A stretch of 64,000 bases of DNA from Pigmentiphaga kullae (GTDB taxonomy: Bacteria > Pseudomonadota > Gammaproteobacteria > Burkholderiales > Burkholderiaceae_B), in assembly GCF_004216695.1 (NCBI RefSeq), contig NZ_SGXC01000002.1, positions 1,674,001-1,738,000 on the forward strand, in the 5' to 3' direction. The position numbers were made by a program, and so were the translations under genes. The stretch's first letter is position 1. The number at the start of each line of letters is the position of its first letter. Under the pieces are notes generated by a model that made no database searches, had not been told where the DNA came from, and worked only from the letters and a program-made list of their open reading frames with translations. Below are positions 1 to 64,000 of this stretch, one piece after another.

Positions 1-431
1 GCCGAACCGATGTTGATGACGTCCACCCGGTAGCCCGGACGCCCCAGTTCAGCCCGCAGCGCCTCGACCGCATTGGCCTTGGCGACGAGGCGGGTCTCGA
101 AATCCAGGCCGGGAGACCAGCCCAGGTAGGCATGCGTGGGCCGCGCGAAGCAATAGACGCAGCCGTGCTCGCAGCCGCGGTAAGGATTGATGGCGCGGTC
201 GAAGGGGATGTCGGGCGAATCGTTGCGGGACAGGATCTTGCGCGCCCGCTCGATGGCGACCTCGGTCCTGAGCGGGGGAGGTTCTTCTTCCGGGGTGGCC
301 CAGCCATCGTCGACCGCGTCGCGCCGGTCGCCCTCGAAGCGGTGCCTGACGTTGAGAACGGCGCCGCGTCCGCGCTGCGGTACGGGGGGAGCCTGGGGGT
401 AGCCGTCTTGCGGCAGATCATCGTTTTCCAC
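1..431 (-). CDS. PA0069-family radical SAM protein (C-terminal part beyond window edge)
   Basis: The minus-strand frame reads through to the left window edge, so only the N-terminal 143 or so residues are visible. After a polar N-terminus (residues 1-60) comes NPYRGCEHGCVYCFARP, with the CxxxCxxC cluster ligands at about C87, C91 and C94. This ligates the 4Fe-4S cluster of radical SAM enzymes, and the flanking wording (THAYLGWSPGLDFETRL) is typical of the PA0069 family. The reaction is not known. The GTG start at 431 is inferred from the reading frame. It lacks a clear Shine-Dalgarno and lies only 7 bp from a LexA-like box, so a TTG 36 bp upstream (behind GGAGG) remains possible. Confidence 0.85.
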   Translation of the reverse strand, partial: MENDDLPQDGYPQAPPVPQRGRGAVLNVRHRFEGDRRDAVDDGWATPEEEPPPLRTEVAIERARKILSRNDSPDIPFDRAINPYRGCEHGCVYCFARPTHAYLGWSPGLDFETRLVAKANAVEALRAELGRPGYRVDVINIGS

Positions 432-438
432 CGAAATA

Positions 439-454
439 CTGTATATCCATACAG
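439..454. promoter_or_regulatory. LexA (SOS) box candidate
   Basis: CTGTATATCCATACAG is a CTGT-N8-ACAG inverted repeat. With two flanking bases on each side it matches the Escherichia coli LexA consensus at 17 of 20 positions. It sits between the radical SAM gene and the divergent esterase, closer to the former. PA0069 itself is reported as a LexA-regulon member in Pseudomonas aeruginosa, so SOS control of the radical SAM gene is the simplest reading. A GntR-type operator is the alternative. Confidence 0.6.
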
Positions 455-549
455 CATCGAGACACAATCGCCTCCACCTCACACAACAAAAAATATTTTC
501 CTAAAAATATATAATTTCTATAATTAATTAGAAATTTACGAGACGAATC

Positions 550-1416
550 ATGAACCACGCCCCGCTCACTCCGCAGCCTCCCCTGCCTTTTCCCGCCGCG
601 CAGCGCTATGAAGACACGGTGCTGGAATGGGCCCGAGGCCTGGACGCCCGTTCCCTGCGCGCCCGCGACCAGGCCTATGGACCCGATCCGCAGCACCGCT
701 ATGACGTGTTCGCCGCCGATGGCATGCGCGGCGCGCCGGTGCTGGTGTTCTGGCATGGCGGCGGCTGGACCAATGGCTACAAGGAATATGTGCACTTCAT
801 GGCCGAGGCCGTGATCCGGCGGGGGCTGGTGTTGGTCGCGCCCACCTATCGGCTGGCGCCCGGCCACCGGCTGCCCGCCGCCTACGACGACGCCGTCCTG
901 CTGCTGGGCGAACTGCGGCGGACCGTGGGCAGGTGGGGGGGAGATTGCCGGAATCTCTATCTGGCCGGGCACTCGGCCGGAGGCGGCACCGCCGCGATGG
1001 CGGCCCTGCGCAAGCCGGCGCTGGAGCGGGCGGGCGTACCGCCCGGCGACGTCCGTGGCTGCCTGCCCATCAGCGGCGTCATGGACCTGCACCACCCCTG
1101 CCCCGGGCCCGGCAGCCTGGAGGAACGGGTCTACGCCACCCTGCTGGAACGGCCGTGCGAAGACACGCTGATGAGCGCCATCAGTTGGACCGCCGGCAAC
1201 CTCGTGCCTATGGTGTCGAGCTATGGGGAACGGGACAGCGCCCGCGTGATCGGCGCCAATACGCGCATGCACGAACTGCTGAAGCGCCAGCCCGCCGACG
1301 CCGGCCTGCACGCCTGGACGGGCCTCGATCACTTCGACACCCATCTGGCGCTGGCCGACCCCGCCCACGACTGGTACGGGCAGCTGGAGTCGCTGGTGGC
1401 GCGGACCTGCCGCTAG
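550..1416 (+). CDS. alpha/beta hydrolase, BD-FAE/kynurenine formamidase-like esterase
   Basis: This 288-residue cytoplasmic alpha/beta hydrolase shows the oxyanion-hole motif HGGGW (69-73) and the nucleophile elbow GHSAGG (140-145, Ser142). Asp in GERDS and His in DHFDTH near the C-terminus are candidates for the rest of the triad. This pattern fits the hormone-sensitive-lipase/formamidase-like esterases, and the substrate cannot be read from sequence. There is no signal peptide. It is preceded by a very AT-rich stretch (485-535) with TATAAT-like hexamers at 510 and 519. It converges on the GntR regulator with 3 bp between the stop codons, and with the regulator and the Bug receptor it may form a small catabolic locus. 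Confidence 0.88.
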   Translation: MNHAPLTPQPPLPFPAAQRYEDTVLEWARGLDARSLRARDQAYGPDPQHRYDVFAADGMRGAPVLVFWHGGGWTNGYKEYVHFMAEAVIRRGLVLVAPTYRLAPGHRLPAAYDDAVLLLGELRRTVGRWGGDCRNLYLAGHSAGGGTAAMAALRKPALERAGVPPGDVRGCLPISGVMDLHHPCPGPGSLEERVYATLLERPCEDTLMSAISWTAGNLVPMVSSYGERDSARVIGANTRMHELLKRQPADAGLHAWTGLDHFDTHLALADPAHDWYGQLESLVARTCR

Positions 1417-1419
1417 CGC

Positions 1420-2139
1420 CTATCCGGCGAAACGCTCGCCCAGCACCTGCGCGGTCCGCATCAGGTGGCTGCGCAGCAGCTCGCAGGCCAGGCCGGCGTT
1501 GCGGGCCAGGGCGGCCTCCATCAACTGCGCGTGTTCGCTCATCACGTCATCCTCGAGCTGTTGGGCCGAGGACGTATAGGCCAGGCGGATCCGGCGGTAG
1601 CGCTCGGAATGATCGATCAATTGTTCGTCGATGCGCATCAGCCACTTGGACCGCGCGGCGGCCAGCAGCGCGGCGTGGAAACCCCGGTGGGCCGCTTCCC
1701 ACAACTCTACCGCCACGAGGTCGTTGGGATCCTGCGGCAGGCGCGCCCGCGTCAGCTTGTAGTAGGCGGCCGTGATGCTGGCGCCCCAATCGTCGTCGCC
1801 ATGCTCGATCGCGTCCTGGAGCAGCAGCGTCTCGACCGAGGTGCGCGCATGCATCAGGTCGAGCATGTCCTCCCGGGACAGCGGGGACACGCTGAAGCCG
1901 CGCTGGCCGTCGTTGCTGACCAGGCCTTCGCCGGACAACTGCATCAAGGCTTCGCGTATGGGGCTGATGCCCAGTTCGTAGCGCTGTTGCAAGGCCTGCA
2001 GCCTGAGCTTCTGGCCGGGCGCCAGCGCGCCGGCGATCACGTCGGCGCGCAGGTGCTGGTACGCCCGTTCGGACATGGTCTCCGAAGGCGCCTTGGGGGC
2101 AGGCGTCCGGACCTGGGCGGGCGTTTCGGCTGATCGCAT
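1420..2139 (-). CDS. GntR/FCD-family transcriptional regulator
   Basis: Ligand-responsive DNA-binding regulator of about 239 residues. The N-terminal winged helix includes the recognition segment ISPIREALMQLSGEGLV, and the remainder is an all-helical FCD ligand domain (for example RTSVETLLLQDAIEHG and the conserved HRGFHAALL). The frame is open to an upstream start at 2175, but the ATG at 2139 has GGAG about ten bases ahead and gives the usual family length. It is divergent from the Bug receptor gene across about 200 bp of AT-rich DNA, so it probably controls the receptor-porin pair and perhaps the neighbouring esterase. The effector is unknown, likely an organic acid, as for most FCD members. 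Confidence 0.9.
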   Translation of the reverse strand: MRSAETPAQVRTPAPKAPSETMSERAYQHLRADVIAGALAPGQKLRLQALQQRYELGISPIREALMQLSGEGLVSNDGQRGFSVSPLSREDMLDLMHARTSVETLLLQDAIEHGDDDWGASITAAYYKLTRARLPQDPNDLVAVELWEAAHRGFHAALLAAARSKWLMRIDEQLIDHSERYRRIRLAYTSSAQQLEDDVMSEHAQLMEAALARNAGLACELLRSHLMRTAQVLGERFAG

Positions 2140-2338
2140 GAGGGTACCGCTCCGACGACGGTTGAATATATACAAAATCCGTTATTCATAAATTTTAGCC
2201 TATGCGCTTGTTTCATCGGTGGTTCGCAGAGGGCCAGGGTTTTTCCCTAAATTCATACAACACCAAATAATTTATATTTTCCACACTTCTTATATTTTAA
2301 GACGTTCATATAAATTACCCGGACTTACAGGGATGGCC

Positions 2339-3328
2339 ATGACCGATTTCGCAAGACGCACCACGCTCGCCGCCCTCGCCGCGGCGGTTTCCCTCGCCGC
2401 GCTGGCCACCTCCGCCGTGGCGGCCGGCTATCCCGACAAACCGGTGAAAATCATCGTCGCCTATCCCGCGGGTGGGGATACCGACGTGCTGGCCCGCTGG
2501 ATAGGAGAGAAGCTCAGCGCCAGGTGGGGCCAGCCCGTCGTGGTCGAGAACCGCAGCGGCGCGGCCGGCTCGATAGGCAGCGCCTACGTGGCCCGCTCCG
2601 CCGCCGACGGCTACACGCTACTGCTGGCGCCCAACACGCTGGCCATCGTGCCCCACGTGCTCAAGCCCGGCACCGGCGCCGACTACGACGCCCGGACCGA
2701 CTTCACCCCCATCGCCGAGATCGGCACCCAATCGCTGTTCCTGGCCAGTTCCCAGCAATCCGGCGTGAAGTCGGTCAAGGACGTGGTGGCGGGCGTCAAA
2801 GCGGGCACGCTGCAAAGCTATGCCAGCCCCGGCTCGGGATCGCCCATGCACATCCTGGCCGAGCTGTTCGACAAGGCGGCCGGCACCCGGATCAACCAGA
2901 TCCCGTATCGCGGCAGCGCGCCGGCCATCGTCGACCTGGTGGGCGGACAAGTCCCGCTGATGTACACCACCCTGGGCCCCATCACCTCGTACGTCGCCAA
3001 CGGCAAGCTGCACCTGCTGGCCGTGGCCGACCCGCAGCGCTCGCCCTTCGCGCCCGAGGTCCCCACCTTCGCCGAGCTGGGCTACAAGAACGTCGAGGTC
3101 GGGGCCTGGCAGGCCCTGCTCGGGCCGCGCGGGCTGCCGGCCGAGGTCGTGCAGAAGCTGAACGCGGCGGTGAACGAGATCATCAGGATGCCGGACATCG
3201 TTTCCCGCGCGGCGGTCATGGGCCTCACGCCCACGGGCGGCACGCCCGACGCGCTGGCCCGGCGCATCGCCGCCGAGGACACGCGCTACGCCCGCATCAT
3301 CAAGGAATTCGGCATCCAGGCCAACTGA
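2339..3328 (+). CDS. Bug-family (TctC) periplasmic solute receptor
   Basis: This 329-residue extracytoplasmic receptor of the tripartite tricarboxylate transporter class has a Sec signal peptide ending near AVAAGYP, then the family opening YPDKPVKIIVAYPAGGDTDVLAR. Further signatures are RSAADGYTLLLAPN and the ligand-loop segment IPYRGSAPAIVDLVGGQVP. The ATG at 2339 is preferred because AGGG lies six bases upstream; an ATG at 2333 is also in frame. No TctA or TctB membrane genes are adjacent, as is common for the expanded Bug repertoire of Bordetella-like bacteria. The downstream porin may provide outer-membrane entry for the same solute. Confidence 0.93.
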   Translation: MTDFARRTTLAALAAAVSLAALATSAVAAGYPDKPVKIIVAYPAGGDTDVLARWIGEKLSARWGQPVVVENRSGAAGSIGSAYVARSAADGYTLLLAPNTLAIVPHVLKPGTGADYDARTDFTPIAEIGTQSLFLASSQQSGVKSVKDVVAGVKAGTLQSYASPGSGSPMHILAELFDKAAGTRINQIPYRGSAPAIVDLVGGQVPLMYTTLGPITSYVANGKLHLLAVADPQRSPFAPEVPTFAELGYKNVEVGAWQALLGPRGLPAEVVQKLNAAVNEIIRMPDIVSRAAVMGLTPTGGTPDALARRIAAEDTRYARIIKEFGIQAN

Positions 3329-3423
3329 GCTTTCTGCGCGCGCGGCGCTGCCGGGGGGCAGGCCGCGCGCCCCTCCCCTGCCGTGTCCCCGCACGGACAC
3401 GCTTTCTCCTCTGGAAGACAACA

Positions 3424-4488
3424 ATGTTCAAGGTCGGTCACACCACCATGAAGCGGTACGCGTTCGCCTGCCTGCTGGCGGGCGCGGGCTCCGCCCACGC
3501 CCAGACCACGGGCGTCACCCTGTACGGCATCGCCGACATGGGCTTCGTCCATGAAAGCGGCGCGGCCGACGGCTCGCGCAACAAACTCACCAGCGGCATG
3601 ATGTCCGGCTCGCGCCTGGGTTTCCGCGGCCAGGAGAACCTGGGCTCGGGCCTGAGCGCGTTCTTCGCGCTGGAGGCCGGCATCCTGATGGACACCGGCA
3701 TGTCCGGCCAGGGCGGCACGCTGTTCGGCCGGCAGGCGCTGGTCGGGCTGGGCACGCCCTATGGCCGCCTGACGCTGGGCCGGCAATACACCACGCTGGC
3801 CGTGGCCCAGGCGGAACTCGACCCGTTCTCGACCGGCATGGCGGGCACGTCGGCGAACCTGATCTCGGCCGGCGGGCGCGGCGGCAGCAATCGCTTCGAC
3901 AACGCGGTCAAGTACAACTCGCCATCGCTGCACGGCCTGGAACTGGAAGCCTCGTACGCGCCGGGCGAAACCACGAACGGCGGCCAGAACGACCAGTACG
4001 GCGCCGCGCTGGGCTACGTGCGCGGACCGTTGCGCGGCAAGATCGCCTACGCCAACGCCAAGGACGCGAACGGTCCGGGCAAGGACGCGAAGGAAACCTT
4101 CCTGGGCATCCGCTACGACTTCGGCCCGGTGATCGGCTACCTGAACTACGTCGTCAGCCGCGGCGCCATCGTGCCCGGCACCCCCAACTACAAGTCCCAG
4201 GACATCCTGGTGGGCGCCGTGGTCCCGATCGGACAGGGGCGGCTGATTCTTTCCTACATCAACAAGAACGACCGGTCGGCCGACAACTTCGACGCGCAGC
4301 AATACGCGATCGGCTACGTCTATTCGCTGTCCAGGCGCACCAGCCTGTACACGTCGTACGCCTATATCGACAACAAGGCCTCCAACACCTCGCCCACGGG
4401 CTTCTACCGGGTGTGGAACGCCAACGACATCGGCAACATGACGGCGGGCAACCGCGCGTTCAGCGTCGGTATCAACCACCAGTTCTGA
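3424..4488 (+). CDS. outer-membrane porin (betaproteobacterial trimeric type)
   Basis: This 354-residue precursor has a signal peptide (...LLAGAGSAHA), followed by the classic first strand TTGVTLYGIADMGF. Other porin signatures are SGSRLGFRGQENLGSGLSAFFALE and LFGRQALVGL near the constriction. It ends in the terminal phenylalanine (INHQF) recognised by the Bam machinery. Alternating short beta strands continue throughout, as in 16-stranded porins. The start at 3424 has GGAAGA about eight bases ahead; an internal ATG at 3448 would still leave a good signal peptide. It lies 95 bp behind the Bug receptor gene and is probably co-transcribed. Confidence 0.92.
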   Translation: MFKVGHTTMKRYAFACLLAGAGSAHAQTTGVTLYGIADMGFVHESGAADGSRNKLTSGMMSGSRLGFRGQENLGSGLSAFFALEAGILMDTGMSGQGGTLFGRQALVGLGTPYGRLTLGRQYTTLAVAQAELDPFSTGMAGTSANLISAGGRGGSNRFDNAVKYNSPSLHGLELEASYAPGETTNGGQNDQYGAALGYVRGPLRGKIAYANAKDANGPGKDAKETFLGIRYDFGPVIGYLNYVVSRGAIVPGTPNYKSQDILVGAVVPIGQGRLILSYINKNDRSADNFDAQQYAIGYVYSLSRRTSLYTSYAYIDNKASNTSPTGFYRVWNANDIGNMTAGNRAFSVGINHQF

Positions 4489-4538
4489 GCGCCGCGGCGA
4501 ACTGTCCGCACTCAGGCCGGCGGTTTACACTTCCGGCC

Positions 4539-6683
4539 ATGAGTTCCCTATTGCTGACGCCGGAACAGCGGCAGATCGTTTCGCAAGCCGGCCAATTCCT
4601 GCTGATCGACGCCGTGGCCGGCTCGGGCAAGACCACGACCCTGGCCCAGTGCGTGGCCTATCGCGAGCGCCAGGGCACGCCGGCCGACGGCATCCTGGCG
4701 CTGGTGTTCACCGAGGCCGCCCGGCAGGTCTTCCTGCAGCGCCTGGCGCAGGCCGGCGCGTCGCGTTCGATCCGGGTCGCCACCTATGCCGAGTTCGCGC
4801 GCGGGCTGCTGGCCGACTGGCAGGGGCAGGGGCTGATCGACGGCGCCCTGGACTACCTGCCCGACGCCGAGGCCATGCGGCCTTGCGTGTTCGAGGCCAT
4901 CGAGGAAGCGGCCGCCGATCCGCAGGCGGACCGGGAATACGGCTACGACCTGAACAACCTGCATGCCGAAATCGTGATCAACCAGTTGTCCCGGCTCAAG
5001 GGCACGCTGGCCTTCGCCCGCTTCGGGGATGCCTCCGACGCGGAACTGGCCGACGAACTCGACCTGCCGCGCGGACTGCTGTCGATCTGCCGCACCTACG
5101 AACGGCTGCGCCGGATCGATGCCGGCCATTTCGCGTTCCAGAGCGAGCACGATCTGGTCACCGACGTGCTGGCCATTGCCGACGAGCTGGGCGAGATCGT
5201 GCCCCTGCCCTGCCCCGCGCTGGTCGTGGCGGACGAATGGCACGATGCCAACGCCGCCCAGATCAGCCTGCTGCGCAAGCTTGCCGGCCCGCGCACCCGC
5301 ATCATCGCGGCCGGCGACAAGGAACAGGTCGTCCATTCGTGGAACGGCGCCGACCCCCGCTACATGGGCGAGGCCTTCGAGCATCTTTTCCCCGGCACGC
5401 GCCGCCTGCCGCTGACCAACTCGTTCCGCTGCGGCGCGACGCTGGGCGCGTGCGCCCAGGCCCTGACGGCCCAGGTCTTCCAGTCCGGGCGGGCGGAAGA
5501 TACCGAGGTCGAGATCGTGCGCTACGGCAAGGCGCCGGAAGACGACTGCTGCCGCCAGGTGGTCGACGCGCTGGCGGGCCTGGTCGAGTCGGGCGCCGCG
5601 CACAGCCTGGCCGACTGTGCCGTGGTGCTGCGCGACGCGCATCAAAGCATCGCCCTGGAGAACGCGTTGATCGCCCGCGGCCTGCCCTACGCCATGGACG
5701 GCTGCCAGAGCTATCTCGATCGCATCGAGATCCTGATGCTGCGCGGCATCCTGCACATCGCCAGGCTGTCCATGGCACCCGTGCGCGACCGCGGCGACGT
5801 CAAGGCCATCCTGCGGGCGCTGGGCCTGTTCGCGGGACTGGACTATACGGAAAGCGAGTGGGCGGACGCCGAACGCACCATCGCCACCGACCCCGAGACC
5901 ATCCGCTATTTCTACAGCGGCCGGCTCAGCCGCACCACCGACGCGCAGGAAACCGTGGGCCCGGCCACCCGCCGCTGGCGCGCCCGCTTCGCCGAGGTCT
6001 GCGACCATCTCATCGCCCAGGCATCTTCGCTGTCGGCGGGCGAGCTGCTGGCCCACGCGGCGGCGCAGCTGCAACTGGCCGACGCCACGCGGCGCCTGTT
6101 CGTGCACCGGCTGGACGCCCAGGCGGTCACCCGCTCCATCGATGGTTTCATCGCCTACGCGCGTACCACCGGCCTGGATGCCGCCGGCCTGCTGGACCAC
6201 CTGCACCAGGCCCAGCGCCGCAGCGGCGCGCTGAAGAAAAACCGGCAACCGCTGGTCGTGACCACCGCGCGCGCCGCCAAGGGCAAGGAATGGCGTTTCG
6301 TGCACATGCCCTTCATCGCCGACGGCGAATTCCCGCAGGCGCACGCCGATCCGGCCGAGGAACGCCGGCTGTTCTACGTCGCCATGACGCGGACCAGCGA
6401 GAAGCTGTTCCTGTACACGCCGCAGGGCCACGACAGCCATTTCATCCGCGCGCTGGACCTGCCAGCGGCGCGCGCGGCCGCGCGCGCCCGGCCCGCCGCC
6501 CCGGCGGCGCCGGCCACGCCTCCTCGCGTCTACCTGGACGTACCCTACGGCGAAAAGGACGCGGCCAAGCAACTGGGCGCGCAGTGGGACAGCGTGCAGC
6601 GCAAGTGGTGGATCTCGCCGGCCATGCCGCGCCGGCTCTTCGCCAAGTGGCTGCCCGCCGCCGACGGTCCGGGCCGGCCGTGA
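4539..6683 (+). CDS. UvrD/Rep-like superfamily 1 helicase with C-terminal DUF5710 domain
   Basis: This 714-residue ATP-dependent helicase has motif I AVAGSGKTTT (25-34) and motif II VVADEWHDA (230-237). It also shows motif III-like GDKEQVVHSWNGADP (259-273), motif IV NSFRCG, motif V TTARAAKGKEWRFV and motif VI RRLFYVAMTRTSEKL. The Walker B box reads DEWHD where UvrD-type enzymes usually have DExQD, so the motif II glutamine is replaced by histidine. Roughly residues 663-705 (YLDVPYGEKDAAKQLGAQWD...KWW) form a DUF5710 domain, a small module otherwise known in plasmid primases and conjugation proteins. It overlaps the next gene by four bases. The role in repair is inferred from family only. Confidence 0.88.
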   Translation: MSSLLLTPEQRQIVSQAGQFLLIDAVAGSGKTTTLAQCVAYRERQGTPADGILALVFTEAARQVFLQRLAQAGASRSIRVATYAEFARGLLADWQGQGLIDGALDYLPDAEAMRPCVFEAIEEAAADPQADREYGYDLNNLHAEIVINQLSRLKGTLAFARFGDASDAELADELDLPRGLLSICRTYERLRRIDAGHFAFQSEHDLVTDVLAIADELGEIVPLPCPALVVADEWHDANAAQISLLRKLAGPRTRIIAAGDKEQVVHSWNGADPRYMGEAFEHLFPGTRRLPLTNSFRCGATLGACAQALTAQVFQSGRAEDTEVEIVRYGKAPEDDCCRQVVDALAGLVESGAAHSLADCAVVLRDAHQSIALENALIARGLPYAMDGCQSYLDRIEILMLRGILHIARLSMAPVRDRGDVKAILRALGLFAGLDYTESEWADAERTIATDPETIRYFYSGRLSRTTDAQETVGPATRRWRARFAEVCDHLIAQASSLSAGELLAHAAAQLQLADATRRLFVHRLDAQAVTRSIDGFIAYARTTGLDAAGLLDHLHQAQRRSGALKKNRQPLVVTTARAAKGKEWRFVHMPFIADGEFPQAHADPAEERRLFYVAMTRTSEKLFLYTPQGHDSHFIRALDLPAARAAARARPAAPAAPATPPRVYLDVPYGEKDAAKQLGAQWDSVQRKWWISPAMPRRLFAKWLPAADGPGRP

Positions 6684-7069
6684 AACCCGCATCCGATCCC
6701 GGCATCGTCGTTCGCGGCCTGATGCTGCTGGCGGCGCTGCTGTGCCTGGCGCTGGGCGTCGTCGGCATCTTCGTGCCCGGCCTGCCGACCACGGTCTTCA
6801 TCCTGATGGCCGCCTGGTTCGCGGCGCGAGGATCGCCCCGCCTGCTGGCCTGGCTGGAACGCCACCCGGTCTTCGGCGCCATGATCCGCAACTGGCGCAC
6901 CGACCGCTCCGTCAGCCGCCGCGCCAAATGGAGCGCCACCCTTACCATGGCCCTGTGCGCCGCCATCCTGTTCATCGCCCCGGTGCCGCGCTGGGCCGCC
7001 GGCCTGTCCACCGCCGTCATGCTGACAGTAGCCGTGTGGCTATGGCGACGGCCGGAACCATTCCGATAG
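6680..7069 (+). CDS. DUF454 (YbaN-family) inner-membrane protein
   Basis: This 129-residue protein begins with GTG inside the stop codon of the helicase gene (GTGA overlap), so translation is probably coupled. It has hydrophobic segments around residues 10-45 and 83-120. Between them is the family signature FVPGLPTTVFILMAAWFAARGSPRLLAWLERHPVFG, followed by IRNWRTDRSVSRRAKW. The molecular function of DUF454 is unknown; some members are linked to haem or iron uptake loci, but nothing here supports that. Confidence 0.85.
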   Translation: MKPASDPGIVVRGLMLLAALLCLALGVVGIFVPGLPTTVFILMAAWFAARGSPRLLAWLERHPVFGAMIRNWRTDRSVSRRAKWSATLTMALCAAILFIAPVPRWAAGLSTAVMLTVAVWLWRRPEPFR

Positions 7070-7093
7070 TTTCCAAGTTCTCCAGGATGCGGT

Positions 7094-7163
7094 GGATCCG
7101 GCTTTGCCGGTCCACCCGCATCGCCCCCTGGGGGGCGCGCGTCAGCGCGTAGAGGGGGGCGAC
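7094..7163. repeat. GC-rich intergenic repeat, copy A
   Basis: It begins with GGATCCGGCTTTGCCGGTCC, an imperfect palindrome found identically at 35118-35137. This is followed by a C-run/G-run hairpin (CCCCCTGGGGGG) and a GCGCG-rich segment. It fills the gap between the convergent DUF454 and cysN genes and runs into the last codons and stop of cysN. Related composite sequence occurs at 35118-35243 and 47478-47552. It may serve as a bidirectional hairpin or be a REP-like element. Confidence 0.6.
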
Positions 7164-8464
7164 TGCCGGATCAATCCGGCCGCGGCCGTTTGGTGCGTGG
7201 CTTCGTCGATCAGGATGAATGCCCCGGTGGCCGCGATGTCGTCGTAGGCATCCAGCGCCAGTGCATCGCGGGTGGCGATTTCCACGCGGCCGATGTCGTT
7301 CATCGCGAACGGCGTGTCGGCCGCCGGGACCTCCGCGAGTTCGTGGATGTCGCGCCGCGCCAGCACCGACTTGATCTTGGCCGAGGTCAGGCGGGTGCCG
7401 TGCTTGAGCAGGTACTTGCGCGCGGGATTCAGGGCCTGCGTATCCAGCCAGCAGATCTCGGCCTGGAACTGCCGCGCGACGAAGGCCGGCGCCGACGCGT
7501 GCACCAGCACGTCGCCGCGCGAGACGTCCACGTCCTCGTCCAGCACGACGGTGACGGAATCGCCGGCGATGGCGCCTTCCACTTCTCCACCGTGAACGAC
7601 CAGCGACTTCACCGTCGCCGCCACGCCCGAAGGCTGGACCAGCACGCGATCGCCCACGGCCAGCGAACCGCTGGCCAACTGCCCCATGTAGCCGCGGAAA
7701 TCGTCGGCCCGGTCGCCGCCGTGACGCGCGACCAGTTGCACCGGGAAGCGCAGGGCCTTGCCCGAATCATCCGCGCGCGCCTCCAGCGCCTCGAGCAGTT
7801 CGAGCAGGGCCGGCCCCTGGTACCAGGGCGTGCGGCCGGACTTGCCGACGACGTTGTCGCCGGTCAGCGCCGACAGCGGCAGGACGTGGAAGCCGGCGAT
7901 GCCCAGCTTCGCGGCCAGCGCCGCATAGGCCTCGCGGATCCGCTCGAACACCTCGCGGTCCCAGTCGACCAGGTCCATCTTGTTGACCGCCACCACGATG
8001 TGGCGGATGCCCAGCAGGTGCGCCAGCGTGCTGTGGCGCTTGGTCTGCGTCAGCAACTGGCCGTCCGCCGCCCGGGTCGCGTCGATCAGGATGATCGCGA
8101 CGTCGGCCGTGGATGCGCCGGTCACCATGTTGCGCGTGTACTGCTCGTGCCCGGGGGCATCGGCGATGATGAACTTGCGCACCGGCGTCGAGAAATAGCG
8201 GTACGCCACGTCGATCGTGATGCCCTGCTCGCGCTCGGCTTCCAGGCCGTCGGTCAGCAGAGACAGGTCGATGGTGTCGCCCACCGTGCGCTTGTACTTG
8301 GCGCGCGAGATCGCGTCGAGCTGGTCGGCGAAAATGCCCTTGCTGTCGTACAGCAGCCGGCCGATCAGGGTCGACTTGCCGTCGTCCACCGAACCGGCGG
8401 TGATCAGGCGCAGCACGCCCTTGTCGGCGGCGGAGAAGAATGCGGAATCGGTCATGGCGTTCAT
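7142..8464 (-). CDS. cysN: sulfate adenylyltransferase subunit 1 (GTPase)
   Basis: CysN is the regulatory GTPase that drives adenosine 5'-phosphosulfate synthesis by CysD. The 440-residue product shows the EF-Tu-like G1 loop GSVDDGKSTLIGRLLYDSK (24-42), effector region EREQGITIDVAYRYF, G3 DAPGHEQYTRNM and G4 NKMDLV, followed by beta-barrel domains. It ends without an APS-kinase (CysC) domain, so this operon supplies APS only. The ATG at 8464 overlaps the cysD stop; a second ATG three codons in is possible. It is the last gene of the sulfate assimilation operon, and its 3' end abuts a GC-rich repeat. Confidence 0.97.
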   Translation of the reverse strand: MNAMTDSAFFSAADKGVLRLITAGSVDDGKSTLIGRLLYDSKGIFADQLDAISRAKYKRTVGDTIDLSLLTDGLEAEREQGITIDVAYRYFSTPVRKFIIADAPGHEQYTRNMVTGASTADVAIILIDATRAADGQLLTQTKRHSTLAHLLGIRHIVVAVNKMDLVDWDREVFERIREAYAALAAKLGIAGFHVLPLSALTGDNVVGKSGRTPWYQGPALLELLEALEARADDSGKALRFPVQLVARHGGDRADDFRGYMGQLASGSLAVGDRVLVQPSGVAATVKSLVVHGGEVEGAIAGDSVTVVLDEDVDVSRGDVLVHASAPAFVARQFQAEICWLDTQALNPARKYLLKHGTRLTSAKIKSVLARRDIHELAEVPAADTPFAMNDIGRVEIATRDALALDAYDDIAATGAFILIDEATHQTAAAGLIRQSPPSTR

Positions 8465-9378
8465 CAGAAATATCCTTCCTTCTTGCGGCGCTCCATCGAG
8501 GCTTCCGAGGTCTGGTCGTCCATGCGGGTGGCGCCGCGCTCGGTGATGTCCGTCACCGCCGTCTCGGCGATGATGGCCAGCGGATCCGCGGCCTCGGAGG
8601 CCACCGGGCAGGTGCACGAGATGTCGCCCACGGTGCGGAAGCGCACCGTCAGGTTCTCGATCGACTCGCCGTCCTGCGGCGGGGTGAGCGGCGTCACCGG
8701 CACCAGCAGGCCCTTGCGCCGGACCACGTCGCGCTGGTGCGCGTAGTAGATCGACGGCAGCGCGAGGTTCTCGCGCGCGATGTATTGCCACACGTCCAGC
8801 TCGGTCCAGTTCGAGATCGGGAACACGCGCATGTTCTCGCCGGCGTGGACCCGCGTGTTGTACAGATTCCAGACCTCGGGGCGCTGAGCCTTGGGGTTCC
8901 ATTGGCCGAACTCGTCGCGGAACGAAAAGATGCGCTCCTTGGCACGCGCCTTTTCCTCGTCCCGGCGGGCGCCGCCTATGCAGGCGTCGAAGCCGAATTC
9001 CTCGATCGCCTCCAGCAGCGTGACGGCCTGCGCGGCGTTGCGCGAATCGGTTTCCTTGCGCAGCACGACCGAACCGCGCGCGATGGAGTCTTCCACGCTG
9101 CGCACGATCAGTTGCTCGCCCAGTTCGGCGGCGCGGGCATCGCGGAAGGCGATGACCTCGTCGAAGTTGTGGCCGGTGTCGATGTGCATCAGCGGGAAGG
9201 GGAACTTTCCGGGCCGGAAGGCCTTCTCCGCCAGCCTGAGCAGCACGCAGGAATCCTTGCCGCCGGAGAACAGCAGCACGGGCCGGGCGCATTCGGCCGC
9301 GACTTCGCGCATGATGAAGATGGCTTCGGATTCCAGCCAGTCGAGATGGCTGCGCGTGGTGTTCAGGATAGCGGGCAT
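8464..9378 (-). CDS. cysD: sulfate adenylyltransferase subunit 2
   Basis: CysD catalyses ATP + sulfate to APS + PPi in complex with CysN. The 304-residue protein has the PP-loop SGGKDS (38-43) of the ATP pyrophosphatase superfamily, then HIDTGHNF and the family-typical KAQRPEVWNLYN and SNWTELDVWQYI. The C-terminus (MERRKKEGYF) is characteristic of CysD. Its stop overlaps the cysN start (TGATG), indicating coupled translation. Three bases separate it from cysH upstream. Confidence 0.97.
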   Translation of the reverse strand: MPAILNTTRSHLDWLESEAIFIMREVAAECARPVLLFSGGKDSCVLLRLAEKAFRPGKFPFPLMHIDTGHNFDEVIAFRDARAAELGEQLIVRSVEDSIARGSVVLRKETDSRNAAQAVTLLEAIEEFGFDACIGGARRDEEKARAKERIFSFRDEFGQWNPKAQRPEVWNLYNTRVHAGENMRVFPISNWTELDVWQYIARENLALPSIYYAHQRDVVRRKGLLVPVTPLTPPQDGESIENLTVRFRTVGDISCTCPVASEAADPLAIIAETAVTDITERGATRMDDQTSEASMERRKKEGYF

Positions 9379-9381
9379 GAT

Positions 9382-10128
9382 TCAGCCTGGTTGCTTGGTT
9401 GTGACGACGGAGACCGGGATGGCCGACAGGTTGCCGGCGTGCAGTCCGCACTCCTTGGAGTCGGACGATTCCCACCACCAGCGGCCCGCGCGCAGGTCCT
9501 CGCCGGGCCGGATGGCGCGGGTACAGGGTTCGCAGCCGATCGAGGGATAGCCCCGGTCGTGCAGCGGGTTGTAGAGAATGTCCAGCGCGCGGATGGCGGC
9601 CCAGACTTCTTCCTGGGTCCACAGCGCGAGCGGGTTGTACTTGTGCAGCCCGAACACGGGATCGGGCTCGTCCAGCGGCAGCTCGCCGCGGGTCACGGCC
9701 TGTTCGCGGCGCTGCCCGGTGATCCACGCGCTGCGGCCCGCCAGCACCCGCCGCAGCGGCGCGACCTTGCGGATCTCGCAACAGGCCTTGCGCAGGTCCA
9801 CGCTTTCGTAGAACGCGTTCGGGCCGTGGGCGGCAACGTATTCCTCGACGGCGGCAGGATCGGGCCGCACGACGCCGATGGCGCGGCCGTAGCGCCCGGC
9901 GATGCGATCGATCATCGCGACGGTCTCGGCGTTGAGCCGGCCGGTGTCCAGCGTGAAGATCTCGATGGGCAGCCCGCCATCCAGGATGGCGTGGGTCAGC
10001 ACCATGTCCTCGGCGGCCAGCGACGAGGCCAGCGCCACGTCGGCATGCGCGCGGGCGATGCCGCCCAGCCGGTCGAGCAGTTCGGACCAGCGTTGCGACG
10101 GGAAGGAAGAAGCGGTCACGGCGGCCAT
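9382..10128 (-). CDS. cysH: assimilatory adenylylsulfate (APS) reductase
   Basis: This enzyme reduces activated sulfate to sulfite using thioredoxin. The 248-residue protein carries the catalytic KECGLH motif (Cys227) and also CC at 116-117 and CxxC at 199/202. These four cysteines bind a 4Fe-4S cluster and mark the APS-using type rather than the PAPS reductase of enteric bacteria. That agrees with the absence of an APS kinase in the cluster: sulfate goes to APS, then directly to sulfite. It lies three bases behind cysA and three bases before cysD in one tight operon. Sulfite reductase is not in the window. Confidence 0.95.
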   Translation of the reverse strand: MAAVTASSFPSQRWSELLDRLGGIARAHADVALASSLAAEDMVLTHAILDGGLPIEIFTLDTGRLNAETVAMIDRIAGRYGRAIGVVRPDPAAVEEYVAAHGPNAFYESVDLRKACCEIRKVAPLRRVLAGRSAWITGQRREQAVTRGELPLDEPDPVFGLHKYNPLALWTQEEVWAAIRALDILYNPLHDRGYPSIGCEPCTRAIRPGEDLRAGRWWWESSDSKECGLHAGNLSAIPVSVVTTKQPG

Positions 10129-10131
10129 GGC

Positions 10132-11190
10132 TCAGGTAAGGAAGACTTGCGCGTTGCGCGGCTTGGCGACCAGCGCCTCGCCGCCCTTCAGGTCGAGCTG
10201 GCGGAAGACCTCGGCGGGCAGTTCCACCTCGACCGGCTGGTCCGAACCCTGGCGGGTGAGTTCCAGGTAGGCGCTGGGCCCCGACAGATAGGCCCGGTTG
10301 AACGTGGTGACCAGCCCGATGTCGCCGTCGCTGTAGCGCTGCACGTCGAATTCGTGCGGCCGGATGTAGGCCGTGGCCTTGGCGTGCTGGGCATCGGCCA
10401 GGTCGGGCGTGGAGATGGTCAGTCCGTCGGCATGCAGCACGCCGGCATGGGCCTGGCCGTGAAACTGGTTGACGTCGCCCAGGAAGCCGTAGACGAAGGG
10501 CGTGGCGGGCCGCTCCCAGACCTCGGTGGGCGTGCCCACCTGCTCGATGCGGCCGGAGTTCATCAGGACCACCCGGTCCGCCACTTCCAGCGCCTCTTCC
10601 TGGTCATGGGTGACGAACACGCTGGCCACATGCAGTTCGTCGTGCAGGCGCCGCAGCCAGCGGCGCAGTTCCTTGCGCACCTTGGCGTCCAGCGCGCCGA
10701 ACGGCTCGTCCAGCAGCAGCACCCGCGGCTCCACGGCCAGCGCACGCGCCAGCGCGATGCGCTGGCGCTGCCCGCCCGAGAGCTGCGAGGGATAGCGATC
10801 GGCCAGCCAGTCGAGCTGAACCAGGTTCAGCAGCTGGTGGACCTTGTCCTTGATCTGCGCCTCGGAGGGCCGCTGGCCGCGCGGCTTGACGCGCAGGCCG
10901 AAGGCCACGTTCTCGAACACGGTCATGTGGCGGAACAGCGCATAGTGCTGGAACACGAAGCCGACCTGGCGTTCGCGCACGTGCACGTCGGTGGCGTCCT
11001 CGCCCGAGAAATAGACGCTGCCTTCATCGGGCGTCTCGAGCCCGGCGATGATGCGCAGCAAGGTCGTCTTGCCGCAGCCCGACGGCCCCAGCAGCGCGAC
11101 CAGTTCGCCCGACTCGATGTGCAGGGACACATCCTTGAGGGCGTGGAAGTTTCCGAAACGCTTGGAGAGATGACGAACTTCGATACTCAT
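10132..11190 (-). CDS. cysA: sulfate/thiosulfate ABC transporter, ATP-binding protein
   Basis: CysA powers sulfate and thiosulfate import through CysT/CysW. The 352-residue protein shows Walker [11 protein letters not shown]-loop FVFQHYALF, signature [15 protein letters not shown], Walker [14 protein letters not shown] and the H-loop [12 protein letters not shown]-terminal TOBE-like regulatory domain follows (about 240-352, with YIRPHEFDV). It lies in the order sbp-cysT-cysW-cysA of the classical sulfate permease, followed directly by the reduction genes, so uptake and activation are transcribed together. Confidence 0.97.
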
Positions 11191-11212
11191 GTCTTTTACC
11201 TTCCCGGGACGG

Positions 11213-12112
11213 TCAGCCGGCCGCCTTCAGTTGCAGCGGCGCGGCGCCTGGAAATTCGGAGGGGAGCGCCTGGTCCTTGAGCTGCCGGCCGCTGCGCCAT
11301 TCGACCACGCTCTTGAGGACCAGCGTGACGAGGGCCAGCAGCGCGAGCACCGAGGCAACCGCGAACGAGGCTTGATATGCATATTCGTTGTAGAGGATTT
11401 CCACGTGCAACGGAATGGTGTTGGTCAGGCCGCGGACATGGCCCGATACCACCGATACCGCTCCGAATTCTCCCATGGCCCGGGCATTGCAGAGAATCAC
11501 GCCGTACAGGAGGCCCCATTTGATGTTGGGCAGCGTCACGCGGCGGAACATCTGCCAGCCCGAGGCGCCCAGGGTCAGCGCCGCCTGTTCTTCCTCGCTG
11601 CCCTGGGCCTGCATCAGCGGGATCAGTTCGCGGGCGATGAAGGGAAAGGTCACGAACAGCGTGGCCAGCACCACGCCCGGGACGGCATAGACCACCTTCA
11701 GGTCGTAGGCCTTGAGCAGCGGGCCCAGCCAGCCGTGCGCGCCGAACAGCAACACATAGATCAACCCCGCGACCACCGGCGAGACCGAGAACGGCAGGTC
11801 GATCAGCGTGACCAGCGCCTGCTTGCCGCGGAACTGGAACTTGGTGATGGCCCACGCCGCCGCCACGCCCAGCGCCAGGTTCAGCGGCACGGCGATGGCC
11901 GCGACCAGCAGCGTCAGCCGGATCGCGGCCAGCGCGTCGGGCTCGATCAGGGCCTCGGCATACAGTTCCCAGCCCTTCTTCAGCGCCTCGGAAAACACCA
12001 CGGCCAGCGGCAGCAGCAGGAACAGCGCGAGAAAACCCAGCGACACCGCGAGCAGCAGGCGCCGCACCCAGGCGGGCTCATCGAGGTGGACGGGCCGGTT
12101 GGCGGTACTCAT
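11213..12112 (-). CDS. cysW: sulfate ABC transporter permease CysW
   Basis: This 299-residue inner-membrane permease has about six hydrophobic helices, starting with [22 protein letters not shown]. The cytoplasmic EAA loop region reads [32 protein letters not shown] and contacts CysA. The ATG at 12112 overlaps the cysT stop (ATGA). The C-terminus is a hydrophilic tail ([10 protein letters not shown]...). With CysT it forms the heterodimeric channel for sulfate and thiosulfate. Confidence 0.96.
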
Positions 12113-12999
12113 ACGTTCTTCCCCAGGCCGCGCCGCGCCTGCCACCACTGCAGCAGGTTGATGAACAGCAGCAGCACGAAGGACAGCAGCAGCATGACCA
12201 GCGCGATCGAGGCCGCGCCGGCGTAGTCGTACTGTTCGAGTTTGGTGATGATGAGCAGCGGCGTGATCTCGGACACCATGGGCATGTTGCCGGCGATGAA
12301 GACCACCGATCCGTACTCGCCGACGGCGCGCGCGAAAGCCAGCGCGAAGCCGGTCAGCAAGGCGGGCAGGATCGTGGGCAACAGGACCTTCAGGAAGGTC
12401 TGCAGCCGGCTGGCGCCCAGGCTGGCGGCGGCCTCTTCCAGCTCGCGCTCGGCGTCCTCCAGTACCGGCTGCACCGTCCGGACCACGAACGGCAGGCCGA
12501 TGAAGATCAGCGCCACCACCACGCCCAGCGGCGTGTACGCCACCTTGATGCCCAGCGGCTCGAGCCAGCGGCCCATCCATCCGTTCGAGGCGTACAGCGC
12601 GGTCAGGGCGATACCCGCCACCGCGGTCGGCAGCGCGAACGGCAGGTCTACCAGCGCATCGACGATCTTCTTGCCCGGGAACTCGTAGCGAACCAGCGTC
12701 CAGGCCACGGCCAGGCCGGCCACCAGGTTGACCAGCGCCGCCAGCAGCGCGGCGCCGAAGGTCAGCCGGTACGAGGCCAGAACGCGGGGCGCGGTCACCG
12801 CCGCCCAGAACGTCTGCCAGTCCAGGGTCGCGCTCTTGAAGAACAGCGTGGACAGCGGGATCAGGACGATCAGGCTCAGGTAGAACACGGTGAAGCCCAT
12901 GCTCAGCCCGAACCCGGGCAGCACGCCGAAACGCTGCGCCCGCCTGGGCCTGGCCGCGGGCGGGTGCAGGATGCCGAGGGTGGAGATGGAGGCCTTCAA
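12109..12999 (-). CDS. cysT: sulfate ABC transporter permease CysT (CysU)
   Basis: This 296-residue inner-membrane permease opens with the first helix [20 protein letters not shown]. The conserved [20 protein letters not shown] follows, with the EAA loop [32 protein letters not shown]. Four-base ATGA overlaps at both ends tie it to sbp upstream and cysW downstream. A short proline/arginine-rich N-terminus (about 20 residues) precedes the first membrane segment. Confidence 0.96.
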
Positions 13000-14030
13000 C
13001 GCTTGCCCGGCTGGTAGAGCTGGTCGAACGTGCCGCCATCCTCGAAGTGGGTCTTCTGGGCCTTTTGCCAGCCGCCGAAGACCTCATCGATGGTGATCAG
13101 GTTCACCTTGGGAAAGGCCGACGCGTACTTGGCGGCCACCTCGGGATTGCGGGGACGGTAATAGTTCCTGGCGATGATCTCCTGTGCGTCCTTGGTGTAC
13201 AGGTATTCCAGGTAGGCCTGCGCCGCCTGGCGCGTGCCCTTCTTGTCGACGTTCTTGTCGACCACCGCCACGGGCGGCTCGCACAGGATGGACAGCGAGG
13301 GCGCGACGATGTCGAACTTGTCCGGGCCCAGTTCCTTCAACGACAGCAGCGCCTCGTTCTCCCAGGCCAGCAGCACGTCGCCCTGGCCGCGCTCGACGAA
13401 GGTCGTGGTCGCGCCGCGGGCGCCGCTGTCCAGCACGGGCACGTGCTTGAACAGCTCGGCGATGAACTCGCGCGCCTTGGCCTCGCTGCCGCCGGGCTGC
13501 TTCAGGGCATAGGCCCAGGCCGCCAGGTAGTTCCAGCGCGCGCCGCCCGAGGTCTTGGGATTGGGCGTGATGACCGAGACTCCCGGCTTGATCAGGTCGC
13601 CCCAGTCCTTGATGCCCTTGGGATTGCCCTTGCGCACCAGGAACACGATGGTGGAGGTGTACGGCGAGCTGTTCTGCGGCAGCCGCTTCTGCCAGTCGGC
13701 GGGCAGCAGGTTGCCGCGTGCATGCAGGGCATCGATGTCGTAGGCCAGGGCCAGCGTGACCACGTCGGCTTCCAGGCCGTCGATGACCGAGCGCGCCTGG
13801 GCGCCGGAGCCGCCATGGGACTGGCGGATGGTCAGGTCGACACCGGCTTTTTTCTTGTATTCGGCCGCGAAGGCCTTGTCCAGATCCTTGTACAGTTCAC
13901 GCGTCGGATCATAGGAAACATTCAGCAGGGTCTGCTTCTGCTGTGCCGCAACAGGCGACACGGCGGCCGCCATGGCCAGCACGGCAACACCCAGGGTCCT
14001 TCCCAGCAATCCGGCCATCCGAGGCTCCAT
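12996..14030 (-). CDS. sbp: periplasmic sulfate-binding protein
   Basis: This 344-residue receptor of the sulfate permease has a signal peptide that ends near SPVAAQQ, and the mature protein begins [21 protein letters not shown]. Family signatures include [30 protein letters not shown] and [19 protein letters not shown]. Met1 at 14030 or Met5 at 14018 could be the start. It is first in the operon and divergent from a CysB-type regulator across 235 bp, the usual arrangement for sulfur-starvation control. Confidence 0.95.
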
Positions 14031-14265
14031 TCCGTCTTTTCGAGGAATGCATGGTCGGTCACAAGCCCCTTGCTTGGGAACGACATCTTGGATGGTTACT
14101 TATTCCACGGCGGCATAAACCCGGCGCGGCACAGACAAATACGCCGTTATGCCCGGATGCGCATTAGATCATTTTCAAATTTTCGTTCTGATTTTTTTGT
14201 TTGCGACGCAACATGATTGATCGCCGCCGGCCCGCTGTCGCGCCGGCCCAAGCAGGAGAATCATC
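14031..14265. promoter_or_regulatory. divergent promoter region between sbp operon and cysB-like gene
   Basis: This 235-bp gap separates the two divergent sulfur genes. It contains AT-rich patches (14095-14106 and 14161-14205) in otherwise GC-rich DNA. Transcription of the sulfate operon must start here, and CysB binding is expected from family knowledge, but I could not fix a CysB site or a convincing -35/-10 pair by eye. Confidence 0.5.
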
Positions 14266-15225
14266 TTGAACTTCCAGCAACTGCGCTCCGTCCGCGAAGC
14301 CTTGCGCCGCAATTTCAACCTGACCGAGGTCGCCAACACCCTGTACACCTCGCAGCCGGGCGTCAGCCGCCAGATACGCGAACTGGAGGACGAACTGGGC
14401 ACGACGATATTCGAACGCGCCGGCAAGCGCCTGACCGGACTGACCGAGCCGGGCAAGGAAATCGTCATCATCATCGAGCGCCTGCTGCTCGAACAGGAGA
14501 ACCTCAAGCGCGCGGCCCAGGAGTTCGGCGCCCGCGACCAGGGCCGGCTGACCATCGCCACGACCCACACCCAGGCCCGCTACGCACTTCCCGTGGTGGT
14601 GCAGGCGTTCCGGCGCAGCTTTCCCCAGGTCCACCTGAACCTGCAGCAGGGCTCGCCCCTGCACATCGCCGAATGGGTGGCCAGCGGCCAGGCCGACATC
14701 GGCATCGCCACCGAAGGGCTGCAGGCCGATGCCCGGCTCTCGACGTTCGCCGGCTACCGGTGGAACCACGTCATCGTCGCGCCGCCGGGGCATCCCATCC
14801 TGGCGCGCGAGCGGCCGACGGTCGAGGAACTGGCCCGGCACCCGCTGATCACCTACGACACCGGCCTGACGGGCCGTTCGCACATCGACGAGGCCTTCGC
14901 GCGCGCCGGCATCGTGCCGGACATCGTGCTGACGGCGATGGACGCCGACGTGATCAAAACCTACGTGGCGGCGGGCCTGGGCATAGGCATCATCGCCGCC
15001 ATGGCCTACGACAGCGAGGAAGACACCAAGCTGCGGTCGCTGGCGGCCGATCACCTGTTCGCGTCCAACATGACGCGCCTGGCGGTGCGCCGCGGCGCCT
15101 ACCTGCGCAATTTCGCGATTGCCTTCATCGAGATGTTCGCGCCGCACCTGGACCGCAACACGATCACCGCGCAGCAGGACGAGGACGCGGCCGCGGCGCG
15201 CCAGCCCGAGCCGGCGGGCGCCTGA
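14266..15225 (+). CDS. cysB: CysB-family LysR transcriptional regulator
   Basis: Activator of sulfate assimilation genes, responding in known CysB proteins to O-acetylserine or N-acetylserine and to sulfide or thiosulfate. The 319-residue product has the LysR helix-turn-helix (NLTEVANTLYTSQPGVSRQIRELEDELG, about 18-45). Its CysB-type effector domain contains TIATTHTQARYALP, HIAEWVASGQADIGIATEGL and FASNMTRLAVRRGAYLRNF. The start is TTG at 14266, with AGGAG about nine bases upstream; no in-frame ATG or GTG gives a complete HTH. It is divergent from sbp and converges on doxX, where TGATCA provides both stop codons. Confidence 0.93.
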   Translation: MNFQQLRSVREALRRNFNLTEVANTLYTSQPGVSRQIRELEDELGTTIFERAGKRLTGLTEPGKEIVIIIERLLLEQENLKRAAQEFGARDQGRLTIATTHTQARYALPVVVQAFRRSFPQVHLNLQQGSPLHIAEWVASGQADIGIATEGLQADARLSTFAGYRWNHVIVAPPGHPILARERPTVEELARHPLITYDTGLTGRSHIDEAFARAGIVPDIVLTAMDADVIKTYVAAGLGIGIIAAMAYDSEEDTKLRSLAADHLFASNMTRLAVRRGAYLRNFAIAFIEMFAPHLDRNTITAQQDEDAAAARQPEPAGA

Positions 15226-15633
15226 TCAGTTCAGGGTGCCGCCCTTGCCGCCGGCGCTGAAGCGGCCGGCGCCGATCAGCGCGATGACGAGGCCGCCGCA
15301 CAGGTACAGCCCCTGGAGCTCCAGCGTCCAGGCGCCGTTCTTGGCTACGGAGAAGATCTGGCTTGAATGGGCGAGCGCGATGGCCACGACCATGTTGATG
15401 GCGACCAGGAGGCCGCCGAGCCGGCTGTAGATGCCCACCAGCAGCAGGATGGGAGCGGCCACTTCGCCCACGTAGACGAAATAGGCCAGGAAGGTGGGCA
15501 GCCCGTGCGAGGCGACGAGCCCCTTCACGAAGCCGATGCCGCCGATGACCTTCGGAATGCCATGCATGAGCATGAGCACCCCTACGAACACGCGCAGCAG
15601 GAGTTTTCCGAGATCGTCGGCGGTCTGGAGCAT
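15226..15633 (-). CDS. DoxX-family membrane protein
   Basis: This 135-residue protein has four predicted membrane helices. The family opening LLLRVFVGVLMLMHGIPKV is followed by VYVGEVAAPILLLVGIYSRLGGLLVAINMVVAI and a last helix LYLCGGLVIALIGAGRFS. DoxX-like proteins are linked to quinone or thiol redox reactions in some bacteria, and no specific substrate can be assigned. It lies 78 bp downstream of the 1-Cys peroxiredoxin on the same strand. Confidence 0.85.
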   Translation of the reverse strand: MLQTADDLGKLLLRVFVGVLMLMHGIPKVIGGIGFVKGLVASHGLPTFLAYFVYVGEVAAPILLLVGIYSRLGGLLVAINMVVAIALAHSSQIFSVAKNGAWTLELQGLYLCGGLVIALIGAGRFSAGGKGGTLN

Positions 15634-15711
15634 GGAAGTCCTATCGGAGGGAAACGAAGGCCCGCATTACAGCACATGTGCGTGACACGGGCACTTCTTC
15701 CCTGCGCGGAC

Positions 15712-16356
15712 CTACTCCTTGTTGGGCTGGGGCGTGGTACGCAGGTAGGGCCGCACCACCTTGTAGCCCTTGGGAAACTTCTGCTTGAGCACCTCGGGGT
15801 CCTGCAGCGAGGGCACGATGATGACGTCTTCGCCGTCCTTCCAGTTCACCGGCGTCGCCACGCTGTAGTTGTCGGTCAGTTGCAGCGAATCGATCACGCG
15901 CAGGATCTCGTCGAAGTTGCGCCCCGTGCTGGCCGGGTAGGTGATGATGAGCCTGACCTTCTTGGCCGGATCGATCACGAAGACCGAGCGCACCGTGGCG
16001 GTGGCGCTGGCGTTCGGGTGGATCATGTCGTAGAGCGTGGAGACCTTGCGGTCGGCGTCGGCCAGGATGGGGAAGTCCACCCGGGTGTTCTGCGTGTCGT
16101 TGATGTCGCCGATCCACTGCTGGTGGGAATCGACCGGGTCGACCGACAGCGCCAGCACCTTCACGTTGCGCTTGGCGAATTCCTGCGCGAGCTTGGCGGT
16201 ATAGCCCAGTTCGGTCGTGCAGACCGGCGTGAAGTCCGCCGGGTGCGAGAACAGCACGCCCCAGCTGTCGCCGAGGTAGTCGTAGAAATGGATATGTCCC
16301 TTGGAGGAATCCTGTTCGAAATCGGGAGCGGTGTCGCCCAGACGCAATGCGGCCAT
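15712..16356 (-). CDS. 1-Cys peroxiredoxin (Prx6/LsfA type)
   Basis: This 214-residue thiol peroxidase reduces hydrogen peroxide and organic peroxides. The peroxidatic cysteine lies in HPADFTPVCTTELG, which together with the long C-terminal extension (WKDGEDVIIVPSL... and YLRTTPQPNKE) marks the Prx6 subgroup. LsfA, a close Pseudomonas homologue, is induced by sulfate starvation, which fits the location beside the sulfate operon. A 228-bp gap upstream holds its promoter. Confidence 0.92.
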   Translation of the reverse strand: MAALRLGDTAPDFEQDSSKGHIHFYDYLGDSWGVLFSHPADFTPVCTTELGYTAKLAQEFAKRNVKVLALSVDPVDSHQQWIGDINDTQNTRVDFPILADADRKVSTLYDMIHPNASATATVRSVFVIDPAKKVRLIITYPASTGRNFDEILRVIDSLQLTDNYSVATPVNWKDGEDVIIVPSLQDPEVLKQKFPKGYKVVRPYLRTTPQPNKE

Positions 16357-16584
16357 GTCGGTCTCCTACGTTTCCAAATGAAGCATTCTGGCGTTCCGCC
16401 GGGGAAGCGGGAACAAATGTTTGCACATATCCATATAGCTTTCCACCATAACGAGGAAGGTTGATACTTATTTTTTCACATAAGGGCGCGCCCGCGCGCC
16501 ACAGCTCCGCCATCCAAGCTGCGGTAATTAACAAACGCAAAATTCTTCGTTCCCAGTAATGAGCGGCGACGCCATCATGCGCTC

Positions 16585-17202
16585 ATGCGACTGCAACCCT
16601 TGATCGTCCCAGGTTGGAACAACTCCGGCCCCGGCCATTGGCAGAGCCTGTGGGAGGCCTGTCTGCCGCGCGCGGTGCGCGTGCAGCAGAGCGACTGGGC
16701 CTCGCCCGACCTGCATGCATGGACCGCGACCCTGGCCGCCGCCATCGAGGCGGCGCAGCGGCCGCCGCTGTTGATCGCCCACAGCCTGGGCTGCATCACC
16801 ATCTGCCACCTGCCGCTGCGCGTACGCGAGAAGGTGGCGGGCGCCCTGCTGGTGGCCCCCGCCGACGTCGAGCGTGCGAACGCCCCGGCACGGCTGCGCT
16901 CGTTCTGCCCCGTGCCGATGCAGACCCTGCCCTTCCAGAGCGTGGTGGTCGCCAGCACCAACGATCCGTATTGCTCGCTGGACCGTGCCCGCGAATTCGC
17001 CGAGGCCTGGGGCAGCCGCTTCGAGCAGCTCGACGACGCCGGCCACATCAACGCCGAGTCGGGCTACGGCGAATGGCCACAGGGCCTGAAACTGCTGGCG
17101 GCCCTGCGGCGCCGGTCGCACTGGCGCATTCCCGTCGCCCCCTGCCGCACGCCTCCGCTGCCGCCGTCGCAGGCGCCCGGCCACCACCGTCCCTCGCCCT
17201 GA
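16585..17202 (+). CDS. RBBP9/YdeN-family serine hydrolase
   Basis: This small alpha/beta hydrolase of 205 residues opens with the family sequence LIVPGWNNSGPGHWQSLWE. The nucleophile elbow is AHSLGC, and the acid STNDPYCS and histidine DAGHIN complete the triad. The C-terminal 35 residues are arginine/proline-rich (RRRSHWRIPVAPCRTPPLPP...), beyond the normal end of the family, and may be a tail created by read-through into spacer DNA. The substrate is unknown. It converges with the acyl-CoA dehydrogenase gene. Confidence 0.85.
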   Translation: MRLQPLIVPGWNNSGPGHWQSLWEACLPRAVRVQQSDWASPDLHAWTATLAAAIEAAQRPPLLIAHSLGCITICHLPLRVREKVAGALLVAPADVERANAPARLRSFCPVPMQTLPFQSVVVASTNDPYCSLDRAREFAEAWGSRFEQLDDAGHINAESGYGEWPQGLKLLAALRRRSHWRIPVAPCRTPPLPPSQAPGHHRPSP

Positions 17203-17238
17203 ACGGCGCCGGCCGGCAGGCCTTGGCATCTGTTCACG

Positions 17239-19035
17239 CTAGAACGCGTCGACCGGCATGGCCAGCGTGCTGGCCCCGCCCTGCAGGATTTCGCGGCGCA
17301 GCGCCTCGACCCGCGGCAGCAGATGGGCGCAATAGAACCGCGCGCCCGCCAGCTTGGCCGGGTAGAAGGCATCGACGTCCCCCTTGGCGATCCGGCGCCG
17401 GCAGGCCAGCGCGGCGCGCGCCATCTGCCACCCGCCGTGCGTGAGCCCCGCCAGCATCAGGTAGGGCACGCTGCCCGCGTAGACCTCGCGCACGTCGTCG
17501 CGATAGCGCTCGACCACGAAACGGACCACTTCCTCGTAGGCCTGGATGGCATCGGCCAACTGCGCGCGCAGCGCCGACAACTCCTGGTCGCCATCCAGCT
17601 CGGCCAGCGTCTCGCGCATGTGGCCGATGATGGCGGCGGCCACCGCGCCGCCGTCGCGCGCGGTCTTGCGCCCCACCAGGTCGTTGGCCTGGATCGCGGT
17701 CGTGCCTTCGTAGATCGACAGGATGCGGGCGTCGCGGTAGTACTGGGCGGCGCCGGTCTCCTCGATGAAGCCCATCCCGCCGTGCACCTGTATGCCCAGC
17801 GAGGCCACCTCCACCGCCATCTCGGTCGAAAAACCCTTGACGATGGGCACCATGTATTCGTAGAAGGCCTGGTTGCGCGCGCGCATCTGCGCATCGGGAT
17901 GCCGGTGCGCGAAATCGTGCGCCCCGGCGGCCACGTAGGCCACGGCACGGGCGGCCTCGGTCAGCGTGCGCATGGTCAGCAGCATCCGCCGCACGTCCGG
18001 GTGATGGACGATGGCCACCGGCCCGGCGGAACCCTCGACCGCCCGGCTCTGCACGCGGTCCCTGGCATAGGCGACGGCATGCTGGCTGGCACGCTCGGCC
18101 ACCGCGATGCCCTGCAAGCCGACGGCGAAACGCGCCGCGTTCATCATGATGAACATGGTTTCCAGGCCGCGGTTGGGCTCGCCCACCAGGTAGCCGATGG
18201 CGCCCGGGCCGACCTCGCCCTTGTCCTCGCCATACAGCAGCACGGCCGTGGGACTGGCCTTGATGCCCAGCTTGTGCTCGATCGAGGCGCACCAGACGTC
18301 ATTGCGCTTGCCCAGCGACCCGTCGTCGTTCACCAGGAACTTGGGCACGACGAACAGCGACAGGCCCTTGACGCCCTCGGGCGCGTCGGCCAGCCGGGCC
18401 AGCACCATGTGCACGATGTTCCGTGCCATGTCGTGCTCGCCGTAGGTGATGAAGATCTTCTGCCCGTGCAACCGGTAGCTGCCGTCGGGCTGCGCGACGG
18501 CGCGCGTGCGCACCAGCGACAGGTCCGAACCGGCCTGCGGCTCGGTCAGGTTCATGGTCCCGGTCCAGGAACCATCGATCATCGACGGGATGAAGCGCCG
18601 CTTCTGCTCTTCGGTCCCGGCCGTCAGCAGCACCTCGATGGCGCCGTCGGTCAGCAAGGGACACAGCGCGAACGACAGGCAGGCGGCGTTCAGGTTTTCC
18701 ATGCAGGGAGTGGCGACGACCTTGGGCAGGCCCTGCCCGCCGAAATCCACCGGATGCTGCAAGCCCTGCCAGCCCCCTTCGACGAAACTGCGGAATGCCT
18801 GGGCGAACCCCGGCGATGCGGTGACGGCGCCGTCGCGCCACGTGGGCGGCTGGAGATCGCCGTCACGGTTGAGCGGCGCGATCGCCTCCTGGAGCAGGCG
18901 TGCGTTCTCGTCCAGGATCGCGTCGACGACTTCCTGGCCGGCTTCCTCGCCACCGGGTAATTGATGGACCTTGTCCAGGCCGGCCAATTCGTTCAGCACG
19001 AATCGGATGTCCCGCAATGGAGCCACGTAAGCCAT
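17239..19035 (-). CDS. acyl-CoA dehydrogenase (DmdC/AcdA-like, with C-terminal extension domain)
   Basis: This 598-residue flavoprotein oxidises an acyl-CoA to the enoyl-CoA, passing electrons to ETF. Recognisable parts are MNLTEPQAGSDLSLVRT (FAD/substrate region), YGEHDMARNIVHMVLAR and HGGMGFIEETGAAQYYRDARI followed by YEGTTAIQANDLVGRK. The roughly 130-residue C-terminal domain is that of the long acyl-CoA dehydrogenases that include 3-methylmercaptopropionyl-CoA dehydrogenase, but the actual chain cannot be told from sequence. It lies 113 bp behind etfA on the same strand, so it probably shares the etfBA promoter. Confidence 0.93.
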   Translation of the reverse strand: MAYVAPLRDIRFVLNELAGLDKVHQLPGGEEAGQEVVDAILDENARLLQEAIAPLNRDGDLQPPTWRDGAVTASPGFAQAFRSFVEGGWQGLQHPVDFGGQGLPKVVATPCMENLNAACLSFALCPLLTDGAIEVLLTAGTEEQKRRFIPSMIDGSWTGTMNLTEPQAGSDLSLVRTRAVAQPDGSYRLHGQKIFITYGEHDMARNIVHMVLARLADAPEGVKGLSLFVVPKFLVNDDGSLGKRNDVWCASIEHKLGIKASPTAVLLYGEDKGEVGPGAIGYLVGEPNRGLETMFIMMNAARFAVGLQGIAVAERASQHAVAYARDRVQSRAVEGSAGPVAIVHHPDVRRMLLTMRTLTEAARAVAYVAAGAHDFAHRHPDAQMRARNQAFYEYMVPIVKGFSTEMAVEVASLGIQVHGGMGFIEETGAAQYYRDARILSIYEGTTAIQANDLVGRKTARDGGAVAAAIIGHMRETLAELDGDQELSALRAQLADAIQAYEEVVRFVVERYRDDVREVYAGSVPYLMLAGLTHGGWQMARAALACRRRIAKGDVDAFYPAKLAGARFYCAHLLPRVEALRREILQGGASTLAMPVDAF

Positions 19036-19111
19036 GCAAACCTCCGGTCAGTTGGTACCGAGGGCCGTGCGGCGGGCGGCGGCAAGACCGGCGGCCCGGC
19101 CCTGTTAGGGT

Positions 19112-19141
19112 GCGCCGCCGCCCCGCGCGGGCGCGGCGGCG
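19112..19141 (-). other. GC-only hairpin between etfA and the acyl-CoA dehydrogenase
   Basis: An almost perfect inverted repeat with CGCCGCCGC and GCGGCGGCG arms lies just after the etfA stop codon. There is no T-tract, so it is more likely an mRNA 3'-end stabiliser or attenuating hairpin than a full terminator. Confidence 0.4.
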
Positions 19142-19148
19142 TTGGCGC

Positions 19149-20078
19149 TTACAGCGCTTTCGTCAGCTCGGGCACGGCGGTGAACAGGTCCGCCACCAGG
19201 CCGTAGTCGGCCACGCCGAAGATCGGCGCCTCGGCGTCCTTGTTGATCGCCACGATCACCTTCGAGTCCTTCATGCCCGCCAGATGCTGGATAGCGCCGG
19301 AAATCCCCACCGCCACGTACAACTGCGGCGCGACGATCTTGCCGGTCTGGCCGACCTGCCAGTCGTTGGGCGCGTAGCCCGCGTCGACCGCGGCGCGCGA
19401 AGCGCCCATGGCCGCGCCCAGCTTGTCCGCCAGCGGTTCGAGCAGCTTGAAGTTCTCGGCGCTGCCCATCCCGCGCCCGCCCGACACCACGGCCTTGGCC
19501 GCGGTCAGCTCCGGACGGTCGCTCTTGGCGACCTCGCGCCCGACGAACGAGGACTTGCCGCCGTCGCCCACCGCGGCCAGGTTTTCCACCGCCGCCGAAC
19601 CGCCCGTGGCCGCGGCCGCGTCGAAGGCCGTCGTGCGCACGGTGATCACCTTGACGGCATCGGCCGACTGCACCGTGGCAATCGCGTTGCCCGCGTAGAT
19701 CGGACGCTCGAACGTGTCGGCCGAATCGATGCCGATGATGTCCGAGATCTGCGCCACGTCCAGCTTCGCCGCCACGCGCGGCGCGACGTTCTTGCCGTAA
19801 GCCGTGGCCGGGAAAAGGATGTGGCTGTAGCCCTGCGCCAGCGCCAGCACCTGCGCCGCCACGTTCTCGGCCAGGCCGTCGGCCAGCGAAGCGCCGTCGG
19901 CCGACAGCACCTTGGCCACGCCCGCCACCTGCGCGGCCGCCTGCGCCGCCCCGCCCACACCCGCGCCCGCGACCAGCACGTGCACGTCGCCGCCCAGGCG
20001 CTGCGCCGCTGCGATCGTGTTCAGCGTCGCCGCGCGCAGGTGCGCATTGTCATGTTCCGCTACGACCAGTATCGCCAT
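19149..20078 (-). CDS. etfA: electron transfer flavoprotein subunit alpha
   Basis: EtfA binds FAD and carries electrons from acyl-CoA dehydrogenases to ETF-ubiquinone oxidoreductase. The 309-residue protein starts [20 protein letters not shown]. It has the C-terminal FAD-binding signature [36 protein letters not shown]. The ATG at 20078 has AAGG about ten bases upstream; the GTG at 20084 overlapping the etfB stop (GTGA) is an alternative. It follows etfB directly. Confidence 0.96.
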
Positions 20079-20080
20079 CT

Positions 20081-20830
20081 TCACACCACCTTCGCTTCAT
20101 TCTTGAGTTTGCCCACCAGCTCGGCCACGTCCGCCACCTTCACCCCGGCCTTGCGCGCCGGCGGTTCGGCCACCTTCAGCGTCTTGAGCCGCGGCGCCAC
20201 GTCCACGCCCAGGTCTTCCGGCTTGACGGTTTCCAGCGGCTTCTTCTTGGCCTTCATGATGTTGGGCAGCGTCACGTAGCGCGGCTCGTTCAACCGCAGG
20301 TCCGTGGTCACGATGGCCGGCAGCGACAACGACAGCGTTTCCAGGCCGCCGTCCACTTCGCGCGTCACCGTCGCCTTGCCGTCGGCCACCTCGACCTTGC
20401 TCGCGAAGGTCGCCTGCGGCCAGTCCAGCAGCGCGGCCAGCATCTGACCCGTCTGGTTCGCGTCGTCGTCGATCGCCTGCTTGCCCAGGATCACCAGCTG
20501 CGGCTGTTCCTTGTCGACCAGCGCCTTCAGCAGCTTGGCCACCGCCAGCGGCTGGAGTTCTTCCTGCGTCTCGACCAGGATGGCTCGGTCCGCGCCGATG
20601 GCCATCGCCGTGCGCAGCGTCTCCTGGCACTGCGCGACACCGCACGACACCGCCAGGATCTCGCTGGCCACGCCCTTTTCCTTCAGGCGCGTCGCCTCTT
20701 CCACGGCGATCTCGTCGAACGGGTTCATCGACATTTTCACGTTCGCGATGTCCACGCCCGTCTGGTCCGACTTCACCCGGACCTTCACGTTGTAGTCCAC
20801 CACTCGCTTGACTGGCACTAACACCTTCAT
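20081..20830 (-). CDS. etfB: electron transfer flavoprotein subunit beta
   Basis: EtfB is the AMP-binding partner of EtfA. The 249-residue protein starts [19 protein letters not shown], with [20 protein letters not shown]. The ETF-beta signature region includes [27 protein letters not shown]. The frame is open upstream, but the ATG at 20830 matches the universal family start. It is the first gene of the etfB-etfA-acd unit. A palindrome overlapping a TATAAT sequence lies about 110 bp upstream. Confidence 0.97.
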
Positions 20831-20939
20831 TGTTTGCGACCTCGTTGTAGATAAACCGGCTACGCCTGGGTAACGGGCACGGGGGGGCGCGAAGAACCGG
20901 GCCCACTCGCGCCGCGGTCGCCCCGCCACAGGGAAACCT

Positions 20940-20959
20940 GTCGATTATAGGTAATCGAC
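20940..20959 (-). promoter_or_regulatory. palindromic operator overlapping a -10-like element, upstream of etfBA
   Basis: GTCGATTA-N4-TAATCGAC is a perfect 8-bp inverted repeat. On the minus strand the centre reads CCTATAATCGAC, so a TATAAT hexamer lies inside the palindrome, oriented toward etfB. This placement suits a repressor that blocks RNA polymerase. The binding protein is unknown. Confidence 0.5.
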
Positions 20960-21015
20960 ATTTTCCTCTCCCGGGCTTGGAATACGGGTAAATACGGACA
21001 GCGCGCGCATGGGGC

Positions 21016-21936
21016 TCAGATTCCCGCCAGCGCGCGTATGTGGGCCGTGGCGCTGCGCCCCAGCGCCGACAGGTTGTAACCGCCCTCCAGGCAGCTGACG
21101 ACCCGCGCGCCGTGGCGCCCGGCCAGCGCCACGAGCTGCCCGGTGATCCACGCGAAATCCGACTCGACCAGGCCCATGCTGCCGAGATCGTCCTCGCGGT
21201 GCGCATCGAAGCCCGCCGACACCAGCACGAGCTGGGGCCGGAACTGCTCCAGCCTGGGCAGCCACCGGGCCGACACCAGTTCGCGTATCGCCGCGCCCTC
21301 GGTATAGGCGGGCACGGGCTGGTTCAGCATGTTGCCGGCCCACGGCGCGGTGCCGCTGAACGGATAGAACGGATGCTGGAAGAAGCCGCACATCAGCACG
21401 CGTTCGTCGCCGGCCAGCGCCGCCTCGGTGCCGTTGCCGTGGTGCACGTCGAAATCCACGATCGCGACGCGCGTCAATCCGTGGTGTGCGATGGCATGGC
21501 GCGCGGCGATCGCCACGTTGTTCAGGAAGCAGAAGCCCATGGCCTGGTCGGGGCAGGCATGATGGCCGGGCGGGCGCACCGCGCAGAACGCCGACTCGCC
21601 CTCGCCCGCCAGCACGGCATCGACGGCCGCGATCGCGGCGCCCGCTGCGTGCAGGGCCGCCGTGTAGGTATGGGGATTCATGCAGGTATCGGGATCGAGT
21701 TCGACGTAGCCGTGCGCCGGCGAACGCTCGACCAATGATTCCAGGTATTCGAAGGTATGCACGCGCAGCAGCGATTCCTGCGTGGCCTGCGGCGCTTCGC
21801 GCTCGACCAGGTGCGCCGCCACGCCCGAGGCGAGCAACTGGTCGGATATCGCGTCCAGCCGCGCCGGGCACTCGGGATGCCCTTCGCCCATCTCGTGTTG
21901 CCTGCACGCCGGGTGCGTGAAGTAAAGCGTAGCCAT
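21016..21936 (-). CDS. histone deacetylase-like (class II HDAC/acetylpolyamine amidohydrolase family) protein
   Basis: This 306-residue zinc hydrolase shows the family motifs MGEGHPECPARLDAI, VRPPGHHACPDQAMGFCFLNN (catalytic His pair) and DFDVHHGNGTEAAL (zinc ligands Asp and His). It also has SAGFDAHREDDLG (third ligand) and CLEGGYNLSALG (catalytic Tyr). Bacterial members deacetylate small amides or proteins, and the substrate here is unknown. The ATG at 21936 matches the usual family start. An ATG at 21945 and one further upstream are in frame, and the Shine-Dalgarno GGAG is close to 21936. Confidence 0.9.
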   Translation of the reverse strand: MATLYFTHPACRQHEMGEGHPECPARLDAISDQLLASGVAAHLVEREAPQATQESLLRVHTFEYLESLVERSPAHGYVELDPDTCMNPHTYTAALHAAGAAIAAVDAVLAGEGESAFCAVRPPGHHACPDQAMGFCFLNNVAIAARHAIAHHGLTRVAIVDFDVHHGNGTEAALAGDERVLMCGFFQHPFYPFSGTAPWAGNMLNQPVPAYTEGAAIRELVSARWLPRLEQFRPQLVLVSAGFDAHREDDLGSMGLVESDFAWITGQLVALAGRHGARVVSCLEGGYNLSALGRSATAHIRALAGI

Positions 21937-22022
21937 GGACTCCATTATGCGCCCGACTTGCATCGCGGCCGAACAGCCGGCAGCATCACGCTATCGATAT
22001 CGCTTTTCCGGAAATCTTACGC

Positions 22023-23255
22023 GTGAATGCCACCCCCCGCTTTTCGACCGGGCCGCGCAGCGGTCCGATAGCCGCCGGCCTTGCCGCGCTGGCCCTGTGG
22101 GGCTGCGCCTCGTCCCCGCCTCCTGCCGCCGCGCCCATGCAGGGCGTCCCGGCCGCCCCCGACATGCAGGCCGCCCCGCGTGCCGGCGCCCCGGTCCCGC
22201 GGCCCGCGGCGCCGGCTCCTGCCGCGCCGGTGGCCGTCCCGGTTCCCGTGCCCGCTCCCTCCAGCCCCCTGTCGGCGGCCGAGGCAAGGCGCGCCTTCGT
22301 GGCCGACATGGCCGGCCGGGGCCTGGATGCCGCCCGGGTCGGCGCCCTGCTCGACCAGGCGAAATATTCGGAAACCGTCGCGCGGCTCGTGCTGCCGCCC
22401 TCCTCGCCCACCGTACGCAGCTGGCCCCGGTACCGCGCGCGCTTCATCGAAAGCCGCCGCATCAAGGAAGGCGTCGCGTTCCAGGAGGAACATGCGCAGG
22501 ACCTGGCGCGGGCCGAAACCCGCTACGGCGTGCCCGCCTCCATCATCGTCAGCGTCATCGGCGTCGAAACCTTCTATGGCCGGGTCACCGGCAACTTCCG
22601 CATCATCGACGCGCTGACCACCCTGGCCTTCAACTATCCGGCCCAGGCCCGCAGCGACCGCAGCGCCTTCTTCCGCGAACAACTGGCGCAGTTCCTGATC
22701 TGGTGCCGGGAAACCGGCGCCGATCCGCTGGCCGTGAAGGGTTCGTACGCGGGCGCGATGGGCCTGCCGCAGTTCATGCCCGGCAGCCTGCGCCAGTTCG
22801 CCGTGGACGGCGATGGCGACGGCCGCATCGACCTGCTGGCCAGCCCCGCCGACGCCATCGCCTCGGTGGCCAACTTCCTGGTCGAACATGGATGGCAGCG
22901 CGGCCAGCCGGTGTTCCTGCCGGTCCGGCTACCCGGCGACCCGGCCGCGCTGGTCGATGGCGGACTCAAGCCCACGCTCAACTGGACCCAGTTGCAGGAG
23001 GCCGGCGCGCGGGCGCCCAAGGTGGCGGGGATGTCGGATGCGTGGATGGAATGGCCGCTGGCCGTCATCGACCTGTACGACGGCGCCACGGGCACGACCG
23101 AGTACCGCGTCGCCGCGCCCAACTTCTTCGCCCTGACCGAATACAACCGCAGCTATTTCTACGCCACTTCGGTCACCGACCTGGCCGTGGAACTGGAACG
23201 GCGCGGCCGGCTGGCGAACCGTGTCAGTCAGTTGAACACGCCGGTGGACAAGTAG
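22023..23255 (+). CDS. mltB: membrane-bound lytic murein transglycosylase B
   Basis: This lipoprotein cleaves peptidoglycan between MurNAc and GlcNAc to give 1,6-anhydro ends. The 410-residue protein begins with GTG. It has a lipobox LWGC (Cys28), an alanine/proline-rich linker (about 30-82), and the SLT_2 fold with catalytic Glu182 in IIVSVIGVETFYGR. Further family parts are AMGLPQFMPGSLRQFAVDGDGDGRIDL and NFFALTEYNRSYFYATSV. Its 3' end overlaps the convergent cysM gene by 28 bp. Confidence 0.94.
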   Translation: MNATPRFSTGPRSGPIAAGLAALALWGCASSPPPAAAPMQGVPAAPDMQAAPRAGAPVPRPAAPAPAAPVAVPVPVPAPSSPLSAAEARRAFVADMAGRGLDAARVGALLDQAKYSETVARLVLPPSSPTVRSWPRYRARFIESRRIKEGVAFQEEHAQDLARAETRYGVPASIIVSVIGVETFYGRVTGNFRIIDALTTLAFNYPAQARSDRSAFFREQLAQFLIWCRETGADPLAVKGSYAGAMGLPQFMPGSLRQFAVDGDGDGRIDLLASPADAIASVANFLVEHGWQRGQPVFLPVRLPGDPAALVDGGLKPTLNWTQLQEAGARAPKVAGMSDAWMEWPLAVIDLYDGATGTTEYRVAAPNFFALTEYNRSYFYATSVTDLAVELERRGRLANRVSQLNTPVDK

Positions 23256-24145
23256 CGGTCGCCACGGTCGCAGACGATGAAGACGATGGTGGCGTTGCTG
23301 ACGGTCTCGGCCACGCGCAGCGCCGCCACCAGGGCTCCGGCGGATGAGATGCCGCCGAAGATGCCTTCTTCCGCGGCCAGCCGGCGGGCCATGTCCTCGG
23401 CCTCGGCCTGCGTGACGGACTCCTGGCTGTCCACCGCCGACGGATCGTAGATCTTGGGCAGGTAGGCCTCGGGCCACTTGCGGATGCCGGGGATCTGCGA
23501 GCCTTCGGCGGGCTGCGCGCCCACCACCTGGACCGCCGGATTGCGGCTCTTCAAATAGCGCGAGACGCCCACGATGGTTCCCGTGGTGCCCATGGCGCTG
23601 ACGAAATGCGTGACCTGTCCGTCGGTGTCGCGCCAGATTTCCGGCCCGGTGGTCTCGACGTGGGCCAGGGGGTTGTCGGGATTGGCGAACTGGTCCAGTA
23701 CCTTGCCCTTGCCCTCGGCCTGCATCTGCAAGGCCAGGTCGCGGGCGTACTCCATGCCCCCCTGCGAAGCCGGCGTCAGGATCAACTCCGCCCCGTAGGC
23801 CGTCATGGCCGCGCGGCGCTCTAGCGACAGGTTGTCCGGCATGATCAGGATCATGCGGTAGCCGCGTATGGCCGCCACCAGCGCCAGGGCGATGCCGGTG
23901 TTCCCGCTGGTTGCCTCGATCAGGGTATCGCCCGGCTTGATCTCGCCCCGGGACTCGGCCCGGGCGATCATGGACAGGGCCGGCCGGTCCTTGACCGAAC
24001 CGGCCGGATTCGTGCCTTCCAGCTTCGCGAGGATGACGTTGCCGCGCGCGGCATTCCCTTCTCCGGGAATGCGCTGGAGGCGGACCAGGGGCGTGTTGCC
24101 GATGGTCTGTTCGATGGTGGGGTAGCTTCTCATGCGCCCCATCAT
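23228..24145 (-). CDS. cysM: cysteine synthase B (O-acetylserine sulfhydrylase)
   Basis: PLP enzyme making cysteine (or S-sulfocysteine from thiosulfate) from O-acetylserine. The 305-residue protein shows IGNTPLVRLQRI, the PLP lysine in NPAGSVKDRPAL (Lys52) and the phosphate-binding TSGNTGIALA. The CysM-type loop HFVSAMGTTGTIVGVSRYLK and the shorter CysM C-terminus DRGDRYLSTGVFN follow. The first ATG (24145) overlaps the comEA-like stop; an ATG at 24133 is also possible. It complements the sulfate operon 10 kb away. Confidence 0.95.
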   Translation of the reverse strand: MMGRMRSYPTIEQTIGNTPLVRLQRIPGEGNAARGNVILAKLEGTNPAGSVKDRPALSMIARAESRGEIKPGDTLIEATSGNTGIALALVAAIRGYRMILIMPDNLSLERRAAMTAYGAELILTPASQGGMEYARDLALQMQAEGKGKVLDQFANPDNPLAHVETTGPEIWRDTDGQVTHFVSAMGTTGTIVGVSRYLKSRNPAVQVVGAQPAEGSQIPGIRKWPEAYLPKIYDPSAVDSQESVTQAEAEDMARRLAAEEGIFGGISSAGALVAALRVAETVSNATIVFIVCDRGDRYLSTGVFN

Positions 24146-24564
24146 AATCCAGCCGGCCCGGTTTGCTTCCCTTTCCCCTTACTGCCTGGAGGCATATTGA
24201 CCAGGATGGACGGCCCCTCGCGGCCGGCCGGGCCGATGGACAAGCCGGCGGCGCGCAGCCCCTGGAGGCGCTTCGTGCCGAGCCCGCGCACGCGCCCGGC
24301 CAGGTCTTCGAACGACGAGAACGGACCGCCGCGGCGCCGCTCCTGGACGATGCTGGCAGCGGTCCTGGCGCCGATGCCGCGTATGGCTTCCAGCTGGGCG
24401 GACGTGGCGGTGTTCGCGTCCACGCTGGCGGCATGCGCGCCGCCGAGCGCGGCCAGCCCGAGACCGGCGGCAACCGCCAGCCGCCCCGCGCAAAGCCGGG
24501 CCCCCCGCAGGCGATGGGGTCTGGGGTCGGGCTGGGCGCGCGTGGGATCGAGAAAGGGATTCAT
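24142..24564 (-). CDS. ComEA-like helix-hairpin-helix DNA-binding protein
   Basis: This 140-residue exported protein has a basic N-terminus and a hydrophobic segment (LAVAAGLGLAALGGAHA). The ComEA-type tandem helix-hairpin-helix follows: VDANTATSAQLEAIRGIGARTAASIVQER and PFSSFEDLAGRVRGLGTKRLQGLRAAGL. ComEA proteins bind DNA in the periplasm during transformation, but this copy has no competence genes around it. The ATG at 24564 is preferred because CGGAG lies about eight bases ahead. The stop overlaps the cysM start. Confidence 0.85.
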   Translation of the reverse strand: MNPFLDPTRAQPDPRPHRLRGARLCAGRLAVAAGLGLAALGGAHAASVDANTATSAQLEAIRGIGARTAASIVQERRRGGPFSSFEDLAGRVRGLGTKRLQGLRAAGLSIGPAGREGPSILVNMPPGSKGKGKQTGPAGL

Positions 24565-24715
24565 GGCTAGGCTCCGTTGAAAGTTGCCGGCGACCGGTCC
24601 GGCCGCCGCGACACCGTTCGGCGTCATCGCAAGCTTGCTCCTGGAGCCGCCCGGAAAACGGGCGCCAACGACCCGCTGTCCAAGGGGGGAAATGCGTAGG
24701 AAAGCCGAGGCGCCC

Positions 24716-25705
24716 CTACTTCGACATGCCGCGCAGCTCGCGGATGTATTCGGAAACGCCGGTCTGCACGTCGCGCATCGGCGCGGTGAAGCCGGCCGCG
24801 CGCAGCTGCGTGGTGTCGGCCTGGGTGTAGCTCTGGTAGCGGCCCTTGAGGTCCTCGGGGAATTCGATGTAGCGCAGCAGCCCCTGCGCCGCCAGGTCGG
24901 CCAGCGGCAGCGGCGCCTCGCCGCGTTCCTCGCGCAGCGTGTTGACCACCGCGGCCGCCACGTCGTTGAAGGGCTGGGCGCGGCCGGTCCCGCAGTTGTA
25001 GACCCCGGACACCGGACGGCCCAGGAAATGCAGGTTCACTGCCACCACGTCGTGGACCGAGATGAAATCCCGCTGCTGCTGTCCATCGCCATAGCCGTCC
25101 CAGCCGCCGAACAGGCGCACGTGGCCTTCCTTCAGGAACTGGTTCATGTTGTGGAAGGCGACCGAGGCCATCCTGCCCTTGTGCTGTTCGCGCGGGCCAT
25201 AGACGTTGAAATAGCGCAGCCCCACCACCGGCGCGGTCAGCGCGCCCAGGCGGCGGCGCAGGACCTGGTCGAACAGGAACTTCGAATAGCCGTAGACGTT
25301 CAGCGGCTTCTCGTTGCGCAGGTCCTCGGCATAGACCGGGCCCGCGCCGTATACGGCGGCCGACGAGGCGTACAGGAAGGGAATCCGTTCGCGCTGGGCA
25401 TACTCGAAAAGCTCCAGCGTGACGCGGTAGTTGTTGTCCATCATGTACTGGCCGTTGCGCTCGGTGGTGTCCGAACACGCGCCCTGGTGCAGGATGGCAT
25501 CCACCTTGGGCAGGGACCCGTCCGCCACGCGGCGGCGGAAATCGTTCTTGTCCAGGTAGTCGGCGATCTCGCCGTCGACCAGGTTCACGAACTTGTCGCC
25601 TTCGAGCAGGTCGTCGACCGCGATGATGTCGCGCTCGCCGCTGGCGTTCAGGCCCTTGACCAGGTTGCTGCCGATGAAGCCTGCGGCTCCCGTTACGATG
25701 ATCAT
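24716..25705 (-). CDS. hldD: ADP-L-glycero-D-manno-heptose-6-epimerase
   Basis: HldD converts ADP-D-glycero-D-manno-heptose to the L,D form used in the lipopolysaccharide inner core. The 329-residue SDR enzyme starts with the NADP-binding [20 protein letters not shown]. It shows [12 protein letters not shown] and the catalytic [15 protein letters not shown] (Tyr-x3-Lys), with [15 protein letters not shown] as the substrate segment. It lies 15 bp behind rfaE1, with lapB and lapA further upstream on the same strand. Confidence 0.97.
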
Positions 25706-25720
25706 GGCAAATTCCTCAAT

Positions 25721-26683
25721 CTAGATCGCCAGGCCGGCGCGCAATTCGTCCGGCGTCACGATCGATGTTCCCAGCTTGCCGACGACGATGCCGCCCGCCA
25801 GGTTGGCCCATCTCATGGCCGCATGCAGGTCCAGTCCCGCCGCGCGCATGACGGCCAGCGTGGCGATCACGGTATCGCCGGCACCCGACACGTCGAACAC
25901 CTCGCGCGCCAGCGCCTCGACGTGGTCGCGCCCCTCGGCCGTGAAAAGCGTCATGCCCAGTTCGGAACGCGTCACCAGCAAGGCCTCCAGGTCCAGCGCC
26001 TGGCGCAGGTGCTGGGCACGCTCGGCCAGTTGCGCCTCGTCGCGCCAGCGGCCCACGGCCTCGCGCATCTCGGACTGGTTGGGCGTGACCAGCGTGGCGC
26101 CGCGATAGCGGCCGTAGTCGTCGCCCTTGGGATCGACCAGCACGACGCAGCCGCGCGCGCGGGCCAGCGCGATCAGGTCCTGCACCTGGTCCAGCACGCC
26201 CTTGGCGTAGTCGGACAGCACGATCACGTCGTGGTCGGCGATGTGCACCGCCACCCGCGCCGCCAGGTCGGCCAGCACGCCCGGCGAAGGCGGCTGCTCG
26301 AAGTCCACGCGCAGCAGTTGCTGCTGGCGTCCCAACACGCGCATCTTCATCGTGGTCGGCACCGACGGATCCGCGACCAGATCCGCGCGCACACCCTCGT
26401 CCTCGCACAGCCGCGCGATGGCGCGCCCCGAATCGTCGTCGCCCACCACGCCCACCAGCGTCACGTGCGCCCCCAGCGTCGCCGCGTTGCGCGCCACGTT
26501 CGCCGCCCCGCCCAGCCTATCCTCGCTGCGCGACACATGCACCACCGGCACCGGCGCCTCGGGAGAAATGCGATGCACCTCGCCGAACCAATACCGGTCC
26601 AGCATCACATCCCCCACCACCAACACCCGCGCCGCCGCGCGCTGCTCATCCGAGGGAAACACCCCCAACGCCGACGCGCTCAT
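25721..26683 (-). CDS. rfaE1: D-glycero-beta-D-manno-heptose-7-phosphate kinase
   Basis: The enzyme phosphorylates heptose 7-phosphate at C1 in ADP-heptose synthesis. The 320-residue PfkB/ribokinase-type protein has VGDVMLDRYWFGEVHRISPEAPVPV, LGGAANVARNAATLGA and the C-terminal catalytic signature FDVSGAGDTVIATLAV. It lacks the C-terminal nucleotidyltransferase domain of the bifunctional enteric HldE, so a separate RfaE2/HldC is expected elsewhere. It lies between lapB and hldD in the same transcription unit. Confidence 0.95.
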   Translation of the reverse strand: MSASALGVFPSDEQRAAARVLVVGDVMLDRYWFGEVHRISPEAPVPVVHVSRSEDRLGGAANVARNAATLGAHVTLVGVVGDDDSGRAIARLCEDEGVRADLVADPSVPTTMKMRVLGRQQQLLRVDFEQPPSPGVLADLAARVAVHIADHDVIVLSDYAKGVLDQVQDLIALARARGCVVLVDPKGDDYGRYRGATLVTPNQSEMREAVGRWRDEAQLAERAQHLRQALDLEALLVTRSELGMTLFTAEGRDHVEALAREVFDVSGAGDTVIATLAVMRAAGLDLHAAMRWANLAGGIVVGKLGTSIVTPDELRAGLAI

Positions 26684-26710
26684 GCGTTACTCCCACACGG
26701 AATACGAGCC

Positions 26711-27988
26711 TCATGTTGCATTCAATTCTTCCAATCGTTTGGGCGCATAAGTTTCCCAGGCGTTGCAGCCCGGGCATTGCCAATGGAACCGCTTGGCCTT
26801 GAAACCGCACGCCTGGCAGGCGTAGCGGTCCAGGCGCTGGGTATGCTTGTGTATCAGGCTGCGCATCAGCACGGCATCGTCCGCGGGCGTCCACGGCGAG
26901 GCGGCATCGGCCTGCGGATTGTTCAGCGTCACCACGTTCGCGGCGGCCTGCTGCCCCGGCTCGACCTGCGCCGCCTTCTCGCCCGCCACCTGCGCTTCCA
27001 GCAGCCGGTCCAGTCCGAGCAGCGACGGATTGCGCTGCAAGGCGCCGCGCGCGAAGTTCCAGGCCTGCGCCAGGCCGCGCTGCCGGCGCAGCGCCTGGAA
27101 GATGGCGTCGAACAGATCCAGCGAGGGATGGCGCGCGTAGTGCGCCTCGAGCTTCTCCAGCCCCTCGTTGGCCGTCCCGCGCGCTTCGTGGTTGGCAAGG
27201 AACTGCTCGGCCACCAGCCCCGCATATTCGGGATGCGCGGACAGCACGGACTCCAGGTGCAGGCGCTGCGCCCGCAGGTCGCCTTCGCGCCTGGCCAGGT
27301 CGGCACGCATCATGGCGATGCGCACATGGGGGGCCGCGCCGCCGCCCTGCTGGGCCTGGACCGAGGCATGCGTGGCCGCGTCCAGCGCCGCATGGGCCGC
27401 ATCGGTGTTGCCGGCGGCCAGCGCGGCCGCCGCTTCCTCGCAATGGAAATGCACGGCCTGCGGCACCGGTTCGTCGATCAACCCTTGCAGGGCCTGAACG
27501 GCCTGGATGGCGTGCGGCCAATCGCGCTCGGTCTCGTGGATGCGGATCAGCGCGCGCAGCGCGTCGGGCGCGAATCGCGTTCCCTTCAACTGGTCGAAGG
27601 CCGCCTCGGCCCGGTCCAGCATGCCGGCGCGCAGATAGTCCTGGGCCAGCTCGTGCAGGGCCTGCTCACGCTGGTTGTCCGGCAGGTCGGCGCGCTGCAG
27701 CAGGTTCTGGTGCACCCGTATGGCGCGCTCGATCTCGCCGCGGCGCCGGAACAGGCTGCCCAGGGCGAAGTGCAGCTCGGTGGTCTCGGGGTCGAGCTTG
27801 GCCACTTCGATGAAGGCATCGATGGCGCGGTCGTGCTGCTCGTTCAGCAGGAAATTCAGTCCGCGAAAATAGGAATCGGGCACGCTGCGATGCTCGGACA
27901 GCATCTGCCGGATGTCCACGCGCGCGGCCACCCAGCCCAGCCCGAACAACAGGGGGACGGCGATCAGCCACCAGGGTTCGAAATCCAC
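26711..27988 (-). CDS. lapB: lipopolysaccharide assembly protein LapB (YciM)
   Basis: LapB is an inner-membrane TPR protein that controls LPS amount through FtsH-dependent turnover of LpxC. The 425-residue protein has an N-terminal membrane anchor (WWLIAVPLLFGLGWVAARV). Helical TPR repeats follow from about residue 40 (FRGLNFLLNEQHDRAIDAFIEVAKLDP and onward). The C-terminal rubredoxin-like zinc module is YACQACGFKAKRFHWQCPGC. It lies nine bases behind lapA and is followed by heptose synthesis genes, a lipopolysaccharide cluster. Confidence 0.95.
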   Translation of the reverse strand: MDFEPWWLIAVPLLFGLGWVAARVDIRQMLSEHRSVPDSYFRGLNFLLNEQHDRAIDAFIEVAKLDPETTELHFALGSLFRRRGEIERAIRVHQNLLQRADLPDNQREQALHELAQDYLRAGMLDRAEAAFDQLKGTRFAPDALRALIRIHETERDWPHAIQAVQALQGLIDEPVPQAVHFHCEEAAAALAAGNTDAAHAALDAATHASVQAQQGGGAAPHVRIAMMRADLARREGDLRAQRLHLESVLSAHPEYAGLVAEQFLANHEARGTANEGLEKLEAHYARHPSLDLFDAIFQALRRQRGLAQAWNFARGALQRNPSLLGLDRLLEAQVAGEKAAQVEPGQQAAANVVTLNNPQADAASPWTPADDAVLMRSLIHKHTQRLDRYACQACGFKAKRFHWQCPGCNAWETYAPKRLEELNAT

Positions 27989-27997
27989 AGCGGTCCC

Positions 27998-28321
27998 TTA
28001 CAACGGCGTCACGGGCAGGATGGCGTCGGGCGACGGCGGCGCATCCGCGGCCAAGCCGCCCTTGGCCACGGCCCGCGCCTGGTCCAGCTCGCGCCGCAGC
28101 GAGGCGATCTCGCGCCGGCGGCGCATCACGCCCGGCACGGTCAGCAACAGGCCGAATACCGCGCCCACCACGAAGCTGGCCAGCATGACGACGATCAGCG
28201 GCACTTCGCTGATCAGGTGATCGGCGAAGAAATAGACGTTCACCCGGTCGGTATTCTTGAGCGCGAACAGCAGGACCACGACGAATATGACCAGTCTCAG
28301 CGCCCAGACGAGATATCGCAT
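27998..28321 (-). CDS. lapA: LapA-like DUF1049 inner-membrane protein
   Basis: This 107-residue protein has two membrane helices: residues 4-21 (LVWALRLVIFVVVLLFAL) and about 42-62 (LIVVMLASFVVGAVFGLLL). The DUF1049 pattern KNTDRVNVYFFADHLISEVPL lies between them. A short coiled-coil-like tail follows (MRRRREIASLRRELDQARA). LapA acts with LapB in lipopolysaccharide assembly. In related genomes it lies close behind ihfB; here a 6.4-kb accessory segment separates the two. Confidence 0.92.
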   Translation of the reverse strand: MRYLVWALRLVIFVVVLLFALKNTDRVNVYFFADHLISEVPLIVVMLASFVVGAVFGLLLTVPGVMRRRREIASLRRELDQARAVAKGGLAADAPPSPDAILPVTPL

Positions 28322-28395
28322 GGTTATGCTCCAGGTGGAAAATGGGGTATCCCGCGATTGTAAATGACCCTACCTCCGCACGCTTCCGGCACGGG

Positions 28396-28419
28396 CCGGC
28401 CAATACTGCCCGGCCAATA
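28396..28419. promoter_or_regulatory. direct repeat CCGGCCAATA between divergent lapA and rhodanese genes
   Basis: CCGGCCAATA occurs at 28396-28405 and again at 28410-28419, a 14-bp period. It lies in the 197-bp gap where both the lapAB operon and the multi-rhodanese gene must begin transcription. No known binding protein matches it. Confidence 0.35.
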
Positions 28420-28518
28420 AACTCATAAATTCATGCAAGAAGAATCGTAGGCGCGCTCAACCTGCAAATATAGACTGGCCCGCTCGCATGAACCAGCGCC
28501 GCGCCCGCGGGCCCATCC

Positions 28519-30174
28519 ATGAACCACCCAGCAACGACAGAAACACGGCACGAGGCACGTGAAATCGGCCGCATCGATCCGCAGCGGCTGGCATCGCTGC
28601 TCCAGGACAGGAAAGAACTGGCCCTGGTCGACGTCCGGGAAACCGGCGCGTTCGCCCGGCGACACATTCTCTATGCGGTTTCCGTGCCGCTATGGCGCCT
28701 GGAACTGCTGATCCGGCGGAAAGTGCCGCGCAAGCAGACCCGCATCGTCGTCACGGATGACCACGGCCTGCTCGCGAAGGAAGCCGCCGGGCTGCTCGAC
28801 CGGCTCGGCTATTCGGACATCGCCATTCTCGAGGGCGGGATCGCCGCCTGGGAAGACGCGGGCCTCGAGGTATTCAGCGGCGAAAACGTCCCGAGCAAGG
28901 CATTCGGCGAAATCGTCGAAGTCGAAGCGAACACGCCGCACATCAGCGCCCGCCAGTTGCATGACCGCATCCAGGCCGGAGAAAACCTGGTCATCGTCGA
29001 CGGCCGCACGCCCGAAGAGTTTTTCAATTTCAGCATTCCCGGCGCCCACAACCTGCCGAACGCGGAACTGCCGTACCGCATCCGCGAACTGGCGCCCGAC
29101 CCCACGACACCGATCGTCGTCAATTGCGCGGGCCGCACCCGCAGCATCATCGGCGCGCAAACCCTCATCGACGCCGGCGTTCCCAATCCCGTCGTCTCGC
29201 TGCAGGACGGCACCATGGCGTGGCTGCTCGACGGCCATGCGCTGGCACATGGAAAACGCGGGATCCTGCCCGAACCGTCCCCGGAACATCTCCGGCAGGC
29301 GCAGGACCATGCCCAACGGCTGCGGGAACGGACCGGCGTTTCCTACATCGACGGCAGGACGCTCGAACAATGGCGCAACGCCCCGGACAGAAGCACTTTC
29401 CTGTTCGACATCCGCACCAGGGAAGAGTATCGCGCGGGCCATCTGGCGGGCTGGCGCTGGGCGCCGGGGGGGCAGCTGGTCCAGGCCACGGACGAGTACA
29501 TCGGCACACTGGGCGCACGCGTCGTGATCGCCGACTGGGACGGCGTGCGCGCGGCCACCGTCGCCGCCTGGCTGGTCCAGCTGGGCCGGTATGACGTCCA
29601 CCTGTACCTGCCGGAACATCCGGCACAGCTGGAAACGGGCGACGAACCGGCATACCTGCTCAGGGACCCCGGCACGGGCCCTTCGGCATGGATTTCCCTG
29701 GAGGAAGTGGCGCGGGCACAGGAACGGGGCGACATCGCCGTGGTCGATGTCGATTCCGCCCGGCACTATGCGAAAAAGCACATTCCATCGGCCTACTACA
29801 TCGTCGCCGAACGCATCGAGCACTTCGCGCCACGACTGCTTTCGGGCGGCAAGACCCTGGTCATCACCTCCTCCGACGGCATCCTTGCCGATCTCGTCGC
29901 GCGCAGGCTCCAGACCCGGGGCCTGGCGGCCAGGGCGTTGCTCGGCGGCAATCGCGCCTGGTTCGAAGCGGGCCTGCCCGCCGAAAGCGGCGCCGAGAAC
30001 AACCTGAGCGGCGAAGAATACGCATGGTTCAACGCCTATGACCACGCCGACATTTCCGTGCGCAACGAGAAATTCAAGGAATACCTCGATTGGGAGGTCG
30101 GACTGGTCGAGCAATTGAAACGCAAAGGCGCCGAGACCCCGTTTACCGTGCTCGGCGCACAAACCGTCCGATAA
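28519..30174 (+). CDS. four-domain rhodanese (sulfurtransferase) protein
   Basis: This 551-residue cytoplasmic protein is built from four tandem rhodanese domains at about 18-118, 140-240, 275-366 and 390-488. Each has a recognisable CH2A region (VDVRETGAF, VDGRTPEEFF, FDIRTREEYRAGHLAG, VDVDSARHYAKKHIPSA). Only domain 2 keeps the active-site cysteine, in VNCAGRTRS (Cys203). The matching positions read VTDDHGLLA, IADWDGVRA and ITSSDGILA in domains 1, 3 and 4. The active loop CAGRTRS is six-membered, as in persulfide-carrying sulfurtransferases. It starts the accessory segment between lapA and ihfB and lies 20 bp ahead of a complete TTT transporter, suggesting a shared substrate. No clear Shine-Dalgarno precedes the ATG. 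Confidence 0.92.
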   Translation: MNHPATTETRHEAREIGRIDPQRLASLLQDRKELALVDVRETGAFARRHILYAVSVPLWRLELLIRRKVPRKQTRIVVTDDHGLLAKEAAGLLDRLGYSDIAILEGGIAAWEDAGLEVFSGENVPSKAFGEIVEVEANTPHISARQLHDRIQAGENLVIVDGRTPEEFFNFSIPGAHNLPNAELPYRIRELAPDPTTPIVVNCAGRTRSIIGAQTLIDAGVPNPVVSLQDGTMAWLLDGHALAHGKRGILPEPSPEHLRQAQDHAQRLRERTGVSYIDGRTLEQWRNAPDRSTFLFDIRTREEYRAGHLAGWRWAPGGQLVQATDEYIGTLGARVVIADWDGVRAATVAAWLVQLGRYDVHLYLPEHPAQLETGDEPAYLLRDPGTGPSAWISLEEVARAQERGDIAVVDVDSARHYAKKHIPSAYYIVAERIEHFAPRLLSGGKTLVITSSDGILADLVARRLQTRGLAARALLGGNRAWFEAGLPAESGAENNLSGEEYAWFNAYDHADISVRNEKFKEYLDWEVGLVEQLKRKGAETPFTVLGAQTVR

Positions 30175-30194
30175 GCCCCTGATTGGAGTTTCCA

Positions 30195-31187
30195 ATGAAA
30201 CGCCGTGAATTTCTAGGCGCCGCCGGGATGGCGACCGCGTCGTCCCTGTTCGGCATCCCCTTGTCCGGCCATGCGCAATCCGCGGATGGATTCCCTGCGA
30301 AGAATCTGCGCATTCTCGTATCCGCATCGCCCGGCGGCAGTGCCGACAAACTCGCCCGGACGATCGGACAGAAGCTCGATGCGGTCTGGGGCACCCGCAC
30401 GCTCGTCGAGAACCAGCCGGGCGGCGGCGGGTCCATTGCCACCAACACCGTCGCAAAGGCGAGACCCGACGGCTATACGCTGCTGCTCGGCGGCGACGGG
30501 CTGTCCATCGATGCCATCCAGCAAACCAGGCCATTGCCGTACGACCCGCAAAAAGACCTGACCGGCGTCATCAAGGCCGTGGTCAACCCGCTACTCATCA
30601 TGGTCAGGCCGAATCTCGGCGTCAACAACATCCAGGAGTACCTGCAGTTCCTGAAGGCCAACGAAGGCAAGACGTCCCTGGCCCTTTCCGGCGCCAAGAA
30701 CAGCCACCAGCACCTGGCGGTCGAACTGCTGTCCCAATTGACCGGCGTGAAGATCAACGTGATTCCGTCCCTGGGTGGCGGCCCCGCCATGCTGGACGTG
30801 ATTGGCGGGCACATCGATGCGCAGATCATTACCCTGGCGGCCGCGACGGAAAACGTTCGCGCCGGGAAACTGAAAGGACTGGCGGTCACCACGCCGTTCC
30901 GCTCCAAGGCCTTGCCGGACATCCCCACGCTTCAGGAGGCCGGCATCAAGGGCTACGCCTTCCAAAGCTGGCAGGGCCTGGTTGCGCCCGCCGGCACACC
31001 GGCCCCCATCATCCAGAAAATCTACGGCGAAGTTGCCGGCATCCTGCAGAAACCGGAAAACAGGAACGCGCTGGAAGACCTGGGCTTCATCGTAACGGCA
31101 TCCAACCCGGCTGACGTCAACCAGACCATTGCGAATGACAGCAAGCTGTATGCCGAAGTCGCCCGCAAGGCAGGCCTGAAACTGTAG
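30195..31187 (+). CDS. tctC: Tat-targeted Bug-family (TctC) solute receptor
   Basis: This 330-residue periplasmic receptor has an N-terminus MKRREFLGAAGMATASSLFG with the twin-arginine motif (RREFLG), so export is probably by Tat in folded form. Receptor signatures follow: LRILVSASPGGSADKLARTIGQ, KARPDGYTLLLGGDGLS, VNPLLIMVRPNLG and VIPSLGGGPAMLDVIGGHIDAQ. The ATG at 30195 has GGAG seven bases ahead. Unlike the other three Bug receptors in the window it is followed by its own TctB and TctA genes, and a rhodanese gene precedes it. Confidence 0.93.
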   Translation: MKRREFLGAAGMATASSLFGIPLSGHAQSADGFPAKNLRILVSASPGGSADKLARTIGQKLDAVWGTRTLVENQPGGGGSIATNTVAKARPDGYTLLLGGDGLSIDAIQQTRPLPYDPQKDLTGVIKAVVNPLLIMVRPNLGVNNIQEYLQFLKANEGKTSLALSGAKNSHQHLAVELLSQLTGVKINVIPSLGGGPAMLDVIGGHIDAQIITLAAATENVRAGKLKGLAVTTPFRSKALPDIPTLQEAGIKGYAFQSWQGLVAPAGTPAPIIQKIYGEVAGILQKPENRNALEDLGFIVTASNPADVNQTIANDSKLYAEVARKAGLKL

Positions 31188-31196
31188 GAAGCGAAC

Positions 31197-31673
31197 GTGG
31201 CGCCTTCATTCATAAGAAACCAGCCAGACTTCGTACTGGGCTTGCTGTACATCCTGGCCGGCGGCGGCTTCGCCGCCGCGGCCAGCCGATATGACATGGG
31301 CACGCTGGCCTACATGGGTCCGGGCTACTTCCCGTTCATGCTTGGCACTCTGCTGGCGGCCATCGGCGCCTGGATCGTTCTGCGCGCCATATTGGTCCGG
31401 GGCGTGCGGGTCAGGCTCGCGCCCTGGAACCTGCGCTCGCTGCTCTGGATGGTCGGATCGATCATCATGTTCGGTCTCGCGCTGCAGCCGCTGGGGCTGG
31501 TCGTCGCCTTGGTGCTGCTGGTCATACTGGCCAGCCTGGCCAGCCACGAATTCACCTGGAAGACCACGCTCGTCAATGCCACCGTCATGGTCGTGCTCAA
31601 TGTGGGCGGCTTCGTCTACGGGCTTTCCATTCCCTTCCCCGTGCTGCCCCAGATCGCCGCCTTCCCGCTCTAG
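31197..31673 (+). CDS. tctB: tripartite tricarboxylate transporter TctB family protein
   Basis: This small membrane subunit of 158 residues is poorly conserved in sequence, as usual for TctB. It has about four helices (FVLGLLYILAGGGFAAAAS; FPFMLGTLLAAIGAWIVLRAIL; SLLWMVGSIIMFGLAL with LGLVVALVLLVILASLA; ATVMVVLNVGGFVYGLSIPF). The start is GTG at 31197, with AGGAAG ahead. It lies nine bases behind the receptor gene and six before tctA, so the order is receptor-TctB-TctA. Confidence 0.9.
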   Translation: MAPSFIRNQPDFVLGLLYILAGGGFAAAASRYDMGTLAYMGPGYFPFMLGTLLAAIGAWIVLRAILVRGVRVRLAPWNLRSLLWMVGSIIMFGLALQPLGLVVALVLLVILASLASHEFTWKTTLVNATVMVVLNVGGFVYGLSIPFPVLPQIAAFPL

Positions 31674-31679
31674 AGTCCC

Positions 31680-33197
31680 ATGGATTTATTCGACAATCTG
31701 GCGCTGGGCTTCGCCACCGCCCTGACATGGCAAAACGCCGGCTACGCGCTGCTCGGCTGCCTGATCGGTACCTTCATCGGGCTGCTGCCGGGCCTGGGTC
31801 CGATCTCGACCGTCGCCATGCTGCTGCCCATCACCTACAGCCTGCCTCCCGCCGGCGCCCTGATCCTCCTGGCCAGCATCTACTACGGCGCCCAATACGG
31901 CGGATCGACGACAGCCATCCTGCTGAAGCTTCCAGGCGAATCCTCCTCGGCCGTCACCATGATCGACGGCCACGCCATGGCCAGGCAGGGACGCGCGGGC
32001 GTGGCGCTTGCCACCGCGGCCATCGGCTCGTTCATCGCGGGCAGCTTCGGGGTCCTTCTGCTCGCCACGGTGGCCGAGCCCCTGACCCAGGTCGCCTTCC
32101 TGTTCGGGCCCGCCGAGTATTTTTCGCTGATGGTGCTCGGCCTGGTCGGCTCCATAGCCCTTTCCTCGGACACCATCGACAAGTCGCTCGGCCTGATGGT
32201 GCTGGGCTTGCTGTTCAGCCTGGTCGGCACCGACGTCAACTCGGGCGAATACCGCTTCACCGGAAACATTTCCGATCTTTACGACGGCATCGAGCTGACC
32301 GCCCTTGCCATGGGCGTCTTCGGTGTGGCGGAAATCGCGTTCAACCTGGAGCAATACAACCGTGAACGCAACAGGAACGCGACGCTGGCCAAGGTCACGC
32401 AATTGATACCGGGGAAACAGGACATTCGCCGCATGATGCCCGCCATCGCGCGGGGCACGGCCATCGGCTCGCTGCTTGGCGCCCTGCCCGGCGCGGGCGT
32501 GACCATGGCCTCTTTCGCCGGCTATGCGCTGGAAAAGAAAGTATCCCGCTACAAGGACGAACTCGGACAGGGCGCCATCGAAGGCGTGGCCGGCCCCGAG
32601 TCCGCCAACAATGCCGCGGCGCAGACCAACTTCATTTCGCTGCTGACGCTGGGCATTCCCGGCAGCGCCATCATGGCCCTGCTGCTGGGCGCCATGATCA
32701 TCCAGGACATCCAGCCGGGCCCCCAGGTCATTTCCAATCACCCCGCGGTTTTCTGGGGCCTGATCGCCTCGATGTGGATCGGCAACCTGATGCTGGTGGT
32801 GCTGAATCTTCCCATGGTCGGCATCTGGGTCAAGATGCTGCGCGTACCGTACCGCATCCTGTTCCCCGTCATCCTGGTCTTCTGCTCGGTTGGCGCCTTC
32901 ACAGTGCGGGCATCGGTATTCGACATCTACCTGCTGGGCGCGTTCGGCATACTGGGCTACGTGCTGATCAAGCTGGAGGTATCGCCCGTGCCGCTGCTGA
33001 TGGGCATGGTGCTGGGGCCGATGCTGGAAAACAGCTTCAGGCGCGCGCTGATGGTGTCGCGGGGCGATCTGTCCATCATCTATTCACGCCCGCTTTCCCT
33101 CGGCCTGCTGATCGCCGCCGGGCTGCTGATCGTGATATCGGCCTACCCTTCCGTGGTCAGGAAACGCAAGACCGTGCTGGCGGAAGAATCCGCATAA
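31680..33197 (+). CDS. tctA: tripartite tricarboxylate transporter large permease TctA
   Basis: This 505-residue sodium-driven permease has about 11-12 helices. It carries the family signatures GLLPGLGPISTVAMLLPITY, YYGAQYGGSTTAILLKLPGESSS, GALPGAGVTMASFAGYALEKK and GVAGPESANNAAAQTNFISLLTLGIPGSAIMALLLGAM. It completes a dedicated tripartite carrier with the upstream Tat-exported receptor and TctB. Known members carry citrate, tartrate or aromatic acids; the substrate here is unknown. The rhodanese gene in the same apparent operon hints at a sulfur-containing acid, which is inference. Confidence 0.95.
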   Translation: MDLFDNLALGFATALTWQNAGYALLGCLIGTFIGLLPGLGPISTVAMLLPITYSLPPAGALILLASIYYGAQYGGSTTAILLKLPGESSSAVTMIDGHAMARQGRAGVALATAAIGSFIAGSFGVLLLATVAEPLTQVAFLFGPAEYFSLMVLGLVGSIALSSDTIDKSLGLMVLGLLFSLVGTDVNSGEYRFTGNISDLYDGIELTALAMGVFGVAEIAFNLEQYNRERNRNATLAKVTQLIPGKQDIRRMMPAIARGTAIGSLLGALPGAGVTMASFAGYALEKKVSRYKDELGQGAIEGVAGPESANNAAAQTNFISLLTLGIPGSAIMALLLGAMIIQDIQPGPQVISNHPAVFWGLIASMWIGNLMLVVLNLPMVGIWVKMLRVPYRILFPVILVFCSVGAFTVRASVFDIYLLGAFGILGYVLIKLEVSPVPLLMGMVLGPMLENSFRRALMVSRGDLSIIYSRPLSLGLLIAAGLLIVISAYPSVVRKRKTVLAEESA

Positions 33198-33267
33198 GTT
33201 TCGTTGCCTTCACCCTGTGCCATCAAGAGATGCTCCGTATTAAAGTCATCTTTCATTCCGCAAGTTA

Positions 33268-33287
33268 AATTAAAGCATGCTTTAATT
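33268..33287. promoter_or_regulatory. perfect 20-bp palindrome ahead of the fic gene
   Basis: AATTAAAGCATGCTTTAATT is a perfect palindrome of ten base pairs per arm with no loop, ending 29 bp before the Fic start codon. The surroundings are AT-rich compared with the window. The Fic protein carries a C-terminal winged helix, so autoregulation is a natural guess. Confidence 0.6.
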
Positions 33288-33316
33288 AGACGTAATGCAA
33301 TGAAAAGGAACTTTAG

Positions 33317-34465
33317 ATGACGCGCAGCACAGGTACTTACGCCATCTCCACAACGCTAGGTGAAGCTGTGCGGGCGTTCGTGCCTCATCCGCTGCCGCCC
33401 ACAGATCCTCTGCTGGCGCCGGCGTCGTTTGCCGACCTCAATCGGCAGGCGGAACTCGCGCTTGCCCGGCTGTCGGGCGTATCAGGGCTGGTTCCCTCGG
33501 TGGACTGGCTGCTCTATAGCGCCGTGCGCAAGGAAGCCTTGCTCACTTCGCAGATCGAAGGCACGCAGGCCACCCTGACCGACCTGTTTGACGAAGAAGC
33601 GGGCTTCAAGGTCGGTAACACCGACGACGTGGCCGAGGTGACCAATTATCTGCGCGCGTTTCGCTTGGTGCAGGAACAACTGCGTGACCCCAAAGGGCTG
33701 CCGATCAGCGCGCGCCTGCTGTGCGAAGCGCACCGGCTGTTACTGGATGGTGTGCGCGGTGCGGGCAAGCAGCCCGGCGAACTGCGACACTCGCAGAACT
33801 GGATTGGCGGCACGCGACCGGGCAATGCGGTGTTCGTGCCGCCGCCACCTGAGCGCGTGTCGGAACTGTTGTCGAATCTGGAGCGGTTCGTCCACGAAGC
33901 AACGGGAGAACTGCCGCCGCTGGTCAGGATCGCGCTGATCCACGCTCAGTTCGAGACGATCCATCCCTTCCTGGACGGCAACGGGCGCATCGGCCGCCTG
34001 TTGATCGCGGCGCTGCTGGAGCACTGGAACTTGCTGGCCGAGCCTTTGATGTACCTCAGCGGCTACCTGAAGCAGCATCAGGCCGAGTATTACCGCCGCC
34101 TGTCGGGCATTCGCACCGAGGGTGACTGGGAGTCATGGGTGTCGTTCTTTCTGGAGGGTGTGGCGGCCGCCGCAGCGCAGGCCGAGCAGAGCATCATCGC
34201 CGTCGCCAGCCTGATCGCCGCCGACCGCCGCAAGCTGCTGCAATCGCCCAAGGCCAGTCCGGCCAGCTACAGGTTGTTTGAGTTGCTGCCGATGATGCCG
34301 CGCTTCACCGTGGAGCGCGTGCGACAGCGGTTGGATACCACATTCCCGACCGCCAACGCAGCTGTGAAGGTGCTAGAAGCCTTGGGCGTCGTGGTGGAAG
34401 TGACCGGGCAGAAGAAGAACCGTAGCTACAGCTATGAGGGCTACGTTGAATTGCTCACGCGTTGA
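33317..34465 (+). CDS. class II Fic-domain AMP-transferase with C-terminal winged helix
   Basis: Fic enzymes transfer AMP from ATP to hydroxyl side chains of target proteins. The 382-residue protein has the complete active-site loop HPFLDGNGR (216-224). An N-terminal inhibitory helix with the TxxxEG motif (TSQIEG, 77-82) makes it class II, self-inhibited by the glutamate. The C-terminal region (about 320-366) resembles a winged helix. Layout and length resemble the Shewanella oneidensis Fic protein. AAGGAA lies six bases ahead of the ATG. No antitoxin gene (FicA/Phd) is adjacent, as expected for class II. Its codon use looks less GC-rich than neighbouring housekeeping genes, and an integrase remnant follows. 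Confidence 0.92.
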   Translation: MTRSTGTYAISTTLGEAVRAFVPHPLPPTDPLLAPASFADLNRQAELALARLSGVSGLVPSVDWLLYSAVRKEALLTSQIEGTQATLTDLFDEEAGFKVGNTDDVAEVTNYLRAFRLVQEQLRDPKGLPISARLLCEAHRLLLDGVRGAGKQPGELRHSQNWIGGTRPGNAVFVPPPPERVSELLSNLERFVHEATGELPPLVRIALIHAQFETIHPFLDGNGRIGRLLIAALLEHWNLLAEPLMYLSGYLKQHQAEYYRRLSGIRTEGDWESWVSFFLEGVAAAAAQAEQSIIAVASLIAADRRKLLQSPKASPASYRLFELLPMMPRFTVERVRQRLDTTFPTANAAVKVLEALGVVVEVTGQKKNRSYSYEGYVELLTR

Positions 34466-34524
34466 ACCTCTGAGCTTGCCCCTGTTCACCGGAATTCATA
34501 TCGGCGACTGCCACCGAGCACCGT

Positions 34525-34662
34525 TCATCTATCTTGATGATGGTCGGGCCAGACGACACGGAGCCTTTCCAGATCGCCCCACTGCCATTGGAGTGAGATG
34601 ACTTCAGAGCGCCGGCCCGCGAACTCGAATTGCAAGCGGATCGCCAGCGGGTTCGTGCGGTA
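34525..34662 (-). pseudogene. tyrosine integrase fragment
   Basis: The minus-strand reading YRTNPLAIRLQF...GRRSEVISLQW...VVWPD is the part of a phage/island tyrosine recombinase around the first catalytic arginine (GRRSEV). Only about 45 codons remain. After VVWPD the reading leaves the family pattern (usually DSKTG) and hits a stop. Upstream it runs into the ihfB terminator, so the N- and C-terminal domains and the catalytic tyrosine are missing. It is a dead remnant of the element that probably brought in neighbouring accessory genes. Confidence 0.7.
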
Positions 34663-34678
34663 CTGAAGTCTGTGTGAA

Positions 34679-34723
34679 ATGAAAAAACCCCGCCGACTCG
34701 AAAGCTGGCGGGGTCTTTTTTCG
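34679..34723 (-). terminator. rho-independent terminator of ihfB (bidirectional)
   Basis: CCCCGCC and GGCGGGG arms enclose a 12-base loop. An A-run (AAAAAA) on the left serves as the U-tract for the minus strand, and TCTTTTTT on the right serves the plus strand. It ends ihfB transcription and isolates the housekeeping operon from the accessory segment. Confidence 0.85.
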
Positions 34724-34750
34724 GGCTTGCCTGCGGCCTGCGCGGCCCGG

Positions 34751-35062
34751 TCAGTTCCCGGAAGGCTCTTGCACGGGGGCATCGACCCGTTCGCGCAACT
34801 CCTTGCCGGCTTTGAAATGCGGGACCCGTTTTTCGGGAACCAGCACCTTTTCACCGGACTTGGGATTGCGCCCGATACGCGGCGGACGCCTGGACAACGA
34901 AAAACTGCCGAAACCACGGATCTCGATGCGCTGCCCCTCCGAAAGGGACTGGGCCATCGCATCGAGGATGGTCTTGACGGCGTAGTCGGCGTCCTTGGCG
35001 ACCAGTTGCGGATACCGGGCGGCCAGTCGGGCAATCAACTCGGACTTCGTCATTGAGTTCAT
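34751..35062 (-). CDS. ihfB: integration host factor subunit beta
   Basis: IhfB with IhfA forms the sequence-specific DNA-bending nucleoid protein. The 103-residue product starts [18 protein letters not shown] (an ATG three codons in is an alternative). It carries the HU/IHF family signature [44 protein letters not shown] with the intercalating proline region. It follows rpsA as in most beta- and gammaproteobacteria and is ended by a strong hairpin. The lapA gene expected next lies 6.4 kb away. Confidence 0.97.
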
Positions 35063-35117
35063 GAAACCTCTTAGAACGCCGTACCGGGCAACCTGGCAAC
35101 CCTCCCCAGGGCACAGC

Positions 35118-35243
35118 GGATCCGGCTTTGCCGGTCCGCCAGTGCCGCCCCAAGGCGGGCCCCGGCCCCCTCGGGGGGCTGCCGCGTAGCGGCTTGGGGG
35201 CTCACCCCTACAGGGCGCGCGAAGCGCGTAGGGGGTGGGCCTA
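35118..35243. repeat. GC-rich intergenic repeat, copy B
   Basis: It begins with GGATCCGGCTTTGCCGGTCC, identical to 7094-7113. A CCCCTCGGGGGG-type hairpin, TGCCGCGTAGCGGC and GCGCGCGAAGCGCG follow, a string of small hairpins that fills the gap between rpsA and ihfB. It may pause or process the rpsA-ihfB transcript. Confidence 0.6.
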
Positions 35244-36950
35244 TCAGCCGTTCTGCTGGTCGAGCTTGGCCTTCAGCAGGGCGCCCAGGTTCGTGGTACC
35301 CGACGAAGCGCTGGCATCGGACATGCGCTGGATGGCCTCGGCCGTCTCGGCGCTGTCCTTGGCCTTGATCGAGAGCTGGATCGAACGCGTCTTGCGGTCG
35401 ATGTTCAGGATCATGGCGTCGATGTTGTCGCCGGCCTTCAGCACCGTGGTGGCGTCTTCCACGCGACCCGAAGAGATCTCGGAAGCGCGCAGGTAGCCTT
35501 CGACGTCGACCGACAGGGTCACGACGGCGCCCTTGGCCTCGACCGACTTCACGGTGCCCTGGACGACGGCGCCCTTGTCATGGGTGGCCACGAAGTTGTT
35601 GAACGGATCGCCTTCCAGCTGCTTGATGCCCAGCGAGATGCGTTCCTTCTCGGTGTCGATGCCCAGCACCACGGCCTCGACCTCGTCGCCCTTCTTGAAG
35701 TTGCGCACGGCTTCTTCGCCGGTTTCGCTCCAGGACAGGTCGGACAGGTGGACCAGGCCATCGATGCCGCCGGGCAGGCCGACGAACACGCCGAAGTCGG
35801 TGATCGACTTGATGGCGCCGCGGACCTTGTCGCCACGCTTGTGGTTGATCGAGAACTCTTCCCACGGGTTGGGCCGGCACTGCTTCATGCCCAGCGAGAT
35901 GCGGCGACGGTCTTCGTCGATCTCGAGAACCATGACTTCGACCTCGTCACCCAGGGTGACGACCTTCTTGGGATCGACGTTCTTGTTGGTCCAGTCCATT
36001 TCGGACACGTGGACCAGGCCCTCGATGCCGGCTTCGACTTCGACGAACGCGCCGTAGTCGGTCAGGTTGGTGACCTTGCCGAACAGGCGGGTGCCTTGCG
36101 GATAGCGGCGAGCCAGGCCCACCCACGGATCTTCGCCCAGCTGCTTGACGCCCAGCGAGACGCGGTTCTTTTCCTGGTCGAACTTGAGGACCTTGGCCTG
36201 GATTTCCTGGCCGACGGACAGGACTTCCGAGGGGTGGCGCACACGGCGCCATGCCAGGTCGGTGATGTGCAGCAGGCCGTCGATGCCGCCGAGGTCGACG
36301 AACGCACCGTAGTCGGTGATGTTCTTGACGACGCCGTTGACGATCGCGCCTTCGTGCAGGGTCTCGAGCAGCTTCTGGCGCTCTTCGCCCATGTTGGCCT
36401 CGAGCACGGCACGGCGCGACAGCACGACGTTGTTGCGCTTGCGATCGAGCTTGATGACCTTGAATTCGAGGGTCTTGCCTTCGTACGGGGTGGTGTCCTT
36501 GACGGGACGCAGGTCGACCAGCGAACCCGGCAGGAAGGCACGGATCGCGTTGGTCATGACGGTCAGGCCGCCCTTGACCTTGCCGGTGATGGTGCCGGTG
36601 ACGAGGTCGCCGGATTCCAGGGCCTTCTCGAGCTGCAGCCAGGCAGCCAGGCGCTTGGCGCGGTCGCGCGACAGCACGGTGTCGCCGTAGCCGTTTTCGA
36701 GCGCGTCGATGGCCACCGAGACGAAATCGCCTTCGGAGACTTCGAGCTCACCCTTGTCGTCGAGGAATTCCTCGAGCGGGATCAAGGCCTCGGACTTCAG
36801 GCCGGCATTGACCACGACGAAGTTATGGTCGATGCGCACCACCTCGGCGGTGATGACTTCGCCGGATTTCATTTCCTGGCGCTTGATGCTTTCTTCGAAC
36901 AGGGCGGCAAAGCTTTCTTCGCCGGCAGGGGCTTGGGAAACCGAAGACAT
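35244..36950 (-). CDS. rpsA: 30S ribosomal protein S1
   Basis: S1 recruits mRNA to the small ribosomal subunit. The 568-residue protein has six S1 RNA-binding domains. The first two (about 35-190) are degenerate ribosome-binding repeats, and the last four carry clear signatures such as [49 protein letters not shown] and [25 protein letters not shown]. The C-terminal tail is short ([17 protein letters not shown]). It lies between cmk and ihfB, as in the conserved cmk-rpsA-ihfB block. Confidence 0.98.
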
Positions 36951-37036
36951 TGTTGAGTGTTACCGGGTTACGCACTTCATGGGGGCGGCCGAGACATTCG
37001 ACCTGACACCGCACCAATCGGTGGAGTTGCAATACC

Positions 37037-37732
37037 TCATTGCTGAGGGCCTGTACTGCGTGCTGCGCCCGAACGCTCGCCCCACCAGCTCATCACCTGC
37101 TCGACCGTCTGGTCGATGGTGAGGTGGGAGGAATCGAGCACCAGGGCATCGTGGGCGGCGGCCAGTGGCGCATTCGCCCGTTGCGTATCGCGCGCATCGC
37201 GCGCTTCCAGATCGCGCAAAAGGGTTAAGAGGTTAGCCGAAAAACCCTTTTCGATCAACTGTTTATAGCGTCGCTGGGCCCTCGCCTCGGCGCTGGCCAC
37301 CAGGAATATCTTGAGGTCGGCATCCGGAAAAACAACCGTCCCCATGTCCCGGCCGTCGGCCACCAGTCCCGGCGCGCACCGGAACGCGCGCTGGCGGTCG
37401 AGCAGCGCGGCCCGCACCGGTGCCAATACCGCGACTTGCGAAGCCATGTTGCCGACTTCCTCGCGGCGGATGTCGGCGCTGACGTCGCGCCCGGCCATGA
37501 AGACGCCGTCGGCGACGAAGCGCACGTCCAGCGCCGCCGCGGCGGCGGCCGCACCCTGGGCGTCATCCGCGGCGACGCCCTGCTGCAGGCAGGCCAGCGC
37601 GGTCAGGCGGTACAGGGCCCCGCTGTCCAGCAGATGCCAACCCAATTGGGCCGCCACCCGCGCCGCGATGGTGCCCTTGCCCGAGGCCGTCGGCCCGTCG
37701 ATGGCGATCATGGGGACGGTGGAACCATTCAT
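37037..37732 (-). CDS. cmk: cytidylate kinase
   Basis: Cmk phosphorylates CMP and dCMP. The 231-residue protein has the P-loop [17 protein letters not shown] and [12 protein letters not shown]. The CMP-binding insert carries [29 protein letters not shown], with [21 protein letters not shown]. It lies 86 bp ahead of rpsA and is divergent from the small DUF2061 gene that separates it from aroA. Confidence 0.97.
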
Positions 37733-37798
37733 TTATGAAACCTATCGTTTTTATCGTATCGATCAATTGGCGCCGCGACAGAAATGGACGCACAATTC

Positions 37799-37817
37799 AA
37801 TAACGATTCTCATTACC
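37799..37817. promoter_or_regulatory. Fur-box-like sequence upstream of the DUF2061 gene
   Basis: AATAACGATTCTCATTACC matches the 19-bp Fur consensus (GATAATGATAATCATTATC) at 14 positions, including the ATTCTCATT core seen in many proteobacterial Fur boxes. It ends 17 bp before the DUF2061 ATG, just ahead of its Shine-Dalgarno, where Fur would block transcription or ribosome access. It could also affect the divergent cmk promoter. Confidence 0.5.
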
Positions 37818-37834
37818 AATCAAGGAAGACGGCA

Positions 37835-38050
37835 ATGGCCAAGACCCTTGCCTTTGGCGGCCTGCACATCGTGACCTCGTTCAGTGTCACCTACATTATT
37901 ACCGGCAGCGTGGCGCTGAGCGGCGCGGTCACCTTCATCGAACCGGCCGTCAACACCGTCGTGCACTATTTCTTCGACAAGTTCTGGGACCGGGGCCGGC
38001 GCGCCGGGCACCTGGCCGCCGCGCCTCAGGCCCCCACCAGTCCCGCGTAG
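37835..38050 (+). CDS. DUF2061 small membrane protein
   Basis: This 71-residue protein has two predicted hydrophobic segments ([24 protein letters not shown] and a shorter one around [14 protein letters not shown]). The DUF2061 layout is clear: [11 protein letters not shown]...[20 protein letters not shown]. The ATG at 37835 has AAGGAAG seven bases ahead; the in-frame ATG at 37784 lies upstream of a Fur-box-like sequence and has no such site. It is the only plus-strand gene within the gyrA-to-ihfB block and overlaps the 3' end of aroA by 25 bp. Function is unknown. Confidence 0.8.
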
Positions 38051-39363
38051 ACGTCGAAATACGTAGGAAAGGTCTTGCTCACGCAGCCGGGATCGAGGAT
38101 GCGCACCCCCACGGGGCCGAACGCTGCCAACGAGAAGCACATGGCCATGCGATGGTCGTCCCAGGTGCCGATCTCGGCCGGCGTCCAGGTGGCCGGAGGC
38201 GTCACGGTCAGGCTGTCCGGCGTGGCCGTCACGGTCGCGCCCAGCTTGGCCAGCTCGGTCTGCATCGCATGGATGCGATCGGTTTCCTTGACCCGCCAGC
38301 TCGCGATGTTGCGCAGGCGGCACGGCCCGTCCGCATAGAGGGCCAGCACCGCCGCCGTCATCGCGGCATCCGGGATCAGGTTGAAATCCGCGTCGAAGGC
38401 CTTCAAGCGACCGCCTTCGGCCACCTTGACGCCGCGCGTCTCTATCCAGTCCGGCCCCATCTCGACCTGGGCGCCCATCGCCGCCAGGGTATCGGCGAAC
38501 GCCACGTCGCCCTGGATGCTGTCGCGGCCGACGCCGGTCACGCGCACCGGTCCGCCGCCGATCGCGCCCAGGGCCAGGAAGTAGGAAGCCGACGAGGCGT
38601 CTCCCTCGACCAGCATATGGCCCGGCGACCGGTAGGCGGCTTGCGAAGGCACGGTGAAACGCCGCCAGCCGTCGCGCTCGACCGTCACGCCGAAGCGGCG
38701 CATCAGGTTCAGCGTCATCTCGACATAGGGCTTGGAAATCAGCTCGCCCTCGACCTCGACCACGAAACCCCGGCCGGTGGCCTGGGTGGCCAGCGGGGCG
38801 GCCAGCAACAACGCGGTCAGGAACTGGCTGGAGACCGACCCGTTGACCTTGACCGGCCGGGACAGGTCCAGTTCGCCCCAGCCCAGCGACAGCGGCGGAT
38901 AGCCCTCGCGGCCCTGGTAGGCCACGCGCGCGCCCAGCATGCGCAGCGCGTCCACCAGGTCGCCGATGGGCCGCTCGTGCATGCGCGGCACGCCGTGCAG
39001 CACATAGAGGCCGCCCATCATCGCCAACGCCGCGGTCAGCGGACGGATGGCCGTGCCGGCGTTGCCCATGAACAGGTCGGCCTGGCCGACCGGAAAGCGC
39101 CGGGCGCCCTCGACCAGCACTTCGTCGGGACGCGGGCCCGCGGTGATCGCGATGCCCAGCTTGCGCAGGGCCGCCAGCATGACCTGGGTATCGTCCGAAT
39201 CGAGCAGGCCGGTCAGGCGGGTCGAGCCCTCGGCCAGTGCCGACAACAGCAACACGCGGTTGGAAATGCTCTTGGAGCCGGGCAGGTCGATGGCGCCCCG
39301 CGCGTGCCGCGCCGGGGCCAGGTCGAGGTACGGCGGATGGCGGGGGGAATCGGTCATGGTCAT
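38026..39363 (-). CDS. aroA: 3-phosphoshikimate 1-carboxyvinyltransferase (EPSP synthase)
   Basis: AroA joins shikimate 3-phosphate and phosphoenolpyruvate in the chorismate pathway. The 445-residue protein shows [41 protein letters not shown] and the active-site segment [26 protein letters not shown] and the C-terminal [19 protein letters not shown] and TWDDHRMAM also fit. The glycine/alanine loop NAGTAIRPL is of the normal glyphosate-sensitive class I type. Its start overlaps the tyrA stop by four bases. Confidence 0.97.
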
Positions 39364-40286
39364 TCGTTCGTATCGGGGGATGGCTGCCCGGCCCGCCAGG
39401 CGCGCCGGGACGCCGACACGGCCTCCAGCATGGCTCGCAGGCGCGCCTCGTCGCCCTCGCTCATGGCCTGCTCGAAGGCATCCAGGGCCCGCCGCACGGC
39501 GGCGGTCTCCTGCATCATGGCGTCGCGGTTTGCCAGGAAGATGTCACGCCACATATCGGGCGAGCCGCCGGCGATGCGGGTGAAGTCGCGGAAACCGCTG
39601 CCGGCCAGATCCAGCCGCAGGCCCGCATCGGCGGCTTCCAGGACCTGGGCCATGTAGGCGAAGGCCAGCAGGTGCGGCACGTGGCTGACCGAGGCGAGCA
39701 CGGTATCGTGTTCGCCCGGACGCATCGTCCGGATCTCGGCGCCGCAGGTCGCCCACGCCCGTTCGACCAGGTCGACGGCGGCGGGCGGATTCTCGTCCAG
39801 CGGCGTCAGGATCACCGTGCGGCCACGGTACAGGTCGGGAAAGGCGGCGGCCGGACCGCTTCGTTCGCTGCCGGCGATCGGATGGCCCGGCACGAACTGG
39901 CCGATGCGGGCGCCCAGCGCCTCGCGCGCGGCGCGCACCACGTCCATCTTGGTGCTGCCGGCATCGGTGACGATGGTGTCCGGCCCCAGGTGCGGCGCCA
40001 GGCCGTCCAGGGTCGCGCGCGTCGCGCCCACCGGTACGGCCATCAGGACCAGATCGGCCCGCGCGGCGTCTTCCAGCGAGACCGCCCGGTCGATCAGGCC
40101 CAGTTCGAGCGCTTGTTCAAGCGTCGCGGCCTGGCGGCCGACGCCCCAGACCTCGCCCACCTGCCCCGCCCGCCGCAGCGCGGCGGCGAACGAGCCGCCG
40201 ATCAGCCCCACGCCCACGACCGCGAGCACCGGCACCAGGGGCCGCGGGAAACCTGGGGTTCCCCGAGCCGAATCCGGATGCGACAT
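39360..40286 (-). CDS. tyrA: prephenate dehydrogenase
   Basis: TyrA performs the NAD(P)-dependent oxidative decarboxylation of prephenate toward tyrosine. The 308-residue protein has the dinucleotide-binding [21 protein letters not shown], the catalytic-site [15 protein letters not shown] and the C-terminal helical [18 protein letters not shown] and [22 protein letters not shown]. It lacks a chorismate mutase or ACT domain. The ATG at 40286 has GGAG eight bases ahead. It lies between pheA (14 bp) and aroA (ATGA overlap). Confidence 0.95.
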
Positions 40287-40300
40287 GGGTAGGTCTCCGC

Positions 40301-41383
40301 TCAAGCAGATACCGGGTACGACCCCAGCACCTTGAAGAACGCCACGCGCGCTTGCAGCGCGGCCAGGGCCTTGGCGACCTTGGGATCCTGGCGATGGCCT
40401 TCGATGTCGACGTAGAAATAGTATTCCCACTGGCCGGTGCGGGCCGGGCGGGATTCGAAGCGCGTCATGGACACGTCGTTCTCGGCCAGCGGGGCCAGCA
40501 TCTGGTAGACCGCGCCCGCTTCGTTGGGCACGGCCAGGATCAGGCTGGTCTTGTCGCGGCCCGAGGGCGTGGTCTCGAGATGGCCGATGGCCAGGAAACG
40601 GGTACGGTTGTGCGGATCGTCCTGGATGCCCGAGGCCACGATCTTGAGCCCCCAGCGCTGCGCCGCCTGCTCGCTGGCGATGGCCGCGACGGTGGGGTCC
40701 TCGGACGCCAGGCGGGCCGCCTCGGCATTGCTGGCCGCCGACGCGCGGGCCAGCTCGGGATGATGATCGGACAGCCATCCCTGGCACTGCGCCAGCGACT
40801 GCGGATGCGAACGGATGACGCTCACGCCGTCCAGCGTGCCGCTCTGGGTCATCAGGCACTGCACCACGGCCACCGAACGCTCGCCCAGCACCTTCACCGG
40901 CGAGGACAGCAACAGGTCCAGCGTGCGATTGACGGCGCCTTCGTTGGAGTTCTCCAGCGGGACGATGCCGAAGTCCGCGCGGCGGGTTTCCACCGAGCGG
41001 AAGACCTCGTCTATCGTGCCGCACGAGATGGCATCGACCGCATGGCCGAAATGCGCCAGCACGGCCTGCTCGGAATAGGTGCCCTGCGGACCGAGATAGG
41101 CGACGCGGGCGGGCTGCTCCAGCGCGCGGCACGCCGACATGATCTCCATCCAGATCGCCGACAGCGCCTGGCCGGGCAGCGGCCCGGCGTTGAGCTCCTG
41201 CAGCCGCCGGATGACCTGGGCCTCGCGTTCGGGCCGGAACACGGCCCCGGCGTGGTGTTCCTTGGCCATGCCCACCGCCTGCGCCGTGCGCGCGCGCTCG
41301 GACAGCAGCTCGAGCACCTGGGCGTCGATGGCGTCGATGCGCTGGCGCAGCGGCCCCAGCTTCTTTTGCAGATCGTCATCCAT
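40301..41383 (-). CDS. pheA: bifunctional chorismate mutase/prephenate dehydratase
   Basis: PheA turns chorismate into phenylpyruvate. The 360-residue protein has an AroQ-type chorismate mutase (about 1-90, [24 protein letters not shown]). The prephenate dehydratase domain follows (about 92-275, [49 protein letters not shown]). The C-terminal ACT domain (about 285-360, [40 protein letters not shown]) gives phenylalanine feedback. It overlaps serC by eight bases. Confidence 0.97.
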
Positions 41384-42506
41384 GGCTGCGCTCGAATTCC
41401 TTCATGAAGTCGACCAGGGCGCGCACGCCCTCGATGGACATCGCGTTGTAGATGGACGCGCGCATGCCGCCCACGCTCTTGTGCCCCTTGAGCTGCAGCA
41501 GGTGCGCGGCTTCGGCCGCCTGCAGAAACGGCGCGTTCAGCGCATCGTCGCGCAGCATGAACGGCACGTTCATGCGCGACCGGACGGGCCGGTGCACCGG
41601 GTTGCGATAGAACGAGGAACCATCGAGGTAGTCGTACAGCAGCCCGGCCTTGGCCACGTTGGCGGCTTCCATGGCCGCCACGCCGCCCTGCTGCTTGAGC
41701 CACTTGAACACCAGCCCGGCGATGTAGATCGCATAGGTGGGCGGCGTGTTGAAGCGCGAGCGCTCCTTGGCCACGATGGTGTAGTCGAACGCCGACGGAC
41801 AGATGGGCAGCGCGTGGCCCAGCAGGTCCTTGCGGACGATGACGATGGTCAGGCCGGCCGGTCCGATGTTCTTCTGCGCGCCGGCGTAGATCAGCCCCGC
41901 GCGGCGCACGTCCATGGGCCGCGACAGGATGTGCGAGGACGCGTCCACGGTCAGCGCGGTGTCGGGCGCGCCCAGCGCGGCCAGGTCCGGCCAGTCCATG
42001 AATTCGACGCCGCCTATGGTCTCGTTGCTGCACAGGTGGAGATAGCTCGCCTGCGGGCGCACGCGCCAGGAGGCGGGGTCCGGCATGTAGGTCCACGGGC
42101 CTTGCTGCGCGCCGTCCACGACGGCGGCCTGCTCGGCCGTGGCCGCCACCGCCACGTCGCCGTAGCGCCGGGCTTCCGCGCAGGACTTGACCGACCACGA
42201 ACCGCTCAGCACATAGTCGGCCGCATGCGCCGCGCGCAGGCCGATCAGGTTCATCGGGGCGATGGCGTTCTCGCCCAGCCCGCCGCCCTGCAGGAACAGC
42301 ACGGCGTAGTCGTCCGGAATCGAGAGCAGTTCGCGCAGGTCGGCCTCGGCCTCGTCGCAGATCTGCTCGAAGTGCCTGCCGCGGTGGCTCATTTCCATCA
42401 CGGACATGCCGCTGCCGTGCCAATCCAGCATTTCGGCCGCCGCCTGCTGCAGCACGGCCTCGGGAAGTACGGCCGGTCCGGCCGAGAAGTTATAGGGTCG
42501 ATTCAT
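41376..42506 (-). CDS. serC: phosphoserine aminotransferase
   Basis: SerC is a PLP enzyme of serine synthesis, also acting in pyridoxine synthesis. The 376-residue protein starts [23 protein letters not shown]. It shows [47 protein letters not shown] (PLP lysine in AQKN) and the C-terminal [16 protein letters not shown]. It lies ten bases behind gyrA and overlaps pheA, as in many beta- and gammaproteobacteria. Confidence 0.97.
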
Positions 42507-42516
42507 GGCAGCCGCC

Positions 42517-45150
<2,634 letters not shown>

Positions 45151-45302
45151 GGGCAAGCTGCTTCAAGAGGTGTTGTCGCATCCCGCTCGCAAGGCATTTC
45201 GCGAGGGCAAAACAGCTTGCGAACGAACGGCGGGCGAAGCTTGGGAGTTTATCACCCCGGCCTGGCGTTATGCTTAGGGCCCGCCCGCCCCCCGACCCGT
45301 CC

Positions 45303-46655
45303 ATGGCCTCGACCACCCTGCTGCTTCCCGACTGGCTGATTCCCGTCGAACCCGACCGAGCCGTCCTGGCCGGCCACGGCATCGCCGTGCGCGACGGCCG
45401 GATCGCCGACATCGCACCGCACGCCGTCCTGCGCGGCCGGCATCCGGACGCCGCCGAACGCGCCCTGCCCGGCTGCGCCCTGCTGCCCGGCTTCGTCAAC
45501 CTGCACACGCACGCGGCCATGAGCCTGCTGCGCGGCGCCGGCGACGACCTGCCGCTCATGGCCTGGCTGCAGGAGCGCATCTGGCCCTTGGAACGCAAGC
45601 TGATGTCGGCCGATTTCGTCTACGACGGCAGCGCCCTCGCCTTCGCCGAGATGCTGGCCGGCGGCACCACCTGCTGCGCCGACATGTACTTCCATCCCGA
45701 AGAGGTCGCCCGCGCCGCGCTGTCGATGGGGATCCGCGCGGCGGTGGGCGGCACCGTGTTCGAGATACCCGGGGCGCCCCCCGCCCAGGAGATGCTCGCC
45801 CAGGCCCTGGCGGCCCACGAAAAATATCGCGGCGAGCCGGGATTGCGCGTCATGCTGGCCCCGCACGCCCCTTATACGGTGGGCGACGACATGCTGCGCC
45901 ACCTGGCCGCGGTGGCCGAAGAGGCCGACCTGACCATCGCCATCCACCTGCACGAGACCCGGCAGGAAGTGCAGGAAGCCCTGGCCACGCACGGCATGCG
46001 CCCCACCGAGCGCCTGGCCCACCTCGGCCTGCTGTCCCCGCGCCTGGTGGCCGTGCACGGCGTGCACCTGGACTCTGACGACATCGCGCTGCTGGCCGCC
46101 CACGGCGTCAGCCTGGCCCATTGCCCGGCCTCCAACCTCAAGCTGGCCAGCGGCTTCGCGCCCGTGGCCGGCCTGCTCGAGGCCGGCGTCAACCTCGGCA
46201 TAGGCACCGACGGCGCCGCCAGCAACAACCGCCTGGACATGCTGTCGGAGCTGCGCCTGGCCGCCCTGCTGGCCAAAGGGGCCAGCGGCGATGCGCGGGC
46301 GCTGCCCGCTCACCGGGCGCTGCATGCGGCCACCCTGGGCGGCGCGAAGGCGCTGGGCTGGGACCGCGAAATCGGCTCGATCACACTGGGCAAATACGCC
46401 GACCTGGTGGCGATCCGGCTCGATTCCGCCCGGCTCGCGCCGGTATTCGACCCGGTTTCCCACGTGGTCTACGCGGCCGGCAGGGAGGACGTGGAAGAGG
46501 TCTGGGTCGGTGGCCAATCAGTTGCGAAAAAGCTACAACTCGCCAATTCAACATCAAAAAGCGATCTCGAAAGGATAATGTCCCGGATATCGCAGTGGCG
46601 CTTGCGTGCAGCCGGTGTGATTTCTGGCACAAACACTTACTTATCCCAGGAGTGA
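45303..46655 (+). CDS. TRZ/ATZ-type amidohydrolase (S-adenosylhomocysteine/methylthioadenosine deaminase-like)
   Basis: This 450-residue cytosolic metal hydrolase has the metal-binding LPGFVNLHTHAAMSLLRG, the active-site WPLERKLMSADFVYDG with GTTCCADMYFHPE, and HLHETRQEVQEAL. HCPASNLKLASGFAPV and IGTDGAASNNRLDML carry the catalytic histidine and aspartate. This pattern fits MtaD-like deaminases that act on S-adenosylhomocysteine, methylthioadenosine or guanine-type rings. The last 25 residues (ISQWRLRAAGVISGTNTYLSQE) extend past the usual end. ATG 45303 is preferred over 45270. It is divergent from gyrA and lies ahead of ompA. Confidence 0.9.
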   Translation: MASTTLLLPDWLIPVEPDRAVLAGHGIAVRDGRIADIAPHAVLRGRHPDAAERALPGCALLPGFVNLHTHAAMSLLRGAGDDLPLMAWLQERIWPLERKLMSADFVYDGSALAFAEMLAGGTTCCADMYFHPEEVARAALSMGIRAAVGGTVFEIPGAPPAQEMLAQALAAHEKYRGEPGLRVMLAPHAPYTVGDDMLRHLAAVAEEADLTIAIHLHETRQEVQEALATHGMRPTERLAHLGLLSPRLVAVHGVHLDSDDIALLAAHGVSLAHCPASNLKLASGFAPVAGLLEAGVNLGIGTDGAASNNRLDMLSELRLAALLAKGASGDARALPAHRALHAATLGGAKALGWDREIGSITLGKYADLVAIRLDSARLAPVFDPVSHVVYAAGREDVEEVWVGGQSVAKKLQLANSTSKSDLERIMSRISQWRLRAAGVISGTNTYLSQE

Positions 46656-46753
46656 GTGGCATGAGAGAACAACCGCAATGCTATACTGGGCATGTATATC
46701 CATGTTGCGGCGGGGGTTCGCTGCGAGTTTCATTTCAAGCTAAGAGGAGAAAC

Positions 46754-47395
46754 ATGAACAAACGCTCCAAAATTGGAATCTCTCTGGCGCTCGCCTTCGC
46801 TGCCGTGACGGCCTCGGGCGTGGCCTCTGCTCAAGCCGGTAAGGTCAACGACAACTGGCAATCCGCGTTCGGCGTGCAAGTCAAGAACGCTACCGGCCTG
46901 TGCTGGCGCAATGGGTTCTGGACCCCCGCCACCGCTGATCCGTCCTGCGATGGCGCGCTGAAGGTCGCTGCGCCCGCCGCTGCCCCGGCTCCCGCCCCCG
47001 CTCCTGCCCCGGCCCCGGCACCCGTGCCCGTTCCGGTCAGCCAGAAGGTCACCTACTCGGCTGACGCCTTCTTCGACTTCGACAAGTCCGTCGTCAAGCC
47101 CGAAGCCAAGGTCAAGCTGGACGAGCTGGTCAACCAGATCCGCGGCATCAACCTGGAAGTCGTGATCGCCGTCGGCCACACCGACTCGATCGGCACCGAC
47201 GCCTACAACCAGCGCCTGTCGGTCCGTCGTGCCGAAGCTGTCAAGGCCTACCTGGTCAGCAAGGGCATCGAAGCCAACCGCGTCTACACCGAAGGCAAGG
47301 GCGAGAAGCAGCCCATCGCCGACAACAAGACCGCCGCCGGCCGCGCCAAGAACCGCCGCGTGGAAGTCGAAGTCGTGGGTACGCGCAACAAGTAA
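46754..47395 (+). CDS. ompA: OmpA-family outer-membrane protein
   Basis: This 213-residue precursor has a signal peptide ([15 protein letters not shown]) and a short N-terminal domain with one cysteine pair ([19 protein letters not shown]). A Pro-Ala hinge (about 75-96) leads to the OmpA/Pal peptidoglycan-binding domain ([60 protein letters not shown]). The N-terminal part is far too short for an eight-strand barrel, as in Bordetella OmpA. AGGAGA lies directly ahead of the ATG, and a hairpin terminator follows. Confidence 0.95.
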
Positions 47396-47448
47396 TCCAC
47401 TGCCTGCCAGTTGGATTCCGGCGGTATCCTTCGGGATATCGCCGGCTG

Positions 47449-47477
47449 AAACCCCGCTCTGCGGGGTTTGTTTTTTT
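47449..47477 (+). terminator. rho-independent terminator of ompA
   Basis: AAACCCCGC and GCGGGGTTT form a perfect nine-base-pair stem with a TCT loop. A G and seven T residues follow. It lies 54 bp after the ompA stop codon. Confidence 0.92.
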
Positions 47478-47552
47478 GCCGCCGGGCCGCCCCAAGGCAA
47501 AAAGCGCCCCCTCGGGGGGCAGCCCCGCCGCGCAGCGGCAAGCGTGGGGGGC
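47478..47552. repeat. GC-rich intergenic repeat, copy C
   Basis: It shares with copy B the segments GCCGCCCCAAGGC, CCCCTCGGGGGG and a GCCGCGCAGCGGC-type hairpin, but lacks the GGATCCGG opening. It lies between the ompA terminator and ubiG. Confidence 0.5.
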
Positions 47553-47580
47553 ATTCTTGTGCTGTCACATGGAGTCCGTC

Positions 47581-48306
47581 ATGACGACCACCGCCCAGGA
47601 ATCCCGGCCCGTCAATGCCGATGCGGCCGAACTGGCCAAGTTCAGCGCCCTGGCCTCGCGCTGGTGGGACCCGCAAAGCGAATTCAAGCCGCTGCACGCC
47701 ATCAACCCCCTGCGCCTGGAATGGATCAGCCAGATGGCGGGGGGGCTGGGCAACAAATCCGTGCTGGACGTCGGATGCGGCGGCGGAATACTGGCCGAAA
47801 GCATGGCGGCGCGCGGCGCAACGGTTACCGGTATCGACCTGGCCGAGAAATCGCTGAAGGTCGCCAGGCTGCACAGCCTGGAAAGCGGCGTGAAGGTCGA
47901 ATACCGCAATATCAGTGTGGAACAGCTGGCTGCCGACCAGCCCGCCGCTTTCGATATCGTGACCTGCATGGAATTACTGGAACACGTGCCGGATCCGGAA
48001 TCCGTGATTCACGCTTGCGCCTCGCTGGTCAAACCCGGCGGCCGTGTCTTTTTCTCCACACTGAATCGCAATTTAAAATCGTTTACCTTTGCCATCCTGG
48101 GCGCCGAATACATATTGGGCCTGGTGCCGCGGGGTACGCACAGCTACGAGCACTTCATCCGTCCCAGCGAACTGCTGGGCGCCGCCCGGCAGGCCGGGCT
48201 GGAAGCAACGGCCATCAAGGGGCTGGAATACAACCCCCTGACGAAGATATACAAGCTGAGCAACGACAGCAGCGTCAATTACATGGTGGCGACGATACGC
48301 TCATGA
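47581..48306 (+). CDS. ubiG: ubiquinone biosynthesis O-methyltransferase
   Basis: UbiG performs both O-methylations of ubiquinone synthesis with S-adenosylmethionine. The 241-residue protein has the family opening [32 protein letters not shown]-binding [27 protein letters not shown] and [23 protein letters not shown] follow. The ATG at 47581 matches the family; the frame is open upstream into a repeat. The gph start overlaps its stop (ATGA). Confidence 0.96.
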
Positions 48307-48968
48307 AACCGCTGGTTCTTTTCGACTTCGACGGCACCCTGGCCGATACCGCCCCCGATCTGGCCGCGGCCGCCAATCAGCAGCGCCTGCGCCGCGGCCT
48401 GCCCGCCCTGCCCTACGAGCAACTGCGCCCCATGGCCTCGCACGGCGCGCGCGGCCTGCTGGGCGTGGCCCTGGGGCTCACGCCCGACGCCCCCGAATAC
48501 GAGGCGTGCAAGCAACAGTTCCTGGACGACTACGCCGCCAACATCGCCGTGCACACGGTGCTTTTCCCCGGCGTCGAAGACCTGCTGGCCAATCTCGTCC
48601 AGGAAGGCTGGGCGTGGGGCATCGTCACCAACAAGGTCACCCGCTTCACCACGCCGCTGGTGCGCCACCTGGCGCTCGAGCAGCACAGCGCCGTGGTCGT
48701 CTGCGGCGACACCACCGCCTACTCCAAGCCCCACCCCGAACCGCTGCTGCATGCAGCGCGGGAAGTCGGCATCGCGCCGCAGCACTGCCTGTACGTGGGC
48801 GACGACCAGCGCGACATCATTGCCGGCCAGGCCGCGGGCATGAAGACCATCGCCACCGCGTATGGCTATTGCGGCAACGGCGTACCCGTCGAGTCCTGGG
48901 GGGCGGACGCGGTCGTCGACTCGGTTGCGGCCCTGCTGCCCGCGATACGGCGCCTGCTGCCGGCATGA
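48303..48968 (+). CDS. gph: phosphoglycolate phosphatase (HAD family)
   Basis: Gph removes 2-phosphoglycolate formed during DNA repair. The 221-residue HAD hydrolase has motif [16 protein letters not shown] (nucleophile Asp), motif [10 protein letters not shown], motif III lysine in [11 protein letters not shown] and motif [19 protein letters not shown]. An alpha-helical cap lies between motifs I and II. Coupling to ubiG by a four-base overlap is typical of betaproteobacteria. Confidence 0.93.
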
Positions 48969-49026
48969 CGCCTGGGGCCATGGGGCTGGCCCCTCTTGAA
49001 AACCCGCCCCATGCCTCCATATGGGA

Positions 49027-49032
49027 TACAAT
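49027..49032 (+). promoter_or_regulatory. -10 element of the tmRNA promoter
   Basis: TACAAT lies ten bases before the mature 5' end of ssrA, the right distance for a -10 box, although no good -35 hexamer is visible. Confidence 0.5.
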
Positions 49033-49041
49033 CCTCCTCAA

Positions 49042-49462
49042 GGGGCCGTACCGGTTTCGACGGGGGTCGCGAAGCAGAACAGGGCATGTCGAGCACCAGT
49101 AAGCTCGTTAAACCACTGGAACGCAAATAAACGCCAACGACGAGCGTTTCGCTCTCGCCGCTTAAGCGGTGAGCCGCTGCACCGATCTGTCCTTGGGTCG
49201 GGCGGAGGAAGGGCAACTTTCCTAAGGATCCCTGTCTAGGGCCATAACCCCCGAAGCAGCTGATTCTGAACCGCAGCAGTGTCATTCTCAAGGAATCGGT
49301 ATGGACTGGGGTCACACGGTTCATGCTTAAACTACGTGAATCGCTGTGTGCCGGCCTGTCGGTTGGCTAAGCACACGGTTAAATCCAAATAGATCGACTA
49401 CACATGTAGAACTGTCTGTAGAGGGCTTCCGGACGCGGGTTCAATTCCCGCCGGCTCCACCA
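49042..49462 (+). ncRNA. ssrA: transfer-messenger RNA (tmRNA)
   Basis: tmRNA rescues stalled ribosomes and tags the unfinished protein for proteolysis. The 5' end GGGGCCG pairs with CGGCTCC before the encoded ACCA at 49459-49462, and GGTTTCGACGGGGG follows the 5' end as in other tmRNAs. The T-arm is GCGGGTTCAATTCCCGC. The tag reading frame at 49133-49165 encodes ANDERFALAA and ends in TAA, a betaproteobacterial form of the tag. At 421 nt it is longer than the 363-nt E. coli molecule. Confidence 0.96.
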
Positions 49463-49473
49463 ACTCCCCTGAC

Positions 49474-49509
49474 AAACCCCGTGGATTTCCCATCCACGGG
49501 GTTTTTCTT
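49474..49509 (+). terminator. rho-independent terminator of ssrA
   Basis: AAACCCCGTGGAT and ATCCACGGGGTTT form a 13-bp stem with a five-base loop, followed by TTCTTTTC. It starts 11 bp after the tmRNA 3' end. Confidence 0.93.
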
Positions 49510-49646
49510 TTCTGCGCCGGCTGGTTATTCGACGGCAGATTGCAAAGAATCCAAAACGATTTCCCGTGGAATGGAAACACGTCCGCGCCGGTCTTATCGG
49601 TTCTTTGAGGTGATCGTGCTGACTACCATCGGGCAACCATCGGCCG

Positions 49647-50066
49647 TTACAGATCGGGAATCAGCCGCTTGCCCAGACTGACCGCCTCGTCCTGCACATA
49701 TCCCAGGGCTCGATAGAAATCGACCACCGCGCCGTTCGCGGTACGCACCAGCAGATTGATCTTCGGACAGCCCCGCTCGACCAGGAGCTGCTCCGCATGG
49801 GCCATCAGCCGCCTGCCATGACCGCATCGCTGATGCCCGGGATGCACCGCCAGGTAGTACACCCAGCCGCGATGCCCGTCGAAGCCCACCATGGCGGAGG
49901 CGATGGGTGCGCCCTCGGACTCCCCGACGAGGAACAATTCGGGCTGCGCGGTGAGCTTGCGCTGAATGTCTTTCCTGGGATCGTTCCATGGCCGGGTCAG
50001 GCCACAGGCCTGCCACAGGGCGATGATGGCCGCTTCGTCGGCGGTCCGGTAGGCGCGGATAAGCAT
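49647..50066 (-). CDS. GNAT-family N-acetyltransferase (YpeA-like)
   Basis: This 139-residue protein opens with MLIRAYRTADEAAIIALWQACGLTRPWNDPRKDIQRKL. GYYLAVHP-type acetyl-CoA-binding motifs (VYYLAVHPGHQRCGHGRRLMAHAEQLL) and RGCPKINLLVRTAN follow, close in pattern to YpeA. The frame continues upstream to an ATG at 50126, but the segment TATAAAAG between the two looks like a promoter element for this strand, and 50066 matches the family start. The acetyl acceptor is unknown. Confidence 0.88.
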   Translation of the reverse strand: MLIRAYRTADEAAIIALWQACGLTRPWNDPRKDIQRKLTAQPELFLVGESEGAPIASAMVGFDGHRGWVYYLAVHPGHQRCGHGRRLMAHAEQLLVERGCPKINLLVRTANGAVVDFYRALGYVQDEAVSLGKRLIPDL

Positions 50067-50196
50067 GTTTTCGTGGTCGCTGCGAAAGTAGGGTTGGTCG
50101 AGAATGACTTTTATACTATCGGCCATTGCCACGGCAGTCCGTGCTCGCGCCGGACCCGTCCAGGATCGCGAATACCCCTTTCCATACAGGACCGCC

Positions 50197-50520
50197 ATGC
50201 TGAGACTCGCCCTCCTCGCCGCCGGCGCCCTCGCCGCGCACAATGCCATGGCCTCGTGCATGCCGCGCACCGACGACGAACTGAAAGCCATGAGCGATGC
50301 CGATCTGAAGGCCGCCTATTGCGAGGCGCGCGCGCAATCGGCAGTGCGCGCGGTGCCGGCAGCGCCGTCCCTGCCCTCGCTGCCCGGCGCGCCGAACGCC
50401 GGACCGCGCACCGCCGCGCCAGCCGCCAATGCCTGCCTGACCGCCACCTCGCAACTCGTGCGCATCATGGAAACGCGGAAGATCGATGTCGACCAGGCAC
50501 GCGCAAACTGCGCCAAATGA
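50197..50520 (+). CDS. small secreted cysteine-containing protein of unknown family
   Basis: This 107-residue protein has a clear signal peptide (LRLALLAAGALAAHNAMA), a start at 50197 and AGGA five to six bases ahead. The mature part has four cysteines (C21, C42, C79 and C105), a helical segment (DDELKAMSDADLKAAYCEARAQ) and a Pro/Ala linker. A second helix closes it (TSQLVRIMETRKIDVDQARANC). I do not recognise the family. It lies 70 bp ahead of a Rap1a/Tai-like gene on the same strand and may be co-transcribed with it. Confidence 0.65.
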   Translation: MLRLALLAAGALAAHNAMASCMPRTDDELKAMSDADLKAAYCEARAQSAVRAVPAAPSLPSLPGAPNAGPRTAAPAANACLTATSQLVRIMETRKIDVDQARANCAK

Positions 50521-50590
50521 GGGCCGCGCGTCCTCTTTCCGACTCCATTGCGCCCGGCTCCGCAAAGCCTGCGCCTTACCGATCACTGCC

Positions 50591-50938
50591 ATGAAAATCG
50601 CCGCTCCCCTGCTGTTGCTCGCCACGCTGGCGGTCCTGCCGGCCCATGCCGCCGAGCCCTGGACGGGCGCGTTCTGGAACGAACAATGCGCCCCGGGCGC
50701 AAGCGGCGAAGCCTCGCTGGGCTGCTCTTCCTTCGTGATGGGCGCGATCGATGGCATGCGTGTCCAGTCCATGGCCACCCGGACGCCGCTGCCGTTCTGC
50801 GCGCCCGGCAACGTGTCGACCGGCCGCACGGTCGAACTCTTCCGGGAGCGGCTGGCCAGCCGGCCGCAGGATCACGGCCTGCCCGCCGTGGTGATACTGG
50901 TGAACGCGCTGGGGGAAGCCTACCCCTGCAAGCAATAG
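50591..50938 (+). CDS. Rap1a/Tai-family (type VI secretion amidase immunity-like) protein
   Basis: This 115-residue exported protein has a signal peptide (LLLLATLAVLPAHA). The mature part carries four cysteines in the Rap1a/Tai layout: LGCSSFVMGAIDGM, PFCAPGNVSTGRTVELFRERLASRP and VNALGEAYPC at the end. Family members neutralise secreted peptidoglycan amidases in the periplasm. No cognate effector or secretion gene is adjacent, so it is either an orphan immunity protein or a relative with another periplasmic role. Confidence 0.72.
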   Translation: MKIAAPLLLLATLAVLPAHAAEPWTGAFWNEQCAPGASGEASLGCSSFVMGAIDGMRVQSMATRTPLPFCAPGNVSTGRTVELFRERLASRPQDHGLPAVVILVNALGEAYPCKQ

Positions 50939-50952
50939 ACATCGCGGGAACG

Positions 50953-50982
50953 AAAAAAACCGCCCGGCTCAAAGCCGGGCGG
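50953..50982 (-). terminator. rho-independent terminator of the downstream minus-strand hydrolase gene
   Basis: CCGCCCGGCT and AGCCGGGCGG form a ten-base-pair stem with a CAA loop. The run of seven A on the left (50953-50959) is the U-tract for minus-strand transcription. It lies 24 bp past the stop of the 603-residue hydrolase. Confidence 0.88.
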
Positions 50983-51005
50983 CTGGACGATTCCTGCTGG
51001 GCCGC

Positions 51006-52817
51006 CTAGAACCGCGCGCCCGAGTTGGAAATCGCGTCCAGGCTCTGGCGCAGCGCCTCGCGGGCCTGGGCGGCCGCGTCGGCCTCGCCGGCGCTGGCCT
51101 TGGCCATGCGAACGGAATCCGCCGTTCCCTCGTAGGGCAGCGGCGGCTCCACGCACGTGCTGCTGCGCCCCGGAACCACGCCGTTGGCGAAGTAGGTTCC
51201 GATCGTCGCATCGACGCAGGCATTGCTTTCCGGCACCACGCCATGCGAATAGGCGCCCGTAACCACGACCAGGTGCGCCGGCGGCAGTGCGTCGAACGAG
51301 CGCCGCGCGCCTTCGGTCGCGGTCTGCGCATCGAATTCGCTTTGCAACATCAGGATGGGGGCCGACGCGCCGGCGCGCGACAGCGGCGGCTTGGCGACCG
51401 AAGGACCGCCCCAGGTCGCGCACAGACTGCGGGTGACAGAGCCGCCCTCGTAGGGATAGCTGACCGCCATCTCGTTGCCCAGTTTCACCCAGTATTGCGG
51501 GTCGGTGCTCGTGGCCACCGTGTCGTTGCACACCACGGTGTTGAACACGGAGTTGAAGGTGCTGAGCTCCACCGGCGAAGCCGTCGGCGTAAAGGCACGG
51601 AAATACGGCTCGATCATGGCCTGGGCGAGGCCCCGGATTTCGAGATCGTCGCCGAAGGAGTCCGGCACGAACTCGTACTCCATCAGCTTCGCGTCCAGCA
51701 CCCTGGGGTCATCGATACCGGGGTTGTCGATCAGGACCTGGTTCATGCCACGCGCGGCGGCGATGAGTTGCGCCCCCTTGGCAACGCGATTGGTCTTGCT
51801 CAGGATGGCATGCAGATTTGCCTGCTGGCCGAACGCCACCCGCATGGGTTCGGGCAAGGTGCGATAGACGTTCGCGATCTCGGCCGCGTTGGTCCCTATC
51901 CCGAAACGGTCGGGATGGCGGGAAGCGAAGGGCGAGATGAACTGGTCCAGCACGCGCTGCATGGCCATGGGCTGCATCACGACGTTGACGTCGATGTTGC
52001 CGGTGACGTCCATGGAACTGTCCAGCACCATGCGCCCGACCCGCTCGGGGAACAGCGACGCGTACCAGGCCCCCAGCCAGGTCCCGTAGGAAATGCCGAC
52101 GTAGTTGAACTTGGCGTCGCCCAGCAGGCCGCGGATCAGGTCCATGTCGCGGACCGTGGCATCGGTGTTGATGTACTTGACCAGCGGATTGCGCAGGCAG
52201 GCATCGCCCAGCGCATTGGCGTTGAACAGCATGGCCGCGACGTTGGCCTCGCTGCGGTCCGAACTATGATGCTCGGGCCTGAGCATGCCGCTCGTGCCGC
52301 AATACATGCGGCTGCTGGCGCCGACGCCGCGCGGCGAAAAACCGATCATGTCGTAGCGCTGGACGATCGTGCGAAGCTGCTGTCCCGTGGTCGTGGATTC
52401 GCTGGCGTTGCCCCACAGCACGGCCAGGTTCAGCGACCAGGCCAGGCCGTCGCCGCCGGGGCCGCCCGGGTTGACCAGGATGGCGCCCAGCCGCTGCGAG
52501 GGCTCGCCCGCCGCCACGCGGGACACGGCCACGACGGCATCGCCCTTCGTGGGGTTCGAGTAGTCGAGCGGGACGCGTATGGTCGCGCAGCTCAAACGGG
52601 CCAGGATCTCTTTGGGGACGAAGGATCCTCCGCCCACGACATCGGCATCACACTTTTGCCAATTGACAACCTGGTCGCGGTACGGCTGCAAGGGATCGAC
52701 CGGTGGCGGAATGGCCCCGTCGCCGCCGCAGGCGGCCAGCGCGGCCAACACCGCAGCCGCCAGTCCGCCAGCCAAGGCTCGTACCGGCAAATTCGAGAAT
52801 TCACAAAGTCGGCGCAA
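51006..52817 (-). CDS. TAP-like alpha/beta hydrolase lipoprotein (tripeptidyl aminopeptidase family)
   Basis: This 603-residue probable lipoprotein has the lipobox LAAC (Cys30) after a hydrophobic stretch. Its alpha/beta hydrolase fold includes ILVNPGGPGGDGLAWS (oxyanion region), YDMIGFSPRGVGAS and the nucleophile elbow GISYGTWLG. A TAP-type C-terminal domain (SAPILMLQSEFDAQTATEGARRSFDAL, GAYSHGVV) carries the rest of the triad. Homologues are peptidases that take short peptides from the N-terminus. The start is TTG at 52817 with GGGGG seven bases ahead; no in-frame ATG or GTG exists early enough to keep the signal peptide. Confidence 0.88.
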   Translation of the reverse strand: MRRLCEFSNLPVRALAGGLAAAVLAALAACGGDGAIPPPVDPLQPYRDQVVNWQKCDADVVGGGSFVPKEILARLSCATIRVPLDYSNPTKGDAVVAVSRVAAGEPSQRLGAILVNPGGPGGDGLAWSLNLAVLWGNASESTTTGQQLRTIVQRYDMIGFSPRGVGASSRMYCGTSGMLRPEHHSSDRSEANVAAMLFNANALGDACLRNPLVKYINTDATVRDMDLIRGLLGDAKFNYVGISYGTWLGAWYASLFPERVGRMVLDSSMDVTGNIDVNVVMQPMAMQRVLDQFISPFASRHPDRFGIGTNAAEIANVYRTLPEPMRVAFGQQANLHAILSKTNRVAKGAQLIAAARGMNQVLIDNPGIDDPRVLDAKLMEYEFVPDSFGDDLEIRGLAQAMIEPYFRAFTPTASPVELSTFNSVFNTVVCNDTVATSTDPQYWVKLGNEMAVSYPYEGGSVTRSLCATWGGPSVAKPPLSRAGASAPILMLQSEFDAQTATEGARRSFDALPPAHLVVVTGAYSHGVVPESNACVDATIGTYFANGVVPGRSSTCVEPPLPYEGTADSVRMAKASAGEADAAAQAREALRQSLDAISNSGARF

Positions 52818-52962
52818 TTGGATACCCCCAGTTTCTCATTTATCAATTTGTTGCATTTGTCCTTAATTATCGGCGGGCACCTTTTCAAGAGCAAGCGCGC
52901 GGGCATTTTGCCCCCGGCGCCGACTTGGATCTATGCTGAAAGGCCACGAAGAGGAGCCCATC

Positions 52963-53838
52963 ATGTCCACTCCGCTCGCCGCTTCCGAAACGGTCAGCCG
53001 CCTCCGCGACGTCGAACGCATCGTCGCCGGCCGCGCCACGTCCGACGGGGCGGGCGTCAAGCTCACCCGGGTGATCGACCAGCACCTGCAGCGCCGCCTG
53101 GACCCGTTCCTGATGCTGGATGCATTCGGCACGGACAACCCCGATGACTACATCGCGGGTTTCCCGGACCATCCGCACCGCGGCTTCGAGACCATCACCT
53201 ACATGATCGCGGGCCGCATGCGCCACCGGGACAGCGCCGGCCACGAGGGCCTGCTGGAGAACGGCGGCGTGCAATGGATGACCGCGGGCCGGGGAGTGAT
53301 CCACTCCGAACTCCCGCAACAGGAAGCAGGCGTCATGGAGGGCTTCCAGCTCTGGCTGAACCTGCCCGCGCGCGACAAGATGTCGACGCCCTGGTATCGC
53401 GACTTCCAGGCTGCGGACCTGCCCCGCGCCAGGACCGCCGCGGGCGTCGAAGCCACGGTCATCGCGGGCCGCAGCCACGGCGTCGAAGGGGCGGTGTCGC
53501 GGCCGGCGACCGACCCGTATTACCTCGACGTGCACCTGCCGGCGGACGCGCGGTTCGAGCAGCCCCTGCCCCCCGGCCACAACGCCTTCGTCTACGCGTA
53601 TCGCGGCAGTGTCGCCATCGGCGGCGCCACGGTCGAGGCCGGCCGCATGGCCATCCTGGACAATACGCCCGATGCCGACGGCGTCGTCCTGGCCGCGCAC
53701 GGCGGACCGGCCCGCGCGCTGCTGATCGCGGGCCAGCCTCTGCACGAACCCATCGCGCAGTACGGGCCGTTCGTCATGAACGACCAGCAGGAGATTTTCC
53801 AGGCGCTGAGCGATTTCCGCGACGGCCGCCTGGCTTGA
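52963..53838 (+). CDS. pirin family protein
   Basis: This 291-residue bicupin has the pirin metal site in the N-terminal cupin: FPDHPHRGFETITYMIAGRMRHRDSAGHEG and VQWMTAGRGVIHSELP. Bacterial pirins include quercetinases and redox-sensitive regulators, so the activity here is unknown. ATG 52963 is preferred because GAGGAG lies six to seven bases upstream; an ATG ten codons earlier lacks one. It is followed 11 bp later by the DUF488 gene, then ogt. Confidence 0.92.
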   Translation: MSTPLAASETVSRLRDVERIVAGRATSDGAGVKLTRVIDQHLQRRLDPFLMLDAFGTDNPDDYIAGFPDHPHRGFETITYMIAGRMRHRDSAGHEGLLENGGVQWMTAGRGVIHSELPQQEAGVMEGFQLWLNLPARDKMSTPWYRDFQAADLPRARTAAGVEATVIAGRSHGVEGAVSRPATDPYYLDVHLPADARFEQPLPPGHNAFVYAYRGSVAIGGATVEAGRMAILDNTPDADGVVLAAHGGPARALLIAGQPLHEPIAQYGPFVMNDQQEIFQALSDFRDGRLA

Positions 53839-53849
53839 GAGACATGGCG

Positions 53850-54233
53850 ATGAAACCCGAGATCGAACTGCACCGGGTCTACGACCACGCTGGCGTCGCG
53901 CCGGGACGCTACCGGGTCCTGGTGGACCGGTTGTGGCCGCGCGGCGTCCGCCGCGAGGACCTGGCCTACGACGCATGGCCCAAGGACCTGGCGCCCAGCC
54001 CCGAACTGCGCCGCTGGTTCGGCCACCGTCCCGAACGATGGGCCGAATTCCACGAACGCTACGCCGCCGAACTCAAGGGCGACGCGCAGCGACAGGGGTT
54101 GTCCGCCCTGCTGCGCGATGCCGGCAGCCGCCCGATCGCCTTGCTGTACGGCGCGAAGGACCCCGACCACAATCATGCGCTCGTACTGCGCGACGCGCTG
54201 CTGCGAACCGCCCGCCATTCCCATTCCTCATGA
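53850..54233 (+). CDS. DUF488 (YeaO-like) protein
   Basis: This 127-residue protein starts KPEIELHRVYDH and has the family signature RYRVLVDRLWPRGVRREDLAYDAWPKDLAPSPELRRWFGH. A second conserved segment follows (WAEFHERYAAEL; ALLYGAKDPDHNHALVLRDALL). Function is unknown. The ATG at 53850 has GAGAG eight bases ahead; an ATG at 53844 is also in frame. It overlaps ogt by four bases. Confidence 0.88.
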   Translation: MKPEIELHRVYDHAGVAPGRYRVLVDRLWPRGVRREDLAYDAWPKDLAPSPELRRWFGHRPERWAEFHERYAAELKGDAQRQGLSALLRDAGSRPIALLYGAKDPDHNHALVLRDALLRTARHSHSS

Positions 54234-54784
54234 CGACGCTGACACTGCTCGTGGAATACCGCCCAACTCCCGTGGGGCGGATGCTGATACTGACCGACGA
54301 GGAAGGCCGCCTGCGGGCGGTCGATTGGGAAGACTACCAGCCGCGCATGCATGAACTGCTGGGCCATCACTACGGCAGGCAGGGCTATGCGCTGCGCGAC
54401 CGCGGCGCCCCCAGCGAGGCGCGGCGACGGCTGGATGCCTATATGCAGGGCGAGTTGCCGGCCATCGACGACCTGGAAGTAGCCACCGCCGGGACCGACT
54501 TCCAGCGCGACGTCTGGCGCGAACTCCGGCGCATCCCGGTGGGACAGACCATCAGCTATTCAGAACTCGCCCAACGCATCGGACGACCCAAGGCGGTGCG
54601 CGCAGTGGGGCTGGCCAACGGCGCCAACCCGGTCAGCATCGTCGTCCCCTGCCACCGCGTCATCGGCGCCAATGCCAGCTTGACCGGCTACGGCGGCGGA
54701 CTGCACCGCAAGGTCTGGCTGCTGGAACACGAGGGGGTACGGCTGGCGGCGCGGGAAAGCCGCCGACAGCCGGCCCTGTTCTGA
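54230..54784 (+). CDS. ogt: methylated-DNA-protein-cysteine methyltransferase
   Basis: Ogt removes alkyl groups from O6-guanine by suicidal transfer to a cysteine. The 184-residue protein has FQRDVWRELRRIPVGQTISYSELAQRIGRPKAVRAVGLANGANPVSIVVPCHRVIG, with the acceptor Cys in PCHRV and the DNA-binding helix-turn-helix before it. Its start overlaps the DUF488 stop (ATGA). It has no Ada regulatory domain. Confidence 0.95.
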   Translation: MTTLTLLVEYRPTPVGRMLILTDEEGRLRAVDWEDYQPRMHELLGHHYGRQGYALRDRGAPSEARRRLDAYMQGELPAIDDLEVATAGTDFQRDVWRELRRIPVGQTISYSELAQRIGRPKAVRAVGLANGANPVSIVVPCHRVIGANASLTGYGGGLHRKVWLLEHEGVRLAARESRRQPALF

Positions 54785-54817
54785 CGCTCCCCGCGCAAGA
54801 GCGTCCGCCTGCGTACG

Positions 54818-55357
54818 CTAACGCTTCATCTTGGCGTTGTCCTGGGTGGACTTCACCAGGCTTTTCAGCTCCCTGCCCTTGGCCAGGTGCTGCTGCAGGC
54901 TGGGCAGCGTCTTGGTGGCGAAGGCCTTCACGTCCGCGTCCTCGGCATCCTTGGCCGCCTTCTCGAACAGCTTGACGGCGTCCTCGTGCGCATCGACCGC
55001 GATGTCGTCGGCGTATTCCTTGTCGAAATCCGGGCCGCTCTTCTTCTGCAGGTCGCTCAGCGACGAGCGGACCTTGCGGGTCGGCTCGGCCGGAAGCTGC
55101 ACGCCCTTGCTGGAAGCAAGCGTCTTCAGCTCGCCGTCCACCTTCGTGTGATCGTCCACCATCATCCTGGCGAAGCTTTTCACGTCGGGATGCGAGGCGT
55201 TGCGCTCGGCGATCTGGCTGGCGCCGATCTCCAGCTGTCCGCTCTCGGCGGCGTCCTGTAGAAAGCGCGCGTCCTTGCGGGCAAGGTCGGCGGCTGCGGC
55301 CGAACCGGCGCCGAACGCCAGCGCAGCGGCCAATACGGCGGTCTGCAATCGATGCAT
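54818..55357 (-). CDS. DUF4142 exported ferritin-like protein
   Basis: This 179-residue protein has a signal peptide (TAVLAAALAFGAGSAAA), then the DUF4142 helical bundle: DARFLQDAAESGQLEIGASQIAERNASHPDVKSFARMMVDDHTKV and DFDKEYADDIAVDAHEDAVKLFEKAAK. The ATG at 55357 has AGGAGA seven bases ahead. Such proteins are common in stress regulons, but the function is unknown. Confidence 0.9.
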   Translation of the reverse strand: MHRLQTAVLAAALAFGAGSAAAADLARKDARFLQDAAESGQLEIGASQIAERNASHPDVKSFARMMVDDHTKVDGELKTLASSKGVQLPAEPTRKVRSSLSDLQKKSGPDFDKEYADDIAVDAHEDAVKLFEKAAKDAEDADVKAFATKTLPSLQQHLAKGRELKSLVKSTQDNAKMKR

Positions 55358-55436
55358 GGCAATTCTCCTGTGATCAAGACCGTGGGGTCTCAGCAATCCA
55401 CGTACCCGGGCGGCGCGCCCCTCGGATGGCCGCCCC

Positions 55437-55682
55437 CTACTTGCGCCCTTTCCGCTTCTCGAGCACGGCGGGCGTATCGTCCTGTGGCGCGCTCAGGCCG
55501 GGCCGATCCTGCCGGGGGTCGGGCTGCGGCGATCCGTCATAGCTGGTGGCCGGCTTGTGCTCCGCCCGCCGGGACGGCGGCGTGCCGTCCTCGGCGCCGG
55601 TGCTCTCGGGCAGCGACGCGAGCTGTCCCACCCCCTGCTCGTTCGACGGGCGCAGCTTTTCGTCCTCTTTCTTCGGTCCCAT
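55437..55682 (-). CDS. hydrophilic small protein of unknown function
   Basis: This 81-residue, highly charged protein has many Pro, Asp, Glu and Lys residues. It starts MGPKKEDEKLRPSNEQG and ends in a basic KRKGRK. It looks unstructured, with no membrane segment. A Shine-Dalgarno is weak. It follows the pattern of small stress-associated proteins beside DUF4142 genes, but I do not recognise a family, and it could be a chance reading frame. Confidence 0.5.
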   Translation of the reverse strand: MGPKKEDEKLRPSNEQGVGQLASLPESTGAEDGTPPSRRAEHKPATSYDGSPQPDPRQDRPGLSAPQDDTPAVLEKRKGRK

Positions 55683-55787
55683 GATGTGCTCACTCGATGT
55701 ACGGTTGGCTGCACCTGCCAGCAAGCCCCGTTCCCCGCATGGCGGTATAGTTGTCGCTCGCTCCGCTTTCACCTCGAGACCCGACCG

Positions 55788-56483
55788 ATGGCCAGACTCC
55801 TGTACGACCTTGCCGGCGCCAATCCCGACTTTCGCTTCAGCCCCTATTGCTGGCGCGCGCGGCTGGCACTGGCGCACAAGGGACTGGAGGCCGAGACCGT
55901 GCCGTGGCGCTTCACGGAAAAGGACAAGCTCGCGTTCTCGGGCCAGGGCCGCGTGCCGGTGCTGGTCGACGGCGACCGGGTGGTGTCCGACTCCTGGCAG
56001 ATCGCGCAGTACCTCGAGACGGCCTATCCCGATGCGCCGTCGCTGTTCGGCGGACAGGAGGCCCAGGCCGTGGCCAGGTTCGTCAACAGCTGGGCCGATT
56101 CCGTGCAACTGCCCGGCCTGACGCGCCTGGTGCTGGTCGATATCCCCGCCACGCTGCACGAAGGCGACCGGTCCTATTTCCACAGCAGCCGCGAGCAACG
56201 CCTGGGCATGCCGCTGGCCGCCGCCTGCGCCGACCGCGACACCCGCGTCGAGGACTTCCGGGCCGGCCTGATCCCGCTGCGGCTGGTGCTCAAGGCCCAG
56301 CCCTTCCTGTGCGGCGACGCCCCCGCCTACGCCGACTACATCGTCTTCGGCGGCTTCCAGTGGGCCCGCTGCGTCAGCGACTTTCCCATCCTGGCCGAGG
56401 ACGACGTGGTCGCGCAGTGGCTCGAGCGCATGCTGGAAGCCGCCGGCCCGCAGGCGCGCCGCATGCCCTCGCTGCGCGCCTGA
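55788..56483 (+). CDS. glutathione S-transferase family protein
   Basis: This 231-residue protein has an N-terminal thioredoxin-like domain (about 1-80). It carries SPYCWRARLALAHKGLEAETVPW, the cis-proline segment GRVPVLVDGDRVVSDSWQIAQYLETAYP, and a helical C-terminal domain with the conserved ADYIVFGGFQWAR. The active-site Cys in SPYCW suggests a Cys-type enzyme (thiol transferase or dehydrochlorinase-like). The substrate is unknown. It lies 247 bp ahead of ahpC. Confidence 0.9.
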   Translation: MARLLYDLAGANPDFRFSPYCWRARLALAHKGLEAETVPWRFTEKDKLAFSGQGRVPVLVDGDRVVSDSWQIAQYLETAYPDAPSLFGGQEAQAVARFVNSWADSVQLPGLTRLVLVDIPATLHEGDRSYFHSSREQRLGMPLAAACADRDTRVEDFRAGLIPLRLVLKAQPFLCGDAPAYADYIVFGGFQWARCVSDFPILAEDDVVAQWLERMLEAAGPQARRMPSLRA

Positions 56484-56624
56484 GCCCGGCACGTCCAACT
56501 GCAACATCGCTTGTAAGCGGGCGGTCCGGCCTCATATCCTTTTCCATCCGGGCCGGGGGCCGGGGCCGGACGGACGATCTCCCTTCCGACATGTTCCTGC
56601 AGCATCCGTCGCCTACGATGATCG

Positions 56625-56661
56625 ATAGCATTTTACGATCAGCGACATTGAATCAATCAAT
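56625..56661. promoter_or_regulatory. OxyR-spaced binding site candidate upstream of ahpC
   Basis: Four tetramers sit at the exact OxyR spacing: ATAG-N7-CGAT-N7-ATTG-N7-CAAT, against the consensus ATAG-N7-CTAT-N7-ATAG-N7-CTAT. The first is perfect and the other three each differ at one base. The site ends 69 bp before the ahpC start codon, in an AT-rich stretch. OxyR control of ahpC is well known in proteobacteria. Confidence 0.55.
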
Positions 56662-56730
56662 TTGATCAATTATCCAGTGACGTATACCATTCATATACGT
56701 CTTTTCAACCCAGCAAGAGAGGAAACTGCA

Positions 56731-57294
56731 ATGTCTCTAGTCAATACTCAGGTCAAGCCGTTCAAAGCGACCGCCTTCAAGGAAGGCAAGTTCGTCGAAG
56801 TCACCGACCAGACCCTGAAGGGCAAGTGGGCCGTGGTGGTGTTCTATCCGGCCGACTTCACCTTCGTGTGCCCGACCGAGCTGGAAGACCTGGCCGACAA
56901 CTACGCCGAATTCCAGAAGCTGGGCGTCGAGGTGTTCTCGGTCTCGACCGACACCCACTTCTCGCACAAGGCCTGGCACGACACCTCGCCCGCCATCGGC
57001 AAGATCAAGTACACGATGATCGGCGACCCCACCTGGGAAGTCACCCAAAACTTCGAAGTCCTGCGTGAAGGCCAAGGCCTGGCCGACCGTGGCACCTTCA
57101 TCATCGACCCGCAAGGCGTGATCCAGGCCGTCGAAGTGACCGCCGAAGGCATCGGCCGCGACGCCAAGGAACTGCTGCGCAAGGTCAAGGCCGCCATCTA
57201 CGTGGCCAACCACCCGGGCGAAGTCTGCCCCGCCAAGTGGAAGGAAGGCGAGAAGACGCTGGCTCCTTCGCTGGACCTGGTCGGCAAGATCTAA
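56731..57294 (+). CDS. ahpC: alkyl hydroperoxide reductase subunit C (2-Cys peroxiredoxin)
   Basis: AhpC reduces hydrogen peroxide, organic hydroperoxides and peroxynitrite. The 187-residue protein has the peroxidatic cysteine in [18 protein letters not shown], and the resolving cysteine in [33 protein letters not shown] also fits AhpC. GAGAGGAAA precedes the ATG. It is 104 bp ahead of its reductase ahpF. Confidence 0.97.
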
Positions 57295-57398
57295 GCACGC
57301 AATCGCGGCAGCAGTAGCAAACGCAGTACCGCCCGGGGCGCCACAAGCGGCCCGGGCGCCATCCGAGAACACAAGATACGGAGCGAAGGGAGCGAAAT

Positions 57399-58988
57399 AT
57401 GTTGGACGCCAATCTCAAGACCCAGTTGCAGGCCTACCTGGAAAAAATCACGCAGCCGATCGAGATCGTCGCGTCCCTCGACGACGGCGACAAGTCTCGC
57501 GAGCTCGCTGAACTCCTGAAGGAAATCGCCAGCCTGTCGGAACGCATCACGCTGATCGAGCGACGCGACGACGACGAGCGCAAGCCCTCCTTCACCATCA
57601 ACCGCCCCGGCGAGAACATCGGCATCCGCTTTGCCGCCATTCCCCTGGGCCATGAATTCACGTCGCTGGTCCTGGCCCTGCTCCAGGTCGGCGGCCACCC
57701 GATCAAGCTCGATGCCGACGTGATCGAGCAGATCAAGAACCTGGACGGCGATTTCTCGTTCGAGACTTATGTGTCGCTGTCGTGCCAGAACTGCCCGGAA
57801 GTCGTCCAGGCGCTGAACGTGATGTCGCTGCTGAACCCGCGCATCCGCCAGGTCACGATCGACGGCGCGCTGTTCGAGGACGAAGTCGAGAAGCGCCAGG
57901 TCATGGCCGTGCCCACGGTCTACCTGAACGGTGAAGTATTCGGCCAGGGCCGCATGAGCGTGGAAGAATTCCTTGCCAAGCTCGACAGCGGCGCCGGCCA
58001 ACGCGACGCCGAAAAACTCAGCGCGCGCGAACCGTACGACGTGCTGATCGTCGGCGGCGGGCCCGCGGGCGCGGCCGCGGCCGTCTACGCGGCGCGCAAG
58101 GGCATCCGCACCGGCGTCGTGGCCGAGCGCTTCGGCGGCCAGGTCCTGGACACGCTGGCGATCGAGAACTTCATCTCCGTCAAGGAGACCGAAGGGCCCC
58201 GGTTCGCCACCGCGCTGGAAGAACACGTCAAGGCCTACGACGTCGACATCATGAACGTACAGCGCGCAGAGGCCCTGGTGCCCGGCGCCAAGATGATCGA
58301 GGTCAGGCTGGCCAACGGCGGCGTGCTCAAGGGCCGATCCGTCATCCTGGCCACCGGCGCCCGCTGGCGCGAGGTGAACGTCCCGGGCGAACGCGAGTAC
58401 CGCAACCACGGCGTGGCGTATTGCCCGCACTGCGACGGACCGCTGTTCAAGGGCAAGCGCGTGTCGGTGATCGGCGGCGGCAACTCCGGCGTGGAAGCGG
58501 CGATCGACCTGGCCGGCCTGGTCGAGCACGTGACCCTGCTCGAATTCGCCCCCGAGCTGCGCGCCGATGCGGTGCTGCAGCGCAAGCTCAACAGCCTGTC
58601 CAACGTCACGGTCATCACCCAGGCGCAGACCACCGAGATCACCGGTGACGGCAAGAAGGTGAACGGCCTGAAGTACAAGGACCGGCAATCGGGCGAAGAA
58701 CACCACATCGAACTCGAAGGCGTGTTCGTGCAGATCGGCCTGGTGCCCAATACCGAATGGCTCAAGGGCACCCTGTCGCTGAGCAAGCATGGGGAAATCG
58801 AGGTCGACGCCAGGGGCCAGACCTCGGTGCCCGGCGTGTTCGCCGCGGGCGACGTGACGACCGTGCCCTACAAGCAGATCATCATCGCCGCGGGCGAAGG
58901 CGCGAAGGCTGCGCTCAGCGCCTTCGATCACCTGATCCGCTCGTCGGTGGAAGCCGACGCGCCGGAAACGGCTGCAGTGCCCGCCTGA
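57399..58988 (+). CDS. ahpF: alkyl hydroperoxide reductase subunit F
   Basis: AhpF is the NADH-dependent flavoprotein that re-reduces AhpC. The 529-residue protein has an N-terminal double-thioredoxin domain with CQNC. The FAD site is [21 protein letters not shown], the CPHC redox pair lies in [19 protein letters not shown] binding is [17 protein letters not shown], and the C-terminal FAD segment is [28 protein letters not shown] strong hairpin terminator follows. Confidence 0.97.
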
Positions 58989-59011
58989 TTCCGTTGCTGG
59001 GTTGGCGGTCC

Positions 59012-59046
59012 AAGGCCCGCGGGGTTCGCCCCGCGGGCCTTTTTTA
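59012..59046 (+). terminator. rho-independent terminator of ahpF
   Basis: AAGGCCCGCGGGG and CCCCGCGGGCCTT pair around a TTCG tetraloop and are followed by a T-run. The T-run overlaps the stop codon of the convergent kinase-like gene. Confidence 0.93.
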
Positions 59047-59598
59047 TTTGGTGGATGCCAAGGGCAAGGCCAGGGCCCTGACGATCGCGCGGGCCGCCTC
59101 CGCAGGAGCCAGTGCGCAGGTATCGATCGCTACTTGCGGCTCCGGCATGGCGCGCTCGGACGCCGCAAACTGCTCGCGCAATTCCCGTAGAAGATCGAGC
59201 GATCGCAGCTTCCCGAACTCGGCACGACTCGGCGCGACCAGGCGTTTTTCCTGCTCGGCCGCTGGAACGCTCAATCGAACAAACCGTGTCCTGCCACCGG
59301 CGGCTTCCACGATGTCCCGTGCGCGCTGGGCAAAGCCCTCGGCAACCGACGGCTCCGGCGCGAACGTGAAGACCAGGGAGCGCGCGGCCACCGCGGCCTC
59401 GTGCATCATGTCAAGCCACATGCGTTCCCGCAGCCTGACAAACTGTTCGGTACCGAAGGGGAACACGGACGCCACGGCATCGACAATCAAGTGATTGTGG
59501 AAGACGGAAAAACCGGTCAGGCGACCGAGCTCCCGTGCAATGGTCAACTTGCCGGATGCAACGGGTCCATAGATGAAAATCATTTCCATGCCAGGCAT
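59044..59598 (-). CDS. P-loop nucleotide-kinase-like ATPase
   Basis: This 184-residue protein starts MPGMEMIFIYGPVASGKLTIARELGRLTGFSVFHNHLIVDAV. It has a Walker A at about 11-19 and a shikimate/adenylate-kinase-like arrangement, with later segments FVRLSVPAAEQEKRLVAPSR (lid-like) and DTCALAPAEAARAIVRAL. It fits the small AAA/kinase-like proteins of unknown substrate, often seen next to resistance or repair genes. A second ATG at 59589 is possible. Confidence 0.78.
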   Translation of the reverse strand: MPGMEMIFIYGPVASGKLTIARELGRLTGFSVFHNHLIVDAVASVFPFGTEQFVRLRERMWLDMMHEAAVAARSLVFTFAPEPSVAEGFAQRARDIVEAAGGRTRFVRLSVPAAEQEKRLVAPSRAEFGKLRSLDLLRELREQFAASERAMPEPQVAIDTCALAPAEAARAIVRALALPLASTK

Positions 59599-59615
59599 TA
59601 TGGCATCGCCGCCCC

Positions 59616-60296
59616 CTAGGCGGCGGCATCGTCGCCGGACTCCCACTGCTCGAGCAGGATGGCGATGTTGGCCGCCGTGCGGCCGATGTGCTGGGCCAGC
59701 AGTTCGCCCGCGCGCGCCTCGTCGCGGTCCAGGGTCGCACGCAGGATGGCCTCGTGTTCGTCGGGAATGTCGCGGTCCAGCGGACGCTCGCGCAGGAAGA
59801 TGCGGCGGTAGCGGTCGGAGAACGCCAGCAGTTTCTCGCAGAACTGCGCCAGCACGGGCATCTGGCCGCCGCCGATCAGCGTCAGGTGGAACTCGCGGTG
59901 GCGGATTTCCCATTCCACCAGCGCCTCGGGATCGGAGGCGGCCCGCTTCTCGACTTGCTGCAGGCGGTGGTGGGCCGCCAGCACCGCGACCTCCCAGTCC
60001 TCGCCGCCCTGCTGCATGGAAATCCGCAGCGCATGCGGCTCGAGCATGGTGCGCAGGTCGGTGATTTCCTGGTGATTGCGCATGGACACGGGCGCGGCCT
60101 GGTAGCCGCGCTGGTCCTGCGCGATCACCAGCCCCTCGGCCGCCAGCCGCGATAAAGCCTCGCGCAGCGGACTGAGGCTGACGTGGAATTGCTGACTGAG
60201 CTGGTTCAGGCGCAATTGCTGGCCCGGCGCAAAGGTGCCGTTCAGCAATTCGTCGCGCAGCGACTGGGTCAATTGGGAGGTCAGGGATGTGCTCAT
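59616..60296 (-). CDS. GntR/FCD-family transcriptional regulator
   Basis: This 226-residue regulator has an N-terminal winged helix (LRDELLNGTFAPGQQLRLNQLSQQFHVSLSPLREALSRLAAEGLV). The FCD ligand domain has metal/ligand-type histidines (RHREFHLTLI; DEHEAILRATLDRD; AQHIGRT). It is divergent from the carboxymuconolactone-decarboxylase-like gene across 88 bp that contain three AAAATCGA repeats, so it probably represses that operon until a pathway acid is present. Confidence 0.92.
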   Translation of the reverse strand: MSTSLTSQLTQSLRDELLNGTFAPGQQLRLNQLSQQFHVSLSPLREALSRLAAEGLVIAQDQRGYQAAPVSMRNHQEITDLRTMLEPHALRISMQQGGEDWEVAVLAAHHRLQQVEKRAASDPEALVEWEIRHREFHLTLIGGGQMPVLAQFCEKLLAFSDRYRRIFLRERPLDRDIPDEHEAILRATLDRDEARAGELLAQHIGRTAANIAILLEQWESGDDAAA

Positions 60297-60313
60297 GGAC
60301 CGGGGTCAGCCAT

Positions 60314-60365
60314 AAAATCGATATTGACTGTAAAATCGATTTAAATAAATATAAACGAAAATCGA
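60314..60365. promoter_or_regulatory. three AAAATCGA repeats between divergent GntR and CMD genes
   Basis: AAAATCGA occurs at 60314-60321, 60332-60339 and 60358-60365. In the first two it is part of AAAATCGAT with an ATCGAT palindromic core, and the second copy continues as a longer inverted repeat (AAATCGATTT). This is a likely operator array for the divergent GntR regulator. Confidence 0.5.
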
Positions 60366-60384
60366 CAATCAGGAGGATTTTCCC

Positions 60385-60834
60385 ATGCTACCCAAACGCA
60401 TCGACCGCGCCGCCGTCGACTCCCGCATCGGCCCTTACGCCGACACCGAACAAAGCCTGGACGAGCGCGCCGCCATCTACCAGGAACTGATCGGCTTCGT
60501 TCCGCCCCGCATCGAGGCCCGCCTGGCGGTGACCGGCGCGCTCGATCCCAAGCTGGTGGACCTGCAGGAGAAGATGCGCGAGCACGCGATGTACCCGAAG
60601 TGCTTCGACGTGAAGACCGCGCAGCTGATGCTGTTCGGCATGCTGCTGATGGACCTGAGCGACGCCGCCGTGCTGCATGGCATCGCCGCGCGCCGCGCCG
60701 GCGCGACCTGGGAGGAAATGCAGGCGGTCGTCAGCCTGTGCTTCCTGTTCCGGGGGCTGTCGGCCGCCAACCGCGGCGCCGAACTGCTGGCCAACATCGC
60801 CGATCACGAAGCCAAGAAGGAATCCCAGGGCTGA
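60385..60834 (+). CDS. carboxymuconolactone decarboxylase family protein
   Basis: This 149-residue all-helical protein of the CMD/AhpD-like superfamily shows the family segment LMLFGMLLMDLSDAAVLHGIAARRAGATWEEMQAVVSLCFLFRGLSAANRGAELL. The AhpD-type CxxC pair is not present; only single cysteines are seen, at CFDV and LCF. A decarboxylase/lactone-ring role is therefore more likely than a peroxidase role. AGGAGG lies before the ATG. It lies 86 bp ahead of a Bug receptor, suggesting use of an imported aromatic or dicarboxylic acid. Confidence 0.85.
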   Translation: MLPKRIDRAAVDSRIGPYADTEQSLDERAAIYQELIGFVPPRIEARLAVTGALDPKLVDLQEKMREHAMYPKCFDVKTAQLMLFGMLLMDLSDAAVLHGIAARRAGATWEEMQAVVSLCFLFRGLSAANRGAELLANIADHEAKKESQG

Positions 60835-60920
60835 ACGCCTCGGCCGGCCTCGGCGACCCGGCCTTTTCACCCACACGATCGCCGCGTGGCTCCGCCACAG
60901 ACCAAGAACCAGGAGACAAC

Positions 60921-61907
60921 ATGACTTCCTTCTTCCGCCCCACCCGGCGGGCCGGCATGCTCGCGCTGGCCGCCGCCTTCGGCTGGCCGTTGGCCGCCGC
61001 CGCGCAGGACTACCCCACCCGGCCGGTCCAGCTCATCGTGCCGTTCGCGCCCGGCGGCGCCATCGACCAGATGGCCCGCGCGGTGGGCGCGGCGCTCGGC
61101 CGCGAACTCGGCCAGCCCATCGTGATCGAGAACAAGCCCGGCGCGGGCGGCAACATAGGCGCGGAGCAGGTCGCCCGGGCGGCCCCCACCGGCTATACCC
61201 TGCTGGTCGGCACGTCGGCCACGCATGGCGTCAATCCGTCGCTGTACGCCAGGATGCCTTACGACGCGGTCAAGGACTTCGTGCCCGTGGCCCATTGGGG
61301 CTCGGTGCCGAACGTGCTGGCGGTCAACGCCTCGTCCAGCATCCGGTCGGTCGAGGACCTGGTCGCGCAGGCCAAACGCGAACCCGGCAAGCTGACCTAC
61401 GGCTCGGCCGGCAACGGCACCTCGCTGCACCTGGCCGGGGAACTGTTCAAGCAGGCCGCGAAGGTCGATCTGGTGCACGTGCCCTACCGGGGCGGCGCCC
61501 CCGCCTCGCTCGATCTCCTGGCCGGCAACATCACCATGATGTTCGACACGGTGGCGGTCTCGCTGCCCAACCTGCGCGCGGGCAAGACGCGCGCGCTGGC
61601 GGTCGCGGCGCCCGCGCGCCACTTCGCCCTGCCCGACGTGCCGACCTTCGCCGAGAAAGGCTATCCCTCGGTGGTATCGGCCACCTGGGCCGGCGTGTTC
61701 GCGCCGGCGGGAACGCCGGCGGCCGTCGTGCAGAAGCTGGAGGACGCCAATCGCCGTGCGCTGGAAGATCCGGCGGTGGCCGAGGTCATGCGCAAGACCG
61801 GCGTGCAGGTTGAGTTCCGCGGCAGCCGCGATTTCACCGCCTACGTGGCGAGCGAGATCGCGCTGTGGGGGAACATCATCCGCAGCAACAACATCCGCGC
61901 GGACTGA
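60921..61907 (+). CDS. Bug-family (TctC) periplasmic solute receptor
   Basis: This 328-residue receptor has a signal peptide (LALAAAFGWPLAAAAQ), then YPTRPVQLIVPFAPGGAIDQMARAV, RAAPTGYTLLVGTSATHGVNPSL, YGSAGNGTSLHLAGELFKQAAKVDLVHVPYRGGAP and GTPAAVVQKLEDANRRAL. AGGAGA directly precedes the ATG at 60921. No TctA/TctB genes are adjacent. It is probably in one unit with the CMD-like gene under the divergent GntR. Confidence 0.94.
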   Translation: MTSFFRPTRRAGMLALAAAFGWPLAAAAQDYPTRPVQLIVPFAPGGAIDQMARAVGAALGRELGQPIVIENKPGAGGNIGAEQVARAAPTGYTLLVGTSATHGVNPSLYARMPYDAVKDFVPVAHWGSVPNVLAVNASSSIRSVEDLVAQAKREPGKLTYGSAGNGTSLHLAGELFKQAAKVDLVHVPYRGGAPASLDLLAGNITMMFDTVAVSLPNLRAGKTRALAVAAPARHFALPDVPTFAEKGYPSVVSATWAGVFAPAGTPAAVVQKLEDANRRALEDPAVAEVMRKTGVQVEFRGSRDFTAYVASEIALWGNIIRSNNIRAD

Positions 61908-61919
61908 CGCCCCGCGTAC

Positions 61920-61948
61920 GCAGGCCCCGCCGCCCCGACGGGGCCTGC
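61920..61948 (+). terminator. hairpin after the Bug receptor gene
   Basis: GCAGGCCCCG and CGGGGCCTGC form a perfect ten-base-pair stem with a nine-base loop, 12 bp after the stop codon. There is no T-tract, so termination efficiency is uncertain. Confidence 0.5.
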
Positions 61949-62034
61949 CGGTACCCCTTCGAACCACCGCAGGCACGAAACGTGGCACCATTACGACCGC
62001 GCTGCCCGTCCCTCCTCGCCGAGCGGTGAAATCC

Positions 62035-62700
62035 ATGCCACACATTCCAGAAAAGAAGCCTGAATCGCTAGGCCAGGCCGCCTATCGGCAATTGCAGGAA
62101 GCCATCGAAACCGGCGTCCTCAAGCCGGGCGACCGCGTCAGCGTGAACGCGCTGGCCGACCGGCTCGCCATCAGCCGCACGCCGGTCCGCGAAGCCATCG
62201 CCTGGCTCGAGACCGACGGCCTGATCGTGCACCAGCCCTATCTGGGCCGCGTGATCGCCGAACTCGACCACCAGATGGTGAACGAGCTTTATGCGCTGCG
62301 CTTCGTGATCGAGCCCGCGGCGGTCGGCATGGCGGCCAAGAACGCCACCGATGCCGAGATCGACGTCCTGCGCGAGATGCTCGAGTTCGAACGCTCGGTC
62401 CTGAACGATCCCATCGAGCGCGAGCGCCACAACCGGCGCTTCCACAACGCGCTGTACCGCACCGCGCACAACCGCTATGTGATCAGCACGCTGCGCGCGC
62501 TGCAGACGCCCATGATCCTGCTGGGGCCGGCCACCGCCACCAACCCCAAGCGCCTGCAGGACGCGTATGCCGAACATGCCGAGCTGGTCGAATGCATCGC
62601 CGCGCACGACGCCGACGGCGCCCGCGCGGCCATGGTCCGGCACCTGACCGGCGGGCAGCGCGCCCACGTCAGCTACCTGCTCAACCGGCAGTCCGACTAG
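62035..62700 (+). CDS. GntR/FCD-family transcriptional regulator
   Basis: This 221-residue regulator has a winged helix (AIETGVLKPGDRVSVNALADRLAISRTPVREAIAWLETDGLIV). Its FCD domain carries LYALRFVIEPAAVGMAAKNAT, HNRRFHNALYRTAHN and AEHAELVECIAAHDADGARAAMVRHL. It is the second FCD regulator in this locus and converges on another Bug receptor with 12 bp between. A Shine-Dalgarno is weak. Confidence 0.92.
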   Translation: MPHIPEKKPESLGQAAYRQLQEAIETGVLKPGDRVSVNALADRLAISRTPVREAIAWLETDGLIVHQPYLGRVIAELDHQMVNELYALRFVIEPAAVGMAAKNATDAEIDVLREMLEFERSVLNDPIERERHNRRFHNALYRTAHNRYVISTLRALQTPMILLGPATATNPKRLQDAYAEHAELVECIAAHDADGARAAMVRHLTGGQRAHVSYLLNRQSD

Positions 62701-62712
62701 GGCCCCCGGCGT

Positions 62713-63681
62713 TCAGCCGCCCACGACGATACCCAGCTTGTCGATCAGGCGGGTCCACTGCTCCAGCTCCGCACGGATGAAGGTCCCGAACTCGGCCGGC
62801 GTCGTCAGCGAGGGCTCGGCGCCATGTTCCATCATCTGCTTGACGATCTCGGGCTCGCGCAGCGCGGCGTTCACGTCCTTGTTCAGCTTGTCGACCACGG
62901 CGGCGGGCGTGCCCACCGGAGCGAGCAGGCCGAACCAGCCCACCGCCGCGTAACCCGGCACCCCCGCCTCGGCCACCGTGGGCAGGTTGGGCAAGGCCTT
63001 CGAGCGTTCGGCGCTCGTCACGGCAAGCGCTTTCAAGCGGCCCGTATCGACGTAGCCCATCACCGTCTGCGCGGGCGCGAACATCAGACTCAGCGTCCCA
63101 CCCAGGAGATCCGTCACGGCCTGGCCCGTGCCCTTGTAGGGCACATGCATCATCTCGATCCCGGCCACTTCCTTGAACAGTTCCACGGACAGATGCGAAG
63201 CCGCGCCGACTCCCGACGAACCAAAGGTCAGCTTGCCCGGCTCGGCCTTGGCCTTGGCGACCAATTCCTTGAGATTGCCGATGCCCAATTTGGGATTGAC
63301 CACCACCACATAGGCCGAGGCCGACACCAGCGAGATGGGCGCGAACTGCCCGACGTTCTTCTTGTCGAGCGACGCGGTCGAACTCATCATCAACGTATAG
63401 CCGTCGGCCGGCGCCCGCGCCACGAAGTTGGCCCCGATATGTCCGCTGGCACCCGGCCGGTTGTCCACGATCACCTGGGTCTTCCAGACCTTGGTCAGGT
63501 GCGCGCCGAGTATGCGCGCCAGGGTATCCGCGCCGCCGCCCGGCGGGAACGGCACCACGATGGTCACCGGCCGCGACGGAAAGGCTTGCGCCTGGGCCTG
63601 CGCCGGCAGCACCAGGGCCAACGGCAGCAAGGCCGCCGCCGCGCAGACCGTGCGGCGCGCCGTATCGATTGCACATTTCAT
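62713..63681 (-). CDS. Bug-family (TctC) periplasmic solute receptor
   Basis: This 322-residue receptor has a signal peptide ending near AQAQAF, then FPSRPVTIVVPFPPGGGADTLARIL, ARAPADGYTLMMSSTASLDKK, FGSSGVGAASHLSVELFKEVAGIEMMHVPYKGTGQAVTDLLGG and the C-terminal REPEIVKQMMEHGAEP. It lies 61 bp behind the FAH-family gene on the same strand. Import of a substrate for that enzyme is the natural reading. Confidence 0.94.
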   Translation of the reverse strand: MKCAIDTARRTVCAAAALLPLALVLPAQAQAQAFPSRPVTIVVPFPPGGGADTLARILGAHLTKVWKTQVIVDNRPGASGHIGANFVARAPADGYTLMMSSTASLDKKNVGQFAPISLVSASAYVVVVNPKLGIGNLKELVAKAKAEPGKLTFGSSGVGAASHLSVELFKEVAGIEMMHVPYKGTGQAVTDLLGGTLSLMFAPAQTVMGYVDTGRLKALAVTSAERSKALPNLPTVAEAGVPGYAAVGWFGLLAPVGTPAAVVDKLNKDVNAALREPEIVKQMMEHGAEPSLTTPAEFGTFIRAELEQWTRLIDKLGIVVGG

Positions 63682-63742
63682 GATTTATCTCCTCCAGTGA
63701 AAACAGTCGCCAGGGGTTGTTATTGATCGTTCCCGGCAAGGT

Positions 63743-64000
63743 TCAACGCGCCGCCACGATGCGCGTGCGCAAGGCCATGGCGGGCTCTTCGAACGCGCAC
63801 TCGACCACGTCCCCCGGCTTCAGGAACAACTCGTCGGCATTGGGCTTGCCCACCGCCACGCCGCCGGGCGCGCCGGTGGAGAACATGTCGCCGGGCTTGA
63901 GCGGCAGCAGCCTGGAGAAATGCTCGATGATGTCCGGCAGCTTCCAGATCTGGTCCGAGGTATTGACGCGCATGCGCTCTTCGCCGTTGACGCGGCAGGT
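63743..64000 (-). CDS. fumarylacetoacetate hydrolase family protein (C-terminal part; start beyond window)
   Basis: The frame is open to the right edge, so only the last 85 or so residues are seen: TCRVNGEERMRVNTSDQIWKLPDIIEHFSRLLPLKPGDMFSTGAPGGVAVGKPNADELFLKPGDVVECAFEEPA. The LKPGD...TGAPGGVA and LKPGDVVE segments belong to the FAH superfamily (2-keto-acid hydratases, acylpyruvate hydrolases, ureidoglycolate lyase-like). The metal-binding residues are outside the window. Confidence 0.88.
   Translation of the reverse strand, partial: TCRVNGEERMRVNTSDQIWKLPDIIEHFSRLLPLKPGDMFSTGAPGGVAVGKPNADELFLKPGDVVECAFEEPAMALRTRIVAAR

Follow-up and report, generated by a model that had tools for sequence, protein, structure and literature searches.

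The window, that is the whole stretch of 64,000 nucleotides of the Pigmentiphaga kullae genome analysed here, carries at positions 28519-30174 (+) an ORF that starts with ATG and encodes a rhodanese of 551 aa. Only 20 nucleotides separate its stop codon from the ATG of a gene encoding TctC (position 30195, read from the sequence), which is followed by the genes for TctB and TctA. Judging from this gene order, the rhodanese and TctC-TctB-TctA genes form an apparent four-gene operon with the rhodanese first. The features of the locus are as follows.

28519..30174, + strand: four-domain rhodanese, 551 aa, catalytic Cys203 (four PF00581 stretches; full-length match to 1yt8; AlphaFold2 model)
28570..28872, + strand: domain 1, approximately residues 18-118, Asp80 at the catalytic position (D80 in 61/66 family sequences; profile-profile alignment)
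28933..29250, + strand: domain 2, approximately residues 139-244, active loop C203-A-G-R-T-R208 (C203 and R208 in 66/66)
29341..29613, + strand: domain 3, approximately residues 275-365, putative pseudo-site D339...R344 (D339 in 66/66, R344 in 65/66)
29704..29988, + strand: domain 4, approximately residues 396-490, Ser451 at the catalytic position (Ser in 39, Ala in 15 and Cys in 10 of 66)
30195..31187, + strand: TctC, solute receptor of a tripartite tricarboxylate transporter (PF03401, E 2.1e-59 on 30183-31184)
31197..31673, + strand: TctB (PF07331, E 7.2e-15)
31680..33197, + strand: TctA (PF01970, E 6.1e-150)

Upstream of the rhodanese gene, on the other strand, lies a small gene (27998-28321) that we guess to be LapA, and then comes a LapB-like gene. 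The gene at window positions 23228-24145 (-), 4.4 kb from the rhodanese gene, encodes a PALP-family PLP enzyme (PF00291); our guess is a cysteine synthase (CysM), and it is probably an incidental neighbour. The TctA gene is followed by one for a Fic/DOC family protein (33317-34465, +).

A first-pass annotation made from the sequence had proposed four tandem rhodanese domains in the window protein. A Pfam search returned four stretches of PF00581 (E 7e-48 for the whole protein) and the AlphaFold2 model, computed from a 65-row alignment, reached a mean pLDDT of 93.1 and a pTM of 0.91 with low confidence at both ends only, so that the proposal is borne out by both the domain search and the structure prediction. 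When the domains were compared with each other by profile-profile alignment, Asp80, Cys203, Asp339 and Ser451 shared one column in all six pairwise comparisons, in agreement with the loops first read from the sequence (Asp, Cys203 in CAGRTRS, Asp/Trp and Ser). Cys203 is the sole cysteine at any catalytic position of the window protein, the others being occupied by Asp80, Asp339 and Ser451. An origin of the repeat by chance or artefact was ruled out by the Pfam search, the AlphaFold2 model and the domain-domain alignment, and we firmly assign the window protein to the four-domain rhodanese family.

The architecture itself is already known. A phmmer search of the PDB aligned residues 27-546 of the window protein with residues 17-531 of 1yt8 (539 residues, E 3.5e-115), and Foldseek superposed the model on the same entry with TM scores of 0.91/0.95 and 42% identity in the structural alignment. 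This entry is a thiosulfate sulfurtransferase from Pseudomonas aeruginosa, which we take to be PA2603, and its structure was released on 2005-03-22; the four-domain layout is presumably also what the NCBI CDD models 4RHOD_Repeat_1 to 4 describe. The window protein has the traits of the 1yt8 family, namely four domains in one chain, homology along the full length, and a catalytic Cys in repeat 2 with none in repeats 1 and 3. Like the window protein, 1yt8 consists of four domains end to end; its second domain has the CAGRTRS loop, and its first and third have Asp. It differs at the domain-4 position, which is Cys in 1yt8 and Ser in the window protein. The phmmer and Foldseek matches rule out a new architecture for the window protein, and the earlier view that the arrangement is unusual is not supported, given a full-length homologue with a structure solved since 2005.

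To describe conservation we used a family set of 66 sequences that includes the window protein and from which the duplicate loci L009, L048, L049, L015 and L018 were removed. All four domains are covered in 65 of the 66 sequences, in a set chosen by similarity to the full-length query and therefore favouring full-length relatives; the exception, L014, lacks domain 4 and was left out of alignment A2 and of the tree. In the family alignment C203 and R208 are invariant (66/66), D339 is found in all 66 sequences, R344 in 65 and D80 in 61. The mean top-residue frequency of the six-residue loops is 0.61, 0.95, 0.78 and 0.52 for domains 1 to 4 over the 66 sequences, against whole-domain means of 0.58, 0.66, 0.61 and 0.49, so that a loop clearly more conserved than its own domain is seen in domains 2 and 3 alone. 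The first-pass annotation had named variable domain number and the absence of conserved loops as findings that would count against it. Neither applies here: domain number is nearly constant in this set, with the sampling bias given above, and two loops are conserved.

Domain 3 retains the Arg at the end of its loop and has Asp in place of Cys, and residues 316-325 of the same domain form a motif, P-G-G-Q-L-x-Q-x-T-D, whose residues are nearly invariant. As judged from the alignment, domain 3 is a conserved Cys-less site. According to the available text of PMC8533005, the loop-end Arg is required for thiosulfate use in yeast RDL2 and DUF442. A C-terminal stretch, Y-L-x-W-E, is conserved as well. 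The loop of domain 4 drifts across the family, and position 451 is Ser in 39, Ala in 15 and Cys in 10 of the 66 sequences. A Cys stands at this position in L010, L040, L041, L054, L055, L063, L008, L067, L069 and L070, so some family members may have a second active site. The claim of a single surviving cysteine consequently holds for the window copy and not for the whole family, since ten of the 66 sequences and 1yt8 have Cys at the domain-4 position. The proposed arrangement of one active site among three pseudo-domains is supported for the window protein.

Other rhodaneses with more or fewer domains resemble the window protein in part. YnjE of Escherichia coli has more than two rhodanese domains and one active Cys. 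Its structures (2wlr, 2wlx, 3ipo) gave TM scores of only 0.18-0.22 by query, and the arrangement is not the same. EanB, a rhodanese of anaerobic ergothioneine biosynthesis, was matched to the window model by Foldseek (best E 2.8e-11), but TM scores of 0.17-0.20 by query and an rmsd of about 17-20 indicate local domain similarity only. Two-domain rhodaneses and mercaptopyruvate sulfurtransferases (1rhd, SseA, TST) have the rhodanese fold in common with the window protein but have two domains, and their TM scores to the whole are low (0.15-0.21 by query). The two-domain layout, in which the C-terminal domain is the active one, is not that of the window protein, where the second of four domains is active. 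In TST, as in the window protein, an inactive domain precedes the active one, whereas the loop reads CRKGVT in TST and CAGRTR in the window protein (available text of PMC8533005).

We then looked at the genes around the family members. A profile of the dioxygenases (A3) was built from 13 dioxygenase-like neighbours, and it matches the solved 3-mercaptopropionate, mercaptosuccinate and cysteine dioxygenases. With this profile, a cysteine-dioxygenase-type gene was found for 27 of the 66 family sequences, fused in frame in six and lying at most 400 bp upstream on the same strand in 21, bearing in mind that the 13 founding neighbours match by construction. In four more (L032, L057, L059 and L065) the gene lies farther off, up to 2.5 kb upstream in the same orientation. 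A thiol dioxygenase is therefore fused to or near the rhodanese in 31 of the 66, a partner that the first-pass annotation did not foresee and that is absent at the window copy. For the remaining 35 sequences no thiol dioxygenase was found on that strand up to the 2.5 kb limit, with some flanks no longer than 1.5 kb.

The six fused ORFs (L020, L021, L033, L034, L045 and L066) each contain four rhodanese stretches, and all six dioxygenase domains keep the three iron-ligand His. The dioxygenase is N-terminal of the rhodanese in all six, and the same layout recurs in a Variovorax paradoxus plasmid gene annotated as 'sulfurtransferase'. When seven fused proteins including L113 were run against Pfam, a dioxygenase was recognised only in L066 (CDO_I, E 2.8e-9), and the result for L113 was a weak hit to AraC_binding (E 0.0028), below its cut-off. 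For the fusions other than L066 the identity of the dioxygenase thus derives from the A3 profile, from the histidines (as examined in the six ORFs above) and from a phmmer match in the PDB between the dioxygenase part of L021 and mercaptosuccinate dioxygenase 8vni (E 3.4e-35). In L104, L105, L106 and L111 a dioxygenase, a Cys/Met PLP enzyme and the four-domain rhodanese occur together. The cluster 'unk206' is taken to be a shadow frame of the dioxygenase gene, since it mostly runs antisense to that gene over the same stretch and its representative has no Pfam match. Literature searches over titles and the starts of abstracts, mostly outside subscription journals, turned up no description of a four-domain rhodanese with a fused thiol dioxygenase.

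On the family tree the fusions occupy three places. The clade of the window gene comprises nine rows (support 100/100) and holds two of the fusions (L020 and L021) and one adjacent case (L050), while the window gene and its two nearest tree rows have TctC instead of a dioxygenase. Searches with A3 and with the neighbour profiles detected no dioxygenase near the window gene; the window and L001 share one neighbour record (identical test stretch) and there is no dioxygenase in either. A whole-genome search with A3 yielded one clear dioxygenase in the same genome, far off at C2:967249, and did not list the L008 neighbour described next. Directly upstream of this paralog of the window gene, a protein without Pfam match (L008:7926-8636, -) resembles 8vni (phmmer, E 4.6e-9). 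It scores 4.8e-13 as a dioxygenase with the neighbour-region profile, making L008 a weak instance of the partner arrangement.

In the same genome we counted five four-domain genes, namely the window gene, L007, L005, L006 and L008, the last four encoding proteins with 37-41% identity to the window protein. TctC is directly downstream of four of the five (window, L005, L006 and L008). In L007 two MmgE/PrpD genes lie between the rhodanese and TctC, and another TctC is found upstream on the opposite strand. The L006 paralog is preceded by a Rieske oxygenase, a glyoxalase-family gene and a flavin reductase (L006:2399-5237), a context unlike the thiol dioxygenase one. The chance of TctC at four of five paralogs would be about 1.4e-4 at 7.4% per gene (422 candidates over about 5,700 genes, the gene number being an estimate), a figure that treats as independent paralogs which are related by common descent. 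This genome of 6.2 Mb encodes at least 150 TctC-type (Bug) solute receptors above the Pfam cut-off, 150 of the 422 candidates having been scored, so that TctC neighbours are common and four out of five is less striking than it looks. Across the family, TctC is directly downstream in 17 of the 66 sequences as counted with a profile built from six proteins and a limit of 700 nucleotides, all 17 lying within 300 nucleotides.

Matches to the window protein occur in 19 of 41 close relatives (E up to 1e-40), in at least 63 of 300 genomes of the order (E up to 1e-40) and in at least 6 of 369 genomes of the class (E up to 1e-50), the own genome being included each time and the last two counts being lower bounds with at most four (order) and three (class) candidates scored per genome. 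Matches were also found in 131 plasmid records, and in 64 of them a single place spans 80% or more of the query. Seven plasmid regions, among the 30 records listed of these 131, were examined with the PLSDB gene tables, which are incomplete. A cysteine-type dioxygenase is present in two of the seven, fused in Variovorax and annotated as 'cysteine dioxygenase' 5 nucleotides upstream in Klebsiella, and none is among the listed genes of the Agrobacterium, Azospirillum, Shinella and Caballeronia regions; the Cupriavidus region has no annotated features. The Azospirillum region encodes a TauD/TfdA dioxygenase, that of Shinella a TauE/SafE sulfite exporter and an LLM oxidoreductase, and that of Caballeronia LLM and SfnB oxidoreductases. 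L004 belongs to the window clade and has two such genes nearby, one for an NtaA/DmoA-family FMN monooxygenase (435.9 bits, above the NCBIfam cut-off of 279.7) and one that is SfnB-like (234 bits, below the cut-off of 430.9). The other listed NCBIfam matches of monooxygenase- and dehydrogenase-type neighbours are all below the curated cut-offs. The neighbour sets are mixed, with MmgE/PrpD, Rieske oxygenase and flavin reductase genes adjoining paralogs in the own genome.

For related genes the literature offers a few pointers. In Pseudomonas protegens, according to the available text of PMC12947264, tst (the PA2603 homologue) lies downstream of 3mdo in an apparent transcription unit, where the window gene is found with TctCBA instead, and deletion of tst did not significantly change extracellular 3-mercaptopropionate. 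In Advenella, msdo is clustered with cystathionine beta-lyase and a rhodanese, whose domain number is not given in the available text of PMC5373536. In the literature searched, this tst deletion mutant was all that came up, and no study of a purified four-domain enzyme was found. Fusions of persulfide dioxygenase to rhodanese are known, and the persulfide dioxygenase has a metallo-beta-lactamase fold (PMC12856154). Such fusions, CstB and PRF among them, are a likely functional parallel to the fused relatives, in which the domain is of the cysteine dioxygenase type; the window copy lacks it. CstB shares the metallo-beta-lactamase fold. The window protein has no dioxygenase in the same chain.

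Family, loops, gene order and fusions were computed here, and from them we infer the chemistry, location, sulfite role and substrate. We see an even prospect that the window protein is a one-active-site sulfurtransferase of the 1yt8 type that handles sulfane sulfur and sulfite in organosulfur catabolism. It is probably cytosolic. Because of the family membership, a persulfide at Cys203 and ping-pong transfer are likely. Cys203 would accept sulfane sulfur from a donor (persulfide or thiosulfate), become Cys-S-SH and hand the sulfur to an acceptor, and Arg208 at the loop end would deal with the anionic (thiosulfate/sulfite) side. Domain 1 may support the active domain structurally, as happens in two-domain rhodaneses, the domain 3 pseudo-site Asp339...Arg344 probably binds a ligand or holds the architecture, and domain 4 would be the freest to vary. 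The role in organosulfur catabolism is suggested by the neighbours and fusions. The partners in the family, most often cysteine-dioxygenase-type thiol dioxygenases, would oxidise organosulfur compounds to sulfinate or sulfite, and the rhodanese probably clears sulfite or persulfide (persulfide + sulfite <-> thiol + thiosulfate). At the window, the TctC-TctB-TctA importer would supply an organosulfur substrate to the rhodanese. The Klebsiella cysteine dioxygenase and the TauD/TfdA, TauE/SafE, SfnB and LLM neighbours fit sulfite release, whereas the tst deletion in P. protegens, which did not significantly alter extracellular 3-mercaptopropionate, the 35 of 66 sequences without dioxygenase and the mixed neighbours argue against an organosulfur role.

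Fusion and adjacency indicate joint action only, and the N-terminal position of the dioxygenase in all six fusions and in the Variovorax gene is compatible with either direction. The rhodanese could act before the dioxygenase, loading sulfane sulfur on a small thiol supplied by the importer so that the partner oxidises the persulfide, or feeding a biosynthetic acceptor. We judge this order of events unlikely, since the proteins of solved structure to which the partner is related are named as thiol dioxygenases acting on mercaptosuccinate, 3-mercaptopropionate and cysteine, not on persulfides, and several of the other neighbours would release or export sulfite. The pseudo-domains might instead, as the first-pass annotation proposed, form a binding scaffold that holds a bulky partner (the dioxygenase or a carrier protein) and channels persulfide, catalysis at Cys203 being secondary. 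The domain 3 pseudo-site with its D339 and R344, the conserved Y-L-x-W-E and the natural fusions would all suit such a scaffold, but the domain-4 loop drifts and conservation is highest in the catalytic loop, as a working enzyme would show, and we think a primarily binding role improbable. Finally, five paralogs with differing neighbours in one genome, together with the tst mutant and its lack of a significant 3-mercaptopropionate phenotype (available text of PMC12947264), could speak for a broadly used, general sulfurtransferase for thiosulfate or cyanide, with neighbours of no functional meaning. However, in-frame fusions that keep their iron ligands occur six times, in three parts of the tree, which is hard to put down to coincidence and makes this very unlikely in our view.

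Extending the preferred reading of a sulfurtransferase in organosulfur catabolism, we suggest tentatively, and with rather more doubt than conviction, that four-domain rhodaneses provide the sulfurtransferase half of a system that is the cupin counterpart of persulfide dioxygenase-rhodanese systems. The dioxygenase would make sulfinate or sulfite from a mercapto acid and the rhodanese would consume the sulfite with persulfide, while domain 3 would bind anions at its Cys-less pseudo-site and so capture or sense thiosulfate or sulfite. The window lineage would then have swapped the dioxygenase for the TctCBA importer. The in-frame thiol dioxygenase fusions give an orphan four-domain protein a concrete partner, and they raise the question of the fate of sulfite and sulfane sulfur when mercapto acids are broken down. 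The invariant Cys-less site of domain 3 offers a clear target for mutation.
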